The position numbers and the translations under genes were made by a program. Below the pieces are notes generated by a model. It did no database searches. It saw only the letters and a list, made by a program, of their open reading frames with translations, and was not told the DNA's origin. From an uncultured Nocardioides sp. (lineage in GTDB: Bacteria > Actinomycetota > Actinomycetes > Propionibacteriales > Nocardioidaceae), in NCBI GenBank assembly GCA_902805885.1, contig CADCUM010000094.1, forward strand, positions 17,919-81,918: a stretch of 64,000 nucleotides of DNA, written 5' to 3'. The first letter of the stretch is position 1. Every line of letters begins with the position of its first letter. Shown here piece after piece: positions 1-64,000 of the stretch.

Positions 1-15
1 AGGTCCCGCCGATGA
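1..15 (+). CDS. Last codons of upstream gene, probably folB (partial)
   Basis: The window opens inside a gene. Frame 1 reads R-S-R-R then TGA at 13-15, overlapping the ATG of folK as ATGA. In actinobacteria folK is normally preceded by folB (dihydroneopterin aldolase), so this is probably its C-terminus. Four residues cannot prove identity; the call rests on position. Confidence 0.35.
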   Translation, partial: RSRR

Positions 16-581
16 CTGAGACCCCCAACCCCAACATCGTGGACACCGACTCCCTGACCGGTGAGATGCACCCGATCCGCCGGGTCGTCATGGCCCTCGG
101 CTCCAACCTGGGGGAGCGGTTCACCGCGCTCCAGGGCGCCGTCGACGCGCTGGCGGACACCCCCGACGTCTTCCTCACCGGTGTCTCCCCGGTCTACGAG
201 ACCGAGCCCGTCGACTGCCCGGAGGGATCGCGCTCCTACCTCAACGCCGTCGTGCTGGCGGACACCACGCTCCCGGCCCGGCGGCTCCTCGAGCGCGCGC
301 TGGCGATCGAGGACGCCTTCGACCGGCAGCGCAGCGACGTCCCCAACGCTCCCCGGACCCTCGACGTCGACCTGATCGTGGTGGGCGACCGCCGCTCCGA
401 CGAGGACTTCATGCGCCTGCCGCACCCGCGGGCCCACGAGCGGGCGTTCGTCCTGCAGCCGTGGTACGACCTCGAGCCGGACGCCGTCTTCCCGGGACGC
501 GGCCCCGTCGCCGACCTGCTCGCCGCCGCCCACGGCGCCATCATCAAGCGGCGCGAGGACCTCGTTCTCGACGCCGGTTGA
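12..581 (+). CDS. folK: 2-amino-4-hydroxy-6-hydroxymethyldihydropteridine pyrophosphokinase
   Basis: FolK transfers pyrophosphate from ATP to 6-hydroxymethyl-dihydropterin, a cytosolic step of folate synthesis. The family pattern is clear: LGSNLGER near residue 29, VYETEPV near 62, the metal-binding segment RTLDVDLIVVG near 115 and LPHPRAHERAFVLQPW near 137. At 189 residues it is about 25 longer than the usual core because of an unconserved N-terminus, so Met19 is an alternative start. I keep the first ATG because it overlaps the upstream stop as ATGA, which suggests translational coupling with the probable folB. A DUF3180 gene follows 10 bp later, the usual actinobacterial order. Confidence 0.95.
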   Translation: MTETPNPNIVDTDSLTGEMHPIRRVVMALGSNLGERFTALQGAVDALADTPDVFLTGVSPVYETEPVDCPEGSRSYLNAVVLADTTLPARRLLERALAIEDAFDRQRSDVPNAPRTLDVDLIVVGDRRSDEDFMRLPHPRAHERAFVLQPWYDLEPDAVFPGRGPVADLLAAAHGAIIKRREDLVLDAG

Positions 582-591
582 GCGACCCGCG

Positions 592-1071
592 TTGAGCGAG
601 GAGGATCCGGAGCCGACCGGGACGCTGCGACCGATCAGCGGCCGCGCCCTGGCGCTGGCCGCGGTGCTCGGCCTGGCGTCGGGTCGGGCCCTGCACCCGG
701 TCGTGGAGGGGCTGACCGGTGAGGCGCCGGCGGTCTCCTGGGCGCAGCCCCTCACGCTGTTCCTGGCCGCCGCCATCATGGGTTTCCTGGCCTGGCAGAC
801 CTGGCGCACGGTGCAGGTCGAGGGCCGGCGGCTCGAGGTGCACCACGCCGTCAACCGGCTCGTCCTCGCCCGCGCCTGCGCGCTGGCGGGCGCGCTCGTG
901 GCGGGGGCGTACGCCGGACTCGCGGTCGGCTGGCTCGGCGACGCCGCCGCTCCGGCTGAGAAGTGGCTGATGCGGTCGGTCCTCGCCGCCGTCGGTGCGC
1001 TGGGCGTGATGCTGGGCTCGCTCGCCCTCGAGCGAGCGTGTCGCACGCCCGGAGGCCAGGAGCGCCCCTAG
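592..1071 (+). CDS. DUF3180 family membrane protein
   Basis: A 159-residue protein with four hydrophobic segments: ALALAAVLGLASGRAL, PLTLFLAAAIMGFLAW, CALAGALVAGAYAGLAVGW and a final segment around SVLAAVGALGVMLGSLAL. This size, topology and place directly after folK are typical of the DUF3180 family, a conserved actinobacterial membrane protein of unknown function. The start is TTG; I chose it because it lies just after the folK stop and before the first membrane segment. Its TAG stop is also the first three bases of a -10 box for the next gene. Confidence 0.8.
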   Translation: MSEEDPEPTGTLRPISGRALALAAVLGLASGRALHPVVEGLTGEAPAVSWAQPLTLFLAAAIMGFLAWQTWRTVQVEGRRLEVHHAVNRLVLARACALAGALVAGAYAGLAVGWLGDAAAPAEKWLMRSVLAAVGALGVMLGSLALERACRTPGGQERP

Positions 1072-1074
1072 TCT
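1069..1074 (+). promoter_or_regulatory. -10 box, predicted leaderless promoter
   Basis: TAGTCT lies 7 nt before the ATG at 1082, the spacing at which transcription would begin at the start codon. It overlaps the stop codon of the DUF3180 gene. No convincing -35 is visible. Confidence 0.5.
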
Positions 1075-1081
1075 GGCGCCC

Positions 1082-1690
1082 ATGCCTTCCCTCCTGCCCC
1101 AGCAGTCACAGCAGTCCCGCGTGGCCGCGCGGCGGCGCCAGCGCAGCACGCGGCTCACCGTGGCCGTTGCCCTGCTGGCGGGGGCCGCCGTGCTCGTGGT
1201 GGCGGCCATCGCCTCCGGCTCCGTCACCCTGGTGACGCTCGCGGCCGTGGCCGCCCTGGTCCTCGGCGCGGCCGCGACCCGCATCACCCACTCCGAGCTG
1301 ATGGCCACCCGTCGCACCGCCGCCCGGGACCGGGCCGTGCAGGCGCAGGAGTACCGCGCCCTCACGGAGCGTCGTACGGCCGAGTCCGCCGCGTTCGCCG
1401 CGGACATGCGCCGCAAGATCGCCGACCGCGGGGAGGCGATCGACGCCCTCGAGCGCGCCCTGTCCGGGGCTCAGAAGCGCGTGGTGGAGCAGACCCGCAA
1501 GCTCAACGACGAGGCGCGCCGCGCGACGATGGCCGAGCACGGCCGCGACGAGGCCGAGGGACGCGCCGCCGAGGCGATCGTGCGCCTCGCCGAGCTCGAG
1601 GCCGAGCTCGACGTGGCCCGGGCCGACCTGGAGTCCACGCGCACCCAGCTCGTCGCCCTCAAGCAGGCCCGGGAGACCCGCTCCGCCTGA
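1082..1690 (+). CDS. Membrane-anchored coiled-coil protein, unknown function
   Basis: The 202-residue product has a basic N-terminus (VAARRRQRSTR), two adjacent hydrophobic segments at about residues 27-45 and 49-66, and then a long charged, Ala/Glu/Arg-rich helix to the C-terminus (for example LAELEAELDVARADLESTR) that looks like a coiled coil facing the cytoplasm. I recognise no enzymatic motif. The shape recalls small actinobacterial scaffold or cell-envelope proteins, but that is only a resemblance. A -10 box 7 nt upstream suggests its own leaderless transcript. Confidence 0.6.
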   Translation: MPSLLPQQSQQSRVAARRRQRSTRLTVAVALLAGAAVLVVAAIASGSVTLVTLAAVAALVLGAAATRITHSELMATRRTAARDRAVQAQEYRALTERRTAESAAFAADMRRKIADRGEAIDALERALSGAQKRVVEQTRKLNDEARRATMAEHGRDEAEGRAAEAIVRLAELEAELDVARADLESTRTQLVALKQARETRSA

Positions 1691-1722
1691 GGGTCGTCCG
1701 GTCTGGGGAAGAATGCTCCGGT

Positions 1723-2805
1723 GTGATCCCCGAGGACAACCGCTTCGCACGCGATCCTGCTGCGCTCCTTCCCCCTGGCACCGGTCTGCCCGCCGGCTGG
1801 AGCGTCGAGACCCCCGACGGGACCGACGCCGCCACGGTGCGCCGCCTCGCCGAGCTGCTCCGCCGCCACGAGCGGGCCGGTCGGGGCTGGGCCACCTCGG
1901 GCGAGGACGAGGTGCTGGTCGAGGTGTCCGAGCGAGGGCTCCTCATGCGCGAGAACGTCGTGGTGCGCGACCCCGCCGGGGTCGTCCAGGCGTGGGGCAG
2001 CGTGCACGACCGTGCCGGTGGCCGCATGCTGCTGGTGCACGTCGTGGGCCGCGATCTCGACGAGGACGACGCCCGGCGGTGCTCCGACGTGCTCCTCGCG
2101 TGGGCCGAGGGGCAGGCCAGGGCCGTGGGTGCCGCCCGTGGACTGCCGGTCCAGCAGATCGACACCGGTGCCTTCGCCGAGGACGTGCGCCAGCACGCCT
2201 GGCTCGCGCAGGCCGGCTTCGCCAAGGTCCGCACGTGGTGGCAGATGAGCCGCTCGGTGGAGGCCGAGGAGGCCGAGCTCGTCCCCGACCAGGCGCGGTG
2301 GGAGCGCGGCGGCGTGGTCTTCCGCGTGGTGGAGCGGGGGGACGACGGGATGCCCGACGAGGGCGACCTCCGGGCGGTGCACGACGTGCTGGAGGGCGCG
2401 TTCACCGGCCACTTCAACTCGACCGAGGAGACCTTCCAGGAGTTCATCCACCGGCTGCGGGAGGACCCCGGGCACCGGTGGGACCACTGGTGGCTCGCGG
2501 AGGTCACGGACGGCGCCGAGCCGGTCGCGGTGGGGGCGCTGGTCGGGTCCGTGAGCGAGTCGAGCTCCGGTCCGGACTGGTCCTACGTCTCCTACCTCGG
2601 CGTCCTCGAGTCCGCGCGGGGACGCGGCGTCGCCAAGGGGCTGCTGCACACGATCATCGCGGACGCGGCGGCACGCGGTCGCGACCGCGTGGGCCTCGAG
2701 GTGGACGCCGACTCGCCGACGGGGGCGGAGGGCCTCTACGTCGCGATGGGCTGGGGGACGAAGTACGTCACCGAGTCCTGGCACCGCGACGTCCCGGTCG
2801 GCTGA
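1723..2805 (+). CDS. Tandem GNAT-family N-acetyltransferase
   Basis: A 360-residue protein with two GNAT-like halves. The C-terminal half holds the acetyl-CoA-binding core: SYLGVLESARGRGVAKGLL (an R-G-R-G-V-A loop) near residues 290-310, then GLEVDADSPTGAEGLYVAMGW. The N-terminal half is degenerate. Mycothiol synthase (MshD) has the same two-domain plan and similar C-terminal motifs, so an MshD-like protein is possible, but this one is longer than typical MshD (about 300 residues) and I do not assign it. The GTG start follows a GGGGAAG stretch. It converges on the ATPase gene with no gap. Confidence 0.75.
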   Translation: MIPEDNRFARDPAALLPPGTGLPAGWSVETPDGTDAATVRRLAELLRRHERAGRGWATSGEDEVLVEVSERGLLMRENVVVRDPAGVVQAWGSVHDRAGGRMLLVHVVGRDLDEDDARRCSDVLLAWAEGQARAVGAARGLPVQQIDTGAFAEDVRQHAWLAQAGFAKVRTWWQMSRSVEAEEAELVPDQARWERGGVVFRVVERGDDGMPDEGDLRAVHDVLEGAFTGHFNSTEETFQEFIHRLREDPGHRWDHWWLAEVTDGAEPVAVGALVGSVSESSSGPDWSYVSYLGVLESARGRGVAKGLLHTIIADAAARGRDRVGLEVDADSPTGAEGLYVAMGWGTKYVTESWHRDVPVG

Positions 2806-3846
2806 TCAGCGCAGCGAGGCTCGCAGTGCCCGGTGGACCCCCGCGGGGGTGAGCACGCCGACGAACTGCGCCCCGCGGCGTACGCCGACCATCGGCTTGT
2901 CGTCGCGCAGCATCGTCGCCAGGGCCTCCTCGAGCGAGGAGTCCAGGTCGACCGCCGCGCCGAGGTCGCCGGTGGAGACGCCGTCGAGGGGCTCGAGGTC
3001 CTCCTCGCGCAACCGGGTCACCGTCAGCCGCCGTAGGCCGCCCGAGCCGACGAAGTCGGCCACCGTCTCGTCGGCGGGCCGTGCGAGCAGCTCGGCCGGG
3101 GTGGCGTACTGCGCGAGCCGCCCGCCGGTCTCGAAGACGGCGACGCGGTCCCCCATCCGGATCGCCTCGTCGATGTCGTGGGTCACCAGCACGACCGTCT
3201 TGCCGAGCTCGGCCTGGAGCCGCCGGAACTCGTCCTGGAGCCGGCCGCGCACGACGGGGTCGACCGCGCCGAAGGGCTCGTCCATCAGCAGCACCGGCGG
3301 GTTCGCAGCGAGGGCGCGCGCCACGCCGACGCGCTGGCGCTGTCCGCCGGAGAGCTCGTGGGGGTAGCGACGGGCGTACTGCTCCGGGGCGAGCCCGACG
3401 GTGGCGAGCAGCTCGTGGGCACGCTCGCGGGCGGTCGCCTTGGACTCGCCGTGGAGCAGCGGCACGGTCATCACGTTCTGCTCGATGCGCTGGTGGGGGA
3501 AGAGCCCGACCTGCTGGATGACGTAGCCGATGTCGCGGCGCAGCGCCACGGGGTCGGCGTCGGTGACGTCCTGGCCGTCGAGCCAGATCCGGCCGGTGGT
3601 GGGCTCGATCAGCCGGTTGATCATCTTGAGCGTCGTCGACTTGCCGCAGCCGGAGGGGCCGACGAGGCAGACCATCTCGCCGCGCCGCACGTCGAGATCG
3701 AGCTCGTGGACGGCGACCGTGCCGTCGGGGTAGGTCTTGCCCACGCCCTCCAGCCGGATCATCGCGTCGGTGGCCGTGCCCTCGTCCGCCCCCTGCGACG
3801 CGACAAGGGGTGAGGTCGGTCCGGTCCCGGAGGCGGTAGCGTCCAT
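2806..3846 (-). CDS. Glycine betaine/choline-type ABC transporter, ATP-binding protein
   Basis: This is the energising ATPase of an osmoprotectant importer of the OpuC/ProV class. Visible motifs are Walker A GPSGCGKST, Q-loop VIQQVGLFPHQ, signature LSGGQRQRVGVARAL, Walker B VLLMDEPFGAVD and switch His in VLVTHDIDEA. The C-terminus after about residue 270 resembles a CBS-type regulatory region (DKPMVGVRRGAQFVGVLTPAGV). The partners (two permeases and a binding protein) lie on the opposite strand, starting 3 bp away. The first 28 residues are low in conservation, so Met29 at 3762 is an alternative start; I keep the outer ATG because a -10 box sits 6 nt before it. Confidence 0.92.
   Translation of the reverse strand: MDATASGTGPTSPLVASQGADEGTATDAMIRLEGVGKTYPDGTVAVHELDLDVRRGEMVCLVGPSGCGKSTTLKMINRLIEPTTGRIWLDGQDVTDADPVALRRDIGYVIQQVGLFPHQRIEQNVMTVPLLHGESKATARERAHELLATVGLAPEQYARRYPHELSGGQRQRVGVARALAANPPVLLMDEPFGAVDPVVRGRLQDEFRRLQAELGKTVVLVTHDIDEAIRMGDRVAVFETGGRLAQYATPAELLARPADETVADFVGSGGLRRLTVTRLREEDLEPLDGVSTGDLGAAVDLDSSLEEALATMLRDDKPMVGVRRGAQFVGVLTPAGVHRALRASLR
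3837..3842 (+). promoter_or_regulatory. -10 box of permease operon, inside ATPase start
   Basis: TAGCGT lies 7 nt before the GTG at 3850, predicting a leaderless transcript. It sits within the first codons of the divergent ATPase gene. Confidence 0.55.
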
Positions 3847-3849
3847 GCG

Positions 3850-4554
3850 GTGACCCTACTCGCGGCGGCGGTGGAGCAGCCGAGCTGCTACAGCCGCACG
3901 GTCAACGACTGGTGGTGCGGGGCCTACCTGCGCGACTACCGCACCGAGCTGGTGGACGCGACCGTCCAGCACCTGCTCATCACCGTCAGTGCGATCGGCC
4001 TGGGCCTCGCGCTGGCGTTCCCGCTGGCGCTGATGGCTCGCCGCCGTCCCAGGCTGGAGACCGGGATCGTGGGTTTCTCCACCGGGCTCTACACCGTCCC
4101 GTCCCTGGCCCTGTTCCCGCTGCTCGTGCCCTTCACCGGCATCTCCGCCACCACGGTCGTGATCGGGCTCGCGCTGTACGCCCTCACGATCCTCGTCCGC
4201 AGCATCCTGGACGGGCTGCGGTCGGTCCCCGAGGAGGTGCGCGAGTCCGCGCGCGGCCTGGGCTACAGCCGGTCCTCCCAGCTCCTGCGCATCGAGCTCC
4301 CGCTCGCGCTCCCCGTCTTCATGGCCGGGCTCCGGGTGGCCACGGTCTCGACGGTCGCGCTGACCACGGTCGGCGCCCTCGTCGCGAACGGCGGACTCGG
4401 CAACCTCATCGCCGAGGGCGTGCTCACCAACTTCAAGGCGGAGCTGCTGGCCGCCTGCGTGCTGTGCGTGCTCATCGCACTGCTGCTCGACGTCCTCCTC
4501 GTCGCGGCGCAGCGGCTGGTGACGCCGTGGACCCGGACGCAGGTGAGCCGGTGA
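3850..4554 (+). CDS. Osmoprotectant ABC transporter permease 1 (OpuCB-like)
   Basis: An inner-membrane permease of the glycine betaine/choline importer, 234 residues with five or six hydrophobic segments. The cytoplasmic coupling (EAA-type) loop is seen as ESARGLGYSRSSQLLRIELPLALP near residues 128-152, and TVGALVANGGLGNLIAEG is typical of this permease family. GTG start; it is translationally coupled to the second permease by a GTGA overlap. The matching ATPase gene is divergent. Confidence 0.9.
   Translation: MTLLAAAVEQPSCYSRTVNDWWCGAYLRDYRTELVDATVQHLLITVSAIGLGLALAFPLALMARRRPRLETGIVGFSTGLYTVPSLALFPLLVPFTGISATTVVIGLALYALTILVRSILDGLRSVPEEVRESARGLGYSRSSQLLRIELPLALPVFMAGLRVATVSTVALTTVGALVANGGLGNLIAEGVLTNFKAELLAACVLCVLIALLLDVLLVAAQRLVTPWTRTQVSR
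3853..3858 (-). promoter_or_regulatory. -10 box of ATPase gene, inside permease start
   Basis: On the minus strand TAGGGT lies 6 nt before the ATG at 3846. It falls inside codons 2-3 of the divergent permease gene, so both promoters are embedded in coding sequence. Confidence 0.5.
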
Positions 4555-5294
4555 GGATCTTCGGCGACGTCTGGGACTTCCTCTCCACGGGAGCCAACTG
4601 GTCCGGCCGCGGCGGGATCCTCGACTACCTCGTCCAGCAGCTGCTCCTGACCGGCACGGCGCTGCTCCTGGCGGTCCTCGTCGGACTCCCGCTCGCGCTG
4701 TGGCTGGGCCACGTCGGCCGCGGGGGCTTCCTGGCGATCAACATCTCGAACGTGGGTCGGGCGATCCCCACCTTCGCCCTGCTGGCGCTGCTCGTGACGG
4801 CCGACTGGCCGGGGGTCGCCACCTTCGGCCCCTTCGGGCGGGCCGGGATCGCCACCCTGATCGCCCTCACCCTGTTCGCCCTGCCGCCGATCATCACCAA
4901 CAGCTACGTCGCGGTCCGCGAGGTGGCGGGCGAGGTGAAGGAGGCGGCCCGCGGGATGGGCATGACGGGGTGGCAGCAGTTCCGCCGTGTCGAGCTGCCG
5001 CTGGCGCTCCCGCTCGTCGCCGGCGGCGTGCGCCTCGCGCTGGTCCAGGTGTGGGCGACGGCCACGATCGCGGCCCTGGTCGCGGGCCCGGGGCTCGGCC
5101 GGATCATCACCGACGGCTTCGCCAACAGCAACTACGGGAAGGGAATCGCAGGGGCCGTTGTTGTCGCGGTCGTGGCCATGGTGCTCGAGGTCCTCGCCGC
5201 GCTCGCGCAGCGCGCCGTCGACCCGGTGCCCCGGGCCGCCGACCCACGCACGGATGACGTACCGCTCAGAGATGCGCTGCCCACGACCACGTGA
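4551..5294 (+). CDS. Osmoprotectant ABC transporter permease 2 (OpuCD-like)
   Basis: Second membrane subunit of the importer, 247 residues from a GTG that overlaps the previous stop (GTGA). The ORF track shows this frame extended far upstream; the upstream part is a shadow of permease 1. Signature regions are NVGRAIPTFALLALLV, the coupling loop EVKEAARGMGMTGWQQFRRVE and IAALVAGPGLGRIITDGF. It resembles permease 1 in plan, as expected for a heterodimeric channel. Confidence 0.9.
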   Translation: MRIFGDVWDFLSTGANWSGRGGILDYLVQQLLLTGTALLLAVLVGLPLALWLGHVGRGGFLAINISNVGRAIPTFALLALLVTADWPGVATFGPFGRAGIATLIALTLFALPPIITNSYVAVREVAGEVKEAARGMGMTGWQQFRRVELPLALPLVAGGVRLALVQVWATATIAALVAGPGLGRIITDGFANSNYGKGIAGAVVVAVVAMVLEVLAALAQRAVDPVPRAADPRTDDVPLRDALPTTT

Positions 5295-5348
5295 GCAGTG
5301 ACCGGACACGCGTGGCCACCCGGCCGCGGGACACAGAAGGTGAACGAG

Positions 5349-6302
5349 ATGCAGCTACGACGAATCGCCGCCAGTGCGCTGGCCATCAGCACGGTCCTGC
5401 TCGGCGCGGCCTGCGCGGGTGACGACCTCGCCGACGAGGGCGCGGACCCGGGCTCCGGCGCGGGGGAGGAGAAGGGCGCCGTCAAGATCTCCGGCCAGGA
5501 CTTCGGGGAGGTCCAGGTCGTCGCGTCGATGTACGAGCAGCTCCTCGACGCCGAGGGGTACGACGCCTCGGTGCAGCTCGTCGGCACCCGCGACGTCTAC
5601 ATGGCCGACGGCCAGTTCCCCGAGTCGATCCAGCTCGTGCCCGAGTACGTCGGCGGCATCGTCGACTTCCTCAACACCACCGAGAACGGCCCGGAGGCGG
5701 AGCCGCTCACCACGCCCGACGCCGACGAGTCGATCAGTGCTGCCGAGGACCTGCTGGAGGCCAAGGGCATCACCCTCCTCGACCCCTCCGCCGCGATCGA
5801 CACCAACGCCTTCTTCGTCACCCAGGAGTACTCCGAGTCCGAGGGCGTGACCAAGCTCTCCGACCTCGAGGGCAAGTCCGTCGTGGTCGCTGCGGCGGAG
5901 GACTGCGCCGACCGCACCGACTGCGGCAAGGGGCTGACGGAGGACTACGGCATCGACGTGACCGAGTTCCTGCCGCTGGGCTTCGCCTCGGCCGACGTCT
6001 TCAAGTCGGTCGCGGACGGTGAGTCCCAGCTGGGTCTCACGTCGACCACCGACGGCACCCTGGAGTCGCAGGGCATGGTGCTGCTCGAGGACGACAAGCA
6101 GATCCAGCCGGCCCAGAACCTCGTCCCGGCCGTCTCCACCGAGTGGCTCGCCGACAACGAGGACGTCGAGGACATCCTCAACGAGCTGATGGGCGCCCTC
6201 ACGACCGAGAAGCTCACCGACCTCAACGGCCAGGTCTCCGTCGACCGGGCGAAGCCCGAGGACGTGGCGAAGGAGTTCCTCGAGTCCGAGGGCCTGCTCT
6301 GA
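5349..6302 (+). CDS. Glycine betaine/choline-binding lipoprotein (OpuAC family)
   Basis: Extracytoplasmic solute-binding protein that delivers substrate to the two permeases. I start at the ATG at 5349 because AGAAGG lies 8 nt upstream and the product then begins with a lipoprotein signal peptide (MQLRR, a hydrophobic stretch, LLGAAC) with the acylated Cys at residue 22. The mature part has OpuAC-type regions such as VKISGQDFGEVQVVASMYEQ, PEYVGGIVDFLN and FASADVFKSVADGESQLGLT. The precise ligand cannot be read from the sequence. 54 bp separate it from permease 2. Confidence 0.88.
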   Translation: MQLRRIAASALAISTVLLGAACAGDDLADEGADPGSGAGEEKGAVKISGQDFGEVQVVASMYEQLLDAEGYDASVQLVGTRDVYMADGQFPESIQLVPEYVGGIVDFLNTTENGPEAEPLTTPDADESISAAEDLLEAKGITLLDPSAAIDTNAFFVTQEYSESEGVTKLSDLEGKSVVVAAAEDCADRTDCGKGLTEDYGIDVTEFLPLGFASADVFKSVADGESQLGLTSTTDGTLESQGMVLLEDDKQIQPAQNLVPAVSTEWLADNEDVEDILNELMGALTTEKLTDLNGQVSVDRAKPEDVAKEFLESEGLL

Positions 6303-6320
6303 GCGGCCGGCTCAGCCGCT
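6302..6320. terminator. Short hairpin between convergent genes
   Basis: AGCGGC, a 7-nt loop and GCCGCT form a 6-bp stem that begins at the stop codon of the binding protein and ends in the last codons of the convergent glycosyltransferase. It may serve both directions; there is no T tract. Confidence 0.35.
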
Positions 6321-7454
6321 GACCTCGTGCGGGTGCAGGGCGAGGGCGACCGGGTCGACGGTCGCCCCGTCCAGCACCTCGCGCGGGACCTCGATGCGCC
6401 ACGCCCCGGCGGCGTCGTCCCGGACGCGCGGAGCGGGCGCTCCGTCGAGGCCGGCGACCCACTGCATCAGCCGCGTCGCGTCGGCCCGCCGGTCCTGCTC
6501 CACCAGCCAGCCGGCGAGCCGGTGCACGGGCGGCAGCCCGCTGTGGACCAGCGAGCGCCCGTTCCAGAGCTCCTGCACCCCCGTGCGCAGCAGCTCCCAC
6601 CACTCGTCGGTGCAGCCGGGCACGAGCAGGAAGTAGCGCCACAGGTCGCCGGCGAGGACCCGGTCGACGAAGACGCGCTCCACCTGCGCGGACCCGTGGT
6701 CGCGGACGGCGCCCAGGGAGGCGCGCTTGGTCGCCCAGCGGTCGCGCAGGTCCTCGGTCGTGGCTCGCGTCTGCGTGATCGACCCCTCGCGGATGCGCCA
6801 GTGGTACGTCGTCTCCGAGAGCACGTCGAACGTCCCCGACAGGAAGGCGCGCGTGGTGGTGGGCTGGTCCTCGTAGCGGGTCCCCTCGGGCCAGGTGAGG
6901 CCCGAGGCGTCCCACCAGGAGCGGCGGTAGAGCTTGTTCCAGGCGAAGACGTCCCCGAGGATCTCCGGGCGCTCCTCGACGCGCGCACCCCGCAGGGGCG
7001 GTCGGTGCAGCCTCCGCATCCAGCGCAGCTCCTCCAGGGGGCCGTCGCTGCCGCTGTCGTCCCGGCTGGGCCAGGACGCGACCGACGCCGTCGCGAAGTC
7101 CGAGCCCGACTCCTCCAGCGCCCCGACGAGCGAGGCGAGTGCCGTCGCCGGCAGCACGTCGTCGGAGTCGAGGAACGCGAGGTGGTCGCCCCGCACGTGC
7201 TGCACCCCGGTGTTGCGCGCGGCGCCGAGTCCGGCGTTGGCGGTGTGCACGACGCGGATCCGCCGGTCGCGGCGCGCCCACACCTCGGCGATCTCCCCGG
7301 AGCGGTCGACCGAGCCGTCGTCGACGACCACCGCCTCCCAGCGCGCGTGCTGCTGGGCCACCAGGGACGCGAGGCACTCGTCGATCCAGCGCTCCACGCC
7401 GTACGCCGGGACCACCACCCCGACGAGGGGGGACCGCCCGAACCACCGCTTCAT
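6312..7454 (-). CDS. Family 2 glycosyltransferase
   Basis: A GT-A fold enzyme transferring a sugar from a nucleotide donor. The N-terminal catalytic domain starts at once: VGVVVPAYGVERWIDECLASL, then VVVDDGSVDRSGEI near residue 41, NAGLGAARNTGV near 76 and the metal-binding FLDSDDVL (DXD) near 93. The remaining 280 residues include a WNKLYRRSWW segment common in CpsIII/glycan-decorating GT2 enzymes. No membrane segment is seen, so it acts at the cytoplasmic face. A -10 box 8 nt upstream predicts a leaderless mRNA. It is divergent from the sulfotransferase, suggesting joint work on a surface glycan. Confidence 0.87.
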   Translation of the reverse strand: MKRWFGRSPLVGVVVPAYGVERWIDECLASLVAQQHARWEAVVVDDGSVDRSGEIAEVWARRDRRIRVVHTANAGLGAARNTGVQHVRGDHLAFLDSDDVLPATALASLVGALEESGSDFATASVASWPSRDDSGSDGPLEELRWMRRLHRPPLRGARVEERPEILGDVFAWNKLYRRSWWDASGLTWPEGTRYEDQPTTTRAFLSGTFDVLSETTYHWRIREGSITQTRATTEDLRDRWATKRASLGAVRDHGSAQVERVFVDRVLAGDLWRYFLLVPGCTDEWWELLRTGVQELWNGRSLVHSGLPPVHRLAGWLVEQDRRADATRLMQWVAGLDGAPAPRVRDDAAGAWRIEVPREVLDGATVDPVALALHPHEVSG

Positions 7455-7462
7455 GAGCGGGG

Positions 7463-7468
7463 ACTCTA
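7463..7468 (-). promoter_or_regulatory. -10 box of the glycosyltransferase gene
   Basis: TAGAGT on the minus strand, 8 nt before the ATG at 7454. Paired back-to-back with the plus-strand box at 7476. Confidence 0.5.
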
Positions 7469-7475
7469 GGACAAG

Positions 7476-7481
7476 TAGGCT
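7476..7481 (+). promoter_or_regulatory. -10 box of the sulfotransferase gene
   Basis: TAGGCT, 8 nt before the GTG at 7490; predicts a leaderless transcript. Confidence 0.5.
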
Positions 7482-7489
7482 CCCCGCTT

Positions 7490-8629
7490 GTGAGTGAGCA
7501 GGGCAGCACGCCGACCCCCCGGGCCATCGACGAGTTGAATCCCGAGGGCGTCGCCCGCAAGGTCCTCCTCGTCGCCGGCGCCGGTCGCAGCGGCACGAGC
7601 ACCCTCGCGGGGATCGTCTCCCGCCTCGGGATGCACGTCCCGCTGCCGGAGGTGCCGCCGGACGAGTCCAACCCTCGCGGCTTCAGCGAGCCGCAGTGGG
7701 TCGTCGACGTCCACGACGAGTGGCTCGCCGAGTCGCTCGTGCAGGTCAGCGACGCCCGCCCGAGCGCGTGGTTCGACACCGGCCGCATCGCCAGCCGGGA
7801 GCCTGCGCGCATCCGGGTGAGCGAGTGGCTCGAGCCGCACTTCGACGTGCATCCCGAGCTGGTCGTCAAGGACCCCCGGCTGAGCTGGTTCCTCGGCCTC
7901 TGGCGGGTGGCGGCGATCCGCACCGGCGCCACGCCCGTCTTCGCGACGATGCTGCGCCCTCCGGCCGAGGTGGTCGGCTCCAAGCAGAAGTACTACGCCA
8001 ACAAGCTCGGCTCCGCCCACCTCGCCGCGAGCTGGGTCAACATGCTCCTCCACACCGAGCGCGCCACCCGTCCCGCCGAGGGCAACGGCGACGGCGGCAC
8101 CGGCCGGGTCTTCGTCCGCTACGAGGACCTGCTCACCGACTGGGTCCGTACGACGATGGCGCTGGGCCAGGCCCTCGACCTCGAGACCATCGTGCACACG
8201 CGGAGCGACCAGATCCGCGAGGTGCACCGGTTCATCGACCCGACCCTGCGCCGCGTGACCGCGACCCTCGACGACCTCGGGCTCCCGCGACGGCTCCACG
8301 AGCTCACGGGCGAGACGTGGGCGCAGCTCGACCGCCTCGCGGACGAGGGTGGGGACACGCTCGAGGTGCGCGCGACCTTCGACCAGCTGCGCCAGGCCTA
8401 CACCGACCTCTACGAGGAGTCCGAGGCGATCAGCCGGTCGAGCGGCGTGCACGCGCGCCTCCAGGGCCGCCGCCAGGCGCTCGCCGAAGCAGCCGCGCCC
8501 GCCCCCCGGTCGATCGCCGACCGCGTCCCCCACGAGGTGCGCGCCGCGATCCCGCCGACCGTGCGCCGCGGCGTGCGCAAGGCGCTGGAGCGCGGCCGCG
8601 GCGGGTCCTCGGCGCGGGACGGCCAGTGA
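7490..8629 (+). CDS. Sulfotransferase-family protein
   Basis: The N-terminus has the P-loop-like PAPS-binding motif of sulfotransferases, VLLVAGAGRSGTSTLAGI at about residues 24-41, followed by LGMHVPLPEVPPDESNPRGF. A second typical region is FVRYEDLLTDW near residue 205. At 379 residues it is longer than a minimal sulfotransferase; the C-terminus is Ala/Arg-rich and basic. The family moves sulfate from PAPS to a carbohydrate or other acceptor, but the acceptor is unknown here. It overlaps the next glycosyltransferase by GTGA, so the two are likely made together and act on one surface polymer. Confidence 0.75.
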   Translation: MSEQGSTPTPRAIDELNPEGVARKVLLVAGAGRSGTSTLAGIVSRLGMHVPLPEVPPDESNPRGFSEPQWVVDVHDEWLAESLVQVSDARPSAWFDTGRIASREPARIRVSEWLEPHFDVHPELVVKDPRLSWFLGLWRVAAIRTGATPVFATMLRPPAEVVGSKQKYYANKLGSAHLAASWVNMLLHTERATRPAEGNGDGGTGRVFVRYEDLLTDWVRTTMALGQALDLETIVHTRSDQIREVHRFIDPTLRRVTATLDDLGLPRRLHELTGETWAQLDRLADEGGDTLEVRATFDQLRQAYTDLYEESEAISRSSGVHARLQGRRQALAEAAAPAPRSIADRVPHEVRAAIPPTVRRGVRKALERGRGGSSARDGQ

Positions 8630-9576
8630 CGGTCCCCGTCGGAGCCGGCCCCGGCATCACCAACATCGAGGGGCACACCGACTTCGACATCACCTGGCCC
8701 TGGCACCGCCCCGGCGGGCTGCGCCGCGGCGCGACGGCCGTGCTGCGGGTGAAGAACGAGGCGCCGGGGCTGCGCTTCGTGCTGCCGCCGCTCCTGCGCG
8801 CGTGCGACCACGTGCTCCTGGTCGACAACGGCTCCGACGACGGCACGGCCGACGAGGCGCTCCGGGTCGCAGCAGCCGCCGGGCTGGGGGAGAGGTTCAC
8901 GCTGCGCGAGTACCCCTTCTCCGTCGCGCGAGCGGGTGCGGAGCACCTGTCGGTCAACGAGCGCTCCGTGCACTCCCTGGCCTACTTCTACAACTGGTGC
9001 TTCTCCCACGTGACCACCCGCTACTCGTGGAAGTGGGACGGCGACATGGTCCTCACCACCGAGGGGGAGGTGTCCATGCACGACCTGTCGTGGCAGGTGG
9101 GGTCCGCCGACGCGGTCATCCGGTTCCCCCGTCACGGCCTCTACATCGAGTCCGAGCGCAGGGCCTACCTCGACCTCGGCCTCCGCAACATCGAGGAGTG
9201 GGGCTTCCCGATGGGCCCCGACTTCGTCTACGCCAAGGCGCCGGAGTGGGAGATCCGCACGACCCCCGACCGGATCGAGCAGTTCGCCCTCCCGCAGGGA
9301 CTGTGCGTGGAGCTGAAGTGGCTCGACGGCGACGAGTTCGCCCACTGGACCGACCCGGCGTCGTTCGCCACGTCGATCCGCAACCGCCGCAAGCGCCGCG
9401 AGTGGCTGGTCTGGAACGCCCTCCAGGAGGGCCAGGTCCCCGAGGGCGTCGTGGCGATCGAGGCCCCGGACGGCGTGCACGTGGTCGACCACGTCACCCA
9501 CGACTGGCTGCCCCGGGCGCCGCGACCGTTCGTGGTCGACGACCCCGACCACGCGAAGATCCACCTCCGCGCCTGA
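8626..9576 (+). CDS. Family 2 glycosyltransferase (second)
   Basis: 316 residues from a GTG overlapping the sulfotransferase stop; the much longer ORF in the track is a shadow upstream of this point. GT2 features are TAVLRVKNEAPGLRFVLP, LLVDNGSDDGTADEAL near residue 64 and WKWDGDMVLTTEGE, where DGD is the probable metal-binding DXD. The fold resembles glycosyltransferases fused or linked to sulfotransferase operons. There is no signal peptide or membrane segment, so it is cytosolic or membrane-associated. Donor and acceptor are unknown. Confidence 0.78.
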   Translation: MTVPVGAGPGITNIEGHTDFDITWPWHRPGGLRRGATAVLRVKNEAPGLRFVLPPLLRACDHVLLVDNGSDDGTADEALRVAAAAGLGERFTLREYPFSVARAGAEHLSVNERSVHSLAYFYNWCFSHVTTRYSWKWDGDMVLTTEGEVSMHDLSWQVGSADAVIRFPRHGLYIESERRAYLDLGLRNIEEWGFPMGPDFVYAKAPEWEIRTTPDRIEQFALPQGLCVELKWLDGDEFAHWTDPASFATSIRNRRKRREWLVWNALQEGQVPEGVVAIEAPDGVHVVDHVTHDWLPRAPRPFVVDDPDHAKIHLRA

Positions 9577-9662
9577 CCCGCCCAGGCGGCGGCCGGAGTG
9601 GCGTGCGTCACGCGGCCGTTCCGTTCCCGCGCCGGAGCGTGCGGCGTACGCTCGGCGGTGAT

Positions 9663-9690
9663 CGAGTAGATCGGTACCCGAGTGGATCGG
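9663..9690. repeat. Two 12-bp direct repeats before the pan/nad block
   Basis: CGAGTAGATCGG and CGAGTGGATCGG differ at one base and are spaced 16 bp start to start, 21 bp upstream of the DUF2520 gene. They could be a regulator site; no other support. Confidence 0.3.
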
Positions 9691-9710
9691 GACTGAAACG
9701 AAGGGTCACC

Positions 9711-10643
9711 ATGACGCAGCCCCTCACGGTGGGTGTCGTCGGCGCTGGTCGCGTCGGCGCCGTCCTCGCCGCCACGCTCCGCTCCGCGGGCCACGACGTC
9801 GTCGCCGCCGCCGGTGAGTCCGACGCCAGCCGCCGCCGGATCACCGAGCTGCTGCCCGGCGTCCCGGTCACCAAGCCCAGCGACGCCGCCCGGCGCAGCG
9901 ACCTGCTGCTGCTGACCGTCCCCGACGACATGCTCGGCAACGTGGTGGCGATGCTCAGCGCCAGCGGCGCGATCCGGGCCGGGCAGGTCGTCGTGCACAC
10001 GTCCGGCCGCCACGGCCTCGCGGTGCTCGCCCCGGCCGCCGCGGTCGGGGCCCGGACGATCGCCCTCCACCCGGCCATGACCTTCACCGGCACCGAGGTC
10101 GACCTCCCGCGGCTCGTCGGCTGCGTCTTCGGCGTGACCGCCCCTCCGGCCGAGCGCGCGCTCACCGAGTCGCTGGTCGCCGACCTCGGCGGCCGTACGA
10201 CGTGGGTGGCCGAGGAGCTGCGCACGCTCTACCACGCCGGGCTCGCCCACGGCGCCAACCACCTCGTCACGCTGGTCACGCAGGCGATGGAGCTGCTGTC
10301 GGCCACCGGCGCCGAGGACCCGGCCGCCACCCTGCGGCCGCTGCTCACCGCCGCTCTCGACAACGCCCTCGCCGACGGCGACGCCGCGCTGACCGGGCCC
10401 ATCGTCCGCGGCGACGTCGAGACCGTGCGTGCCCACCTCGCCGACATCCGGCTGACCGCGCCGCACACGCTGCCGTCGTACGTCGCGATGGCGCGCGCGA
10501 CGCTCGACCGGGTCGTCACCGACGGCCGGCTGCTGCCGATCCGTGCCGCCAGCATCGCCGCGGCCCTCGACGCCGCCGAGTCGGGTGCGCAGCCCGTCGC
10601 ACCGCCCGCGGGGCCGCGCACTCGACTGGACCGTTCTCGGTGA
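9711..10643 (+). CDS. Rossmann-fold DUF2520 oxidoreductase, possible ketopantoate reductase
   Basis: Start ATG at 9711 follows GAAACGAAGGG. The protein (310 residues) begins with a dinucleotide-binding motif, [14 protein letters not shown], has a second strand [15 protein letters not shown], and a central [10 protein letters not shown] segment typical of the two-domain Rossmann-like/DUF2520 family (COG5495). Its stop overlaps panC by GTGA and panD follows, so it is co-transcribed with two pantothenate genes, while no panE or ilvC is in the window. Some proteins of this general type act as alternative ketopantoate reductases (PanG); that role is my inference from context. The track's longer ORF is an upstream shadow. 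Confidence 0.75.
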
Positions 10644-11554
10644 ACCAGGCCCCCCGCCTCGCGAGCACCCGCGAGGAGCTGGCCGCGCTGCTCGCGGACG
10701 GCCGTCGTGCCGGCGAGCGCGTCGCGCTCGTCCCGACCATGGGTGCGCTCCACGAGGGGCACGCCAGCCTGATGCGGACCGCCCGGGCCGCCACGGCGGG
10801 GCCGGTCGTGGTCAGCGTCTTCGTCAACCCCATGCAGTTCTCCCCGACCGAGGACCTCGACCGCTACCCCCGGACCCTCGACGCCGACCGGGGGGTCTGC
10901 GCCGACGAGGGCGTCGACGTGGTGTTCGCGCCGGCCGTCGACGAGGTCTATCCCGGCGGCTTCTCCCACGACGGCCCGGCGGGCGTCACCGTCGACCCGG
11001 GACGGCTCGGCACGGTCCTGGAGGGGGAGAGCAGGCCGGGCCACTTCGCCGGCGTGCTGACCGTCGTCGCCAAGCTCTTCGGCCTCGTCCGGCCGGACCT
11101 GGCGGTCTTCGGCGAGAAGGACTACCAGCAGCTCGTGCTGATCCGCCGGATGGTGGCCGACCTGTGCCTCGGCATCGAGGTCGTGGCCGGCGAGACCGTG
11201 CGGGAGGCCGACGGTCTCGCGCTCTCCAGCCGCAACCGCTACCTCGACGACGACGGCCGCCGGGTCGCGGGCACGTTGAGCCGCGCGCTGCGGGCGGCGC
11301 AGGAGCGGGCGTCGTACGGCGTCCCGGCGGCGCGGTGGGCCGCGATGAGCGTCCTCAAGGGCGAGCCCGGGCTGGACCTCGACTACCTCGCGCTCACCGG
11401 TCCCGACCTCGGCGAGCCGCCGGAGACCGGCGAGGGGCGGGTGCTCGTGGCGGCCCGCGTCGGCAGCACCCGGCTCATCGACAACATGCCCTTGACCCTC
11501 AGCACGGCGGACACCCCTACCGGGGGCCCGACCACCACGGAGAGGAGCAGCTGA
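10640..11554 (+). CDS. panC: Pantothenate synthetase (pantoate-beta-alanine ligase)
   Basis: PanC joins pantoate and beta-alanine with ATP to give pantothenate. Hallmarks are [15 protein letters not shown] near residue 32 (HIGH-like nucleotide-binding motif), [37 protein letters not shown] and [10 protein letters not shown]. At 304 residues it matches the family. GTG start, overlapping the preceding stop. The ATG of panD overlaps its own stop, so PanD, which makes the beta-alanine substrate, is coupled to it. Confidence 0.96.
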
Positions 11555-11970
11555 TGCTGCGCACGATGATGAAGTCCAAGATCCACCGGGCGACCGTCAC
11601 GCAGGCGGACCTCCACTACGTCGGCTCGGTGACCGTCGACGAGGACCTGCTCGACGCCGCCGACCTCCTGCCCGGCGAGCTGGTGCACATCGTCGACGTG
11701 ACCAACGGCGCGCGCCTGGAGACGTACACGATCGCCGGCGAGCGGGGCTCCGGCGTCATCGGCATCAACGGCGCCGCGGCGCGGCTCGTGCACCCCGGCG
11801 ACGTCGTCATCCTCATCGGCTACGCCCAGATGGAGACCGCCGAGGCGAAGGAGCTGAAGCCGCACGTCGTCTTCGTCGACGCCGAGAACAAGGTCATGGG
11901 CACGGGCTTCGACCCCGCCGAGACGTACGGCGACTCCTCGCTGACCCGCGGCGACGTCCTCACTCGGTAG
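11554..11970 (+). CDS. panD: Aspartate 1-decarboxylase precursor
   Basis: PanD decarboxylates aspartate to beta-alanine for PanC. The chain begins [20 protein letters not shown] and carries the self-cleavage site YVGS with Gly24-Ser25; Ser25 becomes the pyruvoyl group. The core includes [19 protein letters not shown]. 138 residues is normal for actinobacterial PanD. The start is fixed by the ATGA overlap with panC and the conserved distance to Gly24-Ser25. The track hides this gene inside a longer shadow ORF. Confidence 0.96.
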
Positions 11971-11973
11971 CCT
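11968..11973 (+). promoter_or_regulatory. Possible -10 box for nadB
   Basis: TAGCCT overlaps the panD stop and lies 6 nt before the nadB ATG. It would give nadB a leaderless start inside the operon; read-through from panD is equally possible. Confidence 0.35.
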
Positions 11974-11979
11974 GCCCGG

Positions 11980-13677
11980 ATGCCCCAGACCGCCGCGGAC
12001 GACGCCGGCCCCGCCGAGGTGCCTGCCCGGCTCACAGCGCCTGCTCCCGGCTGGGTGACACGCGCGGACGTCGTGGTCGTCGGCTCGGGGATCGCGGGGC
12101 TCACCGCCGCGCTGCGCATCCACGCGGAGGACCCGTCGCTGCACCTGCTCGTCGTCACCAAGGACGTGCTGGCAGCCGGGTCCACGCAGTGGGCGCAGGG
12201 CGGCATCGCGGCCGCACTCGGCCCCGGCGACACCCCGGAGCAGCACGAGCACGACACCCTCGTCGCCGGTGCGGGAGCCTGTGACGTCGACGCGGTCAGG
12301 GTCCTCGTCGGCGAGGGCCCCGACGCCGTGCGCGAGCTGATCGCGCTCGGCACCGAGTTCGACCTGCACCCCGACGGCGAGCTGTCGCTCACCCGGGAGG
12401 GCGGGCACCTCCGCGACCGGATCGCGCACGCCGGCGGCGACGCCACGGGCGCGGAGATCCAGCGCGCCCTCATCGCCGCGGTGGAGCGGGCGCCGGAGAT
12501 CGAGGTGGTCCAGCACGCCCTGGCCGTCGACCTGCTCCTCGCCGCCGGCGGCGGGGTCGCCGGGGTCACCCTCCACGTCCTCGGCGAGGGTCAGCACGAC
12601 GGGGTCGGGGCCGTCCACTGCCGCGCGGTGGTGCTGGCGTCCGGCGGGCTGGGCCAGGTCTTCTCCCAGTCCACCAACCCCAGCGTCGCCACCGGCGACG
12701 GGATGGCGCTCGCCCTCCGGGCCGGGGCGGTGGTCCGCGACCTCGAGTTCGTCCAGTTCCACCCCACGGTGATGTGGCTGGGCCCCGAGTCCCAGGGGCA
12801 GCAGCCGCTGATCTCCGAGGCGGTGCGCGGCGAGGGCGCGTTCCTCGTCGACTTCGAGGGCACCCGGTTCATGCAGGGCCAGCACGAGCTCGCCGACCTC
12901 GCACCGCGCGACGTCGTGGCCAAGGCGATCACACGTCGGATGATCGAGACCGGCCGCCCTCACATGTGGCTCGACGCCCGCCACCTCGGCGAGGAGTTCT
13001 GGGAGCGGCGGTTCCCGACCATCCTGGCGGTCTGCCGCCAGCACGGCGTCGACCCCGTGACGGAGCTGATCCCGGTGGCGCCCGCCCAGCACTACGCCTC
13101 GGGCGGCGTCGCCACCGACCTGTGGGGCCGCTCCAGCGTCCCGGGCCTGTACGCCACGGGCGAGGTCGCCTGCTCCGGCGTGCACGGCGCCAACCGGCTC
13201 GCCTCCAACTCGCTGCTCGAGGGCCTCGTGTTCTCCCGGCGGATCGCTGCGGTGCTCCCCGGGGAGCTGCGCCCGTGGGCCGACCCGGCGCCGGACCACC
13301 GCCCACCCGGGCTGCTGTCGGGCGGCCTGCGGCGGACGCTGCAGGAGACGATGACCGCCCGCGTCGGCGTCCTGCGGCACGAGGCCGGGCTCGCACAGGC
13401 GCAGGACGAGCTCCGCGCCGTCGACCGGGGACCCGCCGAGCCCGGCACGCCGGCGTGGGAGACCACCAACCTCCACACGCTGTGCGTCGCCCTCGCGGCC
13501 GCCGCCCGGATGCGCACCGAGACCCGCGGGTCCCACTGGCGCGAGGACTTCCCCGACCGCGACGACGCCCGCCCGGGCCACGTCGACTCGTGGCTGGAGC
13601 TCGGGACCGGCCTCGTCCGCTCGGTGTGGCAGCCGGCGCCCGCCACCGATCCGTCCGTCCAGGAGGTCTCCGCATGA
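11980..13677 (+). CDS. nadB: L-aspartate oxidase
   Basis: NadB is a flavoprotein oxidising aspartate to iminoaspartate, the first step of de novo NAD synthesis. The FAD dinucleotide fold appears near residue 29 (VVVVGSGIAGLTAALR), then STQWAQGGIAAALGPGD near 67, the active-site stretch DLEFVQFHPTVM near 251 and ATGEVACSGVHGANRLASNS near 389. 565 residues fits. The second NAD enzyme quinolinate synthase (NadA) is not in the window. nadC follows with an ATGA overlap. Confidence 0.96.
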   Translation: MPQTAADDAGPAEVPARLTAPAPGWVTRADVVVVGSGIAGLTAALRIHAEDPSLHLLVVTKDVLAAGSTQWAQGGIAAALGPGDTPEQHEHDTLVAGAGACDVDAVRVLVGEGPDAVRELIALGTEFDLHPDGELSLTREGGHLRDRIAHAGGDATGAEIQRALIAAVERAPEIEVVQHALAVDLLLAAGGGVAGVTLHVLGEGQHDGVGAVHCRAVVLASGGLGQVFSQSTNPSVATGDGMALALRAGAVVRDLEFVQFHPTVMWLGPESQGQQPLISEAVRGEGAFLVDFEGTRFMQGQHELADLAPRDVVAKAITRRMIETGRPHMWLDARHLGEEFWERRFPTILAVCRQHGVDPVTELIPVAPAQHYASGGVATDLWGRSSVPGLYATGEVACSGVHGANRLASNSLLEGLVFSRRIAAVLPGELRPWADPAPDHRPPGLLSGGLRRTLQETMTARVGVLRHEAGLAQAQDELRAVDRGPAEPGTPAWETTNLHTLCVALAAAARMRTETRGSHWREDFPDRDDARPGHVDSWLELGTGLVRSVWQPAPATDPSVQEVSA

Positions 13678-14576
13678 CGTCCCTCTCCGCCGTCCCCGGC
13701 GCCCTCCTCGACGAGCTCCGCGACGCCGGCCTGGATCCCGAGCACGTCCGGTCGGTCATCGGGACGGCGCTGGGCGAGGACCTGCCCGACGGCGCGCCGG
13801 ACCCCACCAGCTGGGCGACGATCGCCGAGGACGCCCGCGGTGAGGCGGTCCTCGCCGCTCGGGAGCCCGGGGTCGTCGCGGGGCTGGGGATCGCGGCGCT
13901 GGTCTTCCACACCGTCGTGCCGGAGGTCGAGGTCACCGACCGGGTGCCCGACGGGACCACGGTGGACCGCGGTGACGTCGTGATGCGCGTCGCCGGGCGC
14001 ACGCGCGGCCTCCTGGTCGCTGAGCGCACGGCACTCAACCTGGCCTGCCACCTCTCCGGCGTCGCGACCGCGACGGCACGCTGGGTCGAGGCCCTCGACG
14101 GCACGCCGACGCGGGTGCTCGACACCCGCAAGACGCTCCCGGGACTCCGCGCCCTCCAGAAGTACGCCGTGCGGTGCGGTGGTGGGGTCAACCACCGCCT
14201 CGGCCTCCACGACATGGCGATGGTCAAGGACAACCACGTCATCGCCGCCGGCGGCGTGCTCCCCGCGCTGACCGCGCTCCGCCGGGACTTCCCCGGACTG
14301 CCGGTCGAGGTCGAGGTGACCACGCTCGACCAGCTCGACGAGCTCCTCGCGCTGCCCGAGCCCCCGGACCGCGTGCTGCTCGACAACATGAGCGACGAGC
14401 TGATGGCCGAGGCGGTCCGCCGTACGGCGGGACGCGTGCCGCTCGAGGCCAGCGGCGGGATCACCCTCGACCGGGCGCCCCGCATCGGGGCCACCGGCGT
14501 CGACTTCGTCTCCGTGGGGGCACTGACCCATTCCGTCACGGTCTTCGACATCGGGATGGACCTGGTGGAGCCGTGA
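13674..14576 (+). CDS. nadC: Nicotinate-nucleotide pyrophosphorylase (quinolinate phosphoribosyltransferase)
   Basis: NadC converts quinolinate and PRPP to nicotinate mononucleotide. The family signature is clear: ERTALNLACHLSGVAT, VLDTRKTLPGLRALQKYAVRCGGG near residue 142, HRLGLHDMAMVKDNH and LEASGGITLDRA near the end. 300 residues. The ATG is preceded by AGGAGG and overlaps the nadB stop. coaX overlaps its end by GTGA, linking NAD and CoA synthesis in one transcript. The longer ORF in the track is an artefact upstream. Confidence 0.96.
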   Translation: MTSLSAVPGALLDELRDAGLDPEHVRSVIGTALGEDLPDGAPDPTSWATIAEDARGEAVLAAREPGVVAGLGIAALVFHTVVPEVEVTDRVPDGTTVDRGDVVMRVAGRTRGLLVAERTALNLACHLSGVATATARWVEALDGTPTRVLDTRKTLPGLRALQKYAVRCGGGVNHRLGLHDMAMVKDNHVIAAGGVLPALTALRRDFPGLPVEVEVTTLDQLDELLALPEPPDRVLLDNMSDELMAEAVRRTAGRVPLEASGGITLDRAPRIGATGVDFVSVGALTHSVTVFDIGMDLVEP

Positions 14577-15343
14577 CGCTGCTCGCCGCCGACATCGGCA
14601 ACAGCCACACCTCCCTGGGCCTGCTGGACGGCGACGAGGTCACGGACGACTGGCGGGTCGCGACCGACGAGCGCCGGACCGCCGACGAGTGGGCGGTCCT
14701 GGTGCGCGGGCTCCTCGGCGACCGGGACGCCGACGTCGACGGGGTGGCCGTCTGCGCCACGGTGCCGGCGGTCCTCCACGAGTGGCGCGACATGCTCGCG
14801 CGCCACTTCGGCGACGTCCGGGCCGTCGTCGTCGAGCCGGGGGTGCGCACCGGGATCCCGGTCCTCACCGACCACCCGCGCGAGGTGGGCGCCGACCGCA
14901 TCGTCAACTCGCTGGCCGCGGCCACGCTCCACGGCGGTCCGGCGATCGTCGTCGACTTCGGCACGGCCACGACGTTCGACGTGGTCAACGCCCGCGGTCA
15001 GTACGTCGGCGGCGCCATCTGCGCCGGCATCGAGATCTCCCTCGACGCCCTGGGCCGTCGCGGCGCGCAGCTGCGCAAGGTCGAGCTCGTGCGTCCGCGG
15101 TCGGTGATCGCCCGCAACACCGTCGAGGCGCTCCAGTCGGGAATGATCTTCGGCGTCGCCGCCCAGGTCGAGGGGCTGGTCGCTCGGATGGTCGCCGAGC
15201 TGGGGGAGGACCCGGGAGACGTCGCGGTCATCGCCACCGGCCACCTCGCGCCGCTGCTCCTCGACGACTGCCACTGCTTCACGGTCCACGCCCCGTGGCT
15301 CACCCTCCAAGGGCTCCGGATGGTGTTCGAGCGGAACTCCTGA
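14573..15343 (+). CDS. coaX: Type III pantothenate kinase
   Basis: CoaX phosphorylates pantothenate, the first step from pantothenate to CoA, so it uses the product of panC upstream. It has the ASKHA-type motifs of type III kinases: LLAADIGNSHTSLGL at the N-terminus (phosphate-1, usually DIGNT; here Ser), PREVGADRIVNSLAA near 103 and AIVVDFGTATTFDVV near 124, then GGAICAGIEISLDAL. 256 residues, GTG start. It ends the cofactor operon; an A+T-rich gap precedes lsr2. Confidence 0.94.
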   Translation: MTLLAADIGNSHTSLGLLDGDEVTDDWRVATDERRTADEWAVLVRGLLGDRDADVDGVAVCATVPAVLHEWRDMLARHFGDVRAVVVEPGVRTGIPVLTDHPREVGADRIVNSLAAATLHGGPAIVVDFGTATTFDVVNARGQYVGGAICAGIEISLDALGRRGAQLRKVELVRPRSVIARNTVEALQSGMIFGVAAQVEGLVARMVAELGEDPGDVAVIATGHLAPLLLDDCHCFTVHAPWLTLQGLRMVFERNS

Positions 15344-15486
15344 CGCGTTTCCTGCATCAATCGTTCGGTAAAGCAATTCGACGAATTCGCGGATGATTGG
15401 GACAAACGCATCAATTGCGCAACAATAGGAATCCGCGCATCCCCTGAAACGTTCCGCGCGATCCCCCGCAGGTGAAAGAGGTATTC
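15344..15486. promoter_or_regulatory. A+T-rich lsr2 upstream region
   Basis: Bases 15361-15420 contain 29 G+C of 60, far below the surrounding coding sequence. Lsr2-type proteins bind A+T-rich DNA, so this may be the lsr2 promoter and an autoregulatory site. It includes the palindrome TTGCGCAA. I could not fix one -35/-10 pair with confidence. Confidence 0.5.
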
Positions 15487-15831
15487 ATGGCACAGAAAGT
15501 GAACATCGTCCTCGTCGACGATCTCGACGGATCGGAAGCGAGCGAGAGCGTCTCCTTCGGCCTCGACGGCACGTCGTACGAGATCGACCTCAACGACGCC
15601 AACGCCGCCGCACTCCGCGAGGCGCTGTCCGGCTACGTGGGCCACGCCCGCAAGGTCTCGTCGGGCGGCTCGCGCCGCTCGGGCTCACGCCGTTCCGGCG
15701 GCGGCTCGACCAGCAACGCGTCGTCCAACACCCGCGCCGTGCGCGAGTGGGCCCGGGAGAACGGGTACGAGGTCTCTGAGCGCGGCCGCATCTCGGCCGA
15801 CGTCCAGCAGGCCTACGACGCGGCCCACTGA
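15487..15831 (+). CDS. lsr2: Lsr2, nucleoid-associated H-NS-like protein
   Basis: Lsr2 is an actinobacterial xenogeneic silencer that bridges A+T-rich DNA. The N-terminal dimerisation part (KVNIVLVDDLDGSEASESVSFGLDG) and the C-terminal DNA-binding part (AVREWARENGYEVSERGRI, containing the AT-hook-like R-G-R) are both intact, joined by a basic Ser/Gly/Arg linker. 114 residues. I use the ATG at 15487, six bases after AAGAGG, not the in-frame GTG at 15472. It lies between the CoA/NAD operon and clpC, as in related genomes. Confidence 0.95.
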   Translation: MAQKVNIVLVDDLDGSEASESVSFGLDGTSYEIDLNDANAAALREALSGYVGHARKVSSGGSRRSGSRRSGGGSTSNASSNTRAVREWARENGYEVSERGRISADVQQAYDAAH

Positions 15832-15859
15832 GCCGAGTCGCGACGCGACCGAGGGGGCG

Positions 15860-17188
15860 CTACGAGCGCTCGAGCCCGTAGCGCCACTCCTCGGACACCA
15901 CCAGACCGGCGGCGGTCCCCAGGCGCTCCTCCACCGCGTCCACCAGCATCGCGGACGCCCCCGAGGGGTAGATCGGGTCCCAGCTGAGCTCGCGACTGAG
16001 CGCGTGGACGCCCTTGACCACGTTCGCGACCGCGGCCCCGGTCGTGGGCGGCGCCAGGAAGTTGCCGCCGGCGAGCAGCGACTCGCCGCGGTCGGAGCCG
16101 AAGCGCAGCGTCACGCACGGCACGCCCATCACGTTGACCTCCTCCTGGATGCTGCCGGAGTCGGTCGCCACCACCGAGCAGAGTCGCATCGCGGCGAGCA
16201 CGTTGGCATAGCTGTCCCAGACCGGGCTGGTCACGAGACGCTCGCCGTGGCGCGAGACGAGGCCCTCGAGCCACTCGCGGTAGCCGAAGCGGTCGATCGC
16301 GCTCTCGGTCCCGTTGAGGCGGATGAAGAGGATGCTGTGCCCCTCCTCCAGGAGCTGCTCCATGGCCTCCATGAGGGCCGTGAAGCGGTGGCGGTCGTCA
16401 GTGTTCTCCTTGCGGTGGACGCAGATGCGGATGAACTCCCGAGACGCCATCTGGGGGTAGATCTCCAGGACGTTCGCGATGTCGGCCTCGGTCGCCGACT
16501 CGGGCCGCTCCAGGGCGTCGACGACCGAGTTGCCGACGACCGCGATGGTGCCGGGGAAGAAGCCCTCCTCCAGCAGGTACTCGCGGTTGAGCTCGACCGG
16601 CGCCGCGTGCAGGTTGGCGGCGGCATCGGCCGTGCGGGTGTTGAACTGCTCGGGCGAGGGCTCGCGGCTGCCCCGCTCGTACGTCGATCGCGTGAGCAGC
16701 TGCTTGCGGTAGGCGTCCCAGTCGATCTCGTCGCTGTGGAACTGCTCCAGCCAGTCGTGGAGCACCGCGCGGGACGGGGAGAGGGTGCGGAGCCCGGCCT
16801 CGACGTGGACCACGGGCAGCCCCTTGGTGAACCCGGCCAGGGAGCCCGCCATCGCGGTGGTGGTGTCGCCGTGGACGTAGAGGATCGGCTGCCCGATCTC
16901 CTCGGTGAGCTCGCCGAGGTAGCGACCCAGGCGGTCGGTGATGCGGGAGACGAGGTCGGTCGCCGACCCGGTCGCGCGGAGGTCCTCGACGTCCTCGATG
17001 CCGAACTCGCTGAGCATGGCGCCGGACAGGCTGTGGTCGAAGTGCTGGCCCGTGTGGCAGACCAGCGCCCGATGCCCCCGGGACACCAGCTCGTGGTAGA
17101 TCGGTGCCTGCTTGATGATGTCCGGCTTCGTCCCGACCAGGACCACATGGACCCGCTCGCGTCCGGCGGATGATGCGTGAAGGTTCAC
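15860..17188 (-). CDS. UDP-N-acetylglucosamine 2-epimerase (non-hydrolysing)
   Basis: It would interconvert UDP-GlcNAc and UDP-ManNAc for surface glycans. The fold is seen from VHVVLVGTKPDIIKQAPIY through CHTGQHFDHSLS, YVHGDTTTAMAGSLAGF, VHVEAGLRTLSPSRAV, CVHRKENTDDRHRF and ATDSGSIQEEVNVMGVPCVTLR. At 442 residues it is about 70 longer than a standard WecB, mainly through an insertion (about residues 155-205) in the middle. The GTG start overlaps the manC stop (GTGA), so the two sugar-nucleotide genes are one operon. The insertion may mean a modified substrate. Confidence 0.85.
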   Translation of the reverse strand: MNLHASSAGRERVHVVLVGTKPDIIKQAPIYHELVSRGHRALVCHTGQHFDHSLSGAMLSEFGIEDVEDLRATGSATDLVSRITDRLGRYLGELTEEIGQPILYVHGDTTTAMAGSLAGFTKGLPVVHVEAGLRTLSPSRAVLHDWLEQFHSDEIDWDAYRKQLLTRSTYERGSREPSPEQFNTRTADAAANLHAAPVELNREYLLEEGFFPGTIAVVGNSVVDALERPESATEADIANVLEIYPQMASREFIRICVHRKENTDDRHRFTALMEAMEQLLEEGHSILFIRLNGTESAIDRFGYREWLEGLVSRHGERLVTSPVWDSYANVLAAMRLCSVVATDSGSIQEEVNVMGVPCVTLRFGSDRGESLLAGGNFLAPPTTGAAVANVVKGVHALSRELSWDPIYPSGASAMLVDAVEERLGTAAGLVVSEEWRYGLERS

Positions 17189-18261
17189 AACAGGTCCTCT
17201 CTGCGGCGGGCGGCGAGTGTCGAGCGGACGCGGTCGAGCGCGGGGCGGTCGGCTGCGCTCTCCTTGTCGAGCACGTACACCGCGTCCTCGTGGGTCACGA
17301 TGATCAGGTCCTGCACGCCGAGGGTCACCACCGGCCGCCCGTCCAGGCTGACCGAGAGCACGTTGTCGGAGTCGCACGTCACCGACGACCCGATCGAGTC
17401 GACACCCTGGCTGGTGAGCAGTCCCTCGAGACGCGGCCAGGTGCCGACGTCGTTCCAGCCGAACTCGCCCTTGACGACCCGGGGCCGGACACCGACCTCG
17501 AACAGGGGGTGCAGCTCGTGACCGCCGGCGGCGGGGCCGTCGTACCCGGTGCCGACGCCGGACCGGATGTGACGGTTCACCGAGGACATGACGTAGGGGC
17601 GCACCGCTCGGTAGGCGTCGAGCACCAGCTCGGGGTGGACGGCGTAGCAGGCGAGGTTCCACAGCACGTCGCCGCCCGCGATCAGCTCGCGGGCACGGTC
17701 CTCGTCGGGCTTCTCGATGAACGTGGTGGCCCGGGTGGCTCCGGTCGCCTCGTCGGCGACGGTCGAGAAGTAGCCGAGCCCCTTGTCCGGGGAGGTCGGC
17801 TCGGCCGCCATCACCACGGCGGTGCCCGGCTCGGCGGCCAGGTCGTCGAGCATCTGCTCCACCGCGGCGAGGAACGCGCGCTCGTCGTCGACCATGTGGT
17901 CCGATGGACAGGTGAACACCGGCACGTTGCCGCGCTTGCGGTGGACCTCGGCGAGCGCGAGGGCGTACGCCGTCGCCGGCCCCTTGCCCTGTCGCTCGAA
18001 GATGAAGTTCTCCTCGGGCACGCCGTTGCCGCACTCGATCGCGGTGTCGCGGAACCGGTGGAGCGTCGAGACGAAGATGTTCTCGACGGGGATGTGCTGG
18101 GCGAGACGGTTGACCGTCACGGTCAGCAGCGGGTCGTCGCCGGTGACGGGCTGGAACTGCTTCGGGCGGCGGTCGCGGCTCAACGGCCACAGCCGCTCGC
18201 CCTGCCCGCCGGCGAAGATGATCGCGGCCGTTTCCGAGGGTCCCGTCACGCGGTCGAGCAT
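17185..18261 (-). CDS. manC: Mannose-1-phosphate guanylyltransferase
   Basis: ManC makes GDP-mannose from mannose-1-phosphate and GTP. The nucleotidyltransferase motif AAIIFAGGQGERLWPLSR followed by PKQF stands at residues 12-34; CPSDHMV near 118, FIEKPDEDRA near 170 and GEFGWNDVGTW near 263 complete the family picture. 358 residues, lacking the fused isomerase domain of longer ManC proteins. The ATG at 18261 opens the conserved part; the 1299-residue ORF of the track is an antisense shadow of clpC beyond that point. It is divergent from clpC. Confidence 0.9.
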   Translation of the reverse strand: MLDRVTGPSETAAIIFAGGQGERLWPLSRDRRPKQFQPVTGDDPLLTVTVNRLAQHIPVENIFVSTLHRFRDTAIECGNGVPEENFIFERQGKGPATAYALALAEVHRKRGNVPVFTCPSDHMVDDERAFLAAVEQMLDDLAAEPGTAVVMAAEPTSPDKGLGYFSTVADEATGATRATTFIEKPDEDRARELIAGGDVLWNLACYAVHPELVLDAYRAVRPYVMSSVNRHIRSGVGTGYDGPAAGGHELHPLFEVGVRPRVVKGEFGWNDVGTWPRLEGLLTSQGVDSIGSSVTCDSDNVLSVSLDGRPVVTLGVQDLIIVTHEDAVYVLDKESAADRPALDRVRSTLAARRREDLL

Positions 18262-18270
18262 ATGGGGCGT

Positions 18271-18287
18271 GTTCGCTGTGGGCGGAC
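18271..18287. promoter_or_regulatory. Possible ClgR box between manC and clpC
   Basis: GTTCGCTGTGGGCGGAC contains CGCTGTGGGCG, close to the CGC-N5-GCG core known for ClgR, the activator of clp genes in actinobacteria. One of the more conserved inner positions does not match. Confidence 0.3.
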
Positions 18288-18313
18288 CCGGACCTCGGCC
18301 TACCGGGAACACG

Positions 18314-18319
18314 TAGGGT
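18314..18319 (+). promoter_or_regulatory. Possible -10 box for clpC
   Basis: TAGGGT stands 92 bp before the clpC ATG; a transcript from it would have a leader of about 85 nt. No good -35 is visible, consistent with a need for an activator. Confidence 0.3.
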
Positions 18320-18411
18320 GGAAGTGGGCGTTGGTCCCATTGTCCGGCACCGGTGCTGAGTCCTACGAGCGGCACCGGGGGGTCGGACCCGTAGACGTAG
18401 AGGAGTGGCAG

Positions 18412-20988
<2,577 letters not shown>

Positions 20989-21016
20989 TACCCGACCTCG
21001 GCAGTTTCCGCCCGGT

Positions 21017-21886
21017 TCAGTCCGGGAGGGCGTACGACGCCGGCTCGACCCTGACGAGCAGCCCGTCGGCGACCAGCCCGGCAAGGCACCGCTCGCGCTG
21101 CTCGGCGACGCCCCACGCGGCCTCGAGCCGCCGGGCGGTGACCGGCGCGTGGTCCTCGCGCACCAGCGCCATGATCCGCCCGCGGCACTGGCGGTCGGTG
21201 CCTGCCCAGGCCTGCCCGCGGCGGGGCGGGCCGTCGTACGGCGGGTGGCCCGCGCGGTGCCACGCGCAGGACGTCGCGATGGGGCAGTCGACGCAACGGG
21301 GCGCGCGGGCGGTGCAGACGAGCGCGCCCAGCTCCATCGTCGCGACCGCCCACGTGGCCGCGGTCGCGGGGTCCTCGGGCAGCAGCACCGTGGCCCGGTC
21401 GCGCTCGGCGCGTGTCACCGCCGGCGGTGGCAGCTCCGCACCGCCGACCGCCCGGGCCAGCACGCGCCGGACGTTGGTGTCGAGCACCACGTGCCGGCGG
21501 CCGTGGGCGAAGCTCGCGATGGCGGCCGCGGTGTAGTCCCCGACCCCCGGGAGCGCCAGCAGGTCGTCGTACTCCTCGGGGACCTCGCCGTCATGCCGCG
21601 CGACGATGGCGGTGGCGGCGGCGTGCAGGCGGAGCGCGCGGCGGGGGTATCCCAGACGACCCCACATGCGCACGGCCTCGCCGCTCGGCTCGGCGGCCAG
21701 CGCAGCCGGCGTGGGCCATCTCTCGAGCCAGGCCTCGTGGACGGGGAGGACGCGGGCCACCGGCGTCTGCTGGAGCATCAGCTCGGAGACCATCACCGAC
21801 CACGGCGACGCGCTGGGGCCGCGCCAGGGGAGCTCCCTCGCGTGGGCGTCGTACCACGCCAGCACCGGCTCGTGGAGCTCGCTCAC
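21017..21886 (-). CDS. mutY: A/G-specific adenine glycosylase
   Basis: MutY removes adenine mispaired with 8-oxoguanine. SELMLQQTPVARVLP carries the catalytic Glu near residue 35; the helix-hairpin-helix is LPGVGDYTAAAIASF near 109, the catalytic Asp is in VVLDTNVRRVL, and the iron-sulfur cluster ligands follow C-X6-C-X2-C-X5-C (CTARAPRCVDCPIATSC). 289 residues: shorter than E. coli MutY, with only a short winged-helix-like C-terminus instead of the NUDIX-like domain, as is common in actinobacteria. GTG start, leaderless promoter. Convergent with clpC. Confidence 0.95.
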   Translation of the reverse strand: MSELHEPVLAWYDAHARELPWRGPSASPWSVMVSELMLQQTPVARVLPVHEAWLERWPTPAALAAEPSGEAVRMWGRLGYPRRALRLHAAATAIVARHDGEVPEEYDDLLALPGVGDYTAAAIASFAHGRRHVVLDTNVRRVLARAVGGAELPPPAVTRAERDRATVLLPEDPATAATWAVATMELGALVCTARAPRCVDCPIATSCAWHRAGHPPYDGPPRRGQAWAGTDRQCRGRIMALVREDHAPVTARRLEAAWGVAEQRERCLAGLVADGLLVRVEPASYALPD

Positions 21887-21893
21887 CCGCGTG

Positions 21894-21899
21894 ATCGTA
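21894..21899 (-). promoter_or_regulatory. -10 box of mutY
   Basis: TACGAT on the minus strand, 7 nt before the GTG at 21886; predicted leaderless. Confidence 0.5.
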
Positions 21900-21941
21900 G
21901 GTCAGTCGGTGCGCCTCCGCCCGGTCGGGCCGGGGTCTGCC

Positions 21942-21947
21942 TAGGGT
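21942..21947 (+). promoter_or_regulatory. -10 box of the membrane-protein gene
   Basis: TAGGGT, 7 nt before the ATG at 21955. It favours that ATG over the GTG at 21946 used in the ORF track. Confidence 0.5.
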
Positions 21948-21954
21948 GCGAAGC

Positions 21955-22791
21955 ATGGCTGCCACCGTCCGACCCCGCGGACCGTTGCCGCGCCGGGTCT
22001 ACTGGACGCGGCGGATCATCGTGCTGGGCGTGCCGCTCCTCCTCGTGGTGGTGCTGGCTCGCGTCCTGGGTGGCTCCACCGACGGGAGCGACGAGGACCG
22101 AGCCACGCAGGCCAGTGCTCGCACGAAGCCCTCGGAGTCCGCCGGTCCTCTCGCGGGCCCCCCGGCTCCGGACCCCGCGGAGGCCCGCAAGGCGCGCCGG
22201 AAGGCGCGCCAGGCCGCGCAGCCGCCCCCGGAGCCGGTCCTGGCCGAGCCGACCGGGCCGTGCGACCCCGCCGACATCGTCGTCACTCCGACGCTGACCC
22301 AGGCCGTCGGCAACTCCGACGTCCCGGTCACGCTCAACCTGCGCACGCTCCTCTCCGAGGCGTGCACGTGGCAGGTCTCCCCCGAGACGCTCACCGTCAC
22401 CATCACCTCCGGCGACGACCACATCTGGAGCAGCCGCGAGTGCCCGGCCTCGATCGCCGTCCAGGACGTCGTGGTCCGGCAGGCCGCCGACACCCCGATC
22501 GTCGTCACCTGGGGCGACGCCCGCAGGTCCGACGAGACGTGCTCCGAGTACGCCGACTGGGCGCTGCCGGGCTGGTACCACGTGCAGGCGGCCGCTCTCG
22601 GCGGCAACGAGGCGGACGTGCAGTTCGAGCTCGTCGCTCCCTCGCCCGCCGTCGTCACGAAGACGGTCGAGCCCGAGCCGGCGGAGAAGAAGGGCAAGCA
22701 GGGCCAGAAGAACCAGGGCCAGAAGAACCAGGGCCAGCAGGACACCACGCACCAGCCCGGCGAGGACGGCAGCGGCAACTCCGCGGGGTAG
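21955..22791 (+). CDS. Membrane-anchored extracytoplasmic protein, unknown function
   Basis: 278 residues. A basic start (RRVYWTRR) leads into one membrane segment (IIVLGVPLLLVVVLARVLG) at about residues 20-40, then an Ala/Pro/Glu/Lys-rich linker, then a compact domain from about 100 to 230 with four cysteines (CDPADIVV, EACTWQV, SRECPAS, DETCSEY) that could form two disulfides outside the cell. The tail is Lys/Gln/Gly-rich with 15-bp DNA repeats. I do not recognise the family with certainty; the domain resembles secreted beta-sandwich proteins of actinobacteria. Convergent with the DUF222 gene. Confidence 0.6.
   Translation: MAATVRPRGPLPRRVYWTRRIIVLGVPLLLVVVLARVLGGSTDGSDEDRATQASARTKPSESAGPLAGPPAPDPAEARKARRKARQAAQPPPEPVLAEPTGPCDPADIVVTPTLTQAVGNSDVPVTLNLRTLLSEACTWQVSPETLTVTITSGDDHIWSSRECPASIAVQDVVVRQAADTPIVVTWGDARRSDETCSEYADWALPGWYHVQAAALGGNEADVQFELVAPSPAVVTKTVEPEPAEKKGKQGQKNQGQKNQGQQDTTHQPGEDGSGNSAG
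22699..22743 (+). repeat. Three 15-bp in-frame tandem repeats
   Basis: CAGGGCCAGAAGAAC occurs twice in a row and then as a diverged third copy, giving repeated Gln-Gly-Gln-Lys-Asn units in the C-terminal tail of the membrane protein. Copy number may vary by slippage. Confidence 0.8.
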
Positions 22792-22794
22792 GAC

Positions 22795-22819
22795 GCCTGC
22801 GCGCTGAGTCGTGGCAGGC
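22795..22819. terminator. Possible hairpin between convergent genes
   Basis: GCCTGC, a 13-nt loop and GCAGGC form a 6-bp stem just after the membrane-protein gene and before the end of the DUF222 gene. Weak. Confidence 0.3.
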
Positions 22820-22825
22820 CCGAGC

Positions 22826-24325
22826 TCAGCCGGGCAGGCGGATCGTCCCGCGCGAGGTGACCAGAGCGGACAGCCCGGCCGTCCCGGTCCACAGGTAGGT
22901 GCCGGGGTCGATGCGCTCGTAGCGCCAGACGCCGGCCGTCTTGGCGCGATGGTGCCGGCGACACAGCGGAGCGAGGTTGGCCGGCGTGGTGCCGGTGGTG
23001 GCGTCGCCCGGTGGCTCGCCGCCGTCGGGCGGACCGCCGGGTGGCCCGCCGCCTGACGGCTCCTGGGTCCGTCGCGTGCCGTTGCGCGATCGCTGGCCGA
23101 GCTCGCTCGCGTGGTCGAACGGCTGGCGGTGGTCGAGGTCGCACTGCCGTGCTGGGCGCGAGCACCAGGGGAACACGCAGCACCCGTCGCGCAGACGCAC
23201 CTCGTCGGCCATCTGGGGCGGCGGGTCGTGGCGCTGCACCGACCAGCGGTCGTCGGCGGCGACGTGGATCACCGGCTGGACCGTGACTCGCGACCGGCCG
23301 GCCCACTCGCGGATCGTCTCGAGCGTCAGCGGCCCCAGCCCCTCGACCGTGCCGGTCCTGGCCGCTCCGCCGGTGGTGGCCGCGGTCGCGGCGACGACGT
23401 CGGCGAGGGAGGCATGGAGGTAGAGCCGTACCTTCGCATCACGTCGGCGCAGCGCGACCCGGCGGGCCGCGTCGTGCGTGGCGGCGTCATCGATCGATGT
23501 CTCCTCCGGCCCCTGCGCCGGCACGCTCGCGAGGTCGAGGCGGGCCTGCGCGTCCGCGATGACCCCCAGTGCCTTGGCCTTGCGCACGCCGAGCTCGTCG
23601 GTGTCCCCCAGGGCGCCCAGTGCTTCCGCCTCGGCGCAGACGACGTCGTGGAAGCGGGTCAGGTCGAGGGTGTCGCCGACCGCGCGCAGCTCGGACGTGC
23701 CCGAGTAGAGGCGCGGGTCGGGGTGCGCGAGCCACACGTCCCAGCTCGCCTGCGAGGCCCGTTCCCTCTCGACCTGCGCGTCGCCGTCACAGCGGGCGGC
23801 GGCCTCGGCGACCAGGCGATCAAGCGCTGCGGCGCCGAGCGACGAGACTCGACCGGCGACCTGCCGGTCGACCCAGGCGGCCGCCGGCGCTGACAGGTCG
23901 CGCGTGCGGCTGGCGACGCGTCGGGCCTTCCACACCGGCACCAGCTGGGCCTGGACCTGGTCCCAGAGCAACGGCAGGCGGTGGTGGAGGTCGAGGGCGT
24001 CCGCGATCAACGACCCGGCCGCGGCCGGGGAGATGCCCGTCGCGACCGCCAAGGGCTCCGTCGTGAAGGCGGCCACCGCGGGCGTGCCGTCGCCGCCAAG
24101 CGTCTCGGGCTCGGTCAGCACACCCGGCAGTGACGGCCCGTCCGGTGTCTCCGCCGCGTCGAGCGCGGGGTGGCTGACCGCCCACTGATAGGCGACGCGA
24201 AGCTGGTGGACCGCCGCCTCGCGCAGCACCGCCTCGGTCTCGGCCGCCTCCGCCAGCAGTGCACCCTCGACCAGGTCCGCGAGGTTGTCGACCTGCGGCT
24301 CCCTGGTGTCTGCGGTGGTGGCCAT
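22826..24325 (-). CDS. DUF222 / HNH endonuclease-type protein (13E12 family)
   Basis: 499 residues from the ATG at 24325; a TTG at 24337 would add four. The long helical N-terminal part is DUF222-like (LADLVEGALLAEAAETEAVL, VARRVASRTRDLSAPAAAWVD-type helices). The C-terminus carries HNH elements: CCVFPWCSRPARQCDLDH, then NLAPLCRRHHRAKT. Between the first His and the Asn there is an unusual Gly/Pro-rich insertion of about 40 residues. This family is repeated in actinobacterial genomes and often linked to mobile DNA; the nuclease role is inferred from the motif. No SOS-like box is seen at this start, unlike the second copy at 63547. Confidence 0.82.
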   Translation of the reverse strand: MATTADTREPQVDNLADLVEGALLAEAAETEAVLREAAVHQLRVAYQWAVSHPALDAAETPDGPSLPGVLTEPETLGGDGTPAVAAFTTEPLAVATGISPAAAGSLIADALDLHHRLPLLWDQVQAQLVPVWKARRVASRTRDLSAPAAAWVDRQVAGRVSSLGAAALDRLVAEAAARCDGDAQVERERASQASWDVWLAHPDPRLYSGTSELRAVGDTLDLTRFHDVVCAEAEALGALGDTDELGVRKAKALGVIADAQARLDLASVPAQGPEETSIDDAATHDAARRVALRRRDAKVRLYLHASLADVVAATAATTGGAARTGTVEGLGPLTLETIREWAGRSRVTVQPVIHVAADDRWSVQRHDPPPQMADEVRLRDGCCVFPWCSRPARQCDLDHRQPFDHASELGQRSRNGTRRTQEPSGGGPPGGPPDGGEPPGDATTGTTPANLAPLCRRHHRAKTAGVWRYERIDPGTYLWTGTAGLSALVTSRGTIRLPG

Positions 24326-24451
24326 GGATCTACTCAAGCAGGACCCACTGACAGTCGTCCTCGCGTCCGTGGAGCGCTTGTGGACACCGGTGCGGGAGGC
24401 GCCAATTCGTGGAGGCGGCCTCCGGCCGGGGTCCGGCGATCGGGCCTCGTC

Positions 24452-24973
24452 CTACGGACGAACCGGGATCCAGTAGTGCCGTACCGGGCCGCGGTCGGTG
24501 TCCCGCACACCCTCGAGGACGCCGCCAGAGCGCTCGATCGTGCGAGCCGAGGCGACGTTCTCCGCCAGGCACACGGCGAGGACCCGGTCGACGCCGAGCG
24601 CGGCACGCGCCTCGACCAGCATCTCCGCGAGTGCCCAGGCGGCCAGGCCCCGGCGTCGGGCTGAGGGTCGGATGCCGTAGCCGAGGTGGCCGACGGCGTC
24701 GTCGAGCCGGTGCCGCAGCACGATGCCGCCGAGCACCTGCCCGTCCTCCACGATCCAGCGCGGCGAGCCGTGGCGCTCCTCCGGGCACGGGGTGCCGGCG
24801 GGATGCGTACGACGGAGCCGCTCGTCCACCCACGCCGCGAACCGCCCGGGGGTGCTGACGTCGTCGGCGTCGTCGAGGCCGAAGCCGTCCTCGTGGGGCC
24901 CGGGCCCCCAGTCCCGGAGGCAGTCGAGGAAGGGGGCGTGGAGGCGGGCGGTCGGAAGGATCAGCTCGGCCAC
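24452..24973 (-). CDS. GNAT-family N-acetyltransferase (RimJ/RimL-like)
   Basis: 173 residues from a GTG at 24973, 10 bp after the disA stop, so probably the tail of the disA transcript. The GNAT acetyl-CoA site is GYGIRPSARRRGLAAWALAEML near residue 99, and LAENVASARTIERSGGV is typical of the RimJ/RimL subgroup that acetylates protein N-termini or small molecules. The substrate is unknown. The ORF track extends this frame into disA; that part is a shadow. Confidence 0.8.
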   Translation of the reverse strand: MAELILPTARLHAPFLDCLRDWGPGPHEDGFGLDDADDVSTPGRFAAWVDERLRRTHPAGTPCPEERHGSPRWIVEDGQVLGGIVLRHRLDDAVGHLGYGIRPSARRRGLAAWALAEMLVEARAALGVDRVLAVCLAENVASARTIERSGGVLEGVRDTDRGPVRHYWIPVRP

Positions 24974-24983
24974 TGAGTCAGGC

Positions 24984-26066
24984 TCAGATGTAGCGCTCGG
25001 TGATGCTCGACTCGGCGAGCCGGGACAGGCCCTCGCGGACGCTGCGAGCTCGGAGCTCGCCGACGCCCTCGACGGCCTGGAGGTCGTCGATGCCTGCCGA
25101 CAGCAGCTGCTGGAGGCCGCCGAAGTGCTCGACGAGCCGGTCCACGACCGAGCCGGGCAGCCGCGGCACCTTGGCCAGCAGCCGGTAGCCGCGCGGTGCG
25201 ACGGCGCCGTCGAGGTGCTCGCCGGAGCCGAGGCCGATGGCGCGGGCCACCGCCACGGGGTCGACCAGCTCGGTCGGGGAGAGCGCCTCGAGGTCTGCCA
25301 GCAGGGCCGCCGGCTTCTCCTGGCGTCGCTTGCCGGTGGGGAGGTAGTCACGGACCACGAGCTCGCGCTCGGTGTCCACGCCGGTGACGAGCTCCTCCAG
25401 CTGGAGCGAGAGGAGGCGGCCGTCGGTGCCGAGCTCGAGGACGTAGTCCTCGATCTCGCGCGCGATCCGGGTGACCATCTCGAGACGCTGGGCCACCACG
25501 GCGACGTCGCGGACGGTGACGAGGTCCTCGATCTCGAGGGCGGAGAGGGTGGCCGACACCTCGTCGAGACGGAGCTTGTAGCGCTCCAGCGTCGCGAGCG
25601 CCTGGTTGGCGCGGGAGAGGATCTGGCCGGCGTCCTCGAGGACGTGGCGGATGTCCCCGACGTACGCCGCGATGATCTGCATCGACTGCGACACCGAGAT
25701 CACCGGGTGGCCGGTCTGCTTCGCCACCCGGTCGGCGGTGCGGTGGCGGGTGCCGGTCTCCTCGGAGGGGATGGTGTGGTCGGGCATCAGGTGGACCGCC
25801 GCGCGCAGGATGCGGGTGAGGTCCTTGTCGACGATGATCCCGCCGTCCATCTTGGCCAGCTCGCGCAGCCCCGTCGCGGTGAACGGGACGTCGAGCGCGA
25901 AGCCGCCGGTGGAGATCGACTCCACGACCTTGTCCTGACCGAGCACGATCAGGGCGCCGGTGCGGCCCCGGAGGATGCGCTCCAGGCCGTCGCGGAGGGC
26001 GGTGCCCGGGGCGATCGAGGCCAGGGTCGCCCGCAGGCGGAGCTGGTCTTCGGTGCGCTCGGCCAC
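24984..26066 (-). CDS. disA: DNA integrity scanning protein, diadenylate cyclase
   Basis: DisA makes c-di-AMP from two ATP and senses branched DNA. The N-terminal cyclase domain shows [19 protein letters not shown], then [14 protein letters not shown] and GTRHRTADR near residue 100; the C-terminus has helix-hairpin-helix motifs ([33 protein letters not shown]). The usual DGA motif reads DGG here, while RHR is intact. 360 residues with a GTG start at 26066, chosen because AGGGGG lies 7 nt upstream; the longer track start lacks such a site. It sits downstream of radA, as in many Gram-positives, where RadA acts as partner. Confidence 0.93.
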
Positions 26067-26112
26067 GCGTCGTCCCCCTGTCGGTGCGGGCGCCACCACG
26101 GCGCCGGGGCTG

Positions 26113-26118
26113 AGTCTA
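26113..26118 (-). promoter_or_regulatory. Possible -10 box of disA
   Basis: TAGACT on the minus strand. A transcript from it would start near 26106 and give a leader of about 40 nt to the GTG at 26066. It lies in the 63-bp gap after radA. Confidence 0.35.
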
Positions 26119-26129
26119 GGGCCCGGACG

Positions 26130-27512
26130 TCAGTGGGCGCGGTCCAGCCGCAACGTCAGCAGCGCGCCGGCGACGTCGTCGACCTCGATGACCTCCATGC
26201 CCTCGACCACGCGGCTGCTCGCCGGGCTCCCCGCGCGGTCGCGCGGCACCACCGCGACCTGGAAGCCGAGGCGTGCAGCCTCGGCGAGGCGCTGGGGCAG
26301 GTCGCGCACCCGGCGGAGCTCCCCGGCGAGCCCGATCTCCCCGATCGCCACCACCCCACGCGGCGGAGCGACGCCGAGGTGGGAGCTGGCGATGGCGACC
26401 GCGATCGCGAGGTCCGCGGCGGGGTCCTGGAGGCGGGCGCCCCCCACGGTGGCCGCGAACACGTCGCAGCCGTAGAGCTTGAGCCGGCAGTGCCGCGACA
26501 GCACGGCCAGCACCATGTCGACCCGGGAGGCCTCCACGCCGTTGGTCGTGCGGCGGGGCCGCTCGAGCGGGGACGGTGCGACGAGCGCCTGCACCTCGGC
26601 GAGGAGGGGTCGGCGCCCCTCCATCGTCACCGCCACGCAGGTGCCGGTGACCTCCCGGGCGTGGTGCTCGACGAAGAGCCCGGTGGGGTCGGTCACGGCG
26701 CTGATGCCCTCCGACGACAGGTCGAAGCAGCCCACCTCGTCCACCGGCCCGAACCGGTTCTTCATCGCCCGGACCATCCGGAAGCGGGAGTTGCGGTCGC
26801 CCTCGAAGTGGAGCACGACGTCGACGAGGTGCTCGAGCACCCGGGGGCCGGCGATCGAGCCGTCCTTGGTGACGTGGCCGACGATCACCGTGGTGATGTT
26901 GCGGGTCTTGGCGACCCGGATCAGCGCCGCAGCCACCTCCTTGACCTGGGTGACGCCGCCGGGCACGCCGTCGATCCCGGAGGCGCCGATGGTCTGGATC
27001 GAGTCGACGACCAGCAACGTGGGACGCACCTCCTCGATGTGCGTCAGCACGGCGCCGAGGTCGGTCTCGGCCGCCAGGAACAGCTCGTCGTGGACGCCGC
27101 CGGTGCGGTCGGCGCGCAGCCGCACCTGGCTCGCCGACTCCTCACCGGTGACGTAGAGCGTCCGCGAGCGCAGACGCGCTGTCTGGGCGGCCACCTCGAG
27201 GAGCAGGGTGCTCTTGCCGACGCCGGGCTCGCCGGCGAGCAGGATGGCCGCCCCGGGCACCAGGCCGCCACCGAGCACGCGGTCGAGCTCCGGGACGCCG
27301 GACGTGCGGGCCACCGACTCGCTCACCGAGACCTGCCCGATCGGGACGGCCGGCGTGGTCACCGGCGCCGCGGCGGCACGCAGGGTGGGGGCCCCCGCCT
27401 CGGCGACCGAGCCCCACGCCTGGCACTCCCCGCAGCGGCCCACCCACTTGCCGGTCTCCCAGCCGCACTCGGTGCAGCGGTAGCTCGAGCGGACCTTCGG
27501 CTTGGTGGACAT
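26130..27512 (-). CDS. radA: DNA repair protein RadA
   Basis: RadA is a RecA-like ATPase that helps branch migration in recombination. It has an N-terminal four-Cys zinc finger (CTECGWETGKWVGRCGEC), Walker A GEPGVGKSTLLL near residue 100, the RadA-specific KNRFG motif near 265 and a C-terminal Lon-like domain (ARLQDPAADLAIAVAIASS, VAIGEIGLAGELR). 460 residues is standard. The ATG at 27512 is fixed by the zinc finger and by a -10 box 7 nt upstream; the 588-residue track ORF is too long. disA follows on the same strand. Confidence 0.95.
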   Translation of the reverse strand: MSTKPKVRSSYRCTECGWETGKWVGRCGECQAWGSVAEAGAPTLRAAAAPVTTPAVPIGQVSVSESVARTSGVPELDRVLGGGLVPGAAILLAGEPGVGKSTLLLEVAAQTARLRSRTLYVTGEESASQVRLRADRTGGVHDELFLAAETDLGAVLTHIEEVRPTLLVVDSIQTIGASGIDGVPGGVTQVKEVAAALIRVAKTRNITTVIVGHVTKDGSIAGPRVLEHLVDVVLHFEGDRNSRFRMVRAMKNRFGPVDEVGCFDLSSEGISAVTDPTGLFVEHHAREVTGTCVAVTMEGRRPLLAEVQALVAPSPLERPRRTTNGVEASRVDMVLAVLSRHCRLKLYGCDVFAATVGGARLQDPAADLAIAVAIASSHLGVAPPRGVVAIGEIGLAGELRRVRDLPQRLAEAARLGFQVAVVPRDRAGSPASSRVVEGMEVIEVDDVAGALLTLRLDRAH

Positions 27513-27519
27513 GCGCGCC

Positions 27520-27525
27520 ACGGTA
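27520..27525 (-). promoter_or_regulatory. -10 box of radA
   Basis: TACCGT on the minus strand, 7 nt before the ATG at 27512; predicted leaderless. Confidence 0.5.
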
Positions 27526-27568
27526 GGCGAGGGGACCGACACCCGGCCGGACGCCGTACGGCAAGGCT

Positions 27569-27574
27569 TATGCT
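27569..27574 (+). promoter_or_regulatory. Possible -10 box for the LacI-type gene
   Basis: TATGCT lies 32 bp before the ATG at 27607, leaving a short leader with a CAGGGGGG ribosome-binding stretch. No clear -35. Confidence 0.35.
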
Positions 27575-27606
27575 GGCGACACTTGGAACGATCAACAGGG
27601 GGGTGG

Positions 27607-28698
27607 ATGTCGAGCGAGGCCCGCGGTGCCGGCCACGTGTCGGGGGTGCCCCTGCCTGCCCTGCCGCCGACCCTCGCCGACGTGGCGGAGCGCGCCGGTG
27701 TCTCCCGGCAGACGGTCTCGAACGCGCTGAACAACCCCGACCTGCTGCGCGCCGACACCCTGGCCCGGGTGCGCCAGGCGATCGCGGAGATGGGGTACTC
27801 GCCCAACCGCGCGGCCCGCAACCTCCGCACCCGCACCTCCTCGCTGATCGGGCTGCGGTTCGGGCCGGCGCAGGAGGGGACCGCCAACGCCACCATGGAC
27901 CGCTTCGTCCACTCGCTCGTCGAGGCGAGCGAGCTCGCCGGCTACCACGTCCTGCTGTTCCCCGGCGATGACGACGACGAGGCCGTGACCGGCTACGACA
28001 ACCTGCTGCGCTCGACGGCCGTGGACGCCTTCGTCATCACCGACACCTACCTCGGCAACCCCCAGGCGGCCTGGCTGACGCGGCAGCGAGCGCCGTTCGT
28101 CGCCTTCGGCCGGCCCTGGCACGACCACACCGCGCGCCACCCCTGGGTGGACGTCGACGGCGCCGCCGGCACGCGGCTCGCCACCGAGCACCTCCTGGCC
28201 CAGGGCCACACCCGCATCGCCTGGATCGGGTGGCGCAAGGACAACCCGATCGGCGAGGACCGCCGCTCCGGCTGGTTCAACGCCATGCACGACCAGGGCC
28301 TGTCCACGACCGGACTCGCCTCGCGCGTCGAGGACACCATCAACAGCGGCGCCGAGGCGGCGGCCGTGCTGCTCGACGAGTCGGAGCCGACCGCCTTCGT
28401 CTGCGCCTCCGACACGCTCGCCATGGGCGTGCTGCACACGCTGTGGATCCGCCAGCTCGCCCCCGGCACCGACATCGCCGTCGTCGGCTTCGACGACTCC
28501 CAGGTCGCGCAGGTCTTCCCGGTGGGACTGACCTCCGTGCGCCAGCCGCTGGAGGACGTCGCGGTCGAGATCGTGCGCGTGCTGGGGTCGCTGCTCAACC
28601 ACCAGCCGGTCCAGGAGCGCGGCGTCCTGCTGACCCCGACCCTCGTGGTGCGCGAGTCCTCGGGGGTGGCGGATCCCGCTGAGCGGACCGCGACCTGA
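27607..28698 (+). CDS. LacI-family transcriptional regulator
   Basis: 363 residues from an ATG preceded by CAGGGGGG. After about 20 unconserved residues comes the LacI helix-turn-helix TLADVAERAGVSRQTVSNALN and hinge YSPNRAARNLRT, then a periplasmic-binding-like effector domain (VDVDGAAGTRLATEHLLAQGHTRIAWIG, AFVCASDTLAMGVL, DIAVVGFDDSQVA). Such proteins usually bind sugars or nucleosides. It stands alone: radA is divergent and the next gene convergent, so its target is not evident here. Confidence 0.93.
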   Translation: MSSEARGAGHVSGVPLPALPPTLADVAERAGVSRQTVSNALNNPDLLRADTLARVRQAIAEMGYSPNRAARNLRTRTSSLIGLRFGPAQEGTANATMDRFVHSLVEASELAGYHVLLFPGDDDDEAVTGYDNLLRSTAVDAFVITDTYLGNPQAAWLTRQRAPFVAFGRPWHDHTARHPWVDVDGAAGTRLATEHLLAQGHTRIAWIGWRKDNPIGEDRRSGWFNAMHDQGLSTTGLASRVEDTINSGAEAAAVLLDESEPTAFVCASDTLAMGVLHTLWIRQLAPGTDIAVVGFDDSQVAQVFPVGLTSVRQPLEDVAVEIVRVLGSLLNHQPVQERGVLLTPTLVVRESSGVADPAERTAT

Positions 28699-28712
28699 GC
28701 GTGCCGGCTCAG
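28695..28712 (+). terminator. Hairpin at the end of the LacI-type gene
   Basis: CTGAGC, a 6-nt loop and GCTCAG form a 6-bp stem starting at the stop codon, followed by a C/T-rich stretch (CCCTTCTC). Confidence 0.45.
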
Positions 28713-28736
28713 CCCTTCTCGCCGCCCTGGGGCGCC

Positions 28737-29522
28737 TCAGTCGCCGAGCGGGACGACGGCGCCGACCGGCCGCAGCGTCGTGCGCAGCCCGCCGGCGACC
28801 GACGTGTCCAGACGTACGACGCCCGGCCGCGGCAGGTCGAGGTCGGCGAACCGCGCCGCCCGGACCTCGTCCACCGAGGCGCCGGCGCGGCGGGCCAGCG
28901 CCCTGGCGTAGTCGTACCTCGACACCGCCTGCGGGCCGGCGGCGTGCAGGGTGCCGCGGAGCTCGTGGTCGGCGAGCTCGACGAGGAGCGCGGCGAGGTC
29001 GGTGACGACCACGGGCTGTCGCACCATGTCCGTGAAGTAGGCGCGATCGTGGTGGTCGTGCGGCCCCACCTCGCCGTCGCCCACGACCAGCGAGGCCCGG
29101 GGGAGCACGGCGTCCGAACCGAGCGCCAGGATCGCGTCCTCGGCCGCCGCCTTGTCCGTCGCGTAGGACCAGGCGCACGGCGTGGGCAGGTCGCGGTCGA
29201 GGTACGGCGCCTCGCGGCCGCCGTGGACGACGTCGCTCGACACGTGCACCAGCCGCAGGCCCCGGTCCGCCGCCGCGCGGGCGACGTCGACCGCGGCCTC
29301 CCGCTCGACGTCGGCGGACATCGCCAGGCTGGCGTTGACGACGGCAGCGGGGCGCACCTCGTCCAGCACCTGCCGGAGGGCGACCGGGTCGCGCACGTCC
29401 AGGGTGCTCCCGGCCCGTCCGCTCCGCGAGCACGCGGCCACCTGCCAGCCCTCGTCGCGGGCGCGGTGGACGACGTGCGACCCCACCCACCCGGTGGCGC
29501 CCAGCACGAGCAGCGTCCTCAC
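28737..29522 (-). CDS. RmlD-like sugar-nucleotide-binding reductase (extended SDR)
   Basis: 261 residues with the NAD(P)-binding LLVLGATGWVGSHVV at the N-terminus, LDVRDPVALRQVLDEVRPAAVVNAS, HVSSDVVHGG and the catalytic Tyr-X3-Lys as SYATDKAA near residue 135. The pattern is that of dTDP-4-dehydrorhamnose reductase relatives, but it is short and no other rhamnose genes are near, so its substrate is open. Start GTG at 29522 overlaps the stop of the methyltransferase (GTGA). Last gene of a four-gene minus-strand operon. Confidence 0.75.
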   Translation of the reverse strand: MRTLLVLGATGWVGSHVVHRARDEGWQVAACSRSGRAGSTLDVRDPVALRQVLDEVRPAAVVNASLAMSADVEREAAVDVARAAADRGLRLVHVSSDVVHGGREAPYLDRDLPTPCAWSYATDKAAAEDAILALGSDAVLPRASLVVGDGEVGPHDHHDRAYFTDMVRQPVVVTDLAALLVELADHELRGTLHAAGPQAVSRYDYARALARRAGASVDEVRAARFADLDLPRPGVVRLDTSVAGGLRTTLRPVGAVVPLGD

Positions 29523-30211
29523 CACGACCGGTGCCAGACGTTCACGGCGTAGTCCACGGTCGTGCCGCTGTGGGCGGCCAGGGCGGCCTCGGCCGCCCCC
29601 GGGGGCAGCTCGATCCGGACGACGGCCTCCAGCTCCGCGCGGGACCGGAAGGACCAGCCCATGTCGACCGGGACCCGGGTCCAGCCGTGCTGCGACCAGA
29701 ACCGCTCCACCGCGGCCGGGTCGACCTCGGGATATCCCTGCCGGAACCAGCCGCCGAACGTGGAGCGGGTGGGGTCGTTGTCGATCACGAACGCCGTGCC
29801 GCCGCGGCGCACGACGCGGTCGAGCTCTGCCAGGCCCGGCTCGCAGCCCGGTCCGAAGAAGTAGGCCCAGCGTGCGTGCACGACGTCGACCGAGGCGGCC
29901 GGCAGCGGGAGCGCCTCCGCGAGCCCCTCGAGCACGCGCACGTTCGCGAGCCGGCGGGTACGGCGGCGCGCGAGGCGGACGAGCGGCTTGTGCGGCTCGA
30001 CACCGGTCACGGTCGCGGCGGTCTCGGCCCAGAGCGGGAGGTGGTAGCCGGTGCCGCACCCGACGTCGAGCAGGTCCCTCCCGGACCAGTCGGCCACGGC
30101 CCTCATCGCCGCGAGGATCCGCCCGTCGGGGTCGGCGGCCCGGTTCTCGAGCTCGTAGAGCTCGGGGTGGTTCCAGATGTTGGGGCTCGGCCGAGGTGTC
30201 GCCCGGCGCAC
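29519..30211 (-). CDS. Class I SAM-dependent methyltransferase
   Basis: 230 residues with motif I LLDVGCGTGYHLPLW near residue 48, the acidic loop VTGVEPHKPLV, and VDVVHARWAYFFGPGCE as motif IV-like segment. This is the UbiE/Methyltransf_11 pattern; the methyl acceptor is unknown. GTG start one base after the VOC-gene stop. Tight packing with the glyoxalase-like and RmlD-like genes suggests a common small-molecule pathway, though I cannot name it. Confidence 0.82.
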   Translation of the reverse strand: MRRATPRPSPNIWNHPELYELENRAADPDGRILAAMRAVADWSGRDLLDVGCGTGYHLPLWAETAATVTGVEPHKPLVRLARRRTRRLANVRVLEGLAEALPLPAASVDVVHARWAYFFGPGCEPGLAELDRVVRRGGTAFVIDNDPTRSTFGGWFRQGYPEVDPAAVERFWSQHGWTRVPVDMGWSFRSRAELEAVVRIELPPGAAEAALAAHSGTTVDYAVNVWHRSW

Positions 30212-30212
30212 C

Positions 30213-30911
30213 TCAGACCCGGACGAGGCCCGACGGCGTCTGGATCTGGATGGCGACGATGCCGGGGGTGCCGTTGGGGGCGACCCACTCGACCTTGACG
30301 TCCTCCAGCGGGGCCTCGACGGAGTGGCCGAGCCACTCGCTGACGCGCTGGGGGTCGCCGGCGATCTCCAGTCGGTGCAGCGAGAAGTCGCCCGCGGCCC
30401 CGGCCGCGGGGTGGAGGTCGGGGGAGGAGACCCACTCGATGAAGAACGGCAGCTGCGGGTCGGACAGGAGGCCGTTGACGCCGACCTGGCGCCACAGGAG
30501 CTCGGTGCCGTCGGGGCGGTAGCGGTTGCCCTTGACCGCCTCGCGGCCGAGGCGCTGCTCGACCTCGCCCATGTCGTCGACCGCGACGACCCAGCCGAGC
30601 CAGCCGCCGCCCAGCGCCGAGCGCGCGCGGACGGCCTGGCCGAAGGGGGCCTTGTCGCTGGCGGGGTGGTCGAGCACCTCGACGATCTCGAAGTAGGTGT
30701 CGTCCGCGAGCGGGAGGATCATGTTGCGGGTGCCGAAGCGCGGGTGGATGCCACCCTCGACGAACTCGGTGCCCAGCATGCTCCCGATGCGCTGGGCGGT
30801 GCTGGCGAGTCCATCCGGCCCTGCTGCGAAGCTGACGTGGTCCAGGCGCATGTCCAGATTCTGGTCCTTTGCGCTCCGAGCCCCGACACCGGGGGTCGGG
30901 TTTCTCGACAT
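30213..30911 (-). CDS. VOC (glyoxalase-like) family protein
   Basis: 232 residues. The core begins MRLDHVSFAAGPDGLASTAQRI and continues with NMILPLADDTYFEIVEVLD and FFIEWVSSPDLHP, matching the vicinal-oxygen-chelate fold (Glyoxalase_3-like). The conserved part starts at Met21 (30851), but the outer ATG at 30911 has GAGGAA seven nt upstream and lies only 10 bp after the previous gene, so I keep it. Enzymatic role unknown. Confidence 0.75.
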   Translation of the reverse strand: MSRNPTPGVGARSAKDQNLDMRLDHVSFAAGPDGLASTAQRIGSMLGTEFVEGGIHPRFGTRNMILPLADDTYFEIVEVLDHPASDKAPFGQAVRARSALGGGWLGWVVAVDDMGEVEQRLGREAVKGNRYRPDGTELLWRQVGVNGLLSDPQLPFFIEWVSSPDLHPAAGAAGDFSLHRLEIAGDPQRVSEWLGHSVEAPLEDVKVEWVAPNGTPGIVAIQIQTPSGLVRV

Positions 30912-30921
30912 CGAGGGTTCC

Positions 30922-31683
30922 TCACCGCGGGTCGGCGGGGTGCAGCGCCAGGGCCGAGCGGGACCGGACGTGCGCCTCGCAGTGCCGGACCAGCTCGGCG
31001 TAGCCGGCGGCTCCCATCAGCTCGGTGAGCTCCGGCGCGTGGGTCACGAAGACCGGCTCGACCGCGACGTGCGCCTCGGTGTTGCCCGAGCAGTACCAGT
31101 CGAGGTCGTGGCCGCCGGGTCCCCAGCCGCGGCGGTCGTACTCGCCGATCGAGACCTCGGTGTACGACGTCCCGTCCTGCCGCTCGACGTCTCGGAACGT
31201 GCGGCGGATCGGCAGCTGCCAGCAGACGTCGGGCTTGGTCTCCAGCGGGTTGCGGCCCTGCCGCAGCGCCAGCCCGTGCAGCGCGCAGCCCGCGCCGGCC
31301 GCGAAGTCGGGACGGTTCTGGAACACGCACGCCGACTGGCCGTCGTACTCGATGGCGAGGGTCTTGCGCTCCCCGTCGTCGTCGGTGTCGACCCAGTCGC
31401 GGCCGATCGGGTCGCGCTCGGGATGGAACTGCCAGTCCTCCGGTGTCAGCTGGGCGACGTACGACGCCACCCGCTGCTCGTCGTCGGCGTCGGCGAAGTG
31501 GGCGCCGAGGGTGCAGCAGCCCACGTCGGGGGCGTCGGCGTAGATGCCCTGGCAGCCGCGGCCGAAGATGCAGGTGTACGACGAGGTCAGCCAGGTGAGG
31601 TCGCAGCGGAACACCTGCTCCGCGTCGGACGGGTCGGCGAACTCGACCCAGGCGCGGGGGAAGACCAGGTCGACTTCGGGCAC
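30922..31683 (-). CDS. Conserved cysteine-rich actinobacterial protein, unknown function
   Basis: 253 residues, GTG start. Cys residues cluster in [24 protein letters not shown] (quoted part [10 protein letters not shown]), later [22 protein letters not shown] and WYCSGN. Spaced Cys and His of this type suggest a metal-binding or iron-sulfur protein similar in style to YkgJ-type proteins, but I do not recognise a named family. There is no membrane segment. It is the first gene of the operon running to 28737 and is divergent from Ppx/GppA with interlocked -10 boxes. Confidence 0.6.
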
Positions 31684-31689
31684 CCGGTC

Positions 31690-31695
31690 AGCCTA
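31690..31695 (-). promoter_or_regulatory. -10 box of the 31683-28737 operon
   Basis: TAGGCT on the minus strand, 6 nt before the GTG at 31683; one base away from the divergent box at 31697. Confidence 0.5.
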
Positions 31696-31696
31696 G

Positions 31697-31702
31697 TAGC
31701 GT
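31697..31702 (+). promoter_or_regulatory. -10 box of the Ppx/GppA gene
   Basis: TAGCGT, 6 nt before the ATG at 31709. Back-to-back with the minus-strand box. Confidence 0.5.
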
Positions 31703-31708
31703 GGCCCC

Positions 31709-32665
31709 ATGCGCCTGGGCGTCCTGGACATCGGCTCCAACACCGGCCACCTCCTGGTGGTCGATGCCCACGGTGGCGCGGCCCCGCTGCCGGCGTACTC
31801 CTTCAAGCAGCCGCTGCGCCTGGCCGAGCACCTCGACGACGACGGGGCGGTGACCCCTGCCGGGGTGGCCGCCCTGACCGACTTCTGCGCCGAGGCCACC
31901 CGCGTGGCCGAGGACAAGGGCTGCGAGGAGATGCTCGGCTTCGCCACCTCCGCCGTGCGGGACGCCGTCAACTCCGACGAGGTGCTGGCGCACGTGGAGC
32001 GCGAGGCGGGGGTCTCCCTCGGGGTGCTCTCGGGCGAGGACGAGGCCCGGCTGACCTTCCTCGCGGTGCGGCGCTGGTTCGGCTGGTCGGCGGGCCGGCT
32101 CGCCGTGTTCGACATCGGCGGCGGGTCGCTCGAGATCGCCGCCGGCACCGACGAGGCGCCCGACGTCGCGTGGTCGCTGCCGCTCGGCGCCGCGCGGATG
32201 GCCCGCCTGTGGTTCGGCGGCGAGCGGCCCGACGAGGCCGCCGTACGACGTCTGCGCCGCGAGATCCGCGCCGACATCGCCCGGGACGCCGGACACCTGC
32301 TGCGCCACGGCGTGCCCGACCGGGCGGCGGCGACGTCGAAGACGTTCCGTTCGCTCGCGCGCATCTGCGGCGCCGCCCCCAGCGGGAGCGGACAGCTCGT
32401 GCCGCGCGTCCTCGAGCTCGAGACGCTGTCGGGCTGGATCCCCAAGCTGATGTCGCTGTCGCCCGACGAGCTGGCCGCGCTCCCGGGGGTCTCCCCGAGC
32501 CGCACCCACCAGATCGTGCCGGGGGCGCTCGTCGCCGAGGCGTGCATGGACATCTTCGACCTGCCCGCGCTGGAGATCTGCCCCTGGGCGCTGCGCGAGG
32601 GCGTGATCCTGGAGCGGCTCGACCGGATGTCGATCGTGGGCCCCGGGTCTGGCGGGCTCGGCTGA
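31709..32665 (+). CDS. Ppx/GppA-family phosphatase (exopolyphosphatase-like)
   Basis: 318 residues with the ASKHA fold: phosphate-1 loop [30 protein letters not shown] near residue 77, [13 protein letters not shown] and phosphate-2 loop [15 protein letters not shown] near 133. This short form without the C-terminal HD-like domain matches the mycobacterial Ppx1/Ppx2 proteins, which act on polyphosphate or (p)ppGpp. Which of these applies cannot be read here. The sugar isomerase gene starts one base after its stop. Confidence 0.9.
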
Positions 32666-32666
32666 G

Positions 32667-33458
32667 GTGCCCCCGCTGATCGCGCTCTCCACCGCCTCGG
32701 TCTATCCCGAGTCGACCGCGCACGCCTTCGGCTGGGCGGCGAGCCTGGGGTACGACGCGGTCGAGGTGATGGTCGGCATCGACGCGCTGAGCCAGCAGGT
32801 CTCGGCGGTCAAGCAGCTCAGCGACCACCACGACATGCCGGTCTGCGCGGTCCACGCGCCGACGCTGCTCTTCACGCAGCGGGTGTGGGGCACCGACCCG
32901 TGGGGCAAGCTCGAGCGGTCGGCCGAGATGGCGGCGGAGGTGGGCGCCGACGTCGTCGTCGTGCACCCGCCCTTCCGCTGGCAGAAGGAGTACGCCGCGG
33001 GCTTCGTCGACGGGATCGCGGCGCTCGAGTCCTCGACCGGGATCGCCTTCGCCGTGGAGAACATGTACCCCTGGCGCGCCTCCTCGCGGCGCGGCATGGA
33101 GATGTACCTCCCGCACTGGGACCCCTCCACCGAGGACTACGCCCACATGGTCATCGACCTGTCCCACGCCGCGATCGCCGGCAGCGACGCGGTCGAGATG
33201 GCGGAGCGGATGGGCGACCGGCTGCGCCACGTCCACCTCACCGACGGCACCGGGTCGGCCAAGGACGAGCACCTCGTGCCGGGCCGGGGCGTCATGGACG
33301 CCGAGCGGTTCCTGGGCCACCTCGGCAGCACCGGCTTCGCCGGCCACGTGGTGCTCGAGATCAACACCCGGCGGTGCACCACCCGCGCGGAACGCGAGAA
33401 GGACCTGCAGGAGTCCCTCGAGTTCGCCCGCACGCACCTCGTGGCGGCCCCCTCGTGA
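32667..33458 (+). CDS. Sugar phosphate isomerase/epimerase (AP endonuclease 2-like TIM barrel)
   Basis: 263 residues, GTG start one base after the previous stop, so co-translated. The TIM-barrel features are [31 protein letters not shown] (begins [11 protein letters not shown]), [21 protein letters not shown] and [12 protein letters not shown], with metal ligands of the Xyl isomerase-like family (Glu in VENM, His in LSHA, Glu in VLEINT). The substrate is unknown. The same pair, Ppx/GppA plus isomerase, is common in actinobacteria. Confidence 0.85.
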
Positions 33459-33466
33459 GGGCCGCC
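33443..33466 (+). terminator. Terminator-like hairpin over the isomerase stop codon
   Basis: GGCGGCCC, an 8-nt loop holding the TGA stop, and GGGCCGCC form a perfect 8-bp stem. No T tract. The TetR gene starts 14 bp later, so it may only attenuate. Confidence 0.45.
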
Positions 33467-33480
33467 CCCGTGACCGCGTC

Positions 33481-34074
33481 GTGAGCGTCCGGCCGTCCCG
33501 CGGACGCCGGCCCGGCGCACCCGACACCCGCGCCGACGTCCTGGCGGCGGCGCGCGCGTCGTTCGCCGAGAAGGGCTTCCGCGGCACGACGATCCGCGCC
33601 GTCGCCGCGGCGGCCGGTGTCGACCCGGCGCTGGTGCACCACTACTTCCGCACCAAGGACGACCTCTTCGTCGCCGCCCTCGAGCTGCCGATGGACCCGC
33701 GACAGCTCTTCGCTCCGGTCGTCGCGCAGGGGCCCGACGGTGCGGGGGAGCGGCTGCTGCGGACCGCGCTGTCGGTGTGGGACGACCCGGCGGTCCAGCC
33801 CCAGCTCCTCGCGGTCGCCCGGTCGATCCTCAGCGAGGACGGCGGGCGGCTGCTCAAGGAGGGCTTCCTCCCCGTGGTGATCGGGCCCGTCCTGGCCGCG
33901 CTGACGCGGGACCGGCCCGAGGAGCGCGTCCCGCTGGTGGCCACCCAGGTGATCGGGCTGATCGTCGCGCGGTACGTCATCGCCGTACCTGCCGTGGCCG
34001 AGCTCCCCGCCGAGGACCTCGTGGCCCGGGTGGGGCCGGTGCTCCAGCACTACCTCACCGGCGACCTGCCGTAG
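33481..34074 (+). CDS. TetR-family transcriptional regulator
   Basis: 197 residues, GTG start. The N-terminal DNA-binding domain is typical: TRADVLAAARASFAEKGFRGTTIRAVAAAAGVDPALVHHYFRTKDDLF (quoted part GFRGTTIRAVAAAAGV). The C-terminal ligand domain (TetR_C-like) is unassigned. It lies directly upstream of an ABC-2 exporter pair, separated by two palindromic repeats; regulation of that exporter is likely by analogy with many TetR/ABC-2 neighbours. Confidence 0.92.
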   Translation: MSVRPSRGRRPGAPDTRADVLAAARASFAEKGFRGTTIRAVAAAAGVDPALVHHYFRTKDDLFVAALELPMDPRQLFAPVVAQGPDGAGERLLRTALSVWDDPAVQPQLLAVARSILSEDGGRLLKEGFLPVVIGPVLAALTRDRPEERVPLVATQVIGLIVARYVIAVPAVAELPAEDLVARVGPVLQHYLTGDLP

Positions 34075-34090
34075 CCGTCGTACTGCTCCG

Positions 34091-34162
34091 CGCCCGGGGA
34101 GCGGTGCGTGGCGCAGGTTCTCCGCGCTCAGAACCTGCCTCACTCACCGCTTCCCCCGGGCG
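34091..34162. repeat. 72-bp imperfect palindrome, unit 1
   Basis: The left arm begins CGCCCGGGGAGCGGTG and the right arm ends CACCGCTTCCCCCGGGCG; inside lie CAGGTTCT and AGAACCTG. The two arms of about 34 bp pair with few mismatches, giving a strong hairpin or cruciform. The 50-bp core (34101-34150) is repeated at 34173-34222. Confidence 0.85.
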
Positions 34163-34172
34163 ACGCCGTACG

Positions 34173-34222
34173 GCGGTGCGCGGTGCAGGTCTCGAGGGCC
34201 CGGAACCTGCCTCACTCACCGC
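34173..34222. repeat. 50-bp core repeat, unit 2
   Basis: It starts GCGGTGCGCGGTGCAGGT and ends ACCTGCCTCACTCACCGC, matching 34101-34150 over 50 bp with changes mainly in the centre. Internal dyad symmetry is retained (CAGGT/ACCTG). It lies 47 bp before the ABC ATPase ATG. Confidence 0.85.
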
Positions 34223-34269
34223 GCCCGCGGGATTGACGTCAGCCCGGATCGAGGAGCACAATTCAACGC

Positions 34270-34980
34270 ATGATGAAAAACGTGGTGGAGGTCCGGGACC
34301 TCCGGGTGGTGCGGGGTGAGCACGAGGTGCTGCCCGGGATCTCCCTCGACATCGAGGCGGGCGTGACCGGCCTGCTCGGGCCGAGCGGCTGCGGCAAGTC
34401 GACGCTGCTGAGGACGCTGGTCGGCGCCCAGCGCGTCCGGGCCGGGACCGTGACGGTGCTGGGGGAGCCGGCCGGCTCGCCGGGCCTGCGCGACCGGGTC
34501 GGCTACGTCACCCAGGCGGCCAGCGTCTACGGCGACCTGACCGTCGCCGAGAACCTCGGGTTCTTCGCGCGGGTGCTCGGGGTGGCCCCCGGCGCCGTCG
34601 ACGACGCGATCGACGCGGTGGCGCTCGGCGACCACCGCGACCGGGTGGTGGCGCGGCTGTCCGGTGGGCAGCGCAACCGGGTCAGCCTCGCGGTGGCACT
34701 GCTCGGCACGCCGGACCTGCTCGTCCTCGACGAGCCCACGGTCGGGCTCGACCCGGTGCTGCGGCGCGACCTCTGGGGGCTGTTCCACCGCCTCGCGGCG
34801 GCCGGCTCCGCGGTGCTGGTGTCCAGCCACGTCATGGACGAGGCCGAGCGCTGCGACCGGCTGCTGCTGATGCGCGAGGGGCGGATCATCGCCGACGGCA
34901 CGCCGTACGACATCCGCGACCGCACGGGCGCTGCCGACGTGGAGGAGGCGTTCCTGCGCCTCGTGGAGGTGGCGGCATGA
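34270..34980 (+). CDS. ABC-2 type exporter, ATP-binding protein
   Basis: 236 residues. Walker A LLGPSGCGKSTLL near residue 38, Q-loop GYVTQAASVYGDLTV, signature RLSGGQRNRVSLAVALLG, Walker B LLVLDEPTVGLDPV and the switch His in VSSHVMDEAERC. This is the drug/antibiotic or lipid exporter class (NodI/DrrA-like). GAGGAG lies 8-12 nt before the first of two ATGs. It overlaps the permease by ATGA. Control by the upstream TetR protein is likely. Confidence 0.92.
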   Translation: MMKNVVEVRDLRVVRGEHEVLPGISLDIEAGVTGLLGPSGCGKSTLLRTLVGAQRVRAGTVTVLGEPAGSPGLRDRVGYVTQAASVYGDLTVAENLGFFARVLGVAPGAVDDAIDAVALGDHRDRVVARLSGGQRNRVSLAVALLGTPDLLVLDEPTVGLDPVLRRDLWGLFHRLAAAGSAVLVSSHVMDEAERCDRLLLMREGRIIADGTPYDIRDRTGAADVEEAFLRLVEVAA

Positions 34981-35714
34981 ACCCGCGCACCACGCTCGCC
35001 GTCGCCGGCCGGGTGCTGACGCAGGTGCGCCGCGACCATCGCACGCTGGTGATGCTGCTGGTGGTGCCGTGCGCGCTGATCAGCCTGCTGTGGTGGATGT
35101 TCGAGGACGTCCCGGGCGGCATGTTCGACCGGTTCGGCCCCGGCTTGCTGGCGATGTTCCCGTTCATCGTGATGTTCCTCGTCACCAGCGTGACCACGCT
35201 GCGGGAACGCTCCTCCGGCACCCTCGAGCGCCTGCTGACCATGCCGATGGGCAAGCTCGACCTGCTCCTGGGCTACGCCCTCGCCTTCGGCCTGCTGGCG
35301 GCCGTGCAGTCGGCGCTGGCCGTGGCGGTCAGCGTGGGCCTCCTGGGCCTGGACGTGGAGGGGCCGGTCTGGCTGCTCGGGCTGGTCGCGGTGGTGGACG
35401 CCGTGCTGGGCACCGCGCTCGGCCTGCTCGTCAGCGCGTTCGCGGCCACCGAGTTCCAGGCCGTGCAGTTCATGCCGCTCCTCGTGCTGCCGCAGGTCCT
35501 GCTGTGCGGGCTGTTCGTCCCCCGCGCGGCGCTGCCCGGCGTCCTGGAGACGGTCAGCGACGCGCTGCCGCTGTCGTACGCCGTCGACGCGATGCAGCAC
35601 CTCGTCGCGAGCTCGGACACCGCAGCGGTGGGCCGGGACGTGGCCGTCGTGCTGGCGTTCGCCGTGGGTGCGCTGGCCCTGGGCGCCGGGACGCTGCGGC
35701 GCCGTACCGCCTGA
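34977..35714 (+). CDS. ABC-2 type exporter, permease
   Basis: 245 residues with six hydrophobic segments (LVMLLVVPCALISLLWWM, LLAMFPFIVMFLVTSVTTL, YALAFGLLAAVQSALAVAVSV, LVAVVDAVLGTALGLLVSAF, FMPLLVLPQVLLCGLFV and a final one). The loop TTLRERSSGTLERLLTMPM is the ABC-2 signature. Start ATG overlaps the ATPase stop. Substrate unknown; the family exports drugs, lipids or polysaccharides. Confidence 0.9.
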   Translation: MNPRTTLAVAGRVLTQVRRDHRTLVMLLVVPCALISLLWWMFEDVPGGMFDRFGPGLLAMFPFIVMFLVTSVTTLRERSSGTLERLLTMPMGKLDLLLGYALAFGLLAAVQSALAVAVSVGLLGLDVEGPVWLLGLVAVVDAVLGTALGLLVSAFAATEFQAVQFMPLLVLPQVLLCGLFVPRAALPGVLETVSDALPLSYAVDAMQHLVASSDTAAVGRDVAVVLAFAVGALALGAGTLRRRTA

Positions 35715-35720
35715 GCGCCG

Positions 35721-36110
35721 TCAGGCGAGCAGGTCGCTGCGCCGGAACAGCCAGCCCGACGCGGCGAACATGCCGGCGTACGTCGTGCTGATGCCGACCG
35801 CGTCCACCAGGGACGCCGCCTCGTCGGCGCGGACGACCTGCACCACGGCGACCAGGCACGCGAGGAGGGTGGTCGCGGCGGCGGCGGCGAGCGCCCACGC
35901 CATCCCGTGCGCGCGGAAGCGGGCGAGCAGCGCCCCGACGACCAGGACGACGGGCACGGCGAGGAACGGCGCGTCGCGATCGCCGTCCCCGACGATGCCG
36001 AGGGCACCCATGCCCAGGAGCAGGAACACGACGGTGAGCAGGGCGAGTGCTGCGCCGAGGGCGTAGCTGCGACGGGCGCGGTCGGGAGCGGCGGTCGGCA
36101 CGGTGGTCAT
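35721..36110 (-). CDS. Small membrane protein, unknown function
   Basis: 129 residues with four hydrophobic segments: YALGAALALLTVVFLLLGMGAL, FLAVPVVLVVGALLARF, AWALAAAAATTLLACLVAVVQVV and a last one around ISTTYAGMFAASGWLF. No motif recognised. I use the ATG at 36110 because a TAGCGT box stands 7 nt before it; the track start at 36119 lies within that promoter region. Convergent with the exporter operon. Confidence 0.6.
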   Translation of the reverse strand: MTTVPTAAPDRARRSYALGAALALLTVVFLLLGMGALGIVGDGDRDAPFLAVPVVLVVGALLARFRAHGMAWALAAAAATTLLACLVAVVQVVRADEAASLVDAVGISTTYAGMFAASGWLFRRSDLLA

Positions 36111-36117
36111 GGCTGCC

Positions 36118-36123
36118 ACGCTA
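36118..36123 (-). promoter_or_regulatory. -10 box of the small membrane-protein gene
   Basis: TAGCGT on the minus strand, 7 nt before the ATG at 36110. Confidence 0.45.
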
Positions 36124-36180
36124 GGAGCACGCCAGGTCCGGAGGGGTGGAGGACCTGTGAAGGTTCGATGAGGACCGGCG

Positions 36181-36186
36181 TAGCCT
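36181..36186 (+). promoter_or_regulatory. -10 box of the proline dehydrogenase gene
   Basis: TAGCCT, 7 nt before the ATG at 36194; predicted leaderless. Confidence 0.5.
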
Positions 36187-36193
36187 GTGCGGC

Positions 36194-37129
36194 ATGTCGT
36201 TGCTCCGTCAGCCCATCCTCATGCTCTCCCGCAGCGAGCGGGTCAAGCAGCTCGTCTCGACCATGCCCGTCTCCTCCGGGATCGTCACGGGCTACGTCCC
36301 CGGTGAGACCACCGCGACGGCCGTCGAGGCCGCCCAGGGCCTCGTCGACGACGGCCTGCACGTCACCCTCGACTACCTCGGCGAGGACACCACCGACGCG
36401 GCCCAGGCCGAGGCGACGGTGGCCGCCTACAAGGACCTCCTCGCCGAGCTCGCGTCCCGCAACCTGTCGGGCCGCTCCGAGGTCTCGGTCAAGCTGAGCG
36501 CGATCGGGCAGTTCCTCCCCGACAACGGCCACAAGGTCGCGCTCGAGAACGCCCGTGAGATCTGCCGCGCCGCCCGCAACGCCGGCACGACGGTCACCCT
36601 CGACATGGAGGACCACACCACCACCGACTCGACGCTGACGATCCTGGGGGAGCTGCGCAAGGACTTCCCCGAGACCGGCGCCGTCCTCCAGGCGATGCTC
36701 CACCGCACCGAGGCCGACTGCCGGGCGCTGGCCCACGAGGGCTCGCGGGTGCGGCTGTGCAAGGGCGCCTACATGGAGCCCGAGGAGGTCGCGTTCCAGG
36801 ACAGGCTCGACATCGACAAGGCCTACGTCCGCTGCCTCAAGATCCTGCTGGCCGGCCAGGGATACCCGATGATCGCCAGCCACGACCCGCGGATGGTGCA
36901 GATCGCGTCGTCGCTGGCGAGCCGCTTCGGCCGCCGTCCGGGCACCTACGAGTTCCAGATGCTCTACGGCATCCGCCCCGACGAGCAGCGCCGGCTCGCG
37001 ACGGCCGGCGAGACGGTCCGGGTCTACGTGCCCTACGGCACGGAGTGGTACGGCTACCTCATGCGGCGCCTGGCCGAGAAGCCCGGCAACCTCGCGTTCT
37101 TCCTGCGCTCCCTCGTCTCGAAGAAGTAG
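36194..37129 (+). CDS. Proline dehydrogenase
   Basis: A 311-residue monofunctional PRODH (as in Gram-positives, not the fused PutA). It oxidises proline to pyrroline-5-carboxylate with FAD at the membrane face. Barrel motifs include SVKLSAIGQFLPD near residue 97, TLDMEDHTTTDSTL, RLCKGAYMEP and MIASHDPRMVQIA, plus the C-terminal EWYGYLMRRLAEKP with the double-Arg proline-binding helix. proC follows six bases later, so the degradative and biosynthetic enzymes of the same couple are co-transcribed. Confidence 0.93.
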   Translation: MSLLRQPILMLSRSERVKQLVSTMPVSSGIVTGYVPGETTATAVEAAQGLVDDGLHVTLDYLGEDTTDAAQAEATVAAYKDLLAELASRNLSGRSEVSVKLSAIGQFLPDNGHKVALENAREICRAARNAGTTVTLDMEDHTTTDSTLTILGELRKDFPETGAVLQAMLHRTEADCRALAHEGSRVRLCKGAYMEPEEVAFQDRLDIDKAYVRCLKILLAGQGYPMIASHDPRMVQIASSLASRFGRRPGTYEFQMLYGIRPDEQRRLATAGETVRVYVPYGTEWYGYLMRRLAEKPGNLAFFLRSLVSKK

Positions 37130-37135
37130 GTCCTC

Positions 37136-37936
37136 GTGACGACCGCCATCATCGGCGCCGGCGTGATGGGCGAGACCCTGCTCTCCGGCCTGGTCCGGGC
37201 CGGCCGTCGGGTCGACCAGCTGATGGTCGGCGAGAAGCGGCCCGAGCGCGCGAAGGAGCTCGAGGAGCGGTACGGCGTCACGGTCGTCTCCAACCGCGAG
37301 GCCGCCACCAAGGCCGACACGGTCGCCCTGGTGGTCAAGCCGCAGGACATGGCCGACGTGCTCGACGAGATCACCGGGCACCTGCGTCCCGGCCAGCTCG
37401 TCGTGTCGCTCGCCGCGGGCATCACCACCGCCTTCATCGAGTCGCGGGTCCCCGAGGGCGTGGCGGTCGTCCGGGTCATGCCCAACACGCCGGCCCTCGT
37501 CGACGAGGGCATGGCCGCCATCTCGCCGGGCTCCCACTGCGACGAGGCCCACCTCTCCGAGGCCGAGTCGCTGATGGGCTCCACCGGCCGGGTGCTGCGG
37601 ATCCCCGAGAAGCAGATGGACGCGGTCACGGCGATCAGCGGGTCGGGTCCGGCGTACATCTTCTTCGTCGTGGAGTCGATGATCGAGGCCGGCGTGCACC
37701 TCGGGCTGCCGCGCGCCTCGGCGACCGAGCTCGTCGTCCAGACCCTCGTCGGCTCGGCCAAGATGCTGCGCGAGACCGGCGACCACCCCGTGGTCCTCCG
37801 CGAGCAGGTGACCTCGCCCGGCGGCACCACCGCCTCGGCGCTGCGCGAGCTCGAGATCCACCGCGTCCGAGCCGCGTTCCTCGCCGCGATGGAGGCCGCC
37901 CGCGACCGCTCGCGCCAGCTGGCCGAGGGTTCCTGA
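37136..37936 (+). CDS. proC: Pyrroline-5-carboxylate reductase
   Basis: ProC reduces pyrroline-5-carboxylate to proline with NAD(P)H. N-terminal TTAIIGAGVMGETLLSGLV, then VALVVKPQDMADVL, VVRVMPNTPALVDEGMA near residue 112 and the C-terminal family signature VTSPGGTTASALRELE near 225. 266 residues, GTG start. Adjacent to proline dehydrogenase upstream and the deacetylase-like acuC downstream (five bases). Confidence 0.95.
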   Translation: MTTAIIGAGVMGETLLSGLVRAGRRVDQLMVGEKRPERAKELEERYGVTVVSNREAATKADTVALVVKPQDMADVLDEITGHLRPGQLVVSLAAGITTAFIESRVPEGVAVVRVMPNTPALVDEGMAAISPGSHCDEAHLSEAESLMGSTGRVLRIPEKQMDAVTAISGSGPAYIFFVVESMIEAGVHLGLPRASATELVVQTLVGSAKMLRETGDHPVVLREQVTSPGGTTASALRELEIHRVRAAFLAAMEAARDRSRQLAEGS

Positions 37937-37941
37937 ACCCC

Positions 37942-39123
37942 GTGGAGTGCTCCGGGCCGGCCACGGTCGTCTTCGACCCGACCCTCACGGAGTACGACTT
38001 CGGACCGAGCCACCCGATGTCACCGCTGCGGGTCGACCTCACGATGCGCCTGGCCCAGGAGCTCGGGGTCCTGGAGCGGCTGCGGGTCGTCCCGGCACCG
38101 ATGGCCACGCACGAGCAGCTCGCCAGCGTCCACGACGAGGAGCTGATCGCGGCGGTCACCAAGGCGGGTACGACGCCTGGCTGGACCGACGAGGCCCGCG
38201 GGCTCGGCACCGAGGACGACCCGGTGTTCCCGGACATGCACCTCGCGGCCGCCCACGTCGTCGGGGCCAGCGTCGAGGCGTTCCGGCAGGTGTGGAGCGG
38301 GGAGTCGCTGCACGCCGTCAACATCGCGGGCGGGCTCCACCACGCGATGCCGGACCGGGCCAGCGGGTTCTGCATCTACAACGACGTCGCCGTCGGCATC
38401 CAGCAGCTGCTCGACGCCGGCGCCGAGCGCGTCGCCTACGTCGACGTCGACGTCCACCACGGCGACGGCGTCGAGCGCATCTTCTACGACGACCCGCGGG
38501 TGTTGACGATCTCCCTCCACGAGACCGGGCAGATGCTCTTCCCCGGCACCGGCTTCCCGGGCGACAGCGGGGGCAGCGGGGCCGAGGGCAGTGCCGTCAA
38601 CGTCGCGCTGCCGCCCGGCACGGGCGACGGCGGATGGCTCCGCGCGTTCCACGCCGTCGTGCCCCCGCTCGTGCGGGAGTTCGCTCCAGAGGTCCTGGTG
38701 ACCCAGCACGGCTGCGACTCCCACATGGACGACCCGCTCGCCCACCTGATGCTGAGCGTCGACGGCCAGCGGGCGGCGTACCTCGCGCTCCACGAGCTGG
38801 CGCACGAGGTCGCCGGCGGACGCTGGGTGGTCACCGGGGGCGGGGGGTACTCGATCGTCGACGTCGTCCCGCGGGCCTGGGCCCACCTCCTCGCGATCGC
38901 CTCCGGCACGCCCCTGGACCCCGCCACGCCGACACCGCTGGCCTGGCGCGAGCATGTCCGCCAGGTCCTCGGCCGGGAGGCGCCGCACCGGATGACCGAC
39001 GGCAGGTCACCCGCTCATCGCGACTGGGCGGAGGGGTACGACCCCGAGGCGTGGCTGGACCGCGCCGTCCAGGCGACCAGGACCGAGGTCTTCCCCTACC
39101 ACGGCCTGGACCCCCTCTACTGA
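37942..39123 (+). CDS. acuC: Acetoin utilization protein AcuC (histone deacetylase-like)
   Basis: AcuC proteins are zinc deacetylases that act on lysine-acetylated enzymes such as acetyl-CoA synthetase. Catalytic features are GGLHHAMPDRASGFCIYND near residue 132 (His-His pair), VDVDVHHGDGVERIFYDD near 167 (Asp and His zinc ligands), TQHGCDSHMDDPLAH near 255 and VTGGGGYSI near 299. 393 residues from GTG at 37942; the 788-residue ORF in the track is mostly shadow. No acetoin genes are nearby, so the target here is unknown. Confidence 0.9.
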   Translation: MECSGPATVVFDPTLTEYDFGPSHPMSPLRVDLTMRLAQELGVLERLRVVPAPMATHEQLASVHDEELIAAVTKAGTTPGWTDEARGLGTEDDPVFPDMHLAAAHVVGASVEAFRQVWSGESLHAVNIAGGLHHAMPDRASGFCIYNDVAVGIQQLLDAGAERVAYVDVDVHHGDGVERIFYDDPRVLTISLHETGQMLFPGTGFPGDSGGSGAEGSAVNVALPPGTGDGGWLRAFHAVVPPLVREFAPEVLVTQHGCDSHMDDPLAHLMLSVDGQRAAYLALHELAHEVAGGRWVVTGGGGYSIVDVVPRAWAHLLAIASGTPLDPATPTPLAWREHVRQVLGREAPHRMTDGRSPAHRDWAEGYDPEAWLDRAVQATRTEVFPYHGLDPLY

Positions 39124-39245
39124 GGCAGGCCCCGACGCGGCACCACCATCGCCCCGAGGGGTGTCAGGCGTAAAGATTCAACCCGACACGCCGCACGTCC
39201 CATGAGTTTCTCCTGTTTCCCCTTCCCCACCCGTCACTGTGGCCC

Positions 39246-39251
39246 TATTCT
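39246..39251 (+). promoter_or_regulatory. Possible -10 box for bldC
   Basis: TATTCT lies 77 bp before the bldC ATG. A transcript from here would carry a leader with the hairpin at 39275-39294. The -35 is weak (TTCCCC at 17 bp). Confidence 0.35.
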
Positions 39252-39274
39252 CGGCGCAGCGGCACGCCCTGTGT

Positions 39275-39294
39275 CGCCGGCGGGGAAGCCGGCG
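39275..39294 (+). promoter_or_regulatory. Perfect 7-bp hairpin in the bldC leader
   Basis: CGCCGGC, a 6-nt GGGGAA loop, and GCCGGCG. It lies 28 bp before the bldC start and ahead of the AGAAGGA ribosome-binding site. Confidence 0.5.
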
Positions 39295-39322
39295 CCGTGC
39301 TGACAGAAGGATCGGTGCAACC

Positions 39323-39529
39323 ATGGCTGCGAACCCTCCCGGAGACATGTCCGAGGTCACGTTCCTGACCATCGCTGAGGTCGCGGCCAAGATGCGCGTC
39401 TCCAAGATGACCGTCTACCGGCTCGTCCACAGCGGCGAGCTCCCCGCCCTCCGCGTGGGGCGGTCCTTCCGTGTCACCGAGGACGACGTCAACGAGTACC
39501 TCCGGAAGAGCTTCTACGACGTCGGCTGA
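39323..39529 (+). CDS. bldC: BldC, small MerR-like DNA-binding regulator
   Basis: 68 residues that are nearly all one winged helix-turn-helix: FLTIAEVAAKMRVSKMTVYRLV followed by SGELPALRVGRSFRVTEDDVNEYL. This is the BldC form of the excisionase/MerR family, which in Streptomyces controls development by binding DNA repeats side by side. The ATG at 39323 gives the standard length; the track extension upstream is not coding. AGAAGGATC serves as ribosome-binding site. bS22 follows. Confidence 0.92.
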   Translation: MAANPPGDMSEVTFLTIAEVAAKMRVSKMTVYRLVHSGELPALRVGRSFRVTEDDVNEYLRKSFYDVG

Positions 39530-39593
39530 GCGCCCCGTCCTTCCCGCGGTCCCACTGACCCGACGCGATTCCGTCCCCCGGACCGAGCACAAG

Positions 39594-39599
39594 TAGGCT
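39594..39599 (+). promoter_or_regulatory. Possible -10 box for the bS22 gene
   Basis: TAGGCT lies 46 bp before the bS22 GTG; predicted leader of about 40 nt containing the hairpin at 39611-39626. Confidence 0.4.
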
Positions 39600-39610
39600 G
39601 ACGGGGTCGT

Positions 39611-39626
39611 GCCGACGCCTGTCGGC
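39611..39626 (+). promoter_or_regulatory. Hairpin in the bS22 leader
   Basis: GCCGAC, GCCT loop, GTCGGC: a perfect 6-bp stem with a tetraloop, just before the GAGAGGAAGGG ribosome-binding site. Confidence 0.5.
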
Positions 39627-39645
39627 CGAGAGGAAGGGTCTCCAC

Positions 39646-39747
39646 GTGGGTTCTGTCATCAAGAAGCGGCGCAAGCGCATGGCGAAGAAGAAGCACCGCA
39701 AGCTGCTCAAGAAGACGCGCGTCCAGCGCCGCAAGCTCGGGAAGTAA
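39646..39747 (+). CDS. Ribosomal protein bS22 (AURKAIP1/COX24-type), 33 residues
   Basis: Too short for the ORF track. A GTG start behind GAGAGGAAGGG gives a 33-residue, almost all-basic peptide starting [19 protein letters not shown] and ending VQRRKLGK. This matches the small-subunit protein bS22 first seen on mycobacterial ribosomes and related to the AURKAIP1/COX24 domain. It stabilises 16S rRNA near the decoding region. Its place between bldC and the SDR gene is conserved in actinobacteria. It was probably missed by automated annotation in many genomes. Confidence 0.92.
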
Positions 39748-39750
39748 CCT
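39745..39750 (+). promoter_or_regulatory. -10 box of the SDR gene
   Basis: TAACCT overlaps the bS22 stop codon and lies 6 nt before the ATG at 39757. Confidence 0.4.
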
Positions 39751-39756
39751 CCCGGC

Positions 39757-40746
39757 ATGGGACGGGTCGTGCTGGTCACCGGGGTCTCCCGGGACATCGG
39801 CCGCCGCTTCGCGCGGGCGGCAGCGACCGACCCGTCCATCGACCGGGTGATCGGCGTCGACGTCGTGCCGCCGCACGGTGACATCGGCGACGTCTCCTTC
39901 GTCCGCGCCGACATCCGCAACCCCGTCATCGGCAAGGTCCTCGCCAAGGAGGACGTCGACACCGTCGTCCACATGAGCGTGATCGCGACGCCGGGCTCGG
40001 CGGGTGGACGCGGCACGATGAAGGAGCTCAACGTCATCGGCACCATGCAGCTGCTCGCTGCGTGCCAGAAGTCGCCGACCGTCGAGCGCCTGGTCGTGAA
40101 GTCGACGACCACCGTCTACGGCGCGGGTCCGCGCGACCCCGCGATGTTCACCGAGGACATGGGGCCCAAGCGGCTGCCGTCCTCGGGATACGCCAAGGAC
40201 GTCTACGAGGTCGAGGGCTACGTCCGCGGCTTCGCCCGACGCCGCCCCGACGTGGCCGTGACGATGCTGCGCGCGGCCAACGTCATCGGCCCCCACGTCG
40301 TCAGCCCCATCACGGGCTACTTCCGCCTCCCCGTCGTGCCGCGCGTGCTCGGGTACGACCCGCGCCTGCAGTTCCTCCACGAGGACGACCTGATGGCGGT
40401 GCTCAGGCATGCCGCGGTCAGCGGCCCGCCCGGCACCTTCAACGTCGCCGGCGACGGCGTCCTCGTGCTGAGCCAGGCCATCCGTCGCCTCGGCAAGCCC
40501 AGCGTCGCGATGCCCGCCTTGGCGGTCGGCCGGCTCGGAGCCACGCTGCGACAGGCCCGCGTCTCCGACTTCTCGCCGGAGCAGCTGGGCTTCCTCACCT
40601 ACGGTCGAGGGGTGGACACCACCCGCATGCGTGCCCAGCTCGGGTTCGAGCCCGCGTACACCACGGCCGAGGCGTTCGAGGACTTCTGCCGCGCCCTGGC
40701 CCGGTCCGGCGCCGAGCGCGACCTGGTGGAGGCGGGGCATGGCTGA
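39757..40746 (+). CDS. NAD-dependent epimerase/dehydratase-family protein (extended SDR)
   Basis: 329 residues. The dinucleotide motif is atypical: VLVTGVSRDIGRRFARAA in place of GXXGXXG with the usual spacing. VVHMSVIATPG, VVKSTTTVYGAG and the Tyr-X3-Lys as GYAKDVYEVEGY (Tyr then Lys at +2 in this reading) are SDR-like but altered, so activity may differ from a standard epimerase. It overlaps the acyltransferase gene by 8 bp, and the pair is conserved in this location in actinobacteria. Role unknown; a lipid-linked function is possible. Confidence 0.78.
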   Translation: MGRVVLVTGVSRDIGRRFARAAATDPSIDRVIGVDVVPPHGDIGDVSFVRADIRNPVIGKVLAKEDVDTVVHMSVIATPGSAGGRGTMKELNVIGTMQLLAACQKSPTVERLVVKSTTTVYGAGPRDPAMFTEDMGPKRLPSSGYAKDVYEVEGYVRGFARRRPDVAVTMLRAANVIGPHVVSPITGYFRLPVVPRVLGYDPRLQFLHEDDLMAVLRHAAVSGPPGTFNVAGDGVLVLSQAIRRLGKPSVAMPALAVGRLGATLRQARVSDFSPEQLGFLTYGRGVDTTRMRAQLGFEPAYTTAEAFEDFCRALARSGAERDLVEAGHG

Positions 40747-41884
40747 CGGCGCCGTCGACGGAGCGACCGTCATCCCGATCGGCACGGGCGGGCGCCCGGG
40801 CCGCGGGACCGGCCGTGCTCGGCCCTCGGCGTCGTCGCGCAACCTCGCGGCGCGGAAGACCGGTGCCGGCAAGCCCGGTCCCGGCGAGGCCGGCCCGAGC
40901 ACCGCTGGTCCGAGTGCCGAGGGAGGACAGCCCGCGCCCGCGGCGGCTGCCCGACCCCCGGTGCGCACCGAGGAGCTCGACCCCGCCACCGGCGTCCCCG
41001 TCGGCGAGTGGCTGGTCGCCCTCCAGGCGGCGGCGCTCGAGGTCTTCGGCGCCGACTGGGAGCGTCGGCTCGCCGAGCAGCTCGCCTTCTGGCGACGGCG
41101 GCTGGAGGGCGACTACACGGTCGACGAGTACGGCTTCGACCAGGAGCTCACGGAGCGGTTCTTCATGACCGCGCTGCGACCGATCGCGGAGAAGTGGTTC
41201 CGGATCGAGGTCCGCGGCATCGACAACATCCCCGCCGACGGCGGAGCCCTGATCGTGTCGAACCACTCCGGCACGGTCCCGATCGACAGCGTGATGACGA
41301 TGCTGACCGTCCACGACCGCACGGGCCGCTTCCTGCGCCCCCTCGGCGCCGACCTGGTCTTCCGGCTCCCCGTCGTCAGCACCATGGCGCGGCGCTCCGG
41401 CGCGACGCTCGCGTGCACCGAGGACGCCGAGAGGATGCTGAGCGGCGGCGAGCTCGTCGGGGTGTGGCCCGAGGGATTCAAGGGCATCGGCAAGCCGTTC
41501 AGCGAGCGCTACAAGCTGCAGCGGTTCGGACGTGGCGGCTTCGTCTCCGCCGCGCTGCGCACCGGGGTGCCGATCGTGCCGCTCTCGGTGGTCGGCGCCG
41601 AGGAGATCTACCCCCTCGTGGGCAACCTGCCGTCGCTGGCGCGGCTGCTCGGGGTGCCCTACATCCCCATCACGCCGTTCTTCCCGCTGCTCGGGCCGTT
41701 GGGCCTGGTGCCGCTCCCGTCCAAGTGGCTGATGGAGTTCGGCGAGCCGATCCGCACCGACGCCTACGACGCCAGCGAGGCGGAGGACCCGATGCTGGTC
41801 TTCAACGTCACCGACCAGGTGCGCGAGACCATCCAGCAGACGCTGTTCGACCTGCTGCGACGCCGGGAGGGCGTCTTCCGCTGA
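40739..41884 (+). CDS. Lysophospholipid acyltransferase-family protein (PlsC-like)
   Basis: 381 residues. The first 75 are Gly/Pro/Ala-rich and unconserved. The acyltransferase core has VSNHSGTVPIDSVM near residue 171, where the catalytic His and Asp are separated by six residues (H-X6-D) instead of the classical H-X4-D, GATLACTEDAERML, VWPEGFKGIGKPF (motif III) and VPIVPLSVVGAEEIYP (motif IV). The X6 form is known in a PlsC-related branch. It acylates glycerolipids or related acceptors. Start ATG overlaps the SDR gene. Confidence 0.85.
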   Translation: MADGAVDGATVIPIGTGGRPGRGTGRARPSASSRNLAARKTGAGKPGPGEAGPSTAGPSAEGGQPAPAAAARPPVRTEELDPATGVPVGEWLVALQAAALEVFGADWERRLAEQLAFWRRRLEGDYTVDEYGFDQELTERFFMTALRPIAEKWFRIEVRGIDNIPADGGALIVSNHSGTVPIDSVMTMLTVHDRTGRFLRPLGADLVFRLPVVSTMARRSGATLACTEDAERMLSGGELVGVWPEGFKGIGKPFSERYKLQRFGRGGFVSAALRTGVPIVPLSVVGAEEIYPLVGNLPSLARLLGVPYIPITPFFPLLGPLGLVPLPSKWLMEFGEPIRTDAYDASEAEDPMLVFNVTDQVRETIQQTLFDLLRRREGVFR

Positions 41885-41895
41885 CGGGCGGCTGA

Positions 41896-43182
41896 CTACG
41901 GCAGGGGGACGCCCGTGGTCGGCGCCTCGCCGATCGTCCCGGTGACGTCGCCGATGAGGCCTCCGGTCGCGTCGTCCACTCCCTCGGTCAGGCCGCCCAC
42001 GGCCCCGCCGGTGGTCTCGCCGGCCGCTCCGGTGACGGTGTCGACCGTCTCCTCCACGGTGCCCGTGGGGTCCTCGACGGTCCCCTTCACCGTGCCGGTG
42101 GGGTCCTTGACGGTGCCGTCGACCGTCCCCTTCACGCCGTCACCGCCGCCAGTGCCCCCGCTGCCGCCGCTCCCGGCGGTCGAGCCACCGGAGTCGCCGG
42201 AGCCGCCGGACGCGCCGGAACCGCCGGCGTCCTGCCCGTTGTCGGGCTCAGCCGGCACCTGGAGGGCCGGAGGGACGACGATGCCCTCGACGTCCTGGCC
42301 GGAGACGGGGGACGGGTCGAGCTGGACGCGGTCACGGTCGAGGCCGACGAGGAGGTTGCGCGAGGCGACCGGCGTCAGCAGGAAGCTCGGCACCTCGCCG
42401 ATCCCGCCGTCGCAGACCGGGCAGGCCGCGGCCGCGGAGGCGTCCAGGTCGGCGAGCCGGCGGCCCGCCGCGAGCAGCTCGTCACGCGCACTGGACGGGA
42501 AGGACGACTCCATCGCTGCCAGCCGGTCCATGCTGTCCGCCGCGAACGCGCGCAGCTCGTCGACGACCGCCGGGTCGCCGGTCGCGTCGTACGCGTCGAG
42601 GAGGGCGGTCGCCGCGTCCTCGGACTGGTCGCTGAACTGGTCGAGGGTGTCGGGGATGAGGCTGTCGGCCCCGGTGCGGTCCTCGGCCGCCAGCGCCTCG
42701 AGCTCGGTCAGGCGGTGCTCGGCGCTGGCCAGCAGGGCCCGGCCGCGGCCGGCGTCGTCCGAGGCGAGCCGGTGCTCGGCCGCCTCCATCGCCTGCTTGA
42801 CGGGGTAGAGCGACTCCCCGGGGAGGGCGGTCTGGGCCGCGACCGCGACTGTGGCCGTCGCCCCCACCATGGCCGCACTGCCCAGGACGGCGGCGAACCG
42901 TCGGTCGCTGCGGGACCGGACGGGCAGGGCCAGCTTCTCGTGGGCGGTGGAGGCGGGGACGCGCAGGAGGACCGTGTCGGCCTCCAGCATGAGTCGCTCA
43001 CGGAGGTCGGCGGCGAAGTCGGCGCGGGGCGTGGGGCCGGGCACCGAGCGCAGCTCGCCGACGAGGGTCAGCAGGTCGCCGTAGCGGTCTGCGGCGCGCT
43101 CGTCTGGAGGACCGTCGAGGCGGCGGGAGACGAGTGCCTCGAACTCGTCGGCACGGCGTCGCGCCGAGAACACGGGTGTCAT
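41896..43182 (-). CDS. DUF5667 membrane protein, probable anti-sigma factor of the BldN-type sigma
   Basis: 428 residues. A cytoplasmic N-terminus (FEALVSRRLDG, PRADFAADLRERLMLEAD) precedes one membrane segment (about 95-118, FAAVLGSAAMVGATATVAVA), an alpha-helical DUF5667 domain (SLYPVKQAMEAAEHRLA and following), a CPVC pair near 275 and a long Gly/Ser/Thr-rich exported tail with repeats like DPTGTVKGTVEDPTGTVEE. In Streptomyces a protein of this type, RsbN, is the anti-sigma of BldN and is encoded beside it; the same neighbour relation holds here. ATG with AGGACG upstream. Confidence 0.8.
   Translation of the reverse strand: MTPVFSARRRADEFEALVSRRLDGPPDERAADRYGDLLTLVGELRSVPGPTPRADFAADLRERLMLEADTVLLRVPASTAHEKLALPVRSRSDRRFAAVLGSAAMVGATATVAVAAQTALPGESLYPVKQAMEAAEHRLASDDAGRGRALLASAEHRLTELEALAAEDRTGADSLIPDTLDQFSDQSEDAATALLDAYDATGDPAVVDELRAFAADSMDRLAAMESSFPSSARDELLAAGRRLADLDASAAAACPVCDGGIGEVPSFLLTPVASRNLLVGLDRDRVQLDPSPVSGQDVEGIVVPPALQVPAEPDNGQDAGGSGASGGSGDSGGSTAGSGGSGGTGGGDGVKGTVDGTVKDPTGTVKGTVEDPTGTVEETVDTVTGAAGETTGGAVGGLTEGVDDATGGLIGDVTGTIGEAPTTGVPLP
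42056..42138 (-). repeat. Internal repeats in the exported tail of the DUF5667 protein
   Basis: Two imperfect copies of about 36 bp encode DPTGTV(K/E)GTV-type units. The nucleotide copies differ at scattered positions, so they are older than a fresh slippage. Confidence 0.6.
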
Positions 43183-43197
43183 CGCGGTCGTCCTGTC

Positions 43198-43228
43198 TGC
43201 TGCTGGTGGTGTCTCCCCACCAGCAGCA
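43198..43228 (-). terminator. Perfect 11-bp hairpin between sigma and anti-sigma genes
   Basis: TGCTGCTGGTG and CACCAGCAGCA are exact complements around a 9-nt loop, in the 79-bp gap. It could attenuate transcription into, or stabilise, the anti-sigma message. Confidence 0.55.
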
Positions 43229-43261
43229 ACGACGGGACTCCACCCGGGGTTACGGGCTCGG

Positions 43262-44041
43262 TCATGAGTCCCTCATCCCTGCCGGAAGCAGCTTGGCGAG
43301 GTTGCGTACGCCGCGCAGCTGCAGCTGCTTCACGGCACCGTCGCTGCGGTTGAGCGCCTGTGCGGTCTCGGCGATGCTCATGCCCTGGAGGAACCGCATG
43401 ATCAGGCACTCGCGCTGCTCGGTGGGCAGCTCGGACAGGGCGGCGAGCAGCGCCTCGTTGGTCAGGGAGGCGAGCACGGCCTCCTCGGGCCCGTCGGTGG
43501 CGTCGTCGTGCGGCGTCATGTCCTCGGTGGTGAGCTCGAGGCGCGTGCGGCCGGCCTTGTAGTGGTCGGTGGTGAGGTTGCGGGCGATCGTCATCAGCCA
43601 GGCACCGAAGTCCCGGCCCTGCCAGCGGAAGTTGTTCATGCTCCGCAGCGCGCGGAAGAAGGTCTCCGAGGTGAGGTCCTCGGCCAGGGTCTGCGAGCGC
43701 GTGCGGTAGTAGAGGAAGCGGTAGACCGAGACGTGGTAGTGGTCGTAGAGGAGCCCGAAGGCCTCCTTGTCGCCACCTCGGGCGAGCTCCACCAGCGCGA
43801 TCAGCCGCTCGCGGTCGGCCTCGTGGGTCTCCGAGGACGTGGCCTGGTCGGCGTCGCCGTACCCACCGGGGCCGGTGCTGTCGCCGCCGACGACGGGCGG
43901 CTCGGTGCGCGGGACGGCCATCTCGGCCTTGTCGGCCATGAGCAGGATCTGGGGACCGGCGAGGGCTGCCGTGGGGGACAGGGCCAGCGCGAGGGCGCGG
44001 CGCAGCGCGACGAGGCCCTGCACTGTCTCCGCACGCTCCAT
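43262..44041 (-). CDS. bldN: ECF RNA polymerase sigma factor, BldN type
   Basis: 259 residues. About 85 N-terminal residues precede the sigma domains, much like the pro-sequence of Streptomyces BldN, which is removed by proteolysis. Sigma-2 starts near 90 (KEAFGLLYDHYHVSVYRFLYYRT, quoted part FGLLYDHYHVSVYRFLYYR) and sigma-4 holds LPTEQRECLIMRFLQGMS and AETAQALNRSDGAVKQLQLR. The cognate anti-sigma gene follows. Start ATG behind GGGGAGG. A consensus-like promoter with TTCACA/TACATT lies 30 bp upstream. Confidence 0.9.
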   Translation of the reverse strand: MERAETVQGLVALRRALALALSPTAALAGPQILLMADKAEMAVPRTEPPVVGGDSTGPGGYGDADQATSSETHEADRERLIALVELARGGDKEAFGLLYDHYHVSVYRFLYYRTRSQTLAEDLTSETFFRALRSMNNFRWQGRDFGAWLMTIARNLTTDHYKAGRTRLELTTEDMTPHDDATDGPEEAVLASLTNEALLAALSELPTEQRECLIMRFLQGMSIAETAQALNRSDGAVKQLQLRGVRNLAKLLPAGMRDS

Positions 44042-44070
44042 GGTGGCGCCCTCCCCAAGACGATGGACCC

Positions 44071-44099
44071 AATGTAAGCGGGATCACCGCATATGTGAA
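44071..44099 (-). promoter_or_regulatory. Promoter of the BldN-type sigma gene
   Basis: On the minus strand TTCACA, exactly 17 bp, TACATT. Transcription would start about 24 nt before the ATG, leaving a leader with GGGGAGG. Confidence 0.6.
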
Positions 44100-44156
44100 C
44101 GGATGTACGCCAAACGTCCTCCCAGAAGGTCGAACGCTGCACCATGCCCGGGTCGG

Positions 44157-45038
44157 CTACCTCGACCGGCGGCGCACGCTGACCCCCGCGGCCACGGCGC
44201 CGGACGCGGCACCCGCGGCCGCTGCCGCCATCAGCCCGGCCCGTGCGGCCTTGCGCCCGGTCCGGTAGTCCCGGATGCGCCACCCCTGGGCCTTCGCGTG
44301 GGCGCGCAGCCGGGAGTCGGGGTTGATGGCGATCGGGTCGCCGACGAGCGAGAGCATGGGCAGGTCGTTGGAGGAGTCGGAGTACGCCGAGCACCGCGCG
44401 AGGTCGAGCCCCTCCCGGGCCGCCAGCGCCTTGATCGCCTCCGCCTTGGCCGGTCCGTGCAGCAGGTCGCCCACGAGGCGGCCGGTGTAGACGCCGTCGA
44501 CGTGCTCGGCGACGGTGCCCATCGCGCCGGTGAGGCCCAGGCGACGCGCGATGATGGTGGCGATCTCGATCGGAGCAGCGGTGACCAGCCAGACCCGCTG
44601 TCCCCGGTCGAGGTGCAGCTGGGCCAGCGCGCGCGTGCCGGGCCAGATGCGGTGGGCCATGCCCTCGTCGAAGATCTCCTCGACGAGCTCCTCGAGCTCG
44701 GCGACGGTGTGGCCCGCGATGAACGACAGCGCGGAGCTCCGGGCCTCGGCGACGTGCTCGGGGTCCTCCACCCCGACGACGCGGAAGTACGCCTGCTTCC
44801 AGGCTGCGCCGAGCAGCTCGCGGGTGGTGAAGAACTCGCGCCGGTGGAGGCCGCGGGCGAGGTGGAAGATGCTGGCGCCCTGCATGATCGTGTTGTCCAC
44901 GTCGAAGAACGCCGCGGACGTCTCGTCGCTGGGCGCGACGAGCGCGCTCTCGACCTCGGCCGCCGCTGCCGCGGCCTCGCCCGCGAGGGCGGATCGCTGC
45001 TGGAGGTCGAGTCGGCGCTGGCGCTCGGTCGGGCTCAC
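44157..45038 (-). CDS. HAD-IB family phosphatase (SerB-like)
   Basis: 293 residues from a GTG at 45038; the longer track start at 45128 would overlap the divergent gene, and a -10 box 7 nt before 45038 supports the shorter form. Motif I is [16 protein letters not shown] near 43, motif II in [16 protein letters not shown], motif [20 protein letters not shown] near 243. The C-terminus ends in an Ala/Gly-rich hydrophobic segment that may anchor it in the membrane. Members dephosphorylate small molecules or lipids; the substrate is unknown. Confidence 0.85.
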
Positions 45039-45045
45039 CCGCGTC

Positions 45046-45051
45046 AGGGTA
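45046..45051 (-). promoter_or_regulatory. -10 box of the HAD gene
   Basis: TACCCT on the minus strand, 7 nt before the GTG at 45038. Confidence 0.5.
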
Positions 45052-45111
45052 GTGCTGCGGCCCGGTCGGATGCCCGGATACGGCGCCGCGGCCTGTGCGA
45101 GGATCCCCGGC

Positions 45112-46659
45112 ATGGAGCGCACCGACATCTCCGTGCTCGTCGCCGAGGCCGCTCAGGAGGTGCCCGACCGTCGTGCCCTCGTCGAGAGCGACGGGCGCGC
45201 GCTCACCTGGGCGGAGCTCGAGGACGAGGTCGGACGCGTCGCGACCGGTCTCGGCACCCTCGGCGTGCGGGCCGGCCACCGCGTCCTGGTCGCGGTCGGC
45301 AACCGCATCGAGTTCGTGACGACCTACCTCGCCGTCCTCCGGGCCCAGCTGGTCGCCGTACCGGTCAACCCGCGCTCGACGCCGTCCGAGCTGCAGCAGA
45401 TCGTCGCCGACTCGGGCTCCCGGGTGGTGGTGGCGGACGCGAGCACCGTCGACGCGGTGCGCGAGGCGCTCGCCGGGCTCGGCTCCGCGCGCCCTCGGCT
45501 GGTCGTCGTCGGTGCCGAGCCGCGGGAGGGGGAGACGGCGTACGACGACCTCCGCGCCGAGGTCGTCCGGCCGGTGCCGTCCCTGCCCGACCCCGAGCGG
45601 CTGGCGGTGCTGCTCTACACGAGCGGGACCTCCGGGCGCCCCCGCGCGGCCATGCTCAGCCACCGCGCGCTGCTGGCGAACCTCGAGCAGGTCGCCGCCG
45701 TCGAGCCGCCGATGATGCACGGCGACGACGTCGTCCTGGGCGTGCTGCCGCTCTTCCACGTCTACGGCCTCAACGCGGTCCTCGGCGGGGTGCTGCGCCA
45801 CCGGGCGCGGCTGCTGCTGGTCGAGACCTGGGAGCCCGACGCGGTGCTCGACCTCATCGAGGACGAGGCCTGCAGCGTGGTGCCGGTCGCACCCCCGGCC
45901 TTCGCCCACTGGCTGCCCGACGAGAACCTCCGTGAGCGGCTCGGCCCGGTGCGCCTGGTCCTCTCGGGCTCGGCCCCGCTCGGGCGCGAGGTCATCGAGA
46001 GGTTCACCGCCCAGACGGGCCTGCCGGTCCACCAGGGGTACGGCCTGACCGAGGCCGCGCCGGTCGTGACCAGCACGTTGGGCGCGCGCGAGGCCCGGGT
46101 CGGCTCCGTGGGCCCGGCGCTGCCCGGCATCGACCTGCGGCTGGTCGACGAGGCGGGGAACACGGTCGACGGCGAGGACCCGGGACGGATCCAGGTGCGC
46201 GGCGACAACCTCTTCAGCGGCTACTGGCCCGATGGCTCGGACGGTCCGGACACCGACGGCTGGTGGTCGACCGGCGACGTGGGGTTCCTCGACCCCGACG
46301 GTGACCTGTTCCTCGTCGACCGCGTCAAGGAGCTGGTGGTCGTCAGCGGCTTCAGCGTCTACCCCACCGAGGTCGAGGACGTCCTGCGCGAGGTCGAGGG
46401 TGTCGTCGACGCGGCGGTGATCGGTGTCCCGGACGACAGGAGCGGCGAGGCGGTGGTGGCGTACGTCGTGGTCGACGGCGCCGACCCGGAGGCCGTGGTG
46501 GCCGCTGCGCGGGAGCACGCGGGCGTGCGGCTGGCCCGCTTCAAGCAGCCCTCGCGCGTCGTACCCGTGCAGGAGCTGCCGCTCACCGTGACCGGCAAGG
46601 TGCAGAAGGGCCGCCTGCGCGGCATGGAACGGCGTCGCGCCCTGGGGCTGCTCGAGTGA
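45112..46659 (+). CDS. AMP-dependent acyl-CoA synthetase/ligase
   Basis: 515 residues. The adenylation motifs are [18 protein letters not shown] near residue 163 (P-loop), [11 protein letters not shown] near 307, [11 protein letters not shown] near 384 and the C-terminal catalytic Lys in [13 protein letters not shown] near 500. This is the fatty acid or aromatic acid CoA ligase class; the substrate cannot be told. The start ATG follows GAGGATCCCCGGC, which could act as a ribosome-binding site or -10-like box. It overlaps the glutaredoxin gene by GTGA, and is divergent from the HAD gene. Confidence 0.9.
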
Positions 46660-46898
46660 GCGCCGCACGCGTGACCCTCTACACCCGGCAGGGCTGCCAC
46701 CTCTGCGAGGAGGCGCGGCTGGTCGTCGCCCGGGTGTGCGCCGAGCTGGGGGAGGCCTTCGACGAGGTCGACGTCGACACCGACCCGGAGCTCCAGGACC
46801 GCTTCACCGACGAGGTCCCGGTGACCTTCGTCGACGGCCGGCAGCACGACTTCTGGCGCGTGGACGAGGCCCGGCTGCGGGCCGCGCTGGCGCGCTGA
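46656..46898 (+). CDS. Glutaredoxin-family protein (DUF836-like)
   Basis: 80 residues. LYTRQGCHLCEEARLVV carries the CXXC (CHLC) redox pair at residues 14-17; EVDVDTDPELQDRF and VPVTFVDG with the cis-Pro complete the thioredoxin-like fold. GTG start overlaps the ligase stop. In actinobacteria the same small gene often stands just before rex or hemA, and here rex is 1.1 kb downstream; a redox-related role is likely but unproven. Confidence 0.88.
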   Translation: MSAARVTLYTRQGCHLCEEARLVVARVCAELGEAFDEVDVDTDPELQDRFTDEVPVTFVDGRQHDFWRVDEARLRAALAR

Positions 46899-46936
46899 GC
46901 TGTACCGCGAGCGGGACACGGTGACCGTGCGACGAC

Positions 46937-46971
46937 GGAGGATCGGACCCGTAGGTACGGACGGATCCTCC
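46937..46971. terminator. 35-bp palindrome after the glutaredoxin gene
   Basis: GGAGGATC and GATCCTCC flank an inner CCGTAGGTACGG palindrome. Position after a stop suggests a terminator without T tract; the symmetry would also suit a protein-binding site. Confidence 0.5.
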
Positions 46972-47036
46972 ACAGTCGGGGGTGGCGGGCCCGCGGGGCC
47001 ACAGGCGCGCTCCGGCCAGACCCTCTCGCGCCGCGA

Positions 47037-47042
47037 TAGCGT
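47037..47042 (+). promoter_or_regulatory. -10 box of the isochorismatase-like gene
   Basis: TAGCGT, 6 nt before the GTG at 47049. Confidence 0.45.
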
Positions 47043-47048
47043 CCAGAG

Positions 47049-47759
47049 GTGACCGGCCCGACCCCGACCGATGTGGCGCACCACGAGTGGTTCGTGGAGG
47101 AGCGCGAGTACCTCCGGCACGAGTCCCGACGAGGACGGCGCCATGCGTACGAGCGCCTGGACCCGGCCCGGACCGCGGTGGTCGTGGTCGACGTCGTGCC
47201 GTTCTTCGCGCGGGAGTCGCCGTACGTCCGCGGCATCGTCCCGAACGTCAACGCGCTCGCCGAGGGAGTCCGCAGGGCCGGGGGCGTCGTCGCGTGGGTG
47301 GTGCCGGGCTACAGCGAGCCGACGCCCAAGGACCGCGAGTTCTTCGGGGACGCGGTGGCCGAGGCGTACGCCCGCAGCGGGGGCGAGGGAGAGCCGGTCG
47401 ACCGGCTGGACCCCGCTCTCGAGGTCGTGGCCGGCGACATCGTCGTCGAGAAGCTCGCCAGGAGCGCCTGGTTCCCCGGGAGCAGCGAGCTGCCGCGCCT
47501 GCTGGCCGAACGCGGTGTGGACACCGTGGTGGTGGCGGGCACCGTCACCAACGTCTGCGTGGAGGCGACCGTGCGTGACGCGAGCACGACCGGGTTGCGA
47601 GTGGTGCTCGTGGCCGACGCGTGCGCGGCCGGGCGGGACCGCGACCACAACGCCACGCTGCACATCGTCTACCGGTCGTACGGCGACGTCCGGTCCACCG
47701 AGGAGGTGCTGGGGCTGCTCGCCGAGGCACCCTTGTCGCCGGGACCCGCGCGCCCGTGA
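47049..47759 (+). CDS. Cysteine hydrolase of the isochorismatase family
   Basis: 236 residues. The triad is visible: Asp in VVVVDVVPFF near residue 48, Lys in DIVVEKLARSAWFPG near 137, and Cys in VAGTVTNVCVEATVRDA near 175. Relatives hydrolyse isochorismate, nicotinamide, carbamoyl or ureido substrates; which one applies cannot be told. The first 30 residues are hydrophilic and unconserved. GTG start with leaderless promoter. A possible 35-codon ORF overlaps its stop. Confidence 0.87.
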   Translation: MTGPTPTDVAHHEWFVEEREYLRHESRRGRRHAYERLDPARTAVVVVDVVPFFARESPYVRGIVPNVNALAEGVRRAGGVVAWVVPGYSEPTPKDREFFGDAVAEAYARSGGEGEPVDRLDPALEVVAGDIVVEKLARSAWFPGSSELPRLLAERGVDTVVVAGTVTNVCVEATVRDASTTGLRVVLVADACAAGRDRDHNATLHIVYRSYGDVRSTEEVLGLLAEAPLSPGPARP

Positions 47760-47863
47760 CGGAGCCCGCCTCCCCGTGCTCCGAGCCCGGACGTGAGGCC
47801 GTCCTGGCGTTCCTCCGAGAGGTCCTCGGGACCGGGGGTCACTGGGTCCCGCGGCCGGCCTGA
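47756..47863 (+). CDS. Possible 35-residue ORF
   Basis: GTG overlaps the stop of the hydrolase (GTGA), as at real gene junctions in this window, and the frame runs to TGA at 47863. The product begins MTEPASPCSEPGREAVLAFL. No family recognised and no independent signal, so it may be chance. Confidence 0.25.
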   Translation: MTEPASPCSEPGREAVLAFLREVLGTGGHWVPRPA

Positions 47864-47962
47864 GGCCGCCGCTGCGCCGGGCGCCCCGCGCGTCGCCGGG
47901 GCGCCGTACGACCCGGGTCGGGGTGGGTCATCTCACATGTGCTAGCGGGCGTTGCGCTCGTT

Positions 47963-47991
47963 TTGTTCTCGCGTTCACAAACTCCTACAGT
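47963..47991 (+). promoter_or_regulatory. rex promoter with Rex operator
   Basis: TTGTTC, 17 bp, TACAGT is a good -35/-10 pair. TTGTTCTCGCGTTCACAA (47963-47980) overlaps the -35 and matches the Rex operator TTGTGAA-N4-TTCACAA in the outer TTGT and the whole right half. It predicts repression of rex-hem by Rex at low NADH. Confidence 0.65.
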
Positions 47992-48033
47992 GGCGATGTC
48001 ACGCGCCCCTCGCGTGGCTGGAGAGAAGCTGCA

Positions 48034-48708
48034 GTGAGCGCACGGACCCCCGACACCGCCCGGGACATCCCCGAGGCCACTGTCGCGCGGCTGCCCGTCT
48101 ACCTACGGGCCCTGATCGTCCTCGCGGACGCCGGGACGGCCACCTGCTCGAGCGAGGAGCTCGCCGCCGCGGCCGGCGTCAACAGCGCGAAGCTCCGCAA
48201 GGACCTGTCCTACCTCGGCAGCTACGGCACCCGCGGCGTGGGCTACGACGTCGAGTACCTCCGCTACCAGATCGCCCGCGAGATCGGCGTGACCCAGGAC
48301 TGGCCCGTCGTCATCGTCGGGATCGGCAACCTGGGCCACGCGCTCGCCAACTACTCCGGGTTCCGCAGCCGTGGGTTCCGCGTGGTCGCGCTCCTCGACG
48401 CCGACCCCGCTCGCCACGAGGAGGTGGTCGCCGGCCTCGACGTTCGCTCCTTCGACGACCTCGAGGGCATCGTCGAGGAGCACGACGTGTCCATCGGCGT
48501 CATCGCGACCCCGGCCGTCGCGGCACAGGACGTGGCCGACCGGATGGTCGCCGCGGGGATCACCAGCGTCCTCAACTTCGCGCCGATCGTGCTCTCGGTG
48601 CCCGAGGGCGTGGACGTGCGGAAGGTCGACCTGTCGATCGAGCTGCAGATCCTCGCCTACCACGAGCAGCGCAAGGCTGTGACCGCACGAGCGGAGGACG
48701 CGTCGTGA
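48034..48708 (+). CDS. rex: Redox-sensing transcriptional repressor Rex
   Basis: Rex senses the NADH/NAD+ ratio and leaves DNA when NADH binds. The N-terminal winged helix ends in AKLRKDLSYLGSYGTRGVGYDV, the Rex signature; the Rossmann fold begins VVIVGIGNLGHALANY near residue 92 and the C-terminal helix includes LSIELQILAYHEQR. 224 residues from a GTG behind GGAGAGAAG; the track start upstream is in the promoter. It overlaps hemA (GTGA), the rex-hem arrangement known from Streptomyces. Confidence 0.95.
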   Translation: MSARTPDTARDIPEATVARLPVYLRALIVLADAGTATCSSEELAAAAGVNSAKLRKDLSYLGSYGTRGVGYDVEYLRYQIAREIGVTQDWPVVIVGIGNLGHALANYSGFRSRGFRVVALLDADPARHEEVVAGLDVRSFDDLEGIVEEHDVSIGVIATPAVAAQDVADRMVAAGITSVLNFAPIVLSVPEGVDVRKVDLSIELQILAYHEQRKAVTARAEDAS

Positions 48709-49991
48709 GCGTCCTGGTCGTGGGCATCTCCCACAAGTCGGCACCGGTCGAGCTGCTGGAGCGGCTCGCCCTCGACGACGACGGGGTCGCCAAGCTCGTC
48801 GGCGACGTCGTCACCGGTGAGCACGTCACCGAGGCCACCGCCATCGCCACGTGCAACCGGCTCGAGGTGTACGCCGAGGTGGACCGCTTCCACGGCAGCG
48901 TCGAGGACCTCTCGCGGCTGCTGGTCGAGCGCTCGGGCGCCTCGGTCGACCTGCTGCTCCCTCACCTCTACGTCCACTACGACGACGGCGCGGTCGCCCA
49001 CCTCTTCAACGTCGCTGCCGGCCTGGACTCGATGGTCGTCGGGGAGGGCCAGATCCTCGGCCAGGCCCGCGACGCCCTGCGCCTCGGCCAGGAGCTCGGC
49101 ACGGTCGGTCCCGCCCTCAACGCGCTGTTCCAGCAGGCGCTGCGGGTCGGCAAGCGCTCGCGGGCCGAGACCGGCATCGACCGGGCGGCCCCGTCGCTGG
49201 TGACCGCGTCCCTGGAGCGCAGCGAGGTCCCCGTCGCCGGGAGCCGGGTGCTCGTGATCGGCGCCGGCGCCATGGCGTCCCTCGCCGTCGCGACCGTGGC
49301 GCGCTCCGGCGCCGCCGAGGTGAGCGTCGTCAACCGGACGGCCCGCAACGCTGACCGTCTCGCCCGTGAGTACGGCGCGACGTCGTACCCGCTGTCCTCC
49401 CTCGCCGAGCGCCTCGCCGAGGCCGACGTCGTGGTCTCCTGCACCGGCGCCGTGTCCGTCCTGGTCAGCCGCGAGCTCCTCGAGCAGTCGCGGATCGGCG
49501 CCGCGCGCCCGCTCGCGGTCATCGACCTGGCGCTCCCGCACGACGTCGACCCCGCCGTCGCCGAGCTCCCCGGCGTCACCCTGGTCGGGCTGGCCACGCT
49601 GGCCGAGGAGCTGCGCGACACCGAGACCGCCGCCGACGTCGAGGACGTCCGCAGCATCGTGGCCCAGGAGATCGCGGCCTTCCTCGCCGTCCGCCGGCAG
49701 GCCAGCGTCACCCCGACGGTCGTCGCGCTGCGGTCCATGGCCACCGCCGTCGTGGACGCCGAGATGCAGCGGCTGTCCGGGCGCCTCCCCGGCCTGGACG
49801 ACGCGACCCGCGCCGAGGTCCTGCACACCGTGCGTCGCGTGGCCGAGAAGCTGCTCCACGAGCCCACCGTGCGGCTCAAGGAGCTCGCCGGCGAGGAGCC
49901 GGCCGTGTCCTACTCCGCCGCCATCGCCGAGCTCTTCCGCCTCGACCCCGACGCGGTCGACGCCGTCACCCGCGCGGAGGGACCGCAGTGA
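48705..49991 (+). CDS. hemA: Glutamyl-tRNA reductase
   Basis: HemA reduces glutamyl-tRNA to glutamate-1-semialdehyde, the entry to C5 heme synthesis. ISHKSAPVELLERLAL opens the protein, the catalytic Cys lies in ATCNRLEVYAEV near residue 50, GEGQILGQARDAL near 117 and the NADPH site VLVIGAGAMASLAVATV near 182. 428 residues. GTG start inside the rex stop overlap. The next enzyme, HemL, is encoded at 55144 rather than in this operon. Confidence 0.96.
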   Translation: MSVLVVGISHKSAPVELLERLALDDDGVAKLVGDVVTGEHVTEATAIATCNRLEVYAEVDRFHGSVEDLSRLLVERSGASVDLLLPHLYVHYDDGAVAHLFNVAAGLDSMVVGEGQILGQARDALRLGQELGTVGPALNALFQQALRVGKRSRAETGIDRAAPSLVTASLERSEVPVAGSRVLVIGAGAMASLAVATVARSGAAEVSVVNRTARNADRLAREYGATSYPLSSLAERLAEADVVVSCTGAVSVLVSRELLEQSRIGAARPLAVIDLALPHDVDPAVAELPGVTLVGLATLAEELRDTETAADVEDVRSIVAQEIAAFLAVRRQASVTPTVVALRSMATAVVDAEMQRLSGRLPGLDDATRAEVLHTVRRVAEKLLHEPTVRLKELAGEEPAVSYSAAIAELFRLDPDAVDAVTRAEGPQ

Positions 49992-50950
49992 CCTCCCCCG
50001 CCTCCGCCACGACGCCGCTGCGCCTGGGCACCCGCGCCTCCGCCCTGGCGACGACCCAGTCGGGGATGGTCGCCGACATGGTGCGCGAGCGCCTCGGCCG
50101 CGAGGTCGAGCTCGTCGAGGTCACCACCGAGGGCGACGTCAACGGCGCGCCGCTCGCGACCCTCGGCGGCACCGGCGTGTTCGTCAGCGCCCTGCGGGAC
50201 GCGCTGCTGGCCGGCCGGGTCGACATCGCCGTCCACTCGCTCAAGGACCTGCCGACCGGCCCGGCCGACGGCATCACGCTGGCCGCCGTACCAGGCCGCG
50301 AGGACCCCCGCGACGTCGTGGTCGCCCGCGACGGCCTCACCCTCGGCGAGCTGCCCGCCGGCAGCCGGGTCGGCACCGGCTCGCCCCGTCGTGCCGCTCA
50401 GCTGGCAGCCCTGGGTCTGGGTCTGGAGATCGTCGACATCCGCGGCAACGTCGACACCCGCGTCCGCAAGGTCCGCGACGGGGAGTACGACGCCGTCCTC
50501 CTCGCGCGAGCGGGGCTCGCCCGGCTCGGCCGGGTGGACGAGGTCACCGAGGCCCTCGACCCGCTCCAGATGCTGCCGGCCCCGGGCCAGGGCGCGCTGG
50601 CGGTCGAGTGCCGCTCCGACGACAGCGACCTCGTCGACCTGCTCGCCCGCCTCGACGACGCCCCCTCCCGCGCTGCCGTGACGGCCGAGCGCGCCGTGCT
50701 CGCGACCCTGGAGGCCGGCTGCGCGGCGCCCGTCGGCGCTCTCGCCGAGGTCGTCGAGGGCGAGGACGGCGAGGAGCTGTGGCTGCGCGCCGTGGCGCTG
50801 TCGGAAGACGGCGTCCTCACCGTGCGGATGAGCACCACCGGCCCGGTCGACCAGGCCGGGGCCATCGGACACCGCCTCGCGAGCGACATGCTCGACGAGG
50901 GAGCAGCAGAACTGATCGAAGCACCAGCGACGAGGAAGCAGCAGGCATGA
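49988..50950 (+). CDS. hemC: Porphobilinogen deaminase (hydroxymethylbilane synthase)
   Basis: HemC joins four porphobilinogens. Substrate-binding parts are LGTRASALATTQSGMV, AVHSLKDLPTGPADG near 79, GTGSPRRAAQLAALG near 123 and DIRGNVDTRVRKV; the dipyrromethane cofactor Cys is in LEAGCAAPVGA near residue 245. 320 residues. The start overlaps the hemA stop; the next gene overlaps its own stop. Confidence 0.96.
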   Translation: MTSPASATTPLRLGTRASALATTQSGMVADMVRERLGREVELVEVTTEGDVNGAPLATLGGTGVFVSALRDALLAGRVDIAVHSLKDLPTGPADGITLAAVPGREDPRDVVVARDGLTLGELPAGSRVGTGSPRRAAQLAALGLGLEIVDIRGNVDTRVRKVRDGEYDAVLLARAGLARLGRVDEVTEALDPLQMLPAPGQGALAVECRSDDSDLVDLLARLDDAPSRAAVTAERAVLATLEAGCAAPVGALAEVVEGEDGEELWLRAVALSEDGVLTVRMSTTGPVDQAGAIGHRLASDMLDEGAAELIEAPATRKQQA

Positions 50951-52611
50951 CGCGAGCACAGGGAACGCCCGACAAGCTGGCCAGCACCCCTTCCAGCCCC
51001 TCCCCTTCGAGCCCCTCCGGGTGGGTGTCGTTCGTGGGCAGCGGCCCCGGCGACCCGGGACTGCTGACGGTGCGTGCCGTCGAGCTGATCAAGTCCGCCG
51101 ACGTGGTGGTGACCGAGTGCCCCGAGCACGTCGACCTCGTCCACACGGTGCTCGGCCTCCCGGTCGGCAGCGAGGGCGGCCCCGAGGTCGTCGACGGCGG
51201 CTTCGGTGACGACGGGCAGCCGCTCACGCACGCGGCGCGGGCCAAGGTCGTGGTGCGCCACGGCAAGAAGCAGCGCGTCGTGCGCCTGATGACCGGCGAC
51301 CCGTTCCTCTACGCCTCGGGCCCCGAGGAGGCGCAGGCCTGCGTCAAGGCGGGGGTCGGCTTCGAGATCGTCCCGGGCGTCTCGTCGGTGGCCGCGGTCC
51401 CGGCGTACGCCGGCATCCCCCTCACCACGAAGGCCCACCGCGAGGTCGCCGTGGTCACCTGCGGGGAGAAGGTCGACTGGAGCCACTACGGCGACGACCG
51501 CACCCTCGTCCTGCTCTCCGGCGTCGGCAGCATCGCCGAGACCGCGGCAGCGCTCGTCGAGGCCGGCCGTTCGCCGGAGACCCCCGTCGCCATGACCCGG
51601 GTCGGCACCACCACCGAGCAGCAGACGCTGATCTCGACCCTCGCCACGATCGCGGCCGACGCCCGCGCCGCCCGCATCCAGCCGCCGGCGATCACCGTCA
51701 TCGGCGACGTCGTCGACCTGCGCAAGACGCTGTCGTGGTTCGAGACCAAGCCGCTCTTCGGCTGGCGCGTGCTGGTGCCCCGCACCAAGGAGCAGGCGGG
51801 CTCGCTCTCGCGGAGCCTGCGCGAGTACGGCGCCGTGCCGGAGGAGGTGCCCACCATCTCGGTCGAGCCGCCGCGCAACCCGCTCCAGATGGACAAGGCC
51901 GTCCGTGGCCTGGTCGAGGGCCGCTACGAGTGGATCGCCTTCACCTCCGTCAACGCCGTCAAGGCCGTGCGGGAGAAGTTCGAGGAGTACGGCCTCGACG
52001 CCCGCGCCTTCTCCGGCCTCAAGATCGCCGCGGTCGGCGACAAGACCGCCGAGGCGATCGCCGCGTGGGGCCTGCGCGCCGACCTCGTCCCCACCGACGA
52101 GCAGTCCGCCGCCGGCCTGCTCGAGGTCTGGCCGCCGTACGACGAGGTCCTCGACCCGATCAACCGGGTCTTCCTCCCGCGGGCCGACATCGCCACCGAG
52201 AACCTCGTCGCCGGCCTGGTCGACCTGGGCTGGGAGTGCGACGACGTGACGGCCTACCGCACCGTGCGCGCCACCCCGCCGCCGGCGCCCACCCGCGACG
52301 CGATCAAGACCGGGAAGTTCGACGCGGTCGTCTTCACCTCGTCCTCGACCGTCCGCAACCTCGTCGGGATCGCCGGCAAGCCGCACCCCACCACGATCAT
52401 CGCGGTGATCGGCCCGGCCACCGCCAAGACGGCGGAGGAGCACGGCCTGCGGGTCGACGTCATGGCGCCGCGTCCCGACGTGGAGGTGCTGGCCGACGCC
52501 CTGGCCGACTTCGGGTCCGCGCGCCGGCTCTCCATGCTCGAGGCCGGGGAGCCCGTGACCAAGCCGAGCGAGCGCACCGCGTCGGGCCGCCGCAAGGTCC
52601 GCGCCACGTGA
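50947..52611 (+). CDS. hemD: Fused uroporphyrinogen-III C-methyltransferase / uroporphyrinogen-III synthase
   Basis: 554 residues in two halves. The N-terminal half (about 25-270) is SUMT-like (CobA): [54 protein letters not shown] and [11 protein letters not shown]. The C-terminal half is uroporphyrinogen-III synthase (HemD): [43 protein letters not shown] and [15 protein letters not shown]. The fusion is known in actinobacteria and splits flux between heme and siroheme/cobalamin-type precursors. ATG overlaps hemC. Confidence 0.95.
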
Positions 52612-53606
52612 CCCAGGACGACACAGGGCCGCGGGGACCGCTCGTCCGCCCGCGGCGGCTGCGGCGCACGCCCGCCCTGCGGCGGATGGTCGCCGAGACG
52701 TCCCTGGAGGCGCGTCAGCTGGTCCTGCCGCTCTTCGTGCGGGAGGGGCTCGACGAGCCGCGCCCGGTCAGCACGATGCCCGGCGTCGTCCAGCACACGC
52801 GTGACTCGCTCAAGGCCGCGGCCGCGGAGGCGGCCGAGCTGGGCCTCGGCGGCGTCATGCTCTTCGGCGTCCCGGAGACCAAGGACGCGGTCGGGTCGGG
52901 CGCGACCGACCCCGCCGGCGTGCTCAACCTCGCCATCACCGACATCGTGGCCGAGGTGGGCGACCAGCTGACGGTGATGTCCGACCTCTGCCTCGACGAG
53001 TTCACCGACCACGGCCACTGCGGGCTGCTCACCCCCGACGGCGAGGTCGACAACGACAAGACGCTCGCCGCCTACGCCGCGATGGCGCTCGCGCAGGCCG
53101 AGGCGGGCGTCGACATGGTCGGCCCGAGCGGCATGATGGACGGTCAGGTCGCCGTGGTGCGGCAGGCGCTCGACGCCGCCGAGTTCAGCGGGGTGTCGGT
53201 CCTGGCCTACTCCGCGAAGTACGCCTCGGCGTTCTTCGGCCCCTTCCGGGCGGCCGTGGACTCCTCCCTCGAGGGCGACCGGCGCACCTACCAGCAGGAC
53301 CCCGCCAACGGCGTCGAGGGCGTCCGCGAGGCGCTGCTCGACGTGGCGGAGGGCGCCGACATCGTCATGGTCAAGCCGGCGCTGGGCTACCTCGACGTCG
53401 TACGACGCGTCCGGGACGCCGTCGACGTGCCGGTCGCCGCCTACAACGTCTCGGGGGAGTACGCCATGGTCGAGGCCGCCGCGGCCCGCGGCTGGATCGA
53501 CCGTGAGGCGGCCATCCTGGAGACGCTGACCTCCATCCGCCGCGCCGGCGCCGACGTGGTGCTGACGTACTGGGCATCCGAGGTCAGTCGGCTGCTGCGC
53601 CGCTGA
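52608..53606 (+). CDS. hemB: Delta-aminolevulinic acid dehydratase (porphobilinogen synthase)
   Basis: HemB condenses two ALA to porphobilinogen. The active-site lysines are in [17 protein letters not shown] near 205 and [15 protein letters not shown] near 253. The metal-site segment is [14 protein letters not shown]: two Cys remain, the middle Cys of zinc enzymes is Asp, so metal use is uncertain. 332 residues, GTG start overlapping the previous stop. The final 24 bases plus stop are copied once more just after the gene (see repeat). Confidence 0.96.
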
Positions 53607-53653
53607 GGTGTGCGGCCTCTGAGGTCAGTCGGCTGCTGCGCCGCTGAGGTGTG
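53580..53653 (+). repeat. 33-bp direct repeat: 3' end of hemB duplicated
   Basis: Bases 53580-53612 and 53621-53653 are identical over 33 bp, separated by 8 bp. The first copy encodes the last residues of HemB and its stop; the second is a non-coding copy including the same stop. The period is 41 bp. The second copy ends where the convergent transglycosylase gene stops. Confidence 0.92.
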
Positions 53654-54910
53654 TCAGGGCGTCCCGCCCTGGAGGACGCGCTGGGCGCACTCGTCGAGCT
53701 CGTTGTTGGGCGTCAGGGGGTTGTCGAGCACGCCTGCCGCGGTGCACTGCGTCTGCGCCTGGAGCGGCGTGAGCGGCGCGGGGACCGTCGGGACCGGCGC
53801 GGGCGGCAGGGTCGCGGTCGGCGTCTGGGTGGGCACCGGCAGCGTGGGCGTCTGGGTGGGCACCTGCGTCGGCTCGTTCGTCGGGACCGGCGCGCTCGGC
53901 GTGTTGGGGGCCTGCGTCGGCGTCGGCGTCGGGGTGGGCGTCGAGGTCGGGGTCGGCGTGGGCGTGTTCCCGCCGCCGCTGCCACCGTTGCCGCCGCCGT
54001 TGCCGTTGCTGTCACCACCGTTGCTGCCGCCGTCGCGGCCACCGCCGTCCTTCCCGCCGCCGGCGCCGTCGCGGCCGCCGTTGCCCTTGCCGCCGCCGTT
54101 GTTCGGCGACGTGTCGGGCACGAGGTTGCCGGAGGTCGAGAAGCCGTTGGGCACCTCGGAGAAGTCGCCGTCGAGGTAGGCCTGCATGATCTCGAGGACG
54201 AGGTCGACGTAGTCGTTGGAGTGGTTGTAGCGGAACACCGAGGAGCGCTGGCCCGCCTCGGTGGACAGGTCGTCGTCGCCGGAGCAGAGGTAGACGGCGG
54301 TCGCGAGGGCGGCGTCGTCGATGTCCTGCGGGTTGCGGGTGCCGTCGTTGTCGCCGTCCACGCCGACGACCGACCAGGTCGAGGGGATGAACTGCATCGG
54401 ACCGACGGCCCGGTCGAACCGGGTGTCCTTGTCGTACTGCCCGCCGTCGGTGTCGGTGATGCGCTGGGTGTTGTCGGACCCGTCGAGCGCGATGCCGTAG
54501 ATGCCGGGACGCGCCACGCCGTCGGAGGTCAGCGCGTTGCCGCCGTAGCGGCCGTGGTCGGACTCGACGCGCCCGATGGCGGCGATGAGCTGCCAGGTGA
54601 TGTTGCAGCCGGCGTCGGCCTTGTTGATCACGGCCTCGGCGCGCTGGTAGGCGGCGAGGGCCGCCTCGGGGATGCCGCTGGCCGACACGTCGGCGACCGA
54701 GGAGATCCGGGTGACCGGCTTGCCCACGCTCGCGGGGGCCTCGACGGCCTGCGCGGGGATCGTGGTGCCGTCGGGCAGCACGCCGGTGTCGTCGCTGTCA
54801 GCGCTGGCGCTCTGGGTGCCGACGCCGACCATGCTGGCGGTCCAGGCGGCGGACAGCGCCGCCAGCGGCACGACGGCGGTCACCCTGTGCATGCGCCCGA
54901 AAGCTGGCAT
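53654..54910 (-). CDS. Secreted lytic transglycosylase (SLT type) with Thr/Pro-rich tail
   Basis: 418 residues from the ATG at 54910 (GGGAGAGAAG upstream); the track's TTG adds 22 unlikely residues. A signal peptide (HRVTAVVPLAALSAAWTASM...) is followed by a helical region, a transglycosylase domain with the catalytic Glu in AIGRVESDHGRYGG near 122 and VGPMQFIPSTW near 180, then DGDNDGTRNPQDIDDAALA. After about 270 comes a Gly/Asn-rich stretch, a TPTPTPTSTPTP linker, and a small C-terminal region with two Cys. It cleaves peptidoglycan outside the cell. Confidence 0.9.
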   Translation of the reverse strand: MPAFGRMHRVTAVVPLAALSAAWTASMVGVGTQSASADSDDTGVLPDGTTIPAQAVEAPASVGKPVTRISSVADVSASGIPEAALAAYQRAEAVINKADAGCNITWQLIAAIGRVESDHGRYGGNALTSDGVARPGIYGIALDGSDNTQRITDTDGGQYDKDTRFDRAVGPMQFIPSTWSVVGVDGDNDGTRNPQDIDDAALATAVYLCSGDDDLSTEAGQRSSVFRYNHSNDYVDLVLEIMQAYLDGDFSEVPNGFSTSGNLVPDTSPNNGGGKGNGGRDGAGGGKDGGGRDGGSNGGDSNGNGGGNGGSGGGNTPTPTPTSTPTPTPTPTQAPNTPSAPVPTNEPTQVPTQTPTLPVPTQTPTATLPPAPVPTVPAPLTPLQAQTQCTAAGVLDNPLTPNNELDECAQRVLQGGTP

Positions 54911-55143
54911 CGACTTCTCTCCCTGGTGTGCTGGTCGCGCTCCGCAGGCTCCCTCGGCCCGCGACTCTGACTTCAACGAGGAACTGTGACTCCAAGTTAC
55001 GCCACGGTACGAAACGGCGACATACCCCTTGGTGGACCCCCCGGTGCACCCCTGGTGCCCCCGTGGTGGCCCCGTGGCGGCCCGGTGGCGGCCGGGTGGT
55101 GGCCCCGATTCGATCGGCTTGCCGGGCTACGCGACAATGAAGT

Positions 55144-56463
55144 GTGCCCACCGAGACCACGGATGCCAGCGCCGCGCTCTTCGAGCGGGCCCGGGCGGTG
55201 ACGCCCGGTGGGGTGAACTCCCCGGTGCGCGCGTTCAAGGCCGTCGGCGGCACGCCCCGGTTCATCCGGTCCGCCCAGGGCGCGTGGCTGACCGACGTCG
55301 ACGGCAACGAGTACGTCGACCTCATCTGCTCCTGGGGCCCGATGCTGATGGGCCACGCCCACCCGGACGTGCAGGCCGCCATCGCCGGCGCGATCGTCCG
55401 CGGGACGTCGTACGGCACCCCCACGGAGCCCGAGGTGGAGCTCGCCGAGGAGATCGTGGCGCGCACGCCCGTCGACATGGTCCGCTTCGTGTCGTCGGGG
55501 ACCGAGGCCACGATGTCCGCGATCCGGCTGGCGCGCGGGTTCACCGGCCGCGACCTCGTCGTGAAGTTCGCCGGTTGCTACCACGGGCACGTCGACTCGC
55601 TCCTCGCCTCGTCCGGGTCCGGACTGGCCACGTTGTCCGTCCCGGGGACTCCCGGCGTGCCGGAGGCGTCCGCCTCCCAGACGATCGTGCTGCCCTACAA
55701 CGACCGCACCGCCGTCGCCGACGCGTTCCGCATGCACGGCTCCCGCATCGCGTGCCTGATCACCGAGGCAGTGCCGGGCAACATGGGCGTCGTCCCGCCT
55801 GCGCCGGGCTTCAACTCCTTCCTCCAGACGACCTGCCGCCAGCACGGCGCGCTCTTCATCAGCGACGAGGTGATGACCGGCTTCCGCGCCACCGCCCAGG
55901 GCGGCTGGGGGCTCGACGGGGCGGTCGAGGGCTGGGTCCCCGACCTGATGACCTTCGGCAAGGTCATGGGCGGGGGCTTTCCCGCCGCGGCCTTCGGTGG
56001 CCGGGCCGACGTGATGAGCCAGCTCGCGCCCGACGGCGGCATCTACCAGGCCGGCACGCTCTCGGGGAACCCCGTCGCGACGACGGCCGGCCTCGCGACG
56101 CTCCGGCTGGCCACCGACGACGTCTACGCCCGGCTCGACGAGGTCTCCGCCCAGCTGCGGACGGAGGTCACCGACACGCTCGACGTCGTCGGCGTCCCCC
56201 ACGTCATCCAGACCGCCGGGACCATGTTCTCGGTGTTCTTCCGCGAGGGCGGCGTCCGCGACTTCGAGACCGCGCAGGACCAGAACACCGAGGTGTACGC
56301 CGCCTTCTTCCGTGCCATGCTCGCCCGGGGCGTCTACCTCCCCCCGTCGGCGTTCGAGTCGTGGTTCGTCTCCGCCGCCCACGACGACCGGGCGATCTCC
56401 CAGGTCGTCGAGGCGCTGCCCGCCGCCGCCGTCGCCGCACTGACCACCTTGGAGGCCTCGTGA
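55144..56463 (+). CDS. hemL: Glutamate-1-semialdehyde 2,1-aminomutase
   Basis: HemL turns the HemA product into ALA. This PLP enzyme shows [21 protein letters not shown] near 118, [26 protein letters not shown] and the PLP Lys in [17 protein letters not shown] near residue 273. 439 residues, GTG start. The 233-bp space upstream has no gene; it carries a CCGGTGG/CCGTGG-rich tract at 55030-55110. It heads a run of genes for cytochrome c maturation. Confidence 0.95.
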
Positions 56464-57137
56464 GCACCCAGACCATCGTCCACCTGCTCCGCCACGGAGA
56501 GGTCTTCAACCCGACGGGGGTCCTCTACGGCCGCCGTGACGGCTACCACCTCTCCGAGCTGGGCCTGCAGATGGCGCAGCGGGTCGCCGACGTCGTGGGT
56601 GACCGCGACATCGTGCACATGCGCAGCTCCCCGCTCGAGCGCGCCCAGGAGACCGGTGCCCCGCTCGCGAAGCGGCTGGGGCTGACGCCCGAGATCGACT
56701 CGCGCATCATCGAGTCGGGCAACGTCTTCGAGGGCCTGAGCTTCCGCGAGGGCGCGATGACGATCGCCAAGCGGCCCCGGCTGTGGCGCCACCTCTACAA
56801 CCCGTTCCGCCCGTCGTGGGGCGAGCCGTACGCCGAGATCGCCGGCCGCATGGTGGCGGCCGTCCACGACGCCCGCGACGCCGCGCGCGGCCACGAGGCG
56901 GTGATCGTGTCCCACCAGCTGCCGATCTGGACCACCCGGCTCTTCCTGGAGAAGCGGAGCTACGTCCACCACCCCAAGAGCCGCCAGTGCACGCTGTGCT
57001 CCCTGACGTCGATCGTCTTCGAGGACGACCGCATCACCCAGCTGCGCTACTCCGAGCCGGCAGGCGACCTCATTCCCGTCGCCGACCGCTCGGCCCCGTT
57101 CTCGGCCGGCGGCGCGCCGCAGGAGGACCGGCCCTGA
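56460..57137 (+). CDS. Histidine phosphatase-family protein
   Basis: 225 residues, GTG start overlapping the hemL stop. The catalytic RHG is in [14 protein letters not shown] near residue 10, the second Arg in [14 protein letters not shown], and the second His in [14 protein letters not shown] near 140. This is the phosphoglycerate-mutase-like fold; substrate unknown. Its place between hemL and cytochrome c genes is seen in other actinobacteria, but the connection is not explained. Confidence 0.88.
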
Positions 57138-57703
57138 GGCTAGCCCGCTCCACCGTCCTCCTCGCCTGCCTGCTCCTCGTGGGGGTCCTGGCGGGCTGCT
57201 CCGGGCTGTCCGGGACGAGCGGCCGGGGGTACGTCATGGGCGACGGTGCCGTCGCCGAGATCGAGCCCGCTGATCGGGAGGAGCAGATCGCCTTCACCGG
57301 CGAGGACCTCGAGGGCGAGGAGCTCTCGCTCGAGGCGCTGCGCGGGAAGCCCGTGGTCGTCAACGTCTGGTGGTCCGCCTGCGATCCGTGCATCGTCGAG
57401 CAGCCCAAGCTCAACCGCGTGGCCGAGCAGATGGGGGACCGGGTCGCCTTCGTCGGGGTCAACATCCGCGACGCGAGCGTCGAGGACGCGCAGGCCTTCG
57501 TCCGCAGCCAGGACGTGCCGTACCCCTCCTTCTACTCCGAGGACGGGCGCGCGCTCCTGGCCTTCTCCGCAGGGCTGGGGCCCAGGTCGGTCCCCGCCAC
57601 CTTGGTGCTCGACGCCGAGGGCAGGGTCGCGGCGGTCGTCCCGGGCGCCATCCCGACCGAGCAGACCCTGGTGTCGCTGCTCGAGAGGGTCCTGGATGAG
57701 TGA
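57134..57703 (+). CDS. TlpA/ResA-like thiol-disulfide lipoprotein, CTG start
   Basis: 189 residues. No ATG, GTG or TTG fits: the lipoprotein signal ([21 protein letters not shown]) needs translation to start near 57134, where CTG overlaps the previous stop (CTGA) and AGGAGG stands 7 nt upstream. The mature domain is a thioredoxin fold with WWSACDPCIVEQPKLN (CXXC) near 83 and RSVPATLVLDAEGRV with the cis-Pro. It likely keeps apocytochrome c Cys reduced outside the membrane, working with CcdA next to it. Confidence 0.85.
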   Translation: MRLARSTVLLACLLLVGVLAGCSGLSGTSGRGYVMGDGAVAEIEPADREEQIAFTGEDLEGEELSLEALRGKPVVVNVWWSACDPCIVEQPKLNRVAEQMGDRVAFVGVNIRDASVEDAQAFVRSQDVPYPSFYSEDGRALLAFSAGLGPRSVPATLVLDAEGRVAAVVPGAIPTEQTLVSLLERVLDE

Positions 57704-58445
57704 CTGGTTCCAGGAGACGGCGCTCTCGGGCTCGCTCGTCCTGGCCCTGCCGGTGGCCCTCGTGGCCGGTCTGGTCTCGTTCTTCAGCCCCTGCGTGATC
57801 CCGCTGCTGCCGGGCTACCTGTCGTACGCCACCGGCATCTCCGGCGGTGAGCTCGCCGAGGGCCGGCGCGGCCGGATGGTGCTCGGCACGACGCTGTTCG
57901 TGCTGGGGTTCGGCGCCGTCTTCGTCGCCTTCGGTGCGCTGTCGGGGCAGATCGGCTGGTGGCTGGCGCTGCACGAGCGCGAGCTGAGCCTGGTCCTCGG
58001 GACGCTGACGATCGTCCTCGGCCTCGCGTTCATGGGCGTCGTCCCGTTCCTCCAGCGCGACTGGCGCGTCCACCGGGTGCCGGCCGTGGGGCTCGCTGCG
58101 GCGCCGTTCGTGGGCTTCCTCTTCGGCCTCGGCTGGACGCCGTGCATGGGGCCCACCCTCGCGGCCATCCAGCTCCTGGCGACCCAGGAGGCCACCGTCT
58201 CCCGCGGTGCGCTGCTCTCGGGGGTCTACGCGCTGGGCCTCGGCATCCCGTTCATCGTCGCGGCGCTGACCTACGACCGCGCCCTGGCGGCCTTCGCGGT
58301 CATCCGTCGCCACCAGCACTGGGTGATGCGCGCGGGTGGGCTGATGCTCGTGGTGGTCGGCGTGCTCGTCCTCACCGGCTGGTGGGACGTCGCGGTGCAG
58401 TGGCTCCAGCTCCGGCTGGTCGGCAAGGTCGAGGTCGTCGTATGA
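57696..58445 (+). CDS. ccdA: Cytochrome c biogenesis protein CcdA
   Basis: 249 residues with about six membrane segments. Two conserved Cys in segment contexts LVSFFSPCVIPLLPGYLSY near 33 and FLFGLGWTPCMGPTLAA near 153 pass electrons from the cytoplasm to the thioredoxin-like protein outside. The ATG lies 8 bp inside the end of the tlpA-like gene. It overlaps resB by ATGA. Whole segment is the system II cytochrome c maturation set. Confidence 0.93.
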   Translation: MSDWFQETALSGSLVLALPVALVAGLVSFFSPCVIPLLPGYLSYATGISGGELAEGRRGRMVLGTTLFVLGFGAVFVAFGALSGQIGWWLALHERELSLVLGTLTIVLGLAFMGVVPFLQRDWRVHRVPAVGLAAAPFVGFLFGLGWTPCMGPTLAAIQLLATQEATVSRGALLSGVYALGLGIPFIVAALTYDRALAAFAVIRRHQHWVMRAGGLMLVVVGVLVLTGWWDVAVQWLQLRLVGKVEVVV

Positions 58446-60013
58446 GCGAGGGCCGCCAGGCCACGCCGCTGCCGGGCGAGCTCGGGCTCCGCGAGCTCGC
58501 GCGCTGGTCGTGGCGCCAGCTCACCTCGATGCGCACGGCGCTGGTGCTCCTGCTGCTCCTCGCGCTCGCCGCGGTGCCGGGGTCCGTGGTGCCCCAGGAG
58601 GACATCGACTCGCTGGCGGTCTCCCAGTGGCGGGAGGACCACCCGCGGCTGGCCCCGATCTGGGACCGGCTCGACCTGTTCTCGGTCTACACCTCGGTGT
58701 GGTTCTCCGCGATCTACATCCTGCTGATGATCTCCCTCGTCGGCTGCATCGTCCCGCGCACCGGCGTCTACTGGCGGGCGCTGCGGGCCCGCCCGCCGAA
58801 GGCGCCGCGCAACCTCGGCCGGCTGCCGCAGCACACGTCGTACGTCGCTGCCGAGAGCCCGGACGCAGTGCTCGAGCGGGCCGCCTCGGTGCTGGGGGAG
58901 CGGCGCTTCCGGGTGGCGAGCGACAGCGACGCCGTCGCGGCCGAGCGGGGCCGCGTGCGCGAGGCCGGCAACCTGCTGTTCCACATCGCCGTGCTCGTGG
59001 TGCTGGTCGGCTTCGCCATCGGCGGGCTCTACGGCTACAAGGGCGGGATCATCGTCGTCGTCGGCAAGGGCTTCAGCAACAACGTCAGCCTCTACGACGA
59101 CTTCGCCCCCGGCAGCCTGTTCGACCCCGCGGTCATGGAGCAGTTCTCCTTCGAGGTCACCGACTTCGAGGCACGGTGGCTGACGGAGGGGCCCAGCGCC
59201 GGCCAGGCCCGGGGGTTCGTCTCGCACCTGGAGTACACCGCGGAGGAGGGAGCCGAGCCGCAGGAGTACGACCTGCGGGTCAACCACCCGCTCGCCATCG
59301 GCGGCACCGACGTCTTCCTCATCGGCCACGGCTACGCACCGGTGATCACCATCCGCGACGGCAACGGCGAGGTCGCCAAGCGCGGCGCGACGCCCTTCCT
59401 CCCCACGACACAGACGTTCGAGTCCTTCGGCGTGGTGAAGGCGCCGGGGGCCGAGCCCGACCAGATCGGGCTCGAGGGCACCTTCTACCCCACCTTCGAC
59501 CTGCCGCAGGGTCCGGACGGGGAGCTGGGCCTGCCGCGCTCCACCTTCGGCGACGCCTACAACCCGCTCCTCTCCCTGTTCGTCTACACCGGCGACCTGG
59601 GGCTCGGCGACGGCGGCGGGGACTCGGTCTACGTGCTCGACAAGGACCAGGCCGAGCTGGTGACCAAGGAGGACGGCCAGCCGTTCCGGCTGGACCTCAG
59701 GCCGGGCGACACGGTCGAGCTGCCCGACGGACTGGGGTCGGTGACGTTCGAGGGGCTGGAGCGCTGGAACCGGATCCAGGTCAGCCGCACCCCCGGCAAG
59801 CTCCTGGCGCTGGGCGGGGTGGTGCTGGCCCTGCTGGGCCTGCTCGGCTCGCTGTACGTCCGTCCTCGGCGGGTGTGGGTGCGGGCGCGGCGCCAGGACG
59901 ACGGCACGACGCTGGTGGAGGTGGCGCGGCTCGACCGCTCCGGCGCCAGTGACCCCGACGACCACCGAGAGCTGGCCGAGATCGTGACGGCCCTGACGAA
60001 GGAGAGCTCGTGA
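58442..60013 (+). CDS. resB: Cytochrome c biogenesis protein ResB
   Basis: 523 residues. The N-terminus (LTSMRTALVLLLLLALAAVPG) and SAIYILLMISLVGCIVPRTG are membrane segments; AGNLLFHIAVLVVLVGFAIG is the third and LLALGGVVLALLGLLGSLYV the last. A large extracytoplasmic domain of about 300 residues lies between. ResB works with CcsB to hand heme to apocytochrome c. ATG overlaps ccdA by ATGA; ccsB overlaps its end. Confidence 0.92.
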   Translation: MSEGRQATPLPGELGLRELARWSWRQLTSMRTALVLLLLLALAAVPGSVVPQEDIDSLAVSQWREDHPRLAPIWDRLDLFSVYTSVWFSAIYILLMISLVGCIVPRTGVYWRALRARPPKAPRNLGRLPQHTSYVAAESPDAVLERAASVLGERRFRVASDSDAVAAERGRVREAGNLLFHIAVLVVLVGFAIGGLYGYKGGIIVVVGKGFSNNVSLYDDFAPGSLFDPAVMEQFSFEVTDFEARWLTEGPSAGQARGFVSHLEYTAEEGAEPQEYDLRVNHPLAIGGTDVFLIGHGYAPVITIRDGNGEVAKRGATPFLPTTQTFESFGVVKAPGAEPDQIGLEGTFYPTFDLPQGPDGELGLPRSTFGDAYNPLLSLFVYTGDLGLGDGGGDSVYVLDKDQAELVTKEDGQPFRLDLRPGDTVELPDGLGSVTFEGLERWNRIQVSRTPGKLLALGGVVLALLGLLGSLYVRPRRVWVRARRQDDGTTLVEVARLDRSGASDPDDHRELAEIVTALTKESS

Positions 60014-61101
60014 CCGACGCCCAGTGGGAGGTCCTGAGCTATCAGGGCATCCTCGCCGCTGCCTTCCTCTACTTCCTGGCCATGCTGGCCTACTTCGTGG
60101 AGGTGGCGGGCCTGCGCACCGTGCGGGCCGACGAGGAGGTGACGAGCCCGCGCACGGCGGTGGCCGGCCGCCTCGGGCTGGTGCTGACGACGTTCGCCGC
60201 CGTGGTGCACCTCGCCGCGCTCGTCGCGCGGGGGCTCGCTGCCGACCCGAACCGGGTCCCCTGGGGCAACATGTACGAGTTCACGATCGCCGGGACGTTC
60301 GTGGTGACGGTGCTCTTCCTCGTCAGCAGCGCGCGGCTCGGGGCGCAGTGGCTCGGGCCGGTCGTCGTGACCGTGGTGGTGGCCGCGCTGATGGCTGCCT
60401 TCCTGGCGCTCGACGACGCCGTGCTCCCCCTGCCCGACGCGCTGAACTCGGTGTGGCTGGTCATCCACGTGGTCTCGGCCGTGATCGCCACGGGCGCCTT
60501 CACGGTGGGCGGCATCCTGTCGGTCCTCCACCTCGTGAAGGCGCGTTCCACGGCCGAGCGCGGCTACCTCGCCCGCGTGCCGTCGGCCGACCGGCTCGAC
60601 CAGCTGTCCTACCGGATGCACGCCTTCGCGTTCCCGGTGTGGACGTTCGCCGTGCTCATCACCGGCCCGATCTGGGCCCACCAGGCGTGGGGCTCCTACT
60701 GGAACTGGGACCCCAAGGAGGTGTGGGCGTTCATCACCTTCGTCGTCTACGCCGCCTACCTCCACGCGCGGGCGACCGCGGGATGGCGAGGACGCAAGGC
60801 GGCCTACCTCGCCCTGGCGGGCCTCGCGACGCTGTGGTTCAACTTCATCGGCATCAACTTCTTCTTCGGCGCCAACAGCCAGCACTCGTACGCCGCGCCG
60901 GAGACCGACAGCTCAGTCGTCGTCGGGGCGTCGGCCCAGGCCGCGGAGGAAGTCGGGGTCGTCGTCGGGGCCCGTGACGCGAGGGGTGGGACCGCCGGTG
61001 CGCTGCTGGATGAGTCGCACGAAGCCGTAGACGATCAGGGCGAGGACGACCACCACGACCACGACCTTGAACATTCTCCCAATGTAGACACCTCGTCCTA
61101 G
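60010..61101 (+). CDS. ccsB: Cytochrome c biogenesis protein CcsB (ResC), with unusual C-terminal extension
   Basis: CcsB forms the heme-handling partner of ResB. 363 residues in this frame, with about eight membrane segments, the heme-pocket segment WGNMYEF, HVVSAVIATGAFTVGGILS and the WWD-like signature WGSYWNWDPKEVWAFI near 235. Family proteins usually end soon after FFFGANSQHSYA, reached here at residue 297. The frame then continues for 66 residues of Asp/Glu/His/Val-rich sequence that is exactly antisense to a small gene (60913-61074). This tail is probably not a normal part of the family; its stop is the TAG at 61099. Confidence 0.85.
   Translation: MTDAQWEVLSYQGILAAAFLYFLAMLAYFVEVAGLRTVRADEEVTSPRTAVAGRLGLVLTTFAAVVHLAALVARGLAADPNRVPWGNMYEFTIAGTFVVTVLFLVSSARLGAQWLGPVVVTVVVAALMAAFLALDDAVLPLPDALNSVWLVIHVVSAVIATGAFTVGGILSVLHLVKARSTAERGYLARVPSADRLDQLSYRMHAFAFPVWTFAVLITGPIWAHQAWGSYWNWDPKEVWAFITFVVYAAYLHARATAGWRGRKAAYLALAGLATLWFNFIGINFFFGANSQHSYAAPETDSSVVVGASAQAAEEVGVVVGARDARGGTAGALLDESHEAVDDQGEDDHHDHDLEHSPNVDTSS
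60913..61074 (-). CDS. 53-residue membrane-anchored peptide, antisense to ccsB end
   Basis: Not in the ORF track. An ATG with TACATT 6 nt upstream opens a 53-codon frame on the minus strand. The product starts MFKVVVVVVVLALIVYGF, one membrane segment, then RLIQQRTGGP and an acidic tail ending in RRPDDD. Small proteins of this kind are found next to ccsB in related actinobacteria as I recall them, so I treat it as a real gene. It lies wholly inside the extended ccsB frame. Confidence 0.6.
   Translation of the reverse strand: MFKVVVVVVVLALIVYGFVRLIQQRTGGPTPRVTGPDDDPDFLRGLGRRPDDD
61081..61086 (-). promoter_or_regulatory. -10 box of the 53-residue gene
   Basis: TACATT on the minus strand, 6 nt before the ATG at 61074; predicted leaderless. 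Confidence 0.5.
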
Positions 61102-61104
61102 GCT
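61099..61104 (+). promoter_or_regulatory. -10 box of the DUF4229 gene
   Basis: TAGGCT, 6 nt before the GTG at 61111. Its TAG also ends the extended ccsB frame. Confidence 0.5.
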
Positions 61105-61110
61105 GGGACG

Positions 61111-61383
61111 GTGAAGGAGTTCGTCGTCTACACCGGCCTGCGGATCGCGCTGTTCGTCGCGTCGCTCGGCCTCGTCGTCGGCATCTGGGCCCTCGCGGCC
61201 GATGGCCGGGTCAACATTCTCGGGGCGCTCGTCGCGGCGTTCCTGCTCTCCGGCATCGCGTCGTACTTCCTGCTGGCGCGCCAGCGGGACGCCTTCGCCC
61301 GCCGGGTCGAGGAGCGGGCGTCCCGGGCGACGCAGGCGTTCGAGGAGCGCAAGGCGCGCGAGGACCGGGCCGGCGAGGTCTGA
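61111..61383 (+). CDS. DUF4229 family small membrane protein
   Basis: 90 residues, GTG start. Two membrane segments (TGLRIALFVASLGLVVGIWAL and LGALVAAFLLSGIASYFLL) and a charged helix (RRVEERASRATQAFEERKARE). Matches DUF4229 proteins of actinobacteria, of unknown function, by size and plan. It is divergent from the 53-residue gene and converges on the Eis-like gene, with stop codons 3 bp apart. Confidence 0.75.
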   Translation: MKEFVVYTGLRIALFVASLGLVVGIWALAADGRVNILGALVAAFLLSGIASYFLLARQRDAFARRVEERASRATQAFEERKAREDRAGEV

Positions 61384-61386
61384 GCC

Positions 61387-62643
61387 TCAGAAGCCGGTGA
61401 GGCAGTACGGCGGCTCCGCGAGGTCCGCCATCGCGCCGAACCGGGCGACGGCGTCCTCGGTGCCCCCCACCCGGCCCGCGCGGTGCAGGGTCCGCACCTG
61501 GACGGCGCCGAGGAGGAGCGTGGCCAGCGTCTCCGCGGTGAGGGTGACGTCGGCGGGGGTGTCCGTGCGGGTGACGGTGGCCCGCCCGTCGGCGGCCTCC
61601 ACGGCGTACCGCCCCTCCGCATGGCCCTGCGGGTCCTCGACCTCGAGCACCAGGCCGCCGTCGGCGGTCCACGGACGCGCGGCCAGGGCACGCTCCACGT
61701 CGAGCACCCGGAGCCAGAGGAACTCCTCGACCTCGGTGTGCTTGACGGCGTTGAGGTCGGTCAGGGCCCACTGCAGCGGGTCGGCGGGGTGGGCGAGCTT
61801 GGTGGTCACCTTGGCGATCCGGTCCATGCCGCCCAGGAAGGCCCAGAGGGCGAGCTGTGCCGCCGGCTCCAGCGCGACCATCTCGGAGATGCGGACCTCG
61901 TGGTTCTCCGCGTGCTTCCACAGCACGAACCCGTCGACGGCGCCGTCCGCGCCGAGGTGGACGGCGCCGCGGAGCTTGCGGTCGGGCCCGCCCTCGTCGA
62001 AGTCGTAGGTGCCGGTGTGGAGCACCTCGTAGTGGGCCGGCCACCCGACCGATCCGCGCTGGCCGGCGTGGAACCGGTCGAAGACCGCCCGGACGTGGGG
62101 CCAGGCGTCCGCGGGCTCGACGAGCTCCACGCGGCCGGGGTCGGCGAAGTCCCGCAGCGCGAAGCGCGGACCGGTGTCCACCTCCATCGTCCGGCGGAAC
62201 GTCGCGGGACCGAACCCCCAGCGACCGTAGATCGTCGCCTCCGACGCGGTGAGGGCCGCCACGGGCACGCCGGCGGCCACCGCGTCCGCGAGGTCGGCCT
62301 CGATCAGCCGGCGCAGGAGCCCGCGCCGTCGGTGCGCCGGGCTGGTGGTGACGTCGGTGACCATCCGCAGCGGCAGCAGCTCGAGCCCGGCGTTCAGCGT
62401 CTTGTCGAAGCTGGCGTACGTCGCCACCGGCAGCGGCCCCGCTCCGAACTCGCCGTCGGGCAGCCACGCCCCCCGGCAGACCACCGCGTCCTTGCGGTAG
62501 AGCTCGATCCAGCGACGCACGGTCTCGTCCTCCGGGCGACCCTCGCGGAAGCCGCGCTGCACCGCGCCCACCCAGCCTGCCCGGCGGGCCGTCGCCTCGG
62601 GGGAGGGGTCGTCCAGGTCGAGGGTGGCGACGTCGTAGTCCAC
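61387..62643 (-). CDS. Eis-like GNAT acetyltransferase
   Basis: 418 residues, GTG start with a -10 box 6 nt upstream. The first GNAT domain has the acetyl-CoA loop VTDVTTSPAHRRRGLLRRLIE near residue 95 and ASEATIYGRWGFG near 133. The middle is a second GNAT-like domain and the last 100 residues are SCP2-like. The chain ends in Phe (CLTGF), as in Eis enzymes where the C-terminal carboxylate takes part in catalysis. The family acetylates aminoglycosides and other amines; substrate unknown here. Confidence 0.88.
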   Translation of the reverse strand: MDYDVATLDLDDPSPEATARRAGWVGAVQRGFREGRPEDETVRRWIELYRKDAVVCRGAWLPDGEFGAGPLPVATYASFDKTLNAGLELLPLRMVTDVTTSPAHRRRGLLRRLIEADLADAVAAGVPVAALTASEATIYGRWGFGPATFRRTMEVDTGPRFALRDFADPGRVELVEPADAWPHVRAVFDRFHAGQRGSVGWPAHYEVLHTGTYDFDEGGPDRKLRGAVHLGADGAVDGFVLWKHAENHEVRISEMVALEPAAQLALWAFLGGMDRIAKVTTKLAHPADPLQWALTDLNAVKHTEVEEFLWLRVLDVERALAARPWTADGGLVLEVEDPQGHAEGRYAVEAADGRATVTRTDTPADVTLTAETLATLLLGAVQVRTLHRAGRVGGTEDAVARFGAMADLAEPPYCLTGF

Positions 62644-62649
62644 GTGGTC

Positions 62650-62655
62650 ACCGTA
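62650..62655 (-). promoter_or_regulatory. -10 box of the Eis-like gene
   Basis: TACGGT on the minus strand, 6 nt before the GTG at 62643. Confidence 0.45.
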
Positions 62656-62809
62656 GTGAGCGGCCGGTGCGGCGCACCACCGGATTGATGCGGACGAGCG
62701 GCCTAGACAAGTTCACTGATCAACCAGTTCGGCCACGCGGTGGGCTGTTGGCTGGGAATGATGGCCCGAAATGTTCCAGGGCGGGGGCCCCGACACCGGA
62801 GGTTCACGC

Positions 62810-63247
62810 ATGTCCACAGGTCTCTCACGTACGATCGCCGCTGCACTCGCCGGCTTGCTCACCGTTGGCTCCGGCGTCGCGCTCGCGTCCCCCGGCGCGG
62901 CCACCGAGTCGGCCCGCGCCAGGCTGCTGACCGCCTCGCTCGCCGGCTCCAGCGCCGGTGACGCCGACGGGTCCGGTCAGGCCTCGCTCGTCATGCGCGC
63001 TCGACGAGGCCTGGTGTGCGCCGACATGTCGTGGAGCGGCATCCAGCGCCCGTCCGCCGCCCACATCCACCGGGCCTCCGACGGCGCGGTCGTGGTCACC
63101 CTCACGACCGCGCTGGCCGACGGCTCGGCGTGCGTCGGCGCGCCCACCGCGACGATCAGGGCCATCAACGCCAACCCGCGGGCCTACTACGTCAACCTCC
63201 ACAACTCGACGCACTCGGGCGGGGCGATCCAGGGCGCGCTGCGCTGA
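62810..63247 (+). CDS. Secreted CHRD-domain protein
   Basis: 145 residues from the ATG at 62810, with GGAGG seven nt upstream; the upstream in-frame ATG in the track is unlikely. A signal peptide (LSRTIAAALAGLLTVGSGVALAS) ends near residue 25-30. The rest is a CHRD-like beta domain, with VCADMSWSGIQRPSAAHIHRASDG and AYYVNLHNSTHSGGAIQGAL as its typical His-rich strands (quoted parts AAHIHRA, VNLHNSTHSGGAI). Function unknown; family members are extracellular. Confidence 0.85.
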   Translation: MSTGLSRTIAAALAGLLTVGSGVALASPGAATESARARLLTASLAGSSAGDADGSGQASLVMRARRGLVCADMSWSGIQRPSAAHIHRASDGAVVVTLTTALADGSACVGAPTATIRAINANPRAYYVNLHNSTHSGGAIQGALR

Positions 63248-63265
63248 GCCGGGTCCGTCGGCTCA
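63245..63265 (+). terminator. Hairpin at the CHRD gene stop
   Basis: TGAGCCG, a 7-nt loop and CGGCTCA form a perfect 7-bp stem that begins with the stop codon. No T tract. Confidence 0.55.
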
Positions 63266-63533
63266 GAGGTCGACGGCAGCTGGGCGCACCAGGGCTGCGC
63301 TACGGCTACACCGAAGGCGGCGGGCCATGCCCTCCCCGGGTCGGTCCTGGGTGGGCCCGCGATGCGCCTGCGTCTCGGGGGTGCGCTGACTCCGCGGTGG
63401 GTGGGTGCCGTGCTCCTGCGGGCGACCCCGACCCGCCGTTCGTGCTCGTTCCCCAAAGGATCGTGGTGGGAAGGGGAGGTGGCGGCCTTGCTCACAGGTC
63501 GGCTCTCGGCCGGTCGATGTCATCGATCTGCGA
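63266..63533. other. Gene-free interval before the DUF222 gene
   Basis: I see no coding frame that looks real in these 268 bases. The last part (from about 63515) becomes A+T-rich and contains ATCGAT. Otherwise nothing recognisable. Confidence 0.4.
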
Positions 63534-63539
63534 TATAAT
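63534..63539 (+). promoter_or_regulatory. Consensus -10 box of the terminal DUF222 gene
   Basis: TATAAT, the exact consensus and rare at this G+C, 7 nt before the ATG at 63547; predicted leaderless. Confidence 0.65.
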
Positions 63540-63554
63540 CGAACACATGAGCGA
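63539..63554 (+). promoter_or_regulatory. SOS (LexA)-box-like site over the start codon
   Basis: TCGAACACATGAGCGA matches the actinobacterial LexA site TCGAAC-N4-GTTCGA fully in the left half and at 4 of 6 in the right. It spans the gap between the -10 box and the ATG, so bound LexA would block transcription start. Confidence 0.5.
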
Positions 63555-64000
63555 AGCATTGCAAGCGCGGGTCGCGGGGGACGAACGGTCCCCTGCTGAC
63601 GTGCTTGCCGCGCTGCGTATCGCCCGAGCAACCGAGGACGCAGCCGCCGCTGAGCAACTCGATCTGGCGGCCCGCTGGGCTGACCTGCACCCGCCCGAGT
63701 CGATCCATTCTGCTGCCGTGTTCACCGTCCCGGGGTCGGAGCACGAGGAGCCCATCGCCGGTGAGGGGTGTCCGGCGGTGGCGGAGTTCTGTGTCGCGGA
63801 GCTGGGTGCGGTGCTGGGGATGTCGACGGTCTCGGCGAAGCGGCTGCTGGGTCACGCGTTGGAGCTGCGACACCGCCTCCCTCGGTTGTGGTCCCGGGTG
63901 CAGACGGGTTCGGTGCCGGCGTGGCGAGCCCGGCTCGTCGCAGAGGCCACGATCCACGCCACCCCGGCGCTGACGAAGGACGCTGCCGGCTGGGTGGACG
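63547..64000 (+). CDS. DUF222 / HNH-type (13E12 family) protein, cut by window end
   Basis: Missing from the ORF track because it has no stop inside the window. 151 codons are visible from an ATG 7 nt after TATAAT. The product runs MSEALQARVAGDERSPADVL, AALRIARATEDAAAAEQLDL, GCPAVAEFCVAELGAVLGMS, VSAKRLLGHALELRHRLPRL, ATIHATPALTKDAAGWVD. This DUF222 N-terminal half has the standard helices of the family; the HNH part would lie beyond 64000. The related gene at 22826 has no SOS-like box. Confidence 0.8.
   Translation, partial: MSEALQARVAGDERSPADVLAALRIARATEDAAAAEQLDLAARWADLHPPESIHSAAVFTVPGSEHEEPIAGEGCPAVAEFCVAELGAVLGMSTVSAKRLLGHALELRHRLPRLWSRVQTGSVPAWRARLVAEATIHATPALTKDAAGWVD

Follow-up and report, generated by a model that had tools for sequence, protein, structure and literature searches.

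A fused PafBC-type, -10, LexA-type and start-codon element at DUF222/13E12 genes of Nocardioides and other Actinomycetes: a predicted double damage switch

Where a promoter, an operator and a start codon share the same few bases, it must be asked whether the operator is real and what the arrangement would do. The window, by which we mean the whole stretch of 64,000 nucleotides of uncultured Nocardioides DNA that was analysed, raises this question near its right-hand end, ahead of a gene of the DUF222/13E12 family, which is among the most expanded and least understood in Actinomycetes, with as many as 46 copies in one genome of this analysis. In M. tuberculosis, HNH/13E12 genes are LexA regulated and are induced in a RecA-dependent manner (PMC8151990, PMC4181829, PMC5005354). 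These reports agree with the precedent on which an earlier note on this DNA had drawn, when it described a consensus -10 box, an SOS-like box and a leaderless start fused ahead of the gene and suggested a damage-induced role for the family in another genus.

Layout of the window start site

The three elements lie on the forward strand exactly where the earlier note had placed them: the -10 element TATAAT at 63534 to 63539, of which TANNAT is kept in paralogues and relatives, the predicted LexA (SOS) operator TCGAACACATGAGCGA at 63539 to 63554, and, within that operator, an ATG start codon at 63547 to 63549 on which the aligned protein N termini agree. The first T of TCGAACACATGAGCGA is the last T of TATAAT. 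The account of a fused site thus stood as to layout; what it had missed was the weakness of the right half-site and a further element upstream, TGTCATCG (63518 to 63525, forward strand), whose position is conserved in paralogues and across the genus and which resembles the -26 element of PafBC promoters. These promoters of the RecA-independent damage response (RecA-NDp) have the consensus tTGTCRgtg-8nt-TannnT (PMC5656591). Compared with TGTCRGTG, TGTCATCG matches only in TGTC and the A, and the distance from TGTC to the -10 element is 12 nt; of the full consensus the window copy retains only TGTCA-N11-TATAAT. With the A of the ATG taken as +1, TGTC occupies -29 to -26. Because the ATG follows only 7 nt behind the -10 element, the site reads most naturally as a leaderless start, and the geometry suggests that a leaderless mRNA begins at the window ATG.

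The operator itself has a perfect left half and a degenerate right half (GAGCGA for GTTCGA), which amounts to two mismatches in the 12 specified positions of TCGAACN4GTTCGA, both on the right. This count has no significance of its own, since 2.4 such two-mismatch sites are expected per 64 kb and five were found in the window, and it was dropped as support for the box. A LexA matrix trained on 17 SOS sites, none from a DUF222 gene (lexA, recA, uvrA, imuA-like, alkB-like and others), gave TCGAACACATGAGCGA a score of 18.8, which ranks first among 127,970 window positions and well ahead of the runner-up at 13.7; the weakest training site scored 19.9, and core SOS sites span 19.9 to 28. What decides, at the level of sequence comparison, whether the LexA box is real is its conservation.

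The gene that opens at 63547 is truncated, since contig and window both end at window position 64000, and only its 5' part is available. Taken alone, these 151 residues give a weak Pfam match to DUF222 (E=0.03). They are 68 to 73% identical to complete relatives of about 470 amino acids, and seven of the eight full-length relatives at that level of identity match DUF222 (best E 4e-8), some of them with an HNH domain as well. In full-length relatives the HNH domain is C-terminal, and the window gene stops short at the contig end. PADLOC and NCBIfam offered no family name for these DUF222 proteins, Foldseek found no fold match in the PDB below E=0.001, and a profile search matched the HNH part only, to IscB and McrA. 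The protein may be a nuclease in damage repair or recombination, or the product of a mobile-element-like gene.

Conservation of the composite start within and beyond the genus

The genome from which the window comes is a draft of 125 contigs, 77.7% complete, and it holds four close paralogues of the window gene (C8:392, C10:356, C31:46066 and C69:30623). The DUF222 genes of contigs C8, C10, C31, C69 and C119 are likewise broken at contig ends, because repeated family members break a draft assembly. In an alignment of start regions all five copies keep TGTC-N12-TANAATCGAACAC(A/G)TG(A)NCGA with identical spacing. The four other paralogues carry the box TCGAACAC(A/G)TGATCGA, with a single mismatch and thus better than the window box; the start codon of the C31 copy is GTG. 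Two of them, on C8 (TGTCAGTG) and C69 (TGTCGGTG), match the full consensus tTGTCRgtg-N8-TAnnnT, and so do most relatives. The upstream DNA of the five copies is unrelated (about 45% identity, 37 to 52% in bins), and an unchanged 32-bp element stands between this diverged DNA and codons 5 to 35, which have diverged as well.

The box is shared by further family members, as the reading of the earlier note implied. Among the 11 DUF222-type genes of this genome that have an intact 5' end, a box at or upstream of the start has at most one mismatch in seven (C8, C10, C31, C69, C27, C119 and C124) and two mismatches in two (the window gene and C118); the remaining two, on C72 and C48, have none. Four of these genes belong to other subfamilies in which the box comes without TGTC-N12: on C27 and C119 a perfect box lies right before a TAGAAT -10 element with the ATG 5 to 6 nt further on, and on C118 and C124 a box with one or two mismatches lies about 200 nt upstream.

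Across the genus, the composite TGTC-N12-TANNATCGAACNNNTG occurred at 125 sites in 31 of 150 genomes, and a reversed-pattern control gave 0. The dominant form is TGTCGGTG, which is exactly the published PafBC core at the published spacing, and in 29 of 30 loci fetched a DUF222-type ORF opens at the ATG within the box. Each half of the operator was also left free in turn. With the right half free, NNCGA followed the ATG in 29 of the 30 loci and, when two listings for the genus were compared, in 78 of 81 sites; it followed the ATG at three of 49 ordinary starts led by a Shine-Dalgarno sequence. This is weaker evidence in proteins beginning MSE than in the MIE and MFD types, because ATGAGCGA may be common at high-GC starts. 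With the left half free, all starts with CGAAC belonged to DUF222 genes (18/18), against 2/12 of those without it (Fisher p=2e-6). PafBC-type leaderless starts of other genes do without TCGAAC, which argues that TCGAAC is an added operator.

A stricter pattern of about 20 specified bases was then scanned against 84,980 species genomes and gave at least 118 stretches, nearly all in Actinomycetes, with Nocardioides the most frequent among the matches listed, a result from which the genus of the window can be inferred too. Also among these were Mycobacterium/Mycolicibacterium/Mycolicibacter, Actinomycetospora, Pseudonocardia, Rhodococcoides, Nocardia, Williamsia, Knoellia, Actinotalea, Oerskovia, Cellulomonas, Phytoactinopolyspora and a few MAGs; one MAG is labelled Acidobacteria. 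Among the matches listed, Pfam assigned DUF222 to 54 of 68 ORFs at composite starts and a local HMM to 66 of 79, most of the others being truncated or very short. In genera other than Nocardioides the start usually takes the form of the perfect palindrome TCGAACNNATGTTCGA, with proteins starting MFD or MFE; Actinomycetospora and Rhodococcoides have the MSE/MSD form, as in the window. The AGCGA right half behind an intact TCGAAC left half was found in these two genera and in four genomes of the same genus (G085, G151, G012 and G034). The element is the same in distant genera despite proteins that are only about 20 to 30% identical. Many DUF222 genes do without the architecture, and one genome (G018) has 46 DUF222 matches and no composite site. 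With the same start architecture recurring across genus and class, the proposal of a damage-induced role beyond mycobacteria gains support, as far as sequence can give it.

Some variants of the start were seen along the way. Three loci from another family of the order (L038, L048 and L053) have a shifted module, TTGTCGGTG-N8-TAGGGT-TCGAACATGTCTTCGA, in which the ATG sits two bases closer to the left end of the box. In Nocardia (L113, L147 and L174) the same composite start precedes a short non-DUF222 ORF (MFEHWPE..., 111 to 115 amino acids), which is a candidate for another double damage gene. At one locus (L075, G051:C2:1863443) the composite start, its left half perfect, opens an ORF of just 14 codons, which may be the remains of a gene or encode a leader peptide.

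Damage regulators, a proposed mechanism and its rivals

Both regulators have recognizable traces in this genus. In the PafBC system, PafB reads the -26 element and PafC holds domain 4 of sigmaA (PMC11804915); the M. smegmatis motif is seemingly unused by Streptomyces venezuelae (PMC9380542). Genes under both PafBC and SOS control are known, recA for instance (PMC8223512), at which each system has a promoter of its own (P1 and P2; PMC5656591). In the genome of the window, recA (C13:7258) has TGTCGGTGGCTCGCCCTAGCGT near the SOS box TCGAACACCTGTTCGG, and uvrA (C1:23366) has TGTCGGAGGTGCCTCGTAGGAT plus an SOS box; the genus therefore probably shares the dual control known from mycobacterial recA. 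Similar boxes stand ahead of recA, uvrA, an imuA-like gene and an alkB-like gene. The strict pattern TGTCRGTGN8TANNNT had 11 occurrences in one genome and 26 in another, that at recA included, against 0 in the control, and a pafB-pafC pair is present as tandem WYL genes (C35:36517 and C35:37527). No lexA was found in this draft, 77.7% complete as it is; 11 of 12 relatives in the genus have one, including every genome more than 90% complete, and the ATCGA-type half-site of the four paralogues recurs in lexA promoters of the genus (TCGAACCTCTGATCGA, TCGATCAGACGTTCGA).

What the sequences show is a set of elements in a fixed geometry that stay conserved while their flanks diverge, that are strongly associated with DUF222 genes and whose two regulatory motifs are both present at recA and uvrA of the same genome. 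We consider it likely that they make up a compact, leaderless promoter under double damage control, PafBC switching it on and LexA off, of a multicopy DUF222/13E12 HNH-nuclease-like family. The TGTCRGTG at -26 would be read by PafBC, which upon build-up of single-stranded DNA would let sigmaA RNA polymerase use a promoter that has no -35 box. A LexA dimer would sit on TCGAACNN(ATG)NNCGA, over the end of the -10 element, the start point and the start codon, with starts of the form TCGAACACATG(A/T)TCGA as predicted targets, and would keep transcription blocked until LexA cleavage is triggered by RecA. The transcript would then begin with the A of the ATG and be translated leaderless. Because both signals stem from single-stranded DNA, activator on and repressor off would form an AND-like switch. 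LexA and PafBC binding, the start point and induction at DUF222 starts are predictions of this model, by which genes with the fused start of about 40 bases are probably silent until DNA is damaged. For the window copy, degenerate regulatory motifs together with a perfect -10 element predict that it is repressed less tightly than its paralogues and has a higher basal level.

Other readings would keep less of this scheme. It is possible, if doubtful, that the window copy has lost LexA control, its MSE (AGCGA) form being a relic and the gene constitutive or under PafBC only; two mismatches in the right half, a score below the range of core SOS sites and the perfect TATAAT would all fit such a loss. 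The AGCGA form recurs with an intact left half across genomes of this genus and in Actinomycetospora and Rhodococcoides, however, and is therefore no one-off decay. LexA might also act alone, the TGTC at -29 to -26 serving sigmaA or something else independent of PafBC and the genes being plain SOS genes. That mitomycin induction of several M. tuberculosis HNH genes requires RecA (PMC8151990), that the subfamilies on C27, C119, C118 and C124 have the box without TGTC-N12, and that TGTCATCG in the window is a poor match would agree with this, but the dominance of the exact published core and spacing in TGTCGGTG and the empty control for the strict promoter pattern make it rather unlikely.

The palindrome could instead be a target of the DUF222 protein itself, in autoregulation or in homing and insertion, an idea to which the strong tie to one family and the mobile-element flavour of dispersed, multicopy genes (PMC5005354) lend some appeal. 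It is highly improbable given that the same box precedes lexA, recA, uvrA and imuA-like genes and that its position relative to the start varies among DUF222 genes. Scarcely credible is a passive origin, in which recent duplication or hitchhiking with converted copies preserved the start: paralogues within a genome are indeed more alike than those between genomes and show conversion-like runs, but the divergence on both sides of the unchanged 32-bp element contradicts such an origin, and so does the same element in distant genera with proteins about 20 to 30% identical. The doubly controlled promoter is the reading that we carry forward. A conserved double damage switch that includes the start codon would tell when DUF222 genes act and make their function directly testable through induction with mitomycin C; as a promoter design, it would pack the sites for activator, repressor, polymerase and ribosome into about 40 bp.

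Leader RNA, paralogue mosaics and known damage systems

The two genes with a distant box, on C118 and C124, have a structured leader of about 130 nt between LexA box and DUF222 ATG (C118:1278-1409, forward strand, and C124:11805-11935, reverse strand). The leader loci are these two copies and L327 to L354; a covariance model found the leader 20 times in 12 of 121 genomes of the genus. It stands behind a promoter TTGCNN-N17-TACGAT, or close to it, whose spacer holds the box TCGAACAGGTGTACGA or a near match at a fixed distance, and a DUF222 ORF follows in all 19 cases scored. Over 19 distinct sequences the paired share of pair cells is 97.4%, a value that falls to 31 to 55% when the partner is slid; 15 pairs (5.5 ± 1.6 in shuffles) and 34 cells (7.7 ± 2.5) have changed on both sides, counts that are biased towards the model, to which the alignment was fitted. 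Eleven compensated pairs are found in the first three sequences, aligned without the model. Rfam had no match to the RNA even at E<=10, and among 248 genomes of the order the leader is restricted to this genus; divergent copies again have an SOS-type promoter and mostly a DUF222 ORF. A second DUF222 subfamily thus carries a covarying leader RNA behind a predicted LexA-box promoter, and the structured leader offers a second handle on the family.

Core identity between paralogues is 0.85 to 0.90 within a genome versus 0.82 between genomes, and the differences are clustered to a degree that 0 of 500 permutations reached in four genomes. The paralogues of G099, G085, G128 and G151 (L258 to L293) are mosaics with conversion-like runs of identity, dispersed and with unrelated flanks. 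The mosaic pattern is consistent with gene conversion, to which uneven constraint along the gene could contribute. A broader reading, which we think unlikely, is that DUF222-HNH proteins form a class-wide, damage-launched nuclease system with specialised start modules (the fused switch, and the LexA box with the new leader RNA regulating or working with the HNH protein) and recombining induced copies; recombination among induced copies would then explain the mosaics.

LexA control of M. tuberculosis 13E12 genes was known, and the fused architecture and its spread appear to be new. In a literature whose coverage is incomplete, we found no paper that links 13E12 with PafBC or Nocardioides with SOS-controlled HNH genes, none on a fused PafBC/-10/LexA/start-codon module and none on SOS-controlled DUF222 genes outside mycobacteria. 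A refined M. tuberculosis LexA motif, MKWMTCGAAMRYWTGTTCGA, has been published (PMC4181829); its extra positions resemble the -10 element and the TG of a 13E12 start codon, and part of MKWMTCGAAMRYWTGTTCGA may reflect the promoter and the start codon instead of contacts with LexA.

The REP13E12 HNH genes of M. tuberculosis belong to the same DUF222/HNH family and have the same box consensus, TCGAACN4GTTCGA. What sets the Nocardioides-type start apart is the start codon inside the operator, the PafBC-type element ahead of it, and half-sites of ATCGA or AGCGA (MIE and MSE proteins) instead of TTCGA (MFD and MFE). PafBC (RecA-NDp) promoters share with it TGTCRG(TG), the spacing to a TANNNT -10 element and the -26 position relative to the presumed start, but what differs here is the fusion of a predicted LexA operator with the -10 element and start codon. 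As at recA and other genes under dual PafBC and SOS control (PMC8223512), both systems would meet on one gene; unlike recA with its two promoters, the DUF222 start would serve both from a single promoter of about 40 bp.
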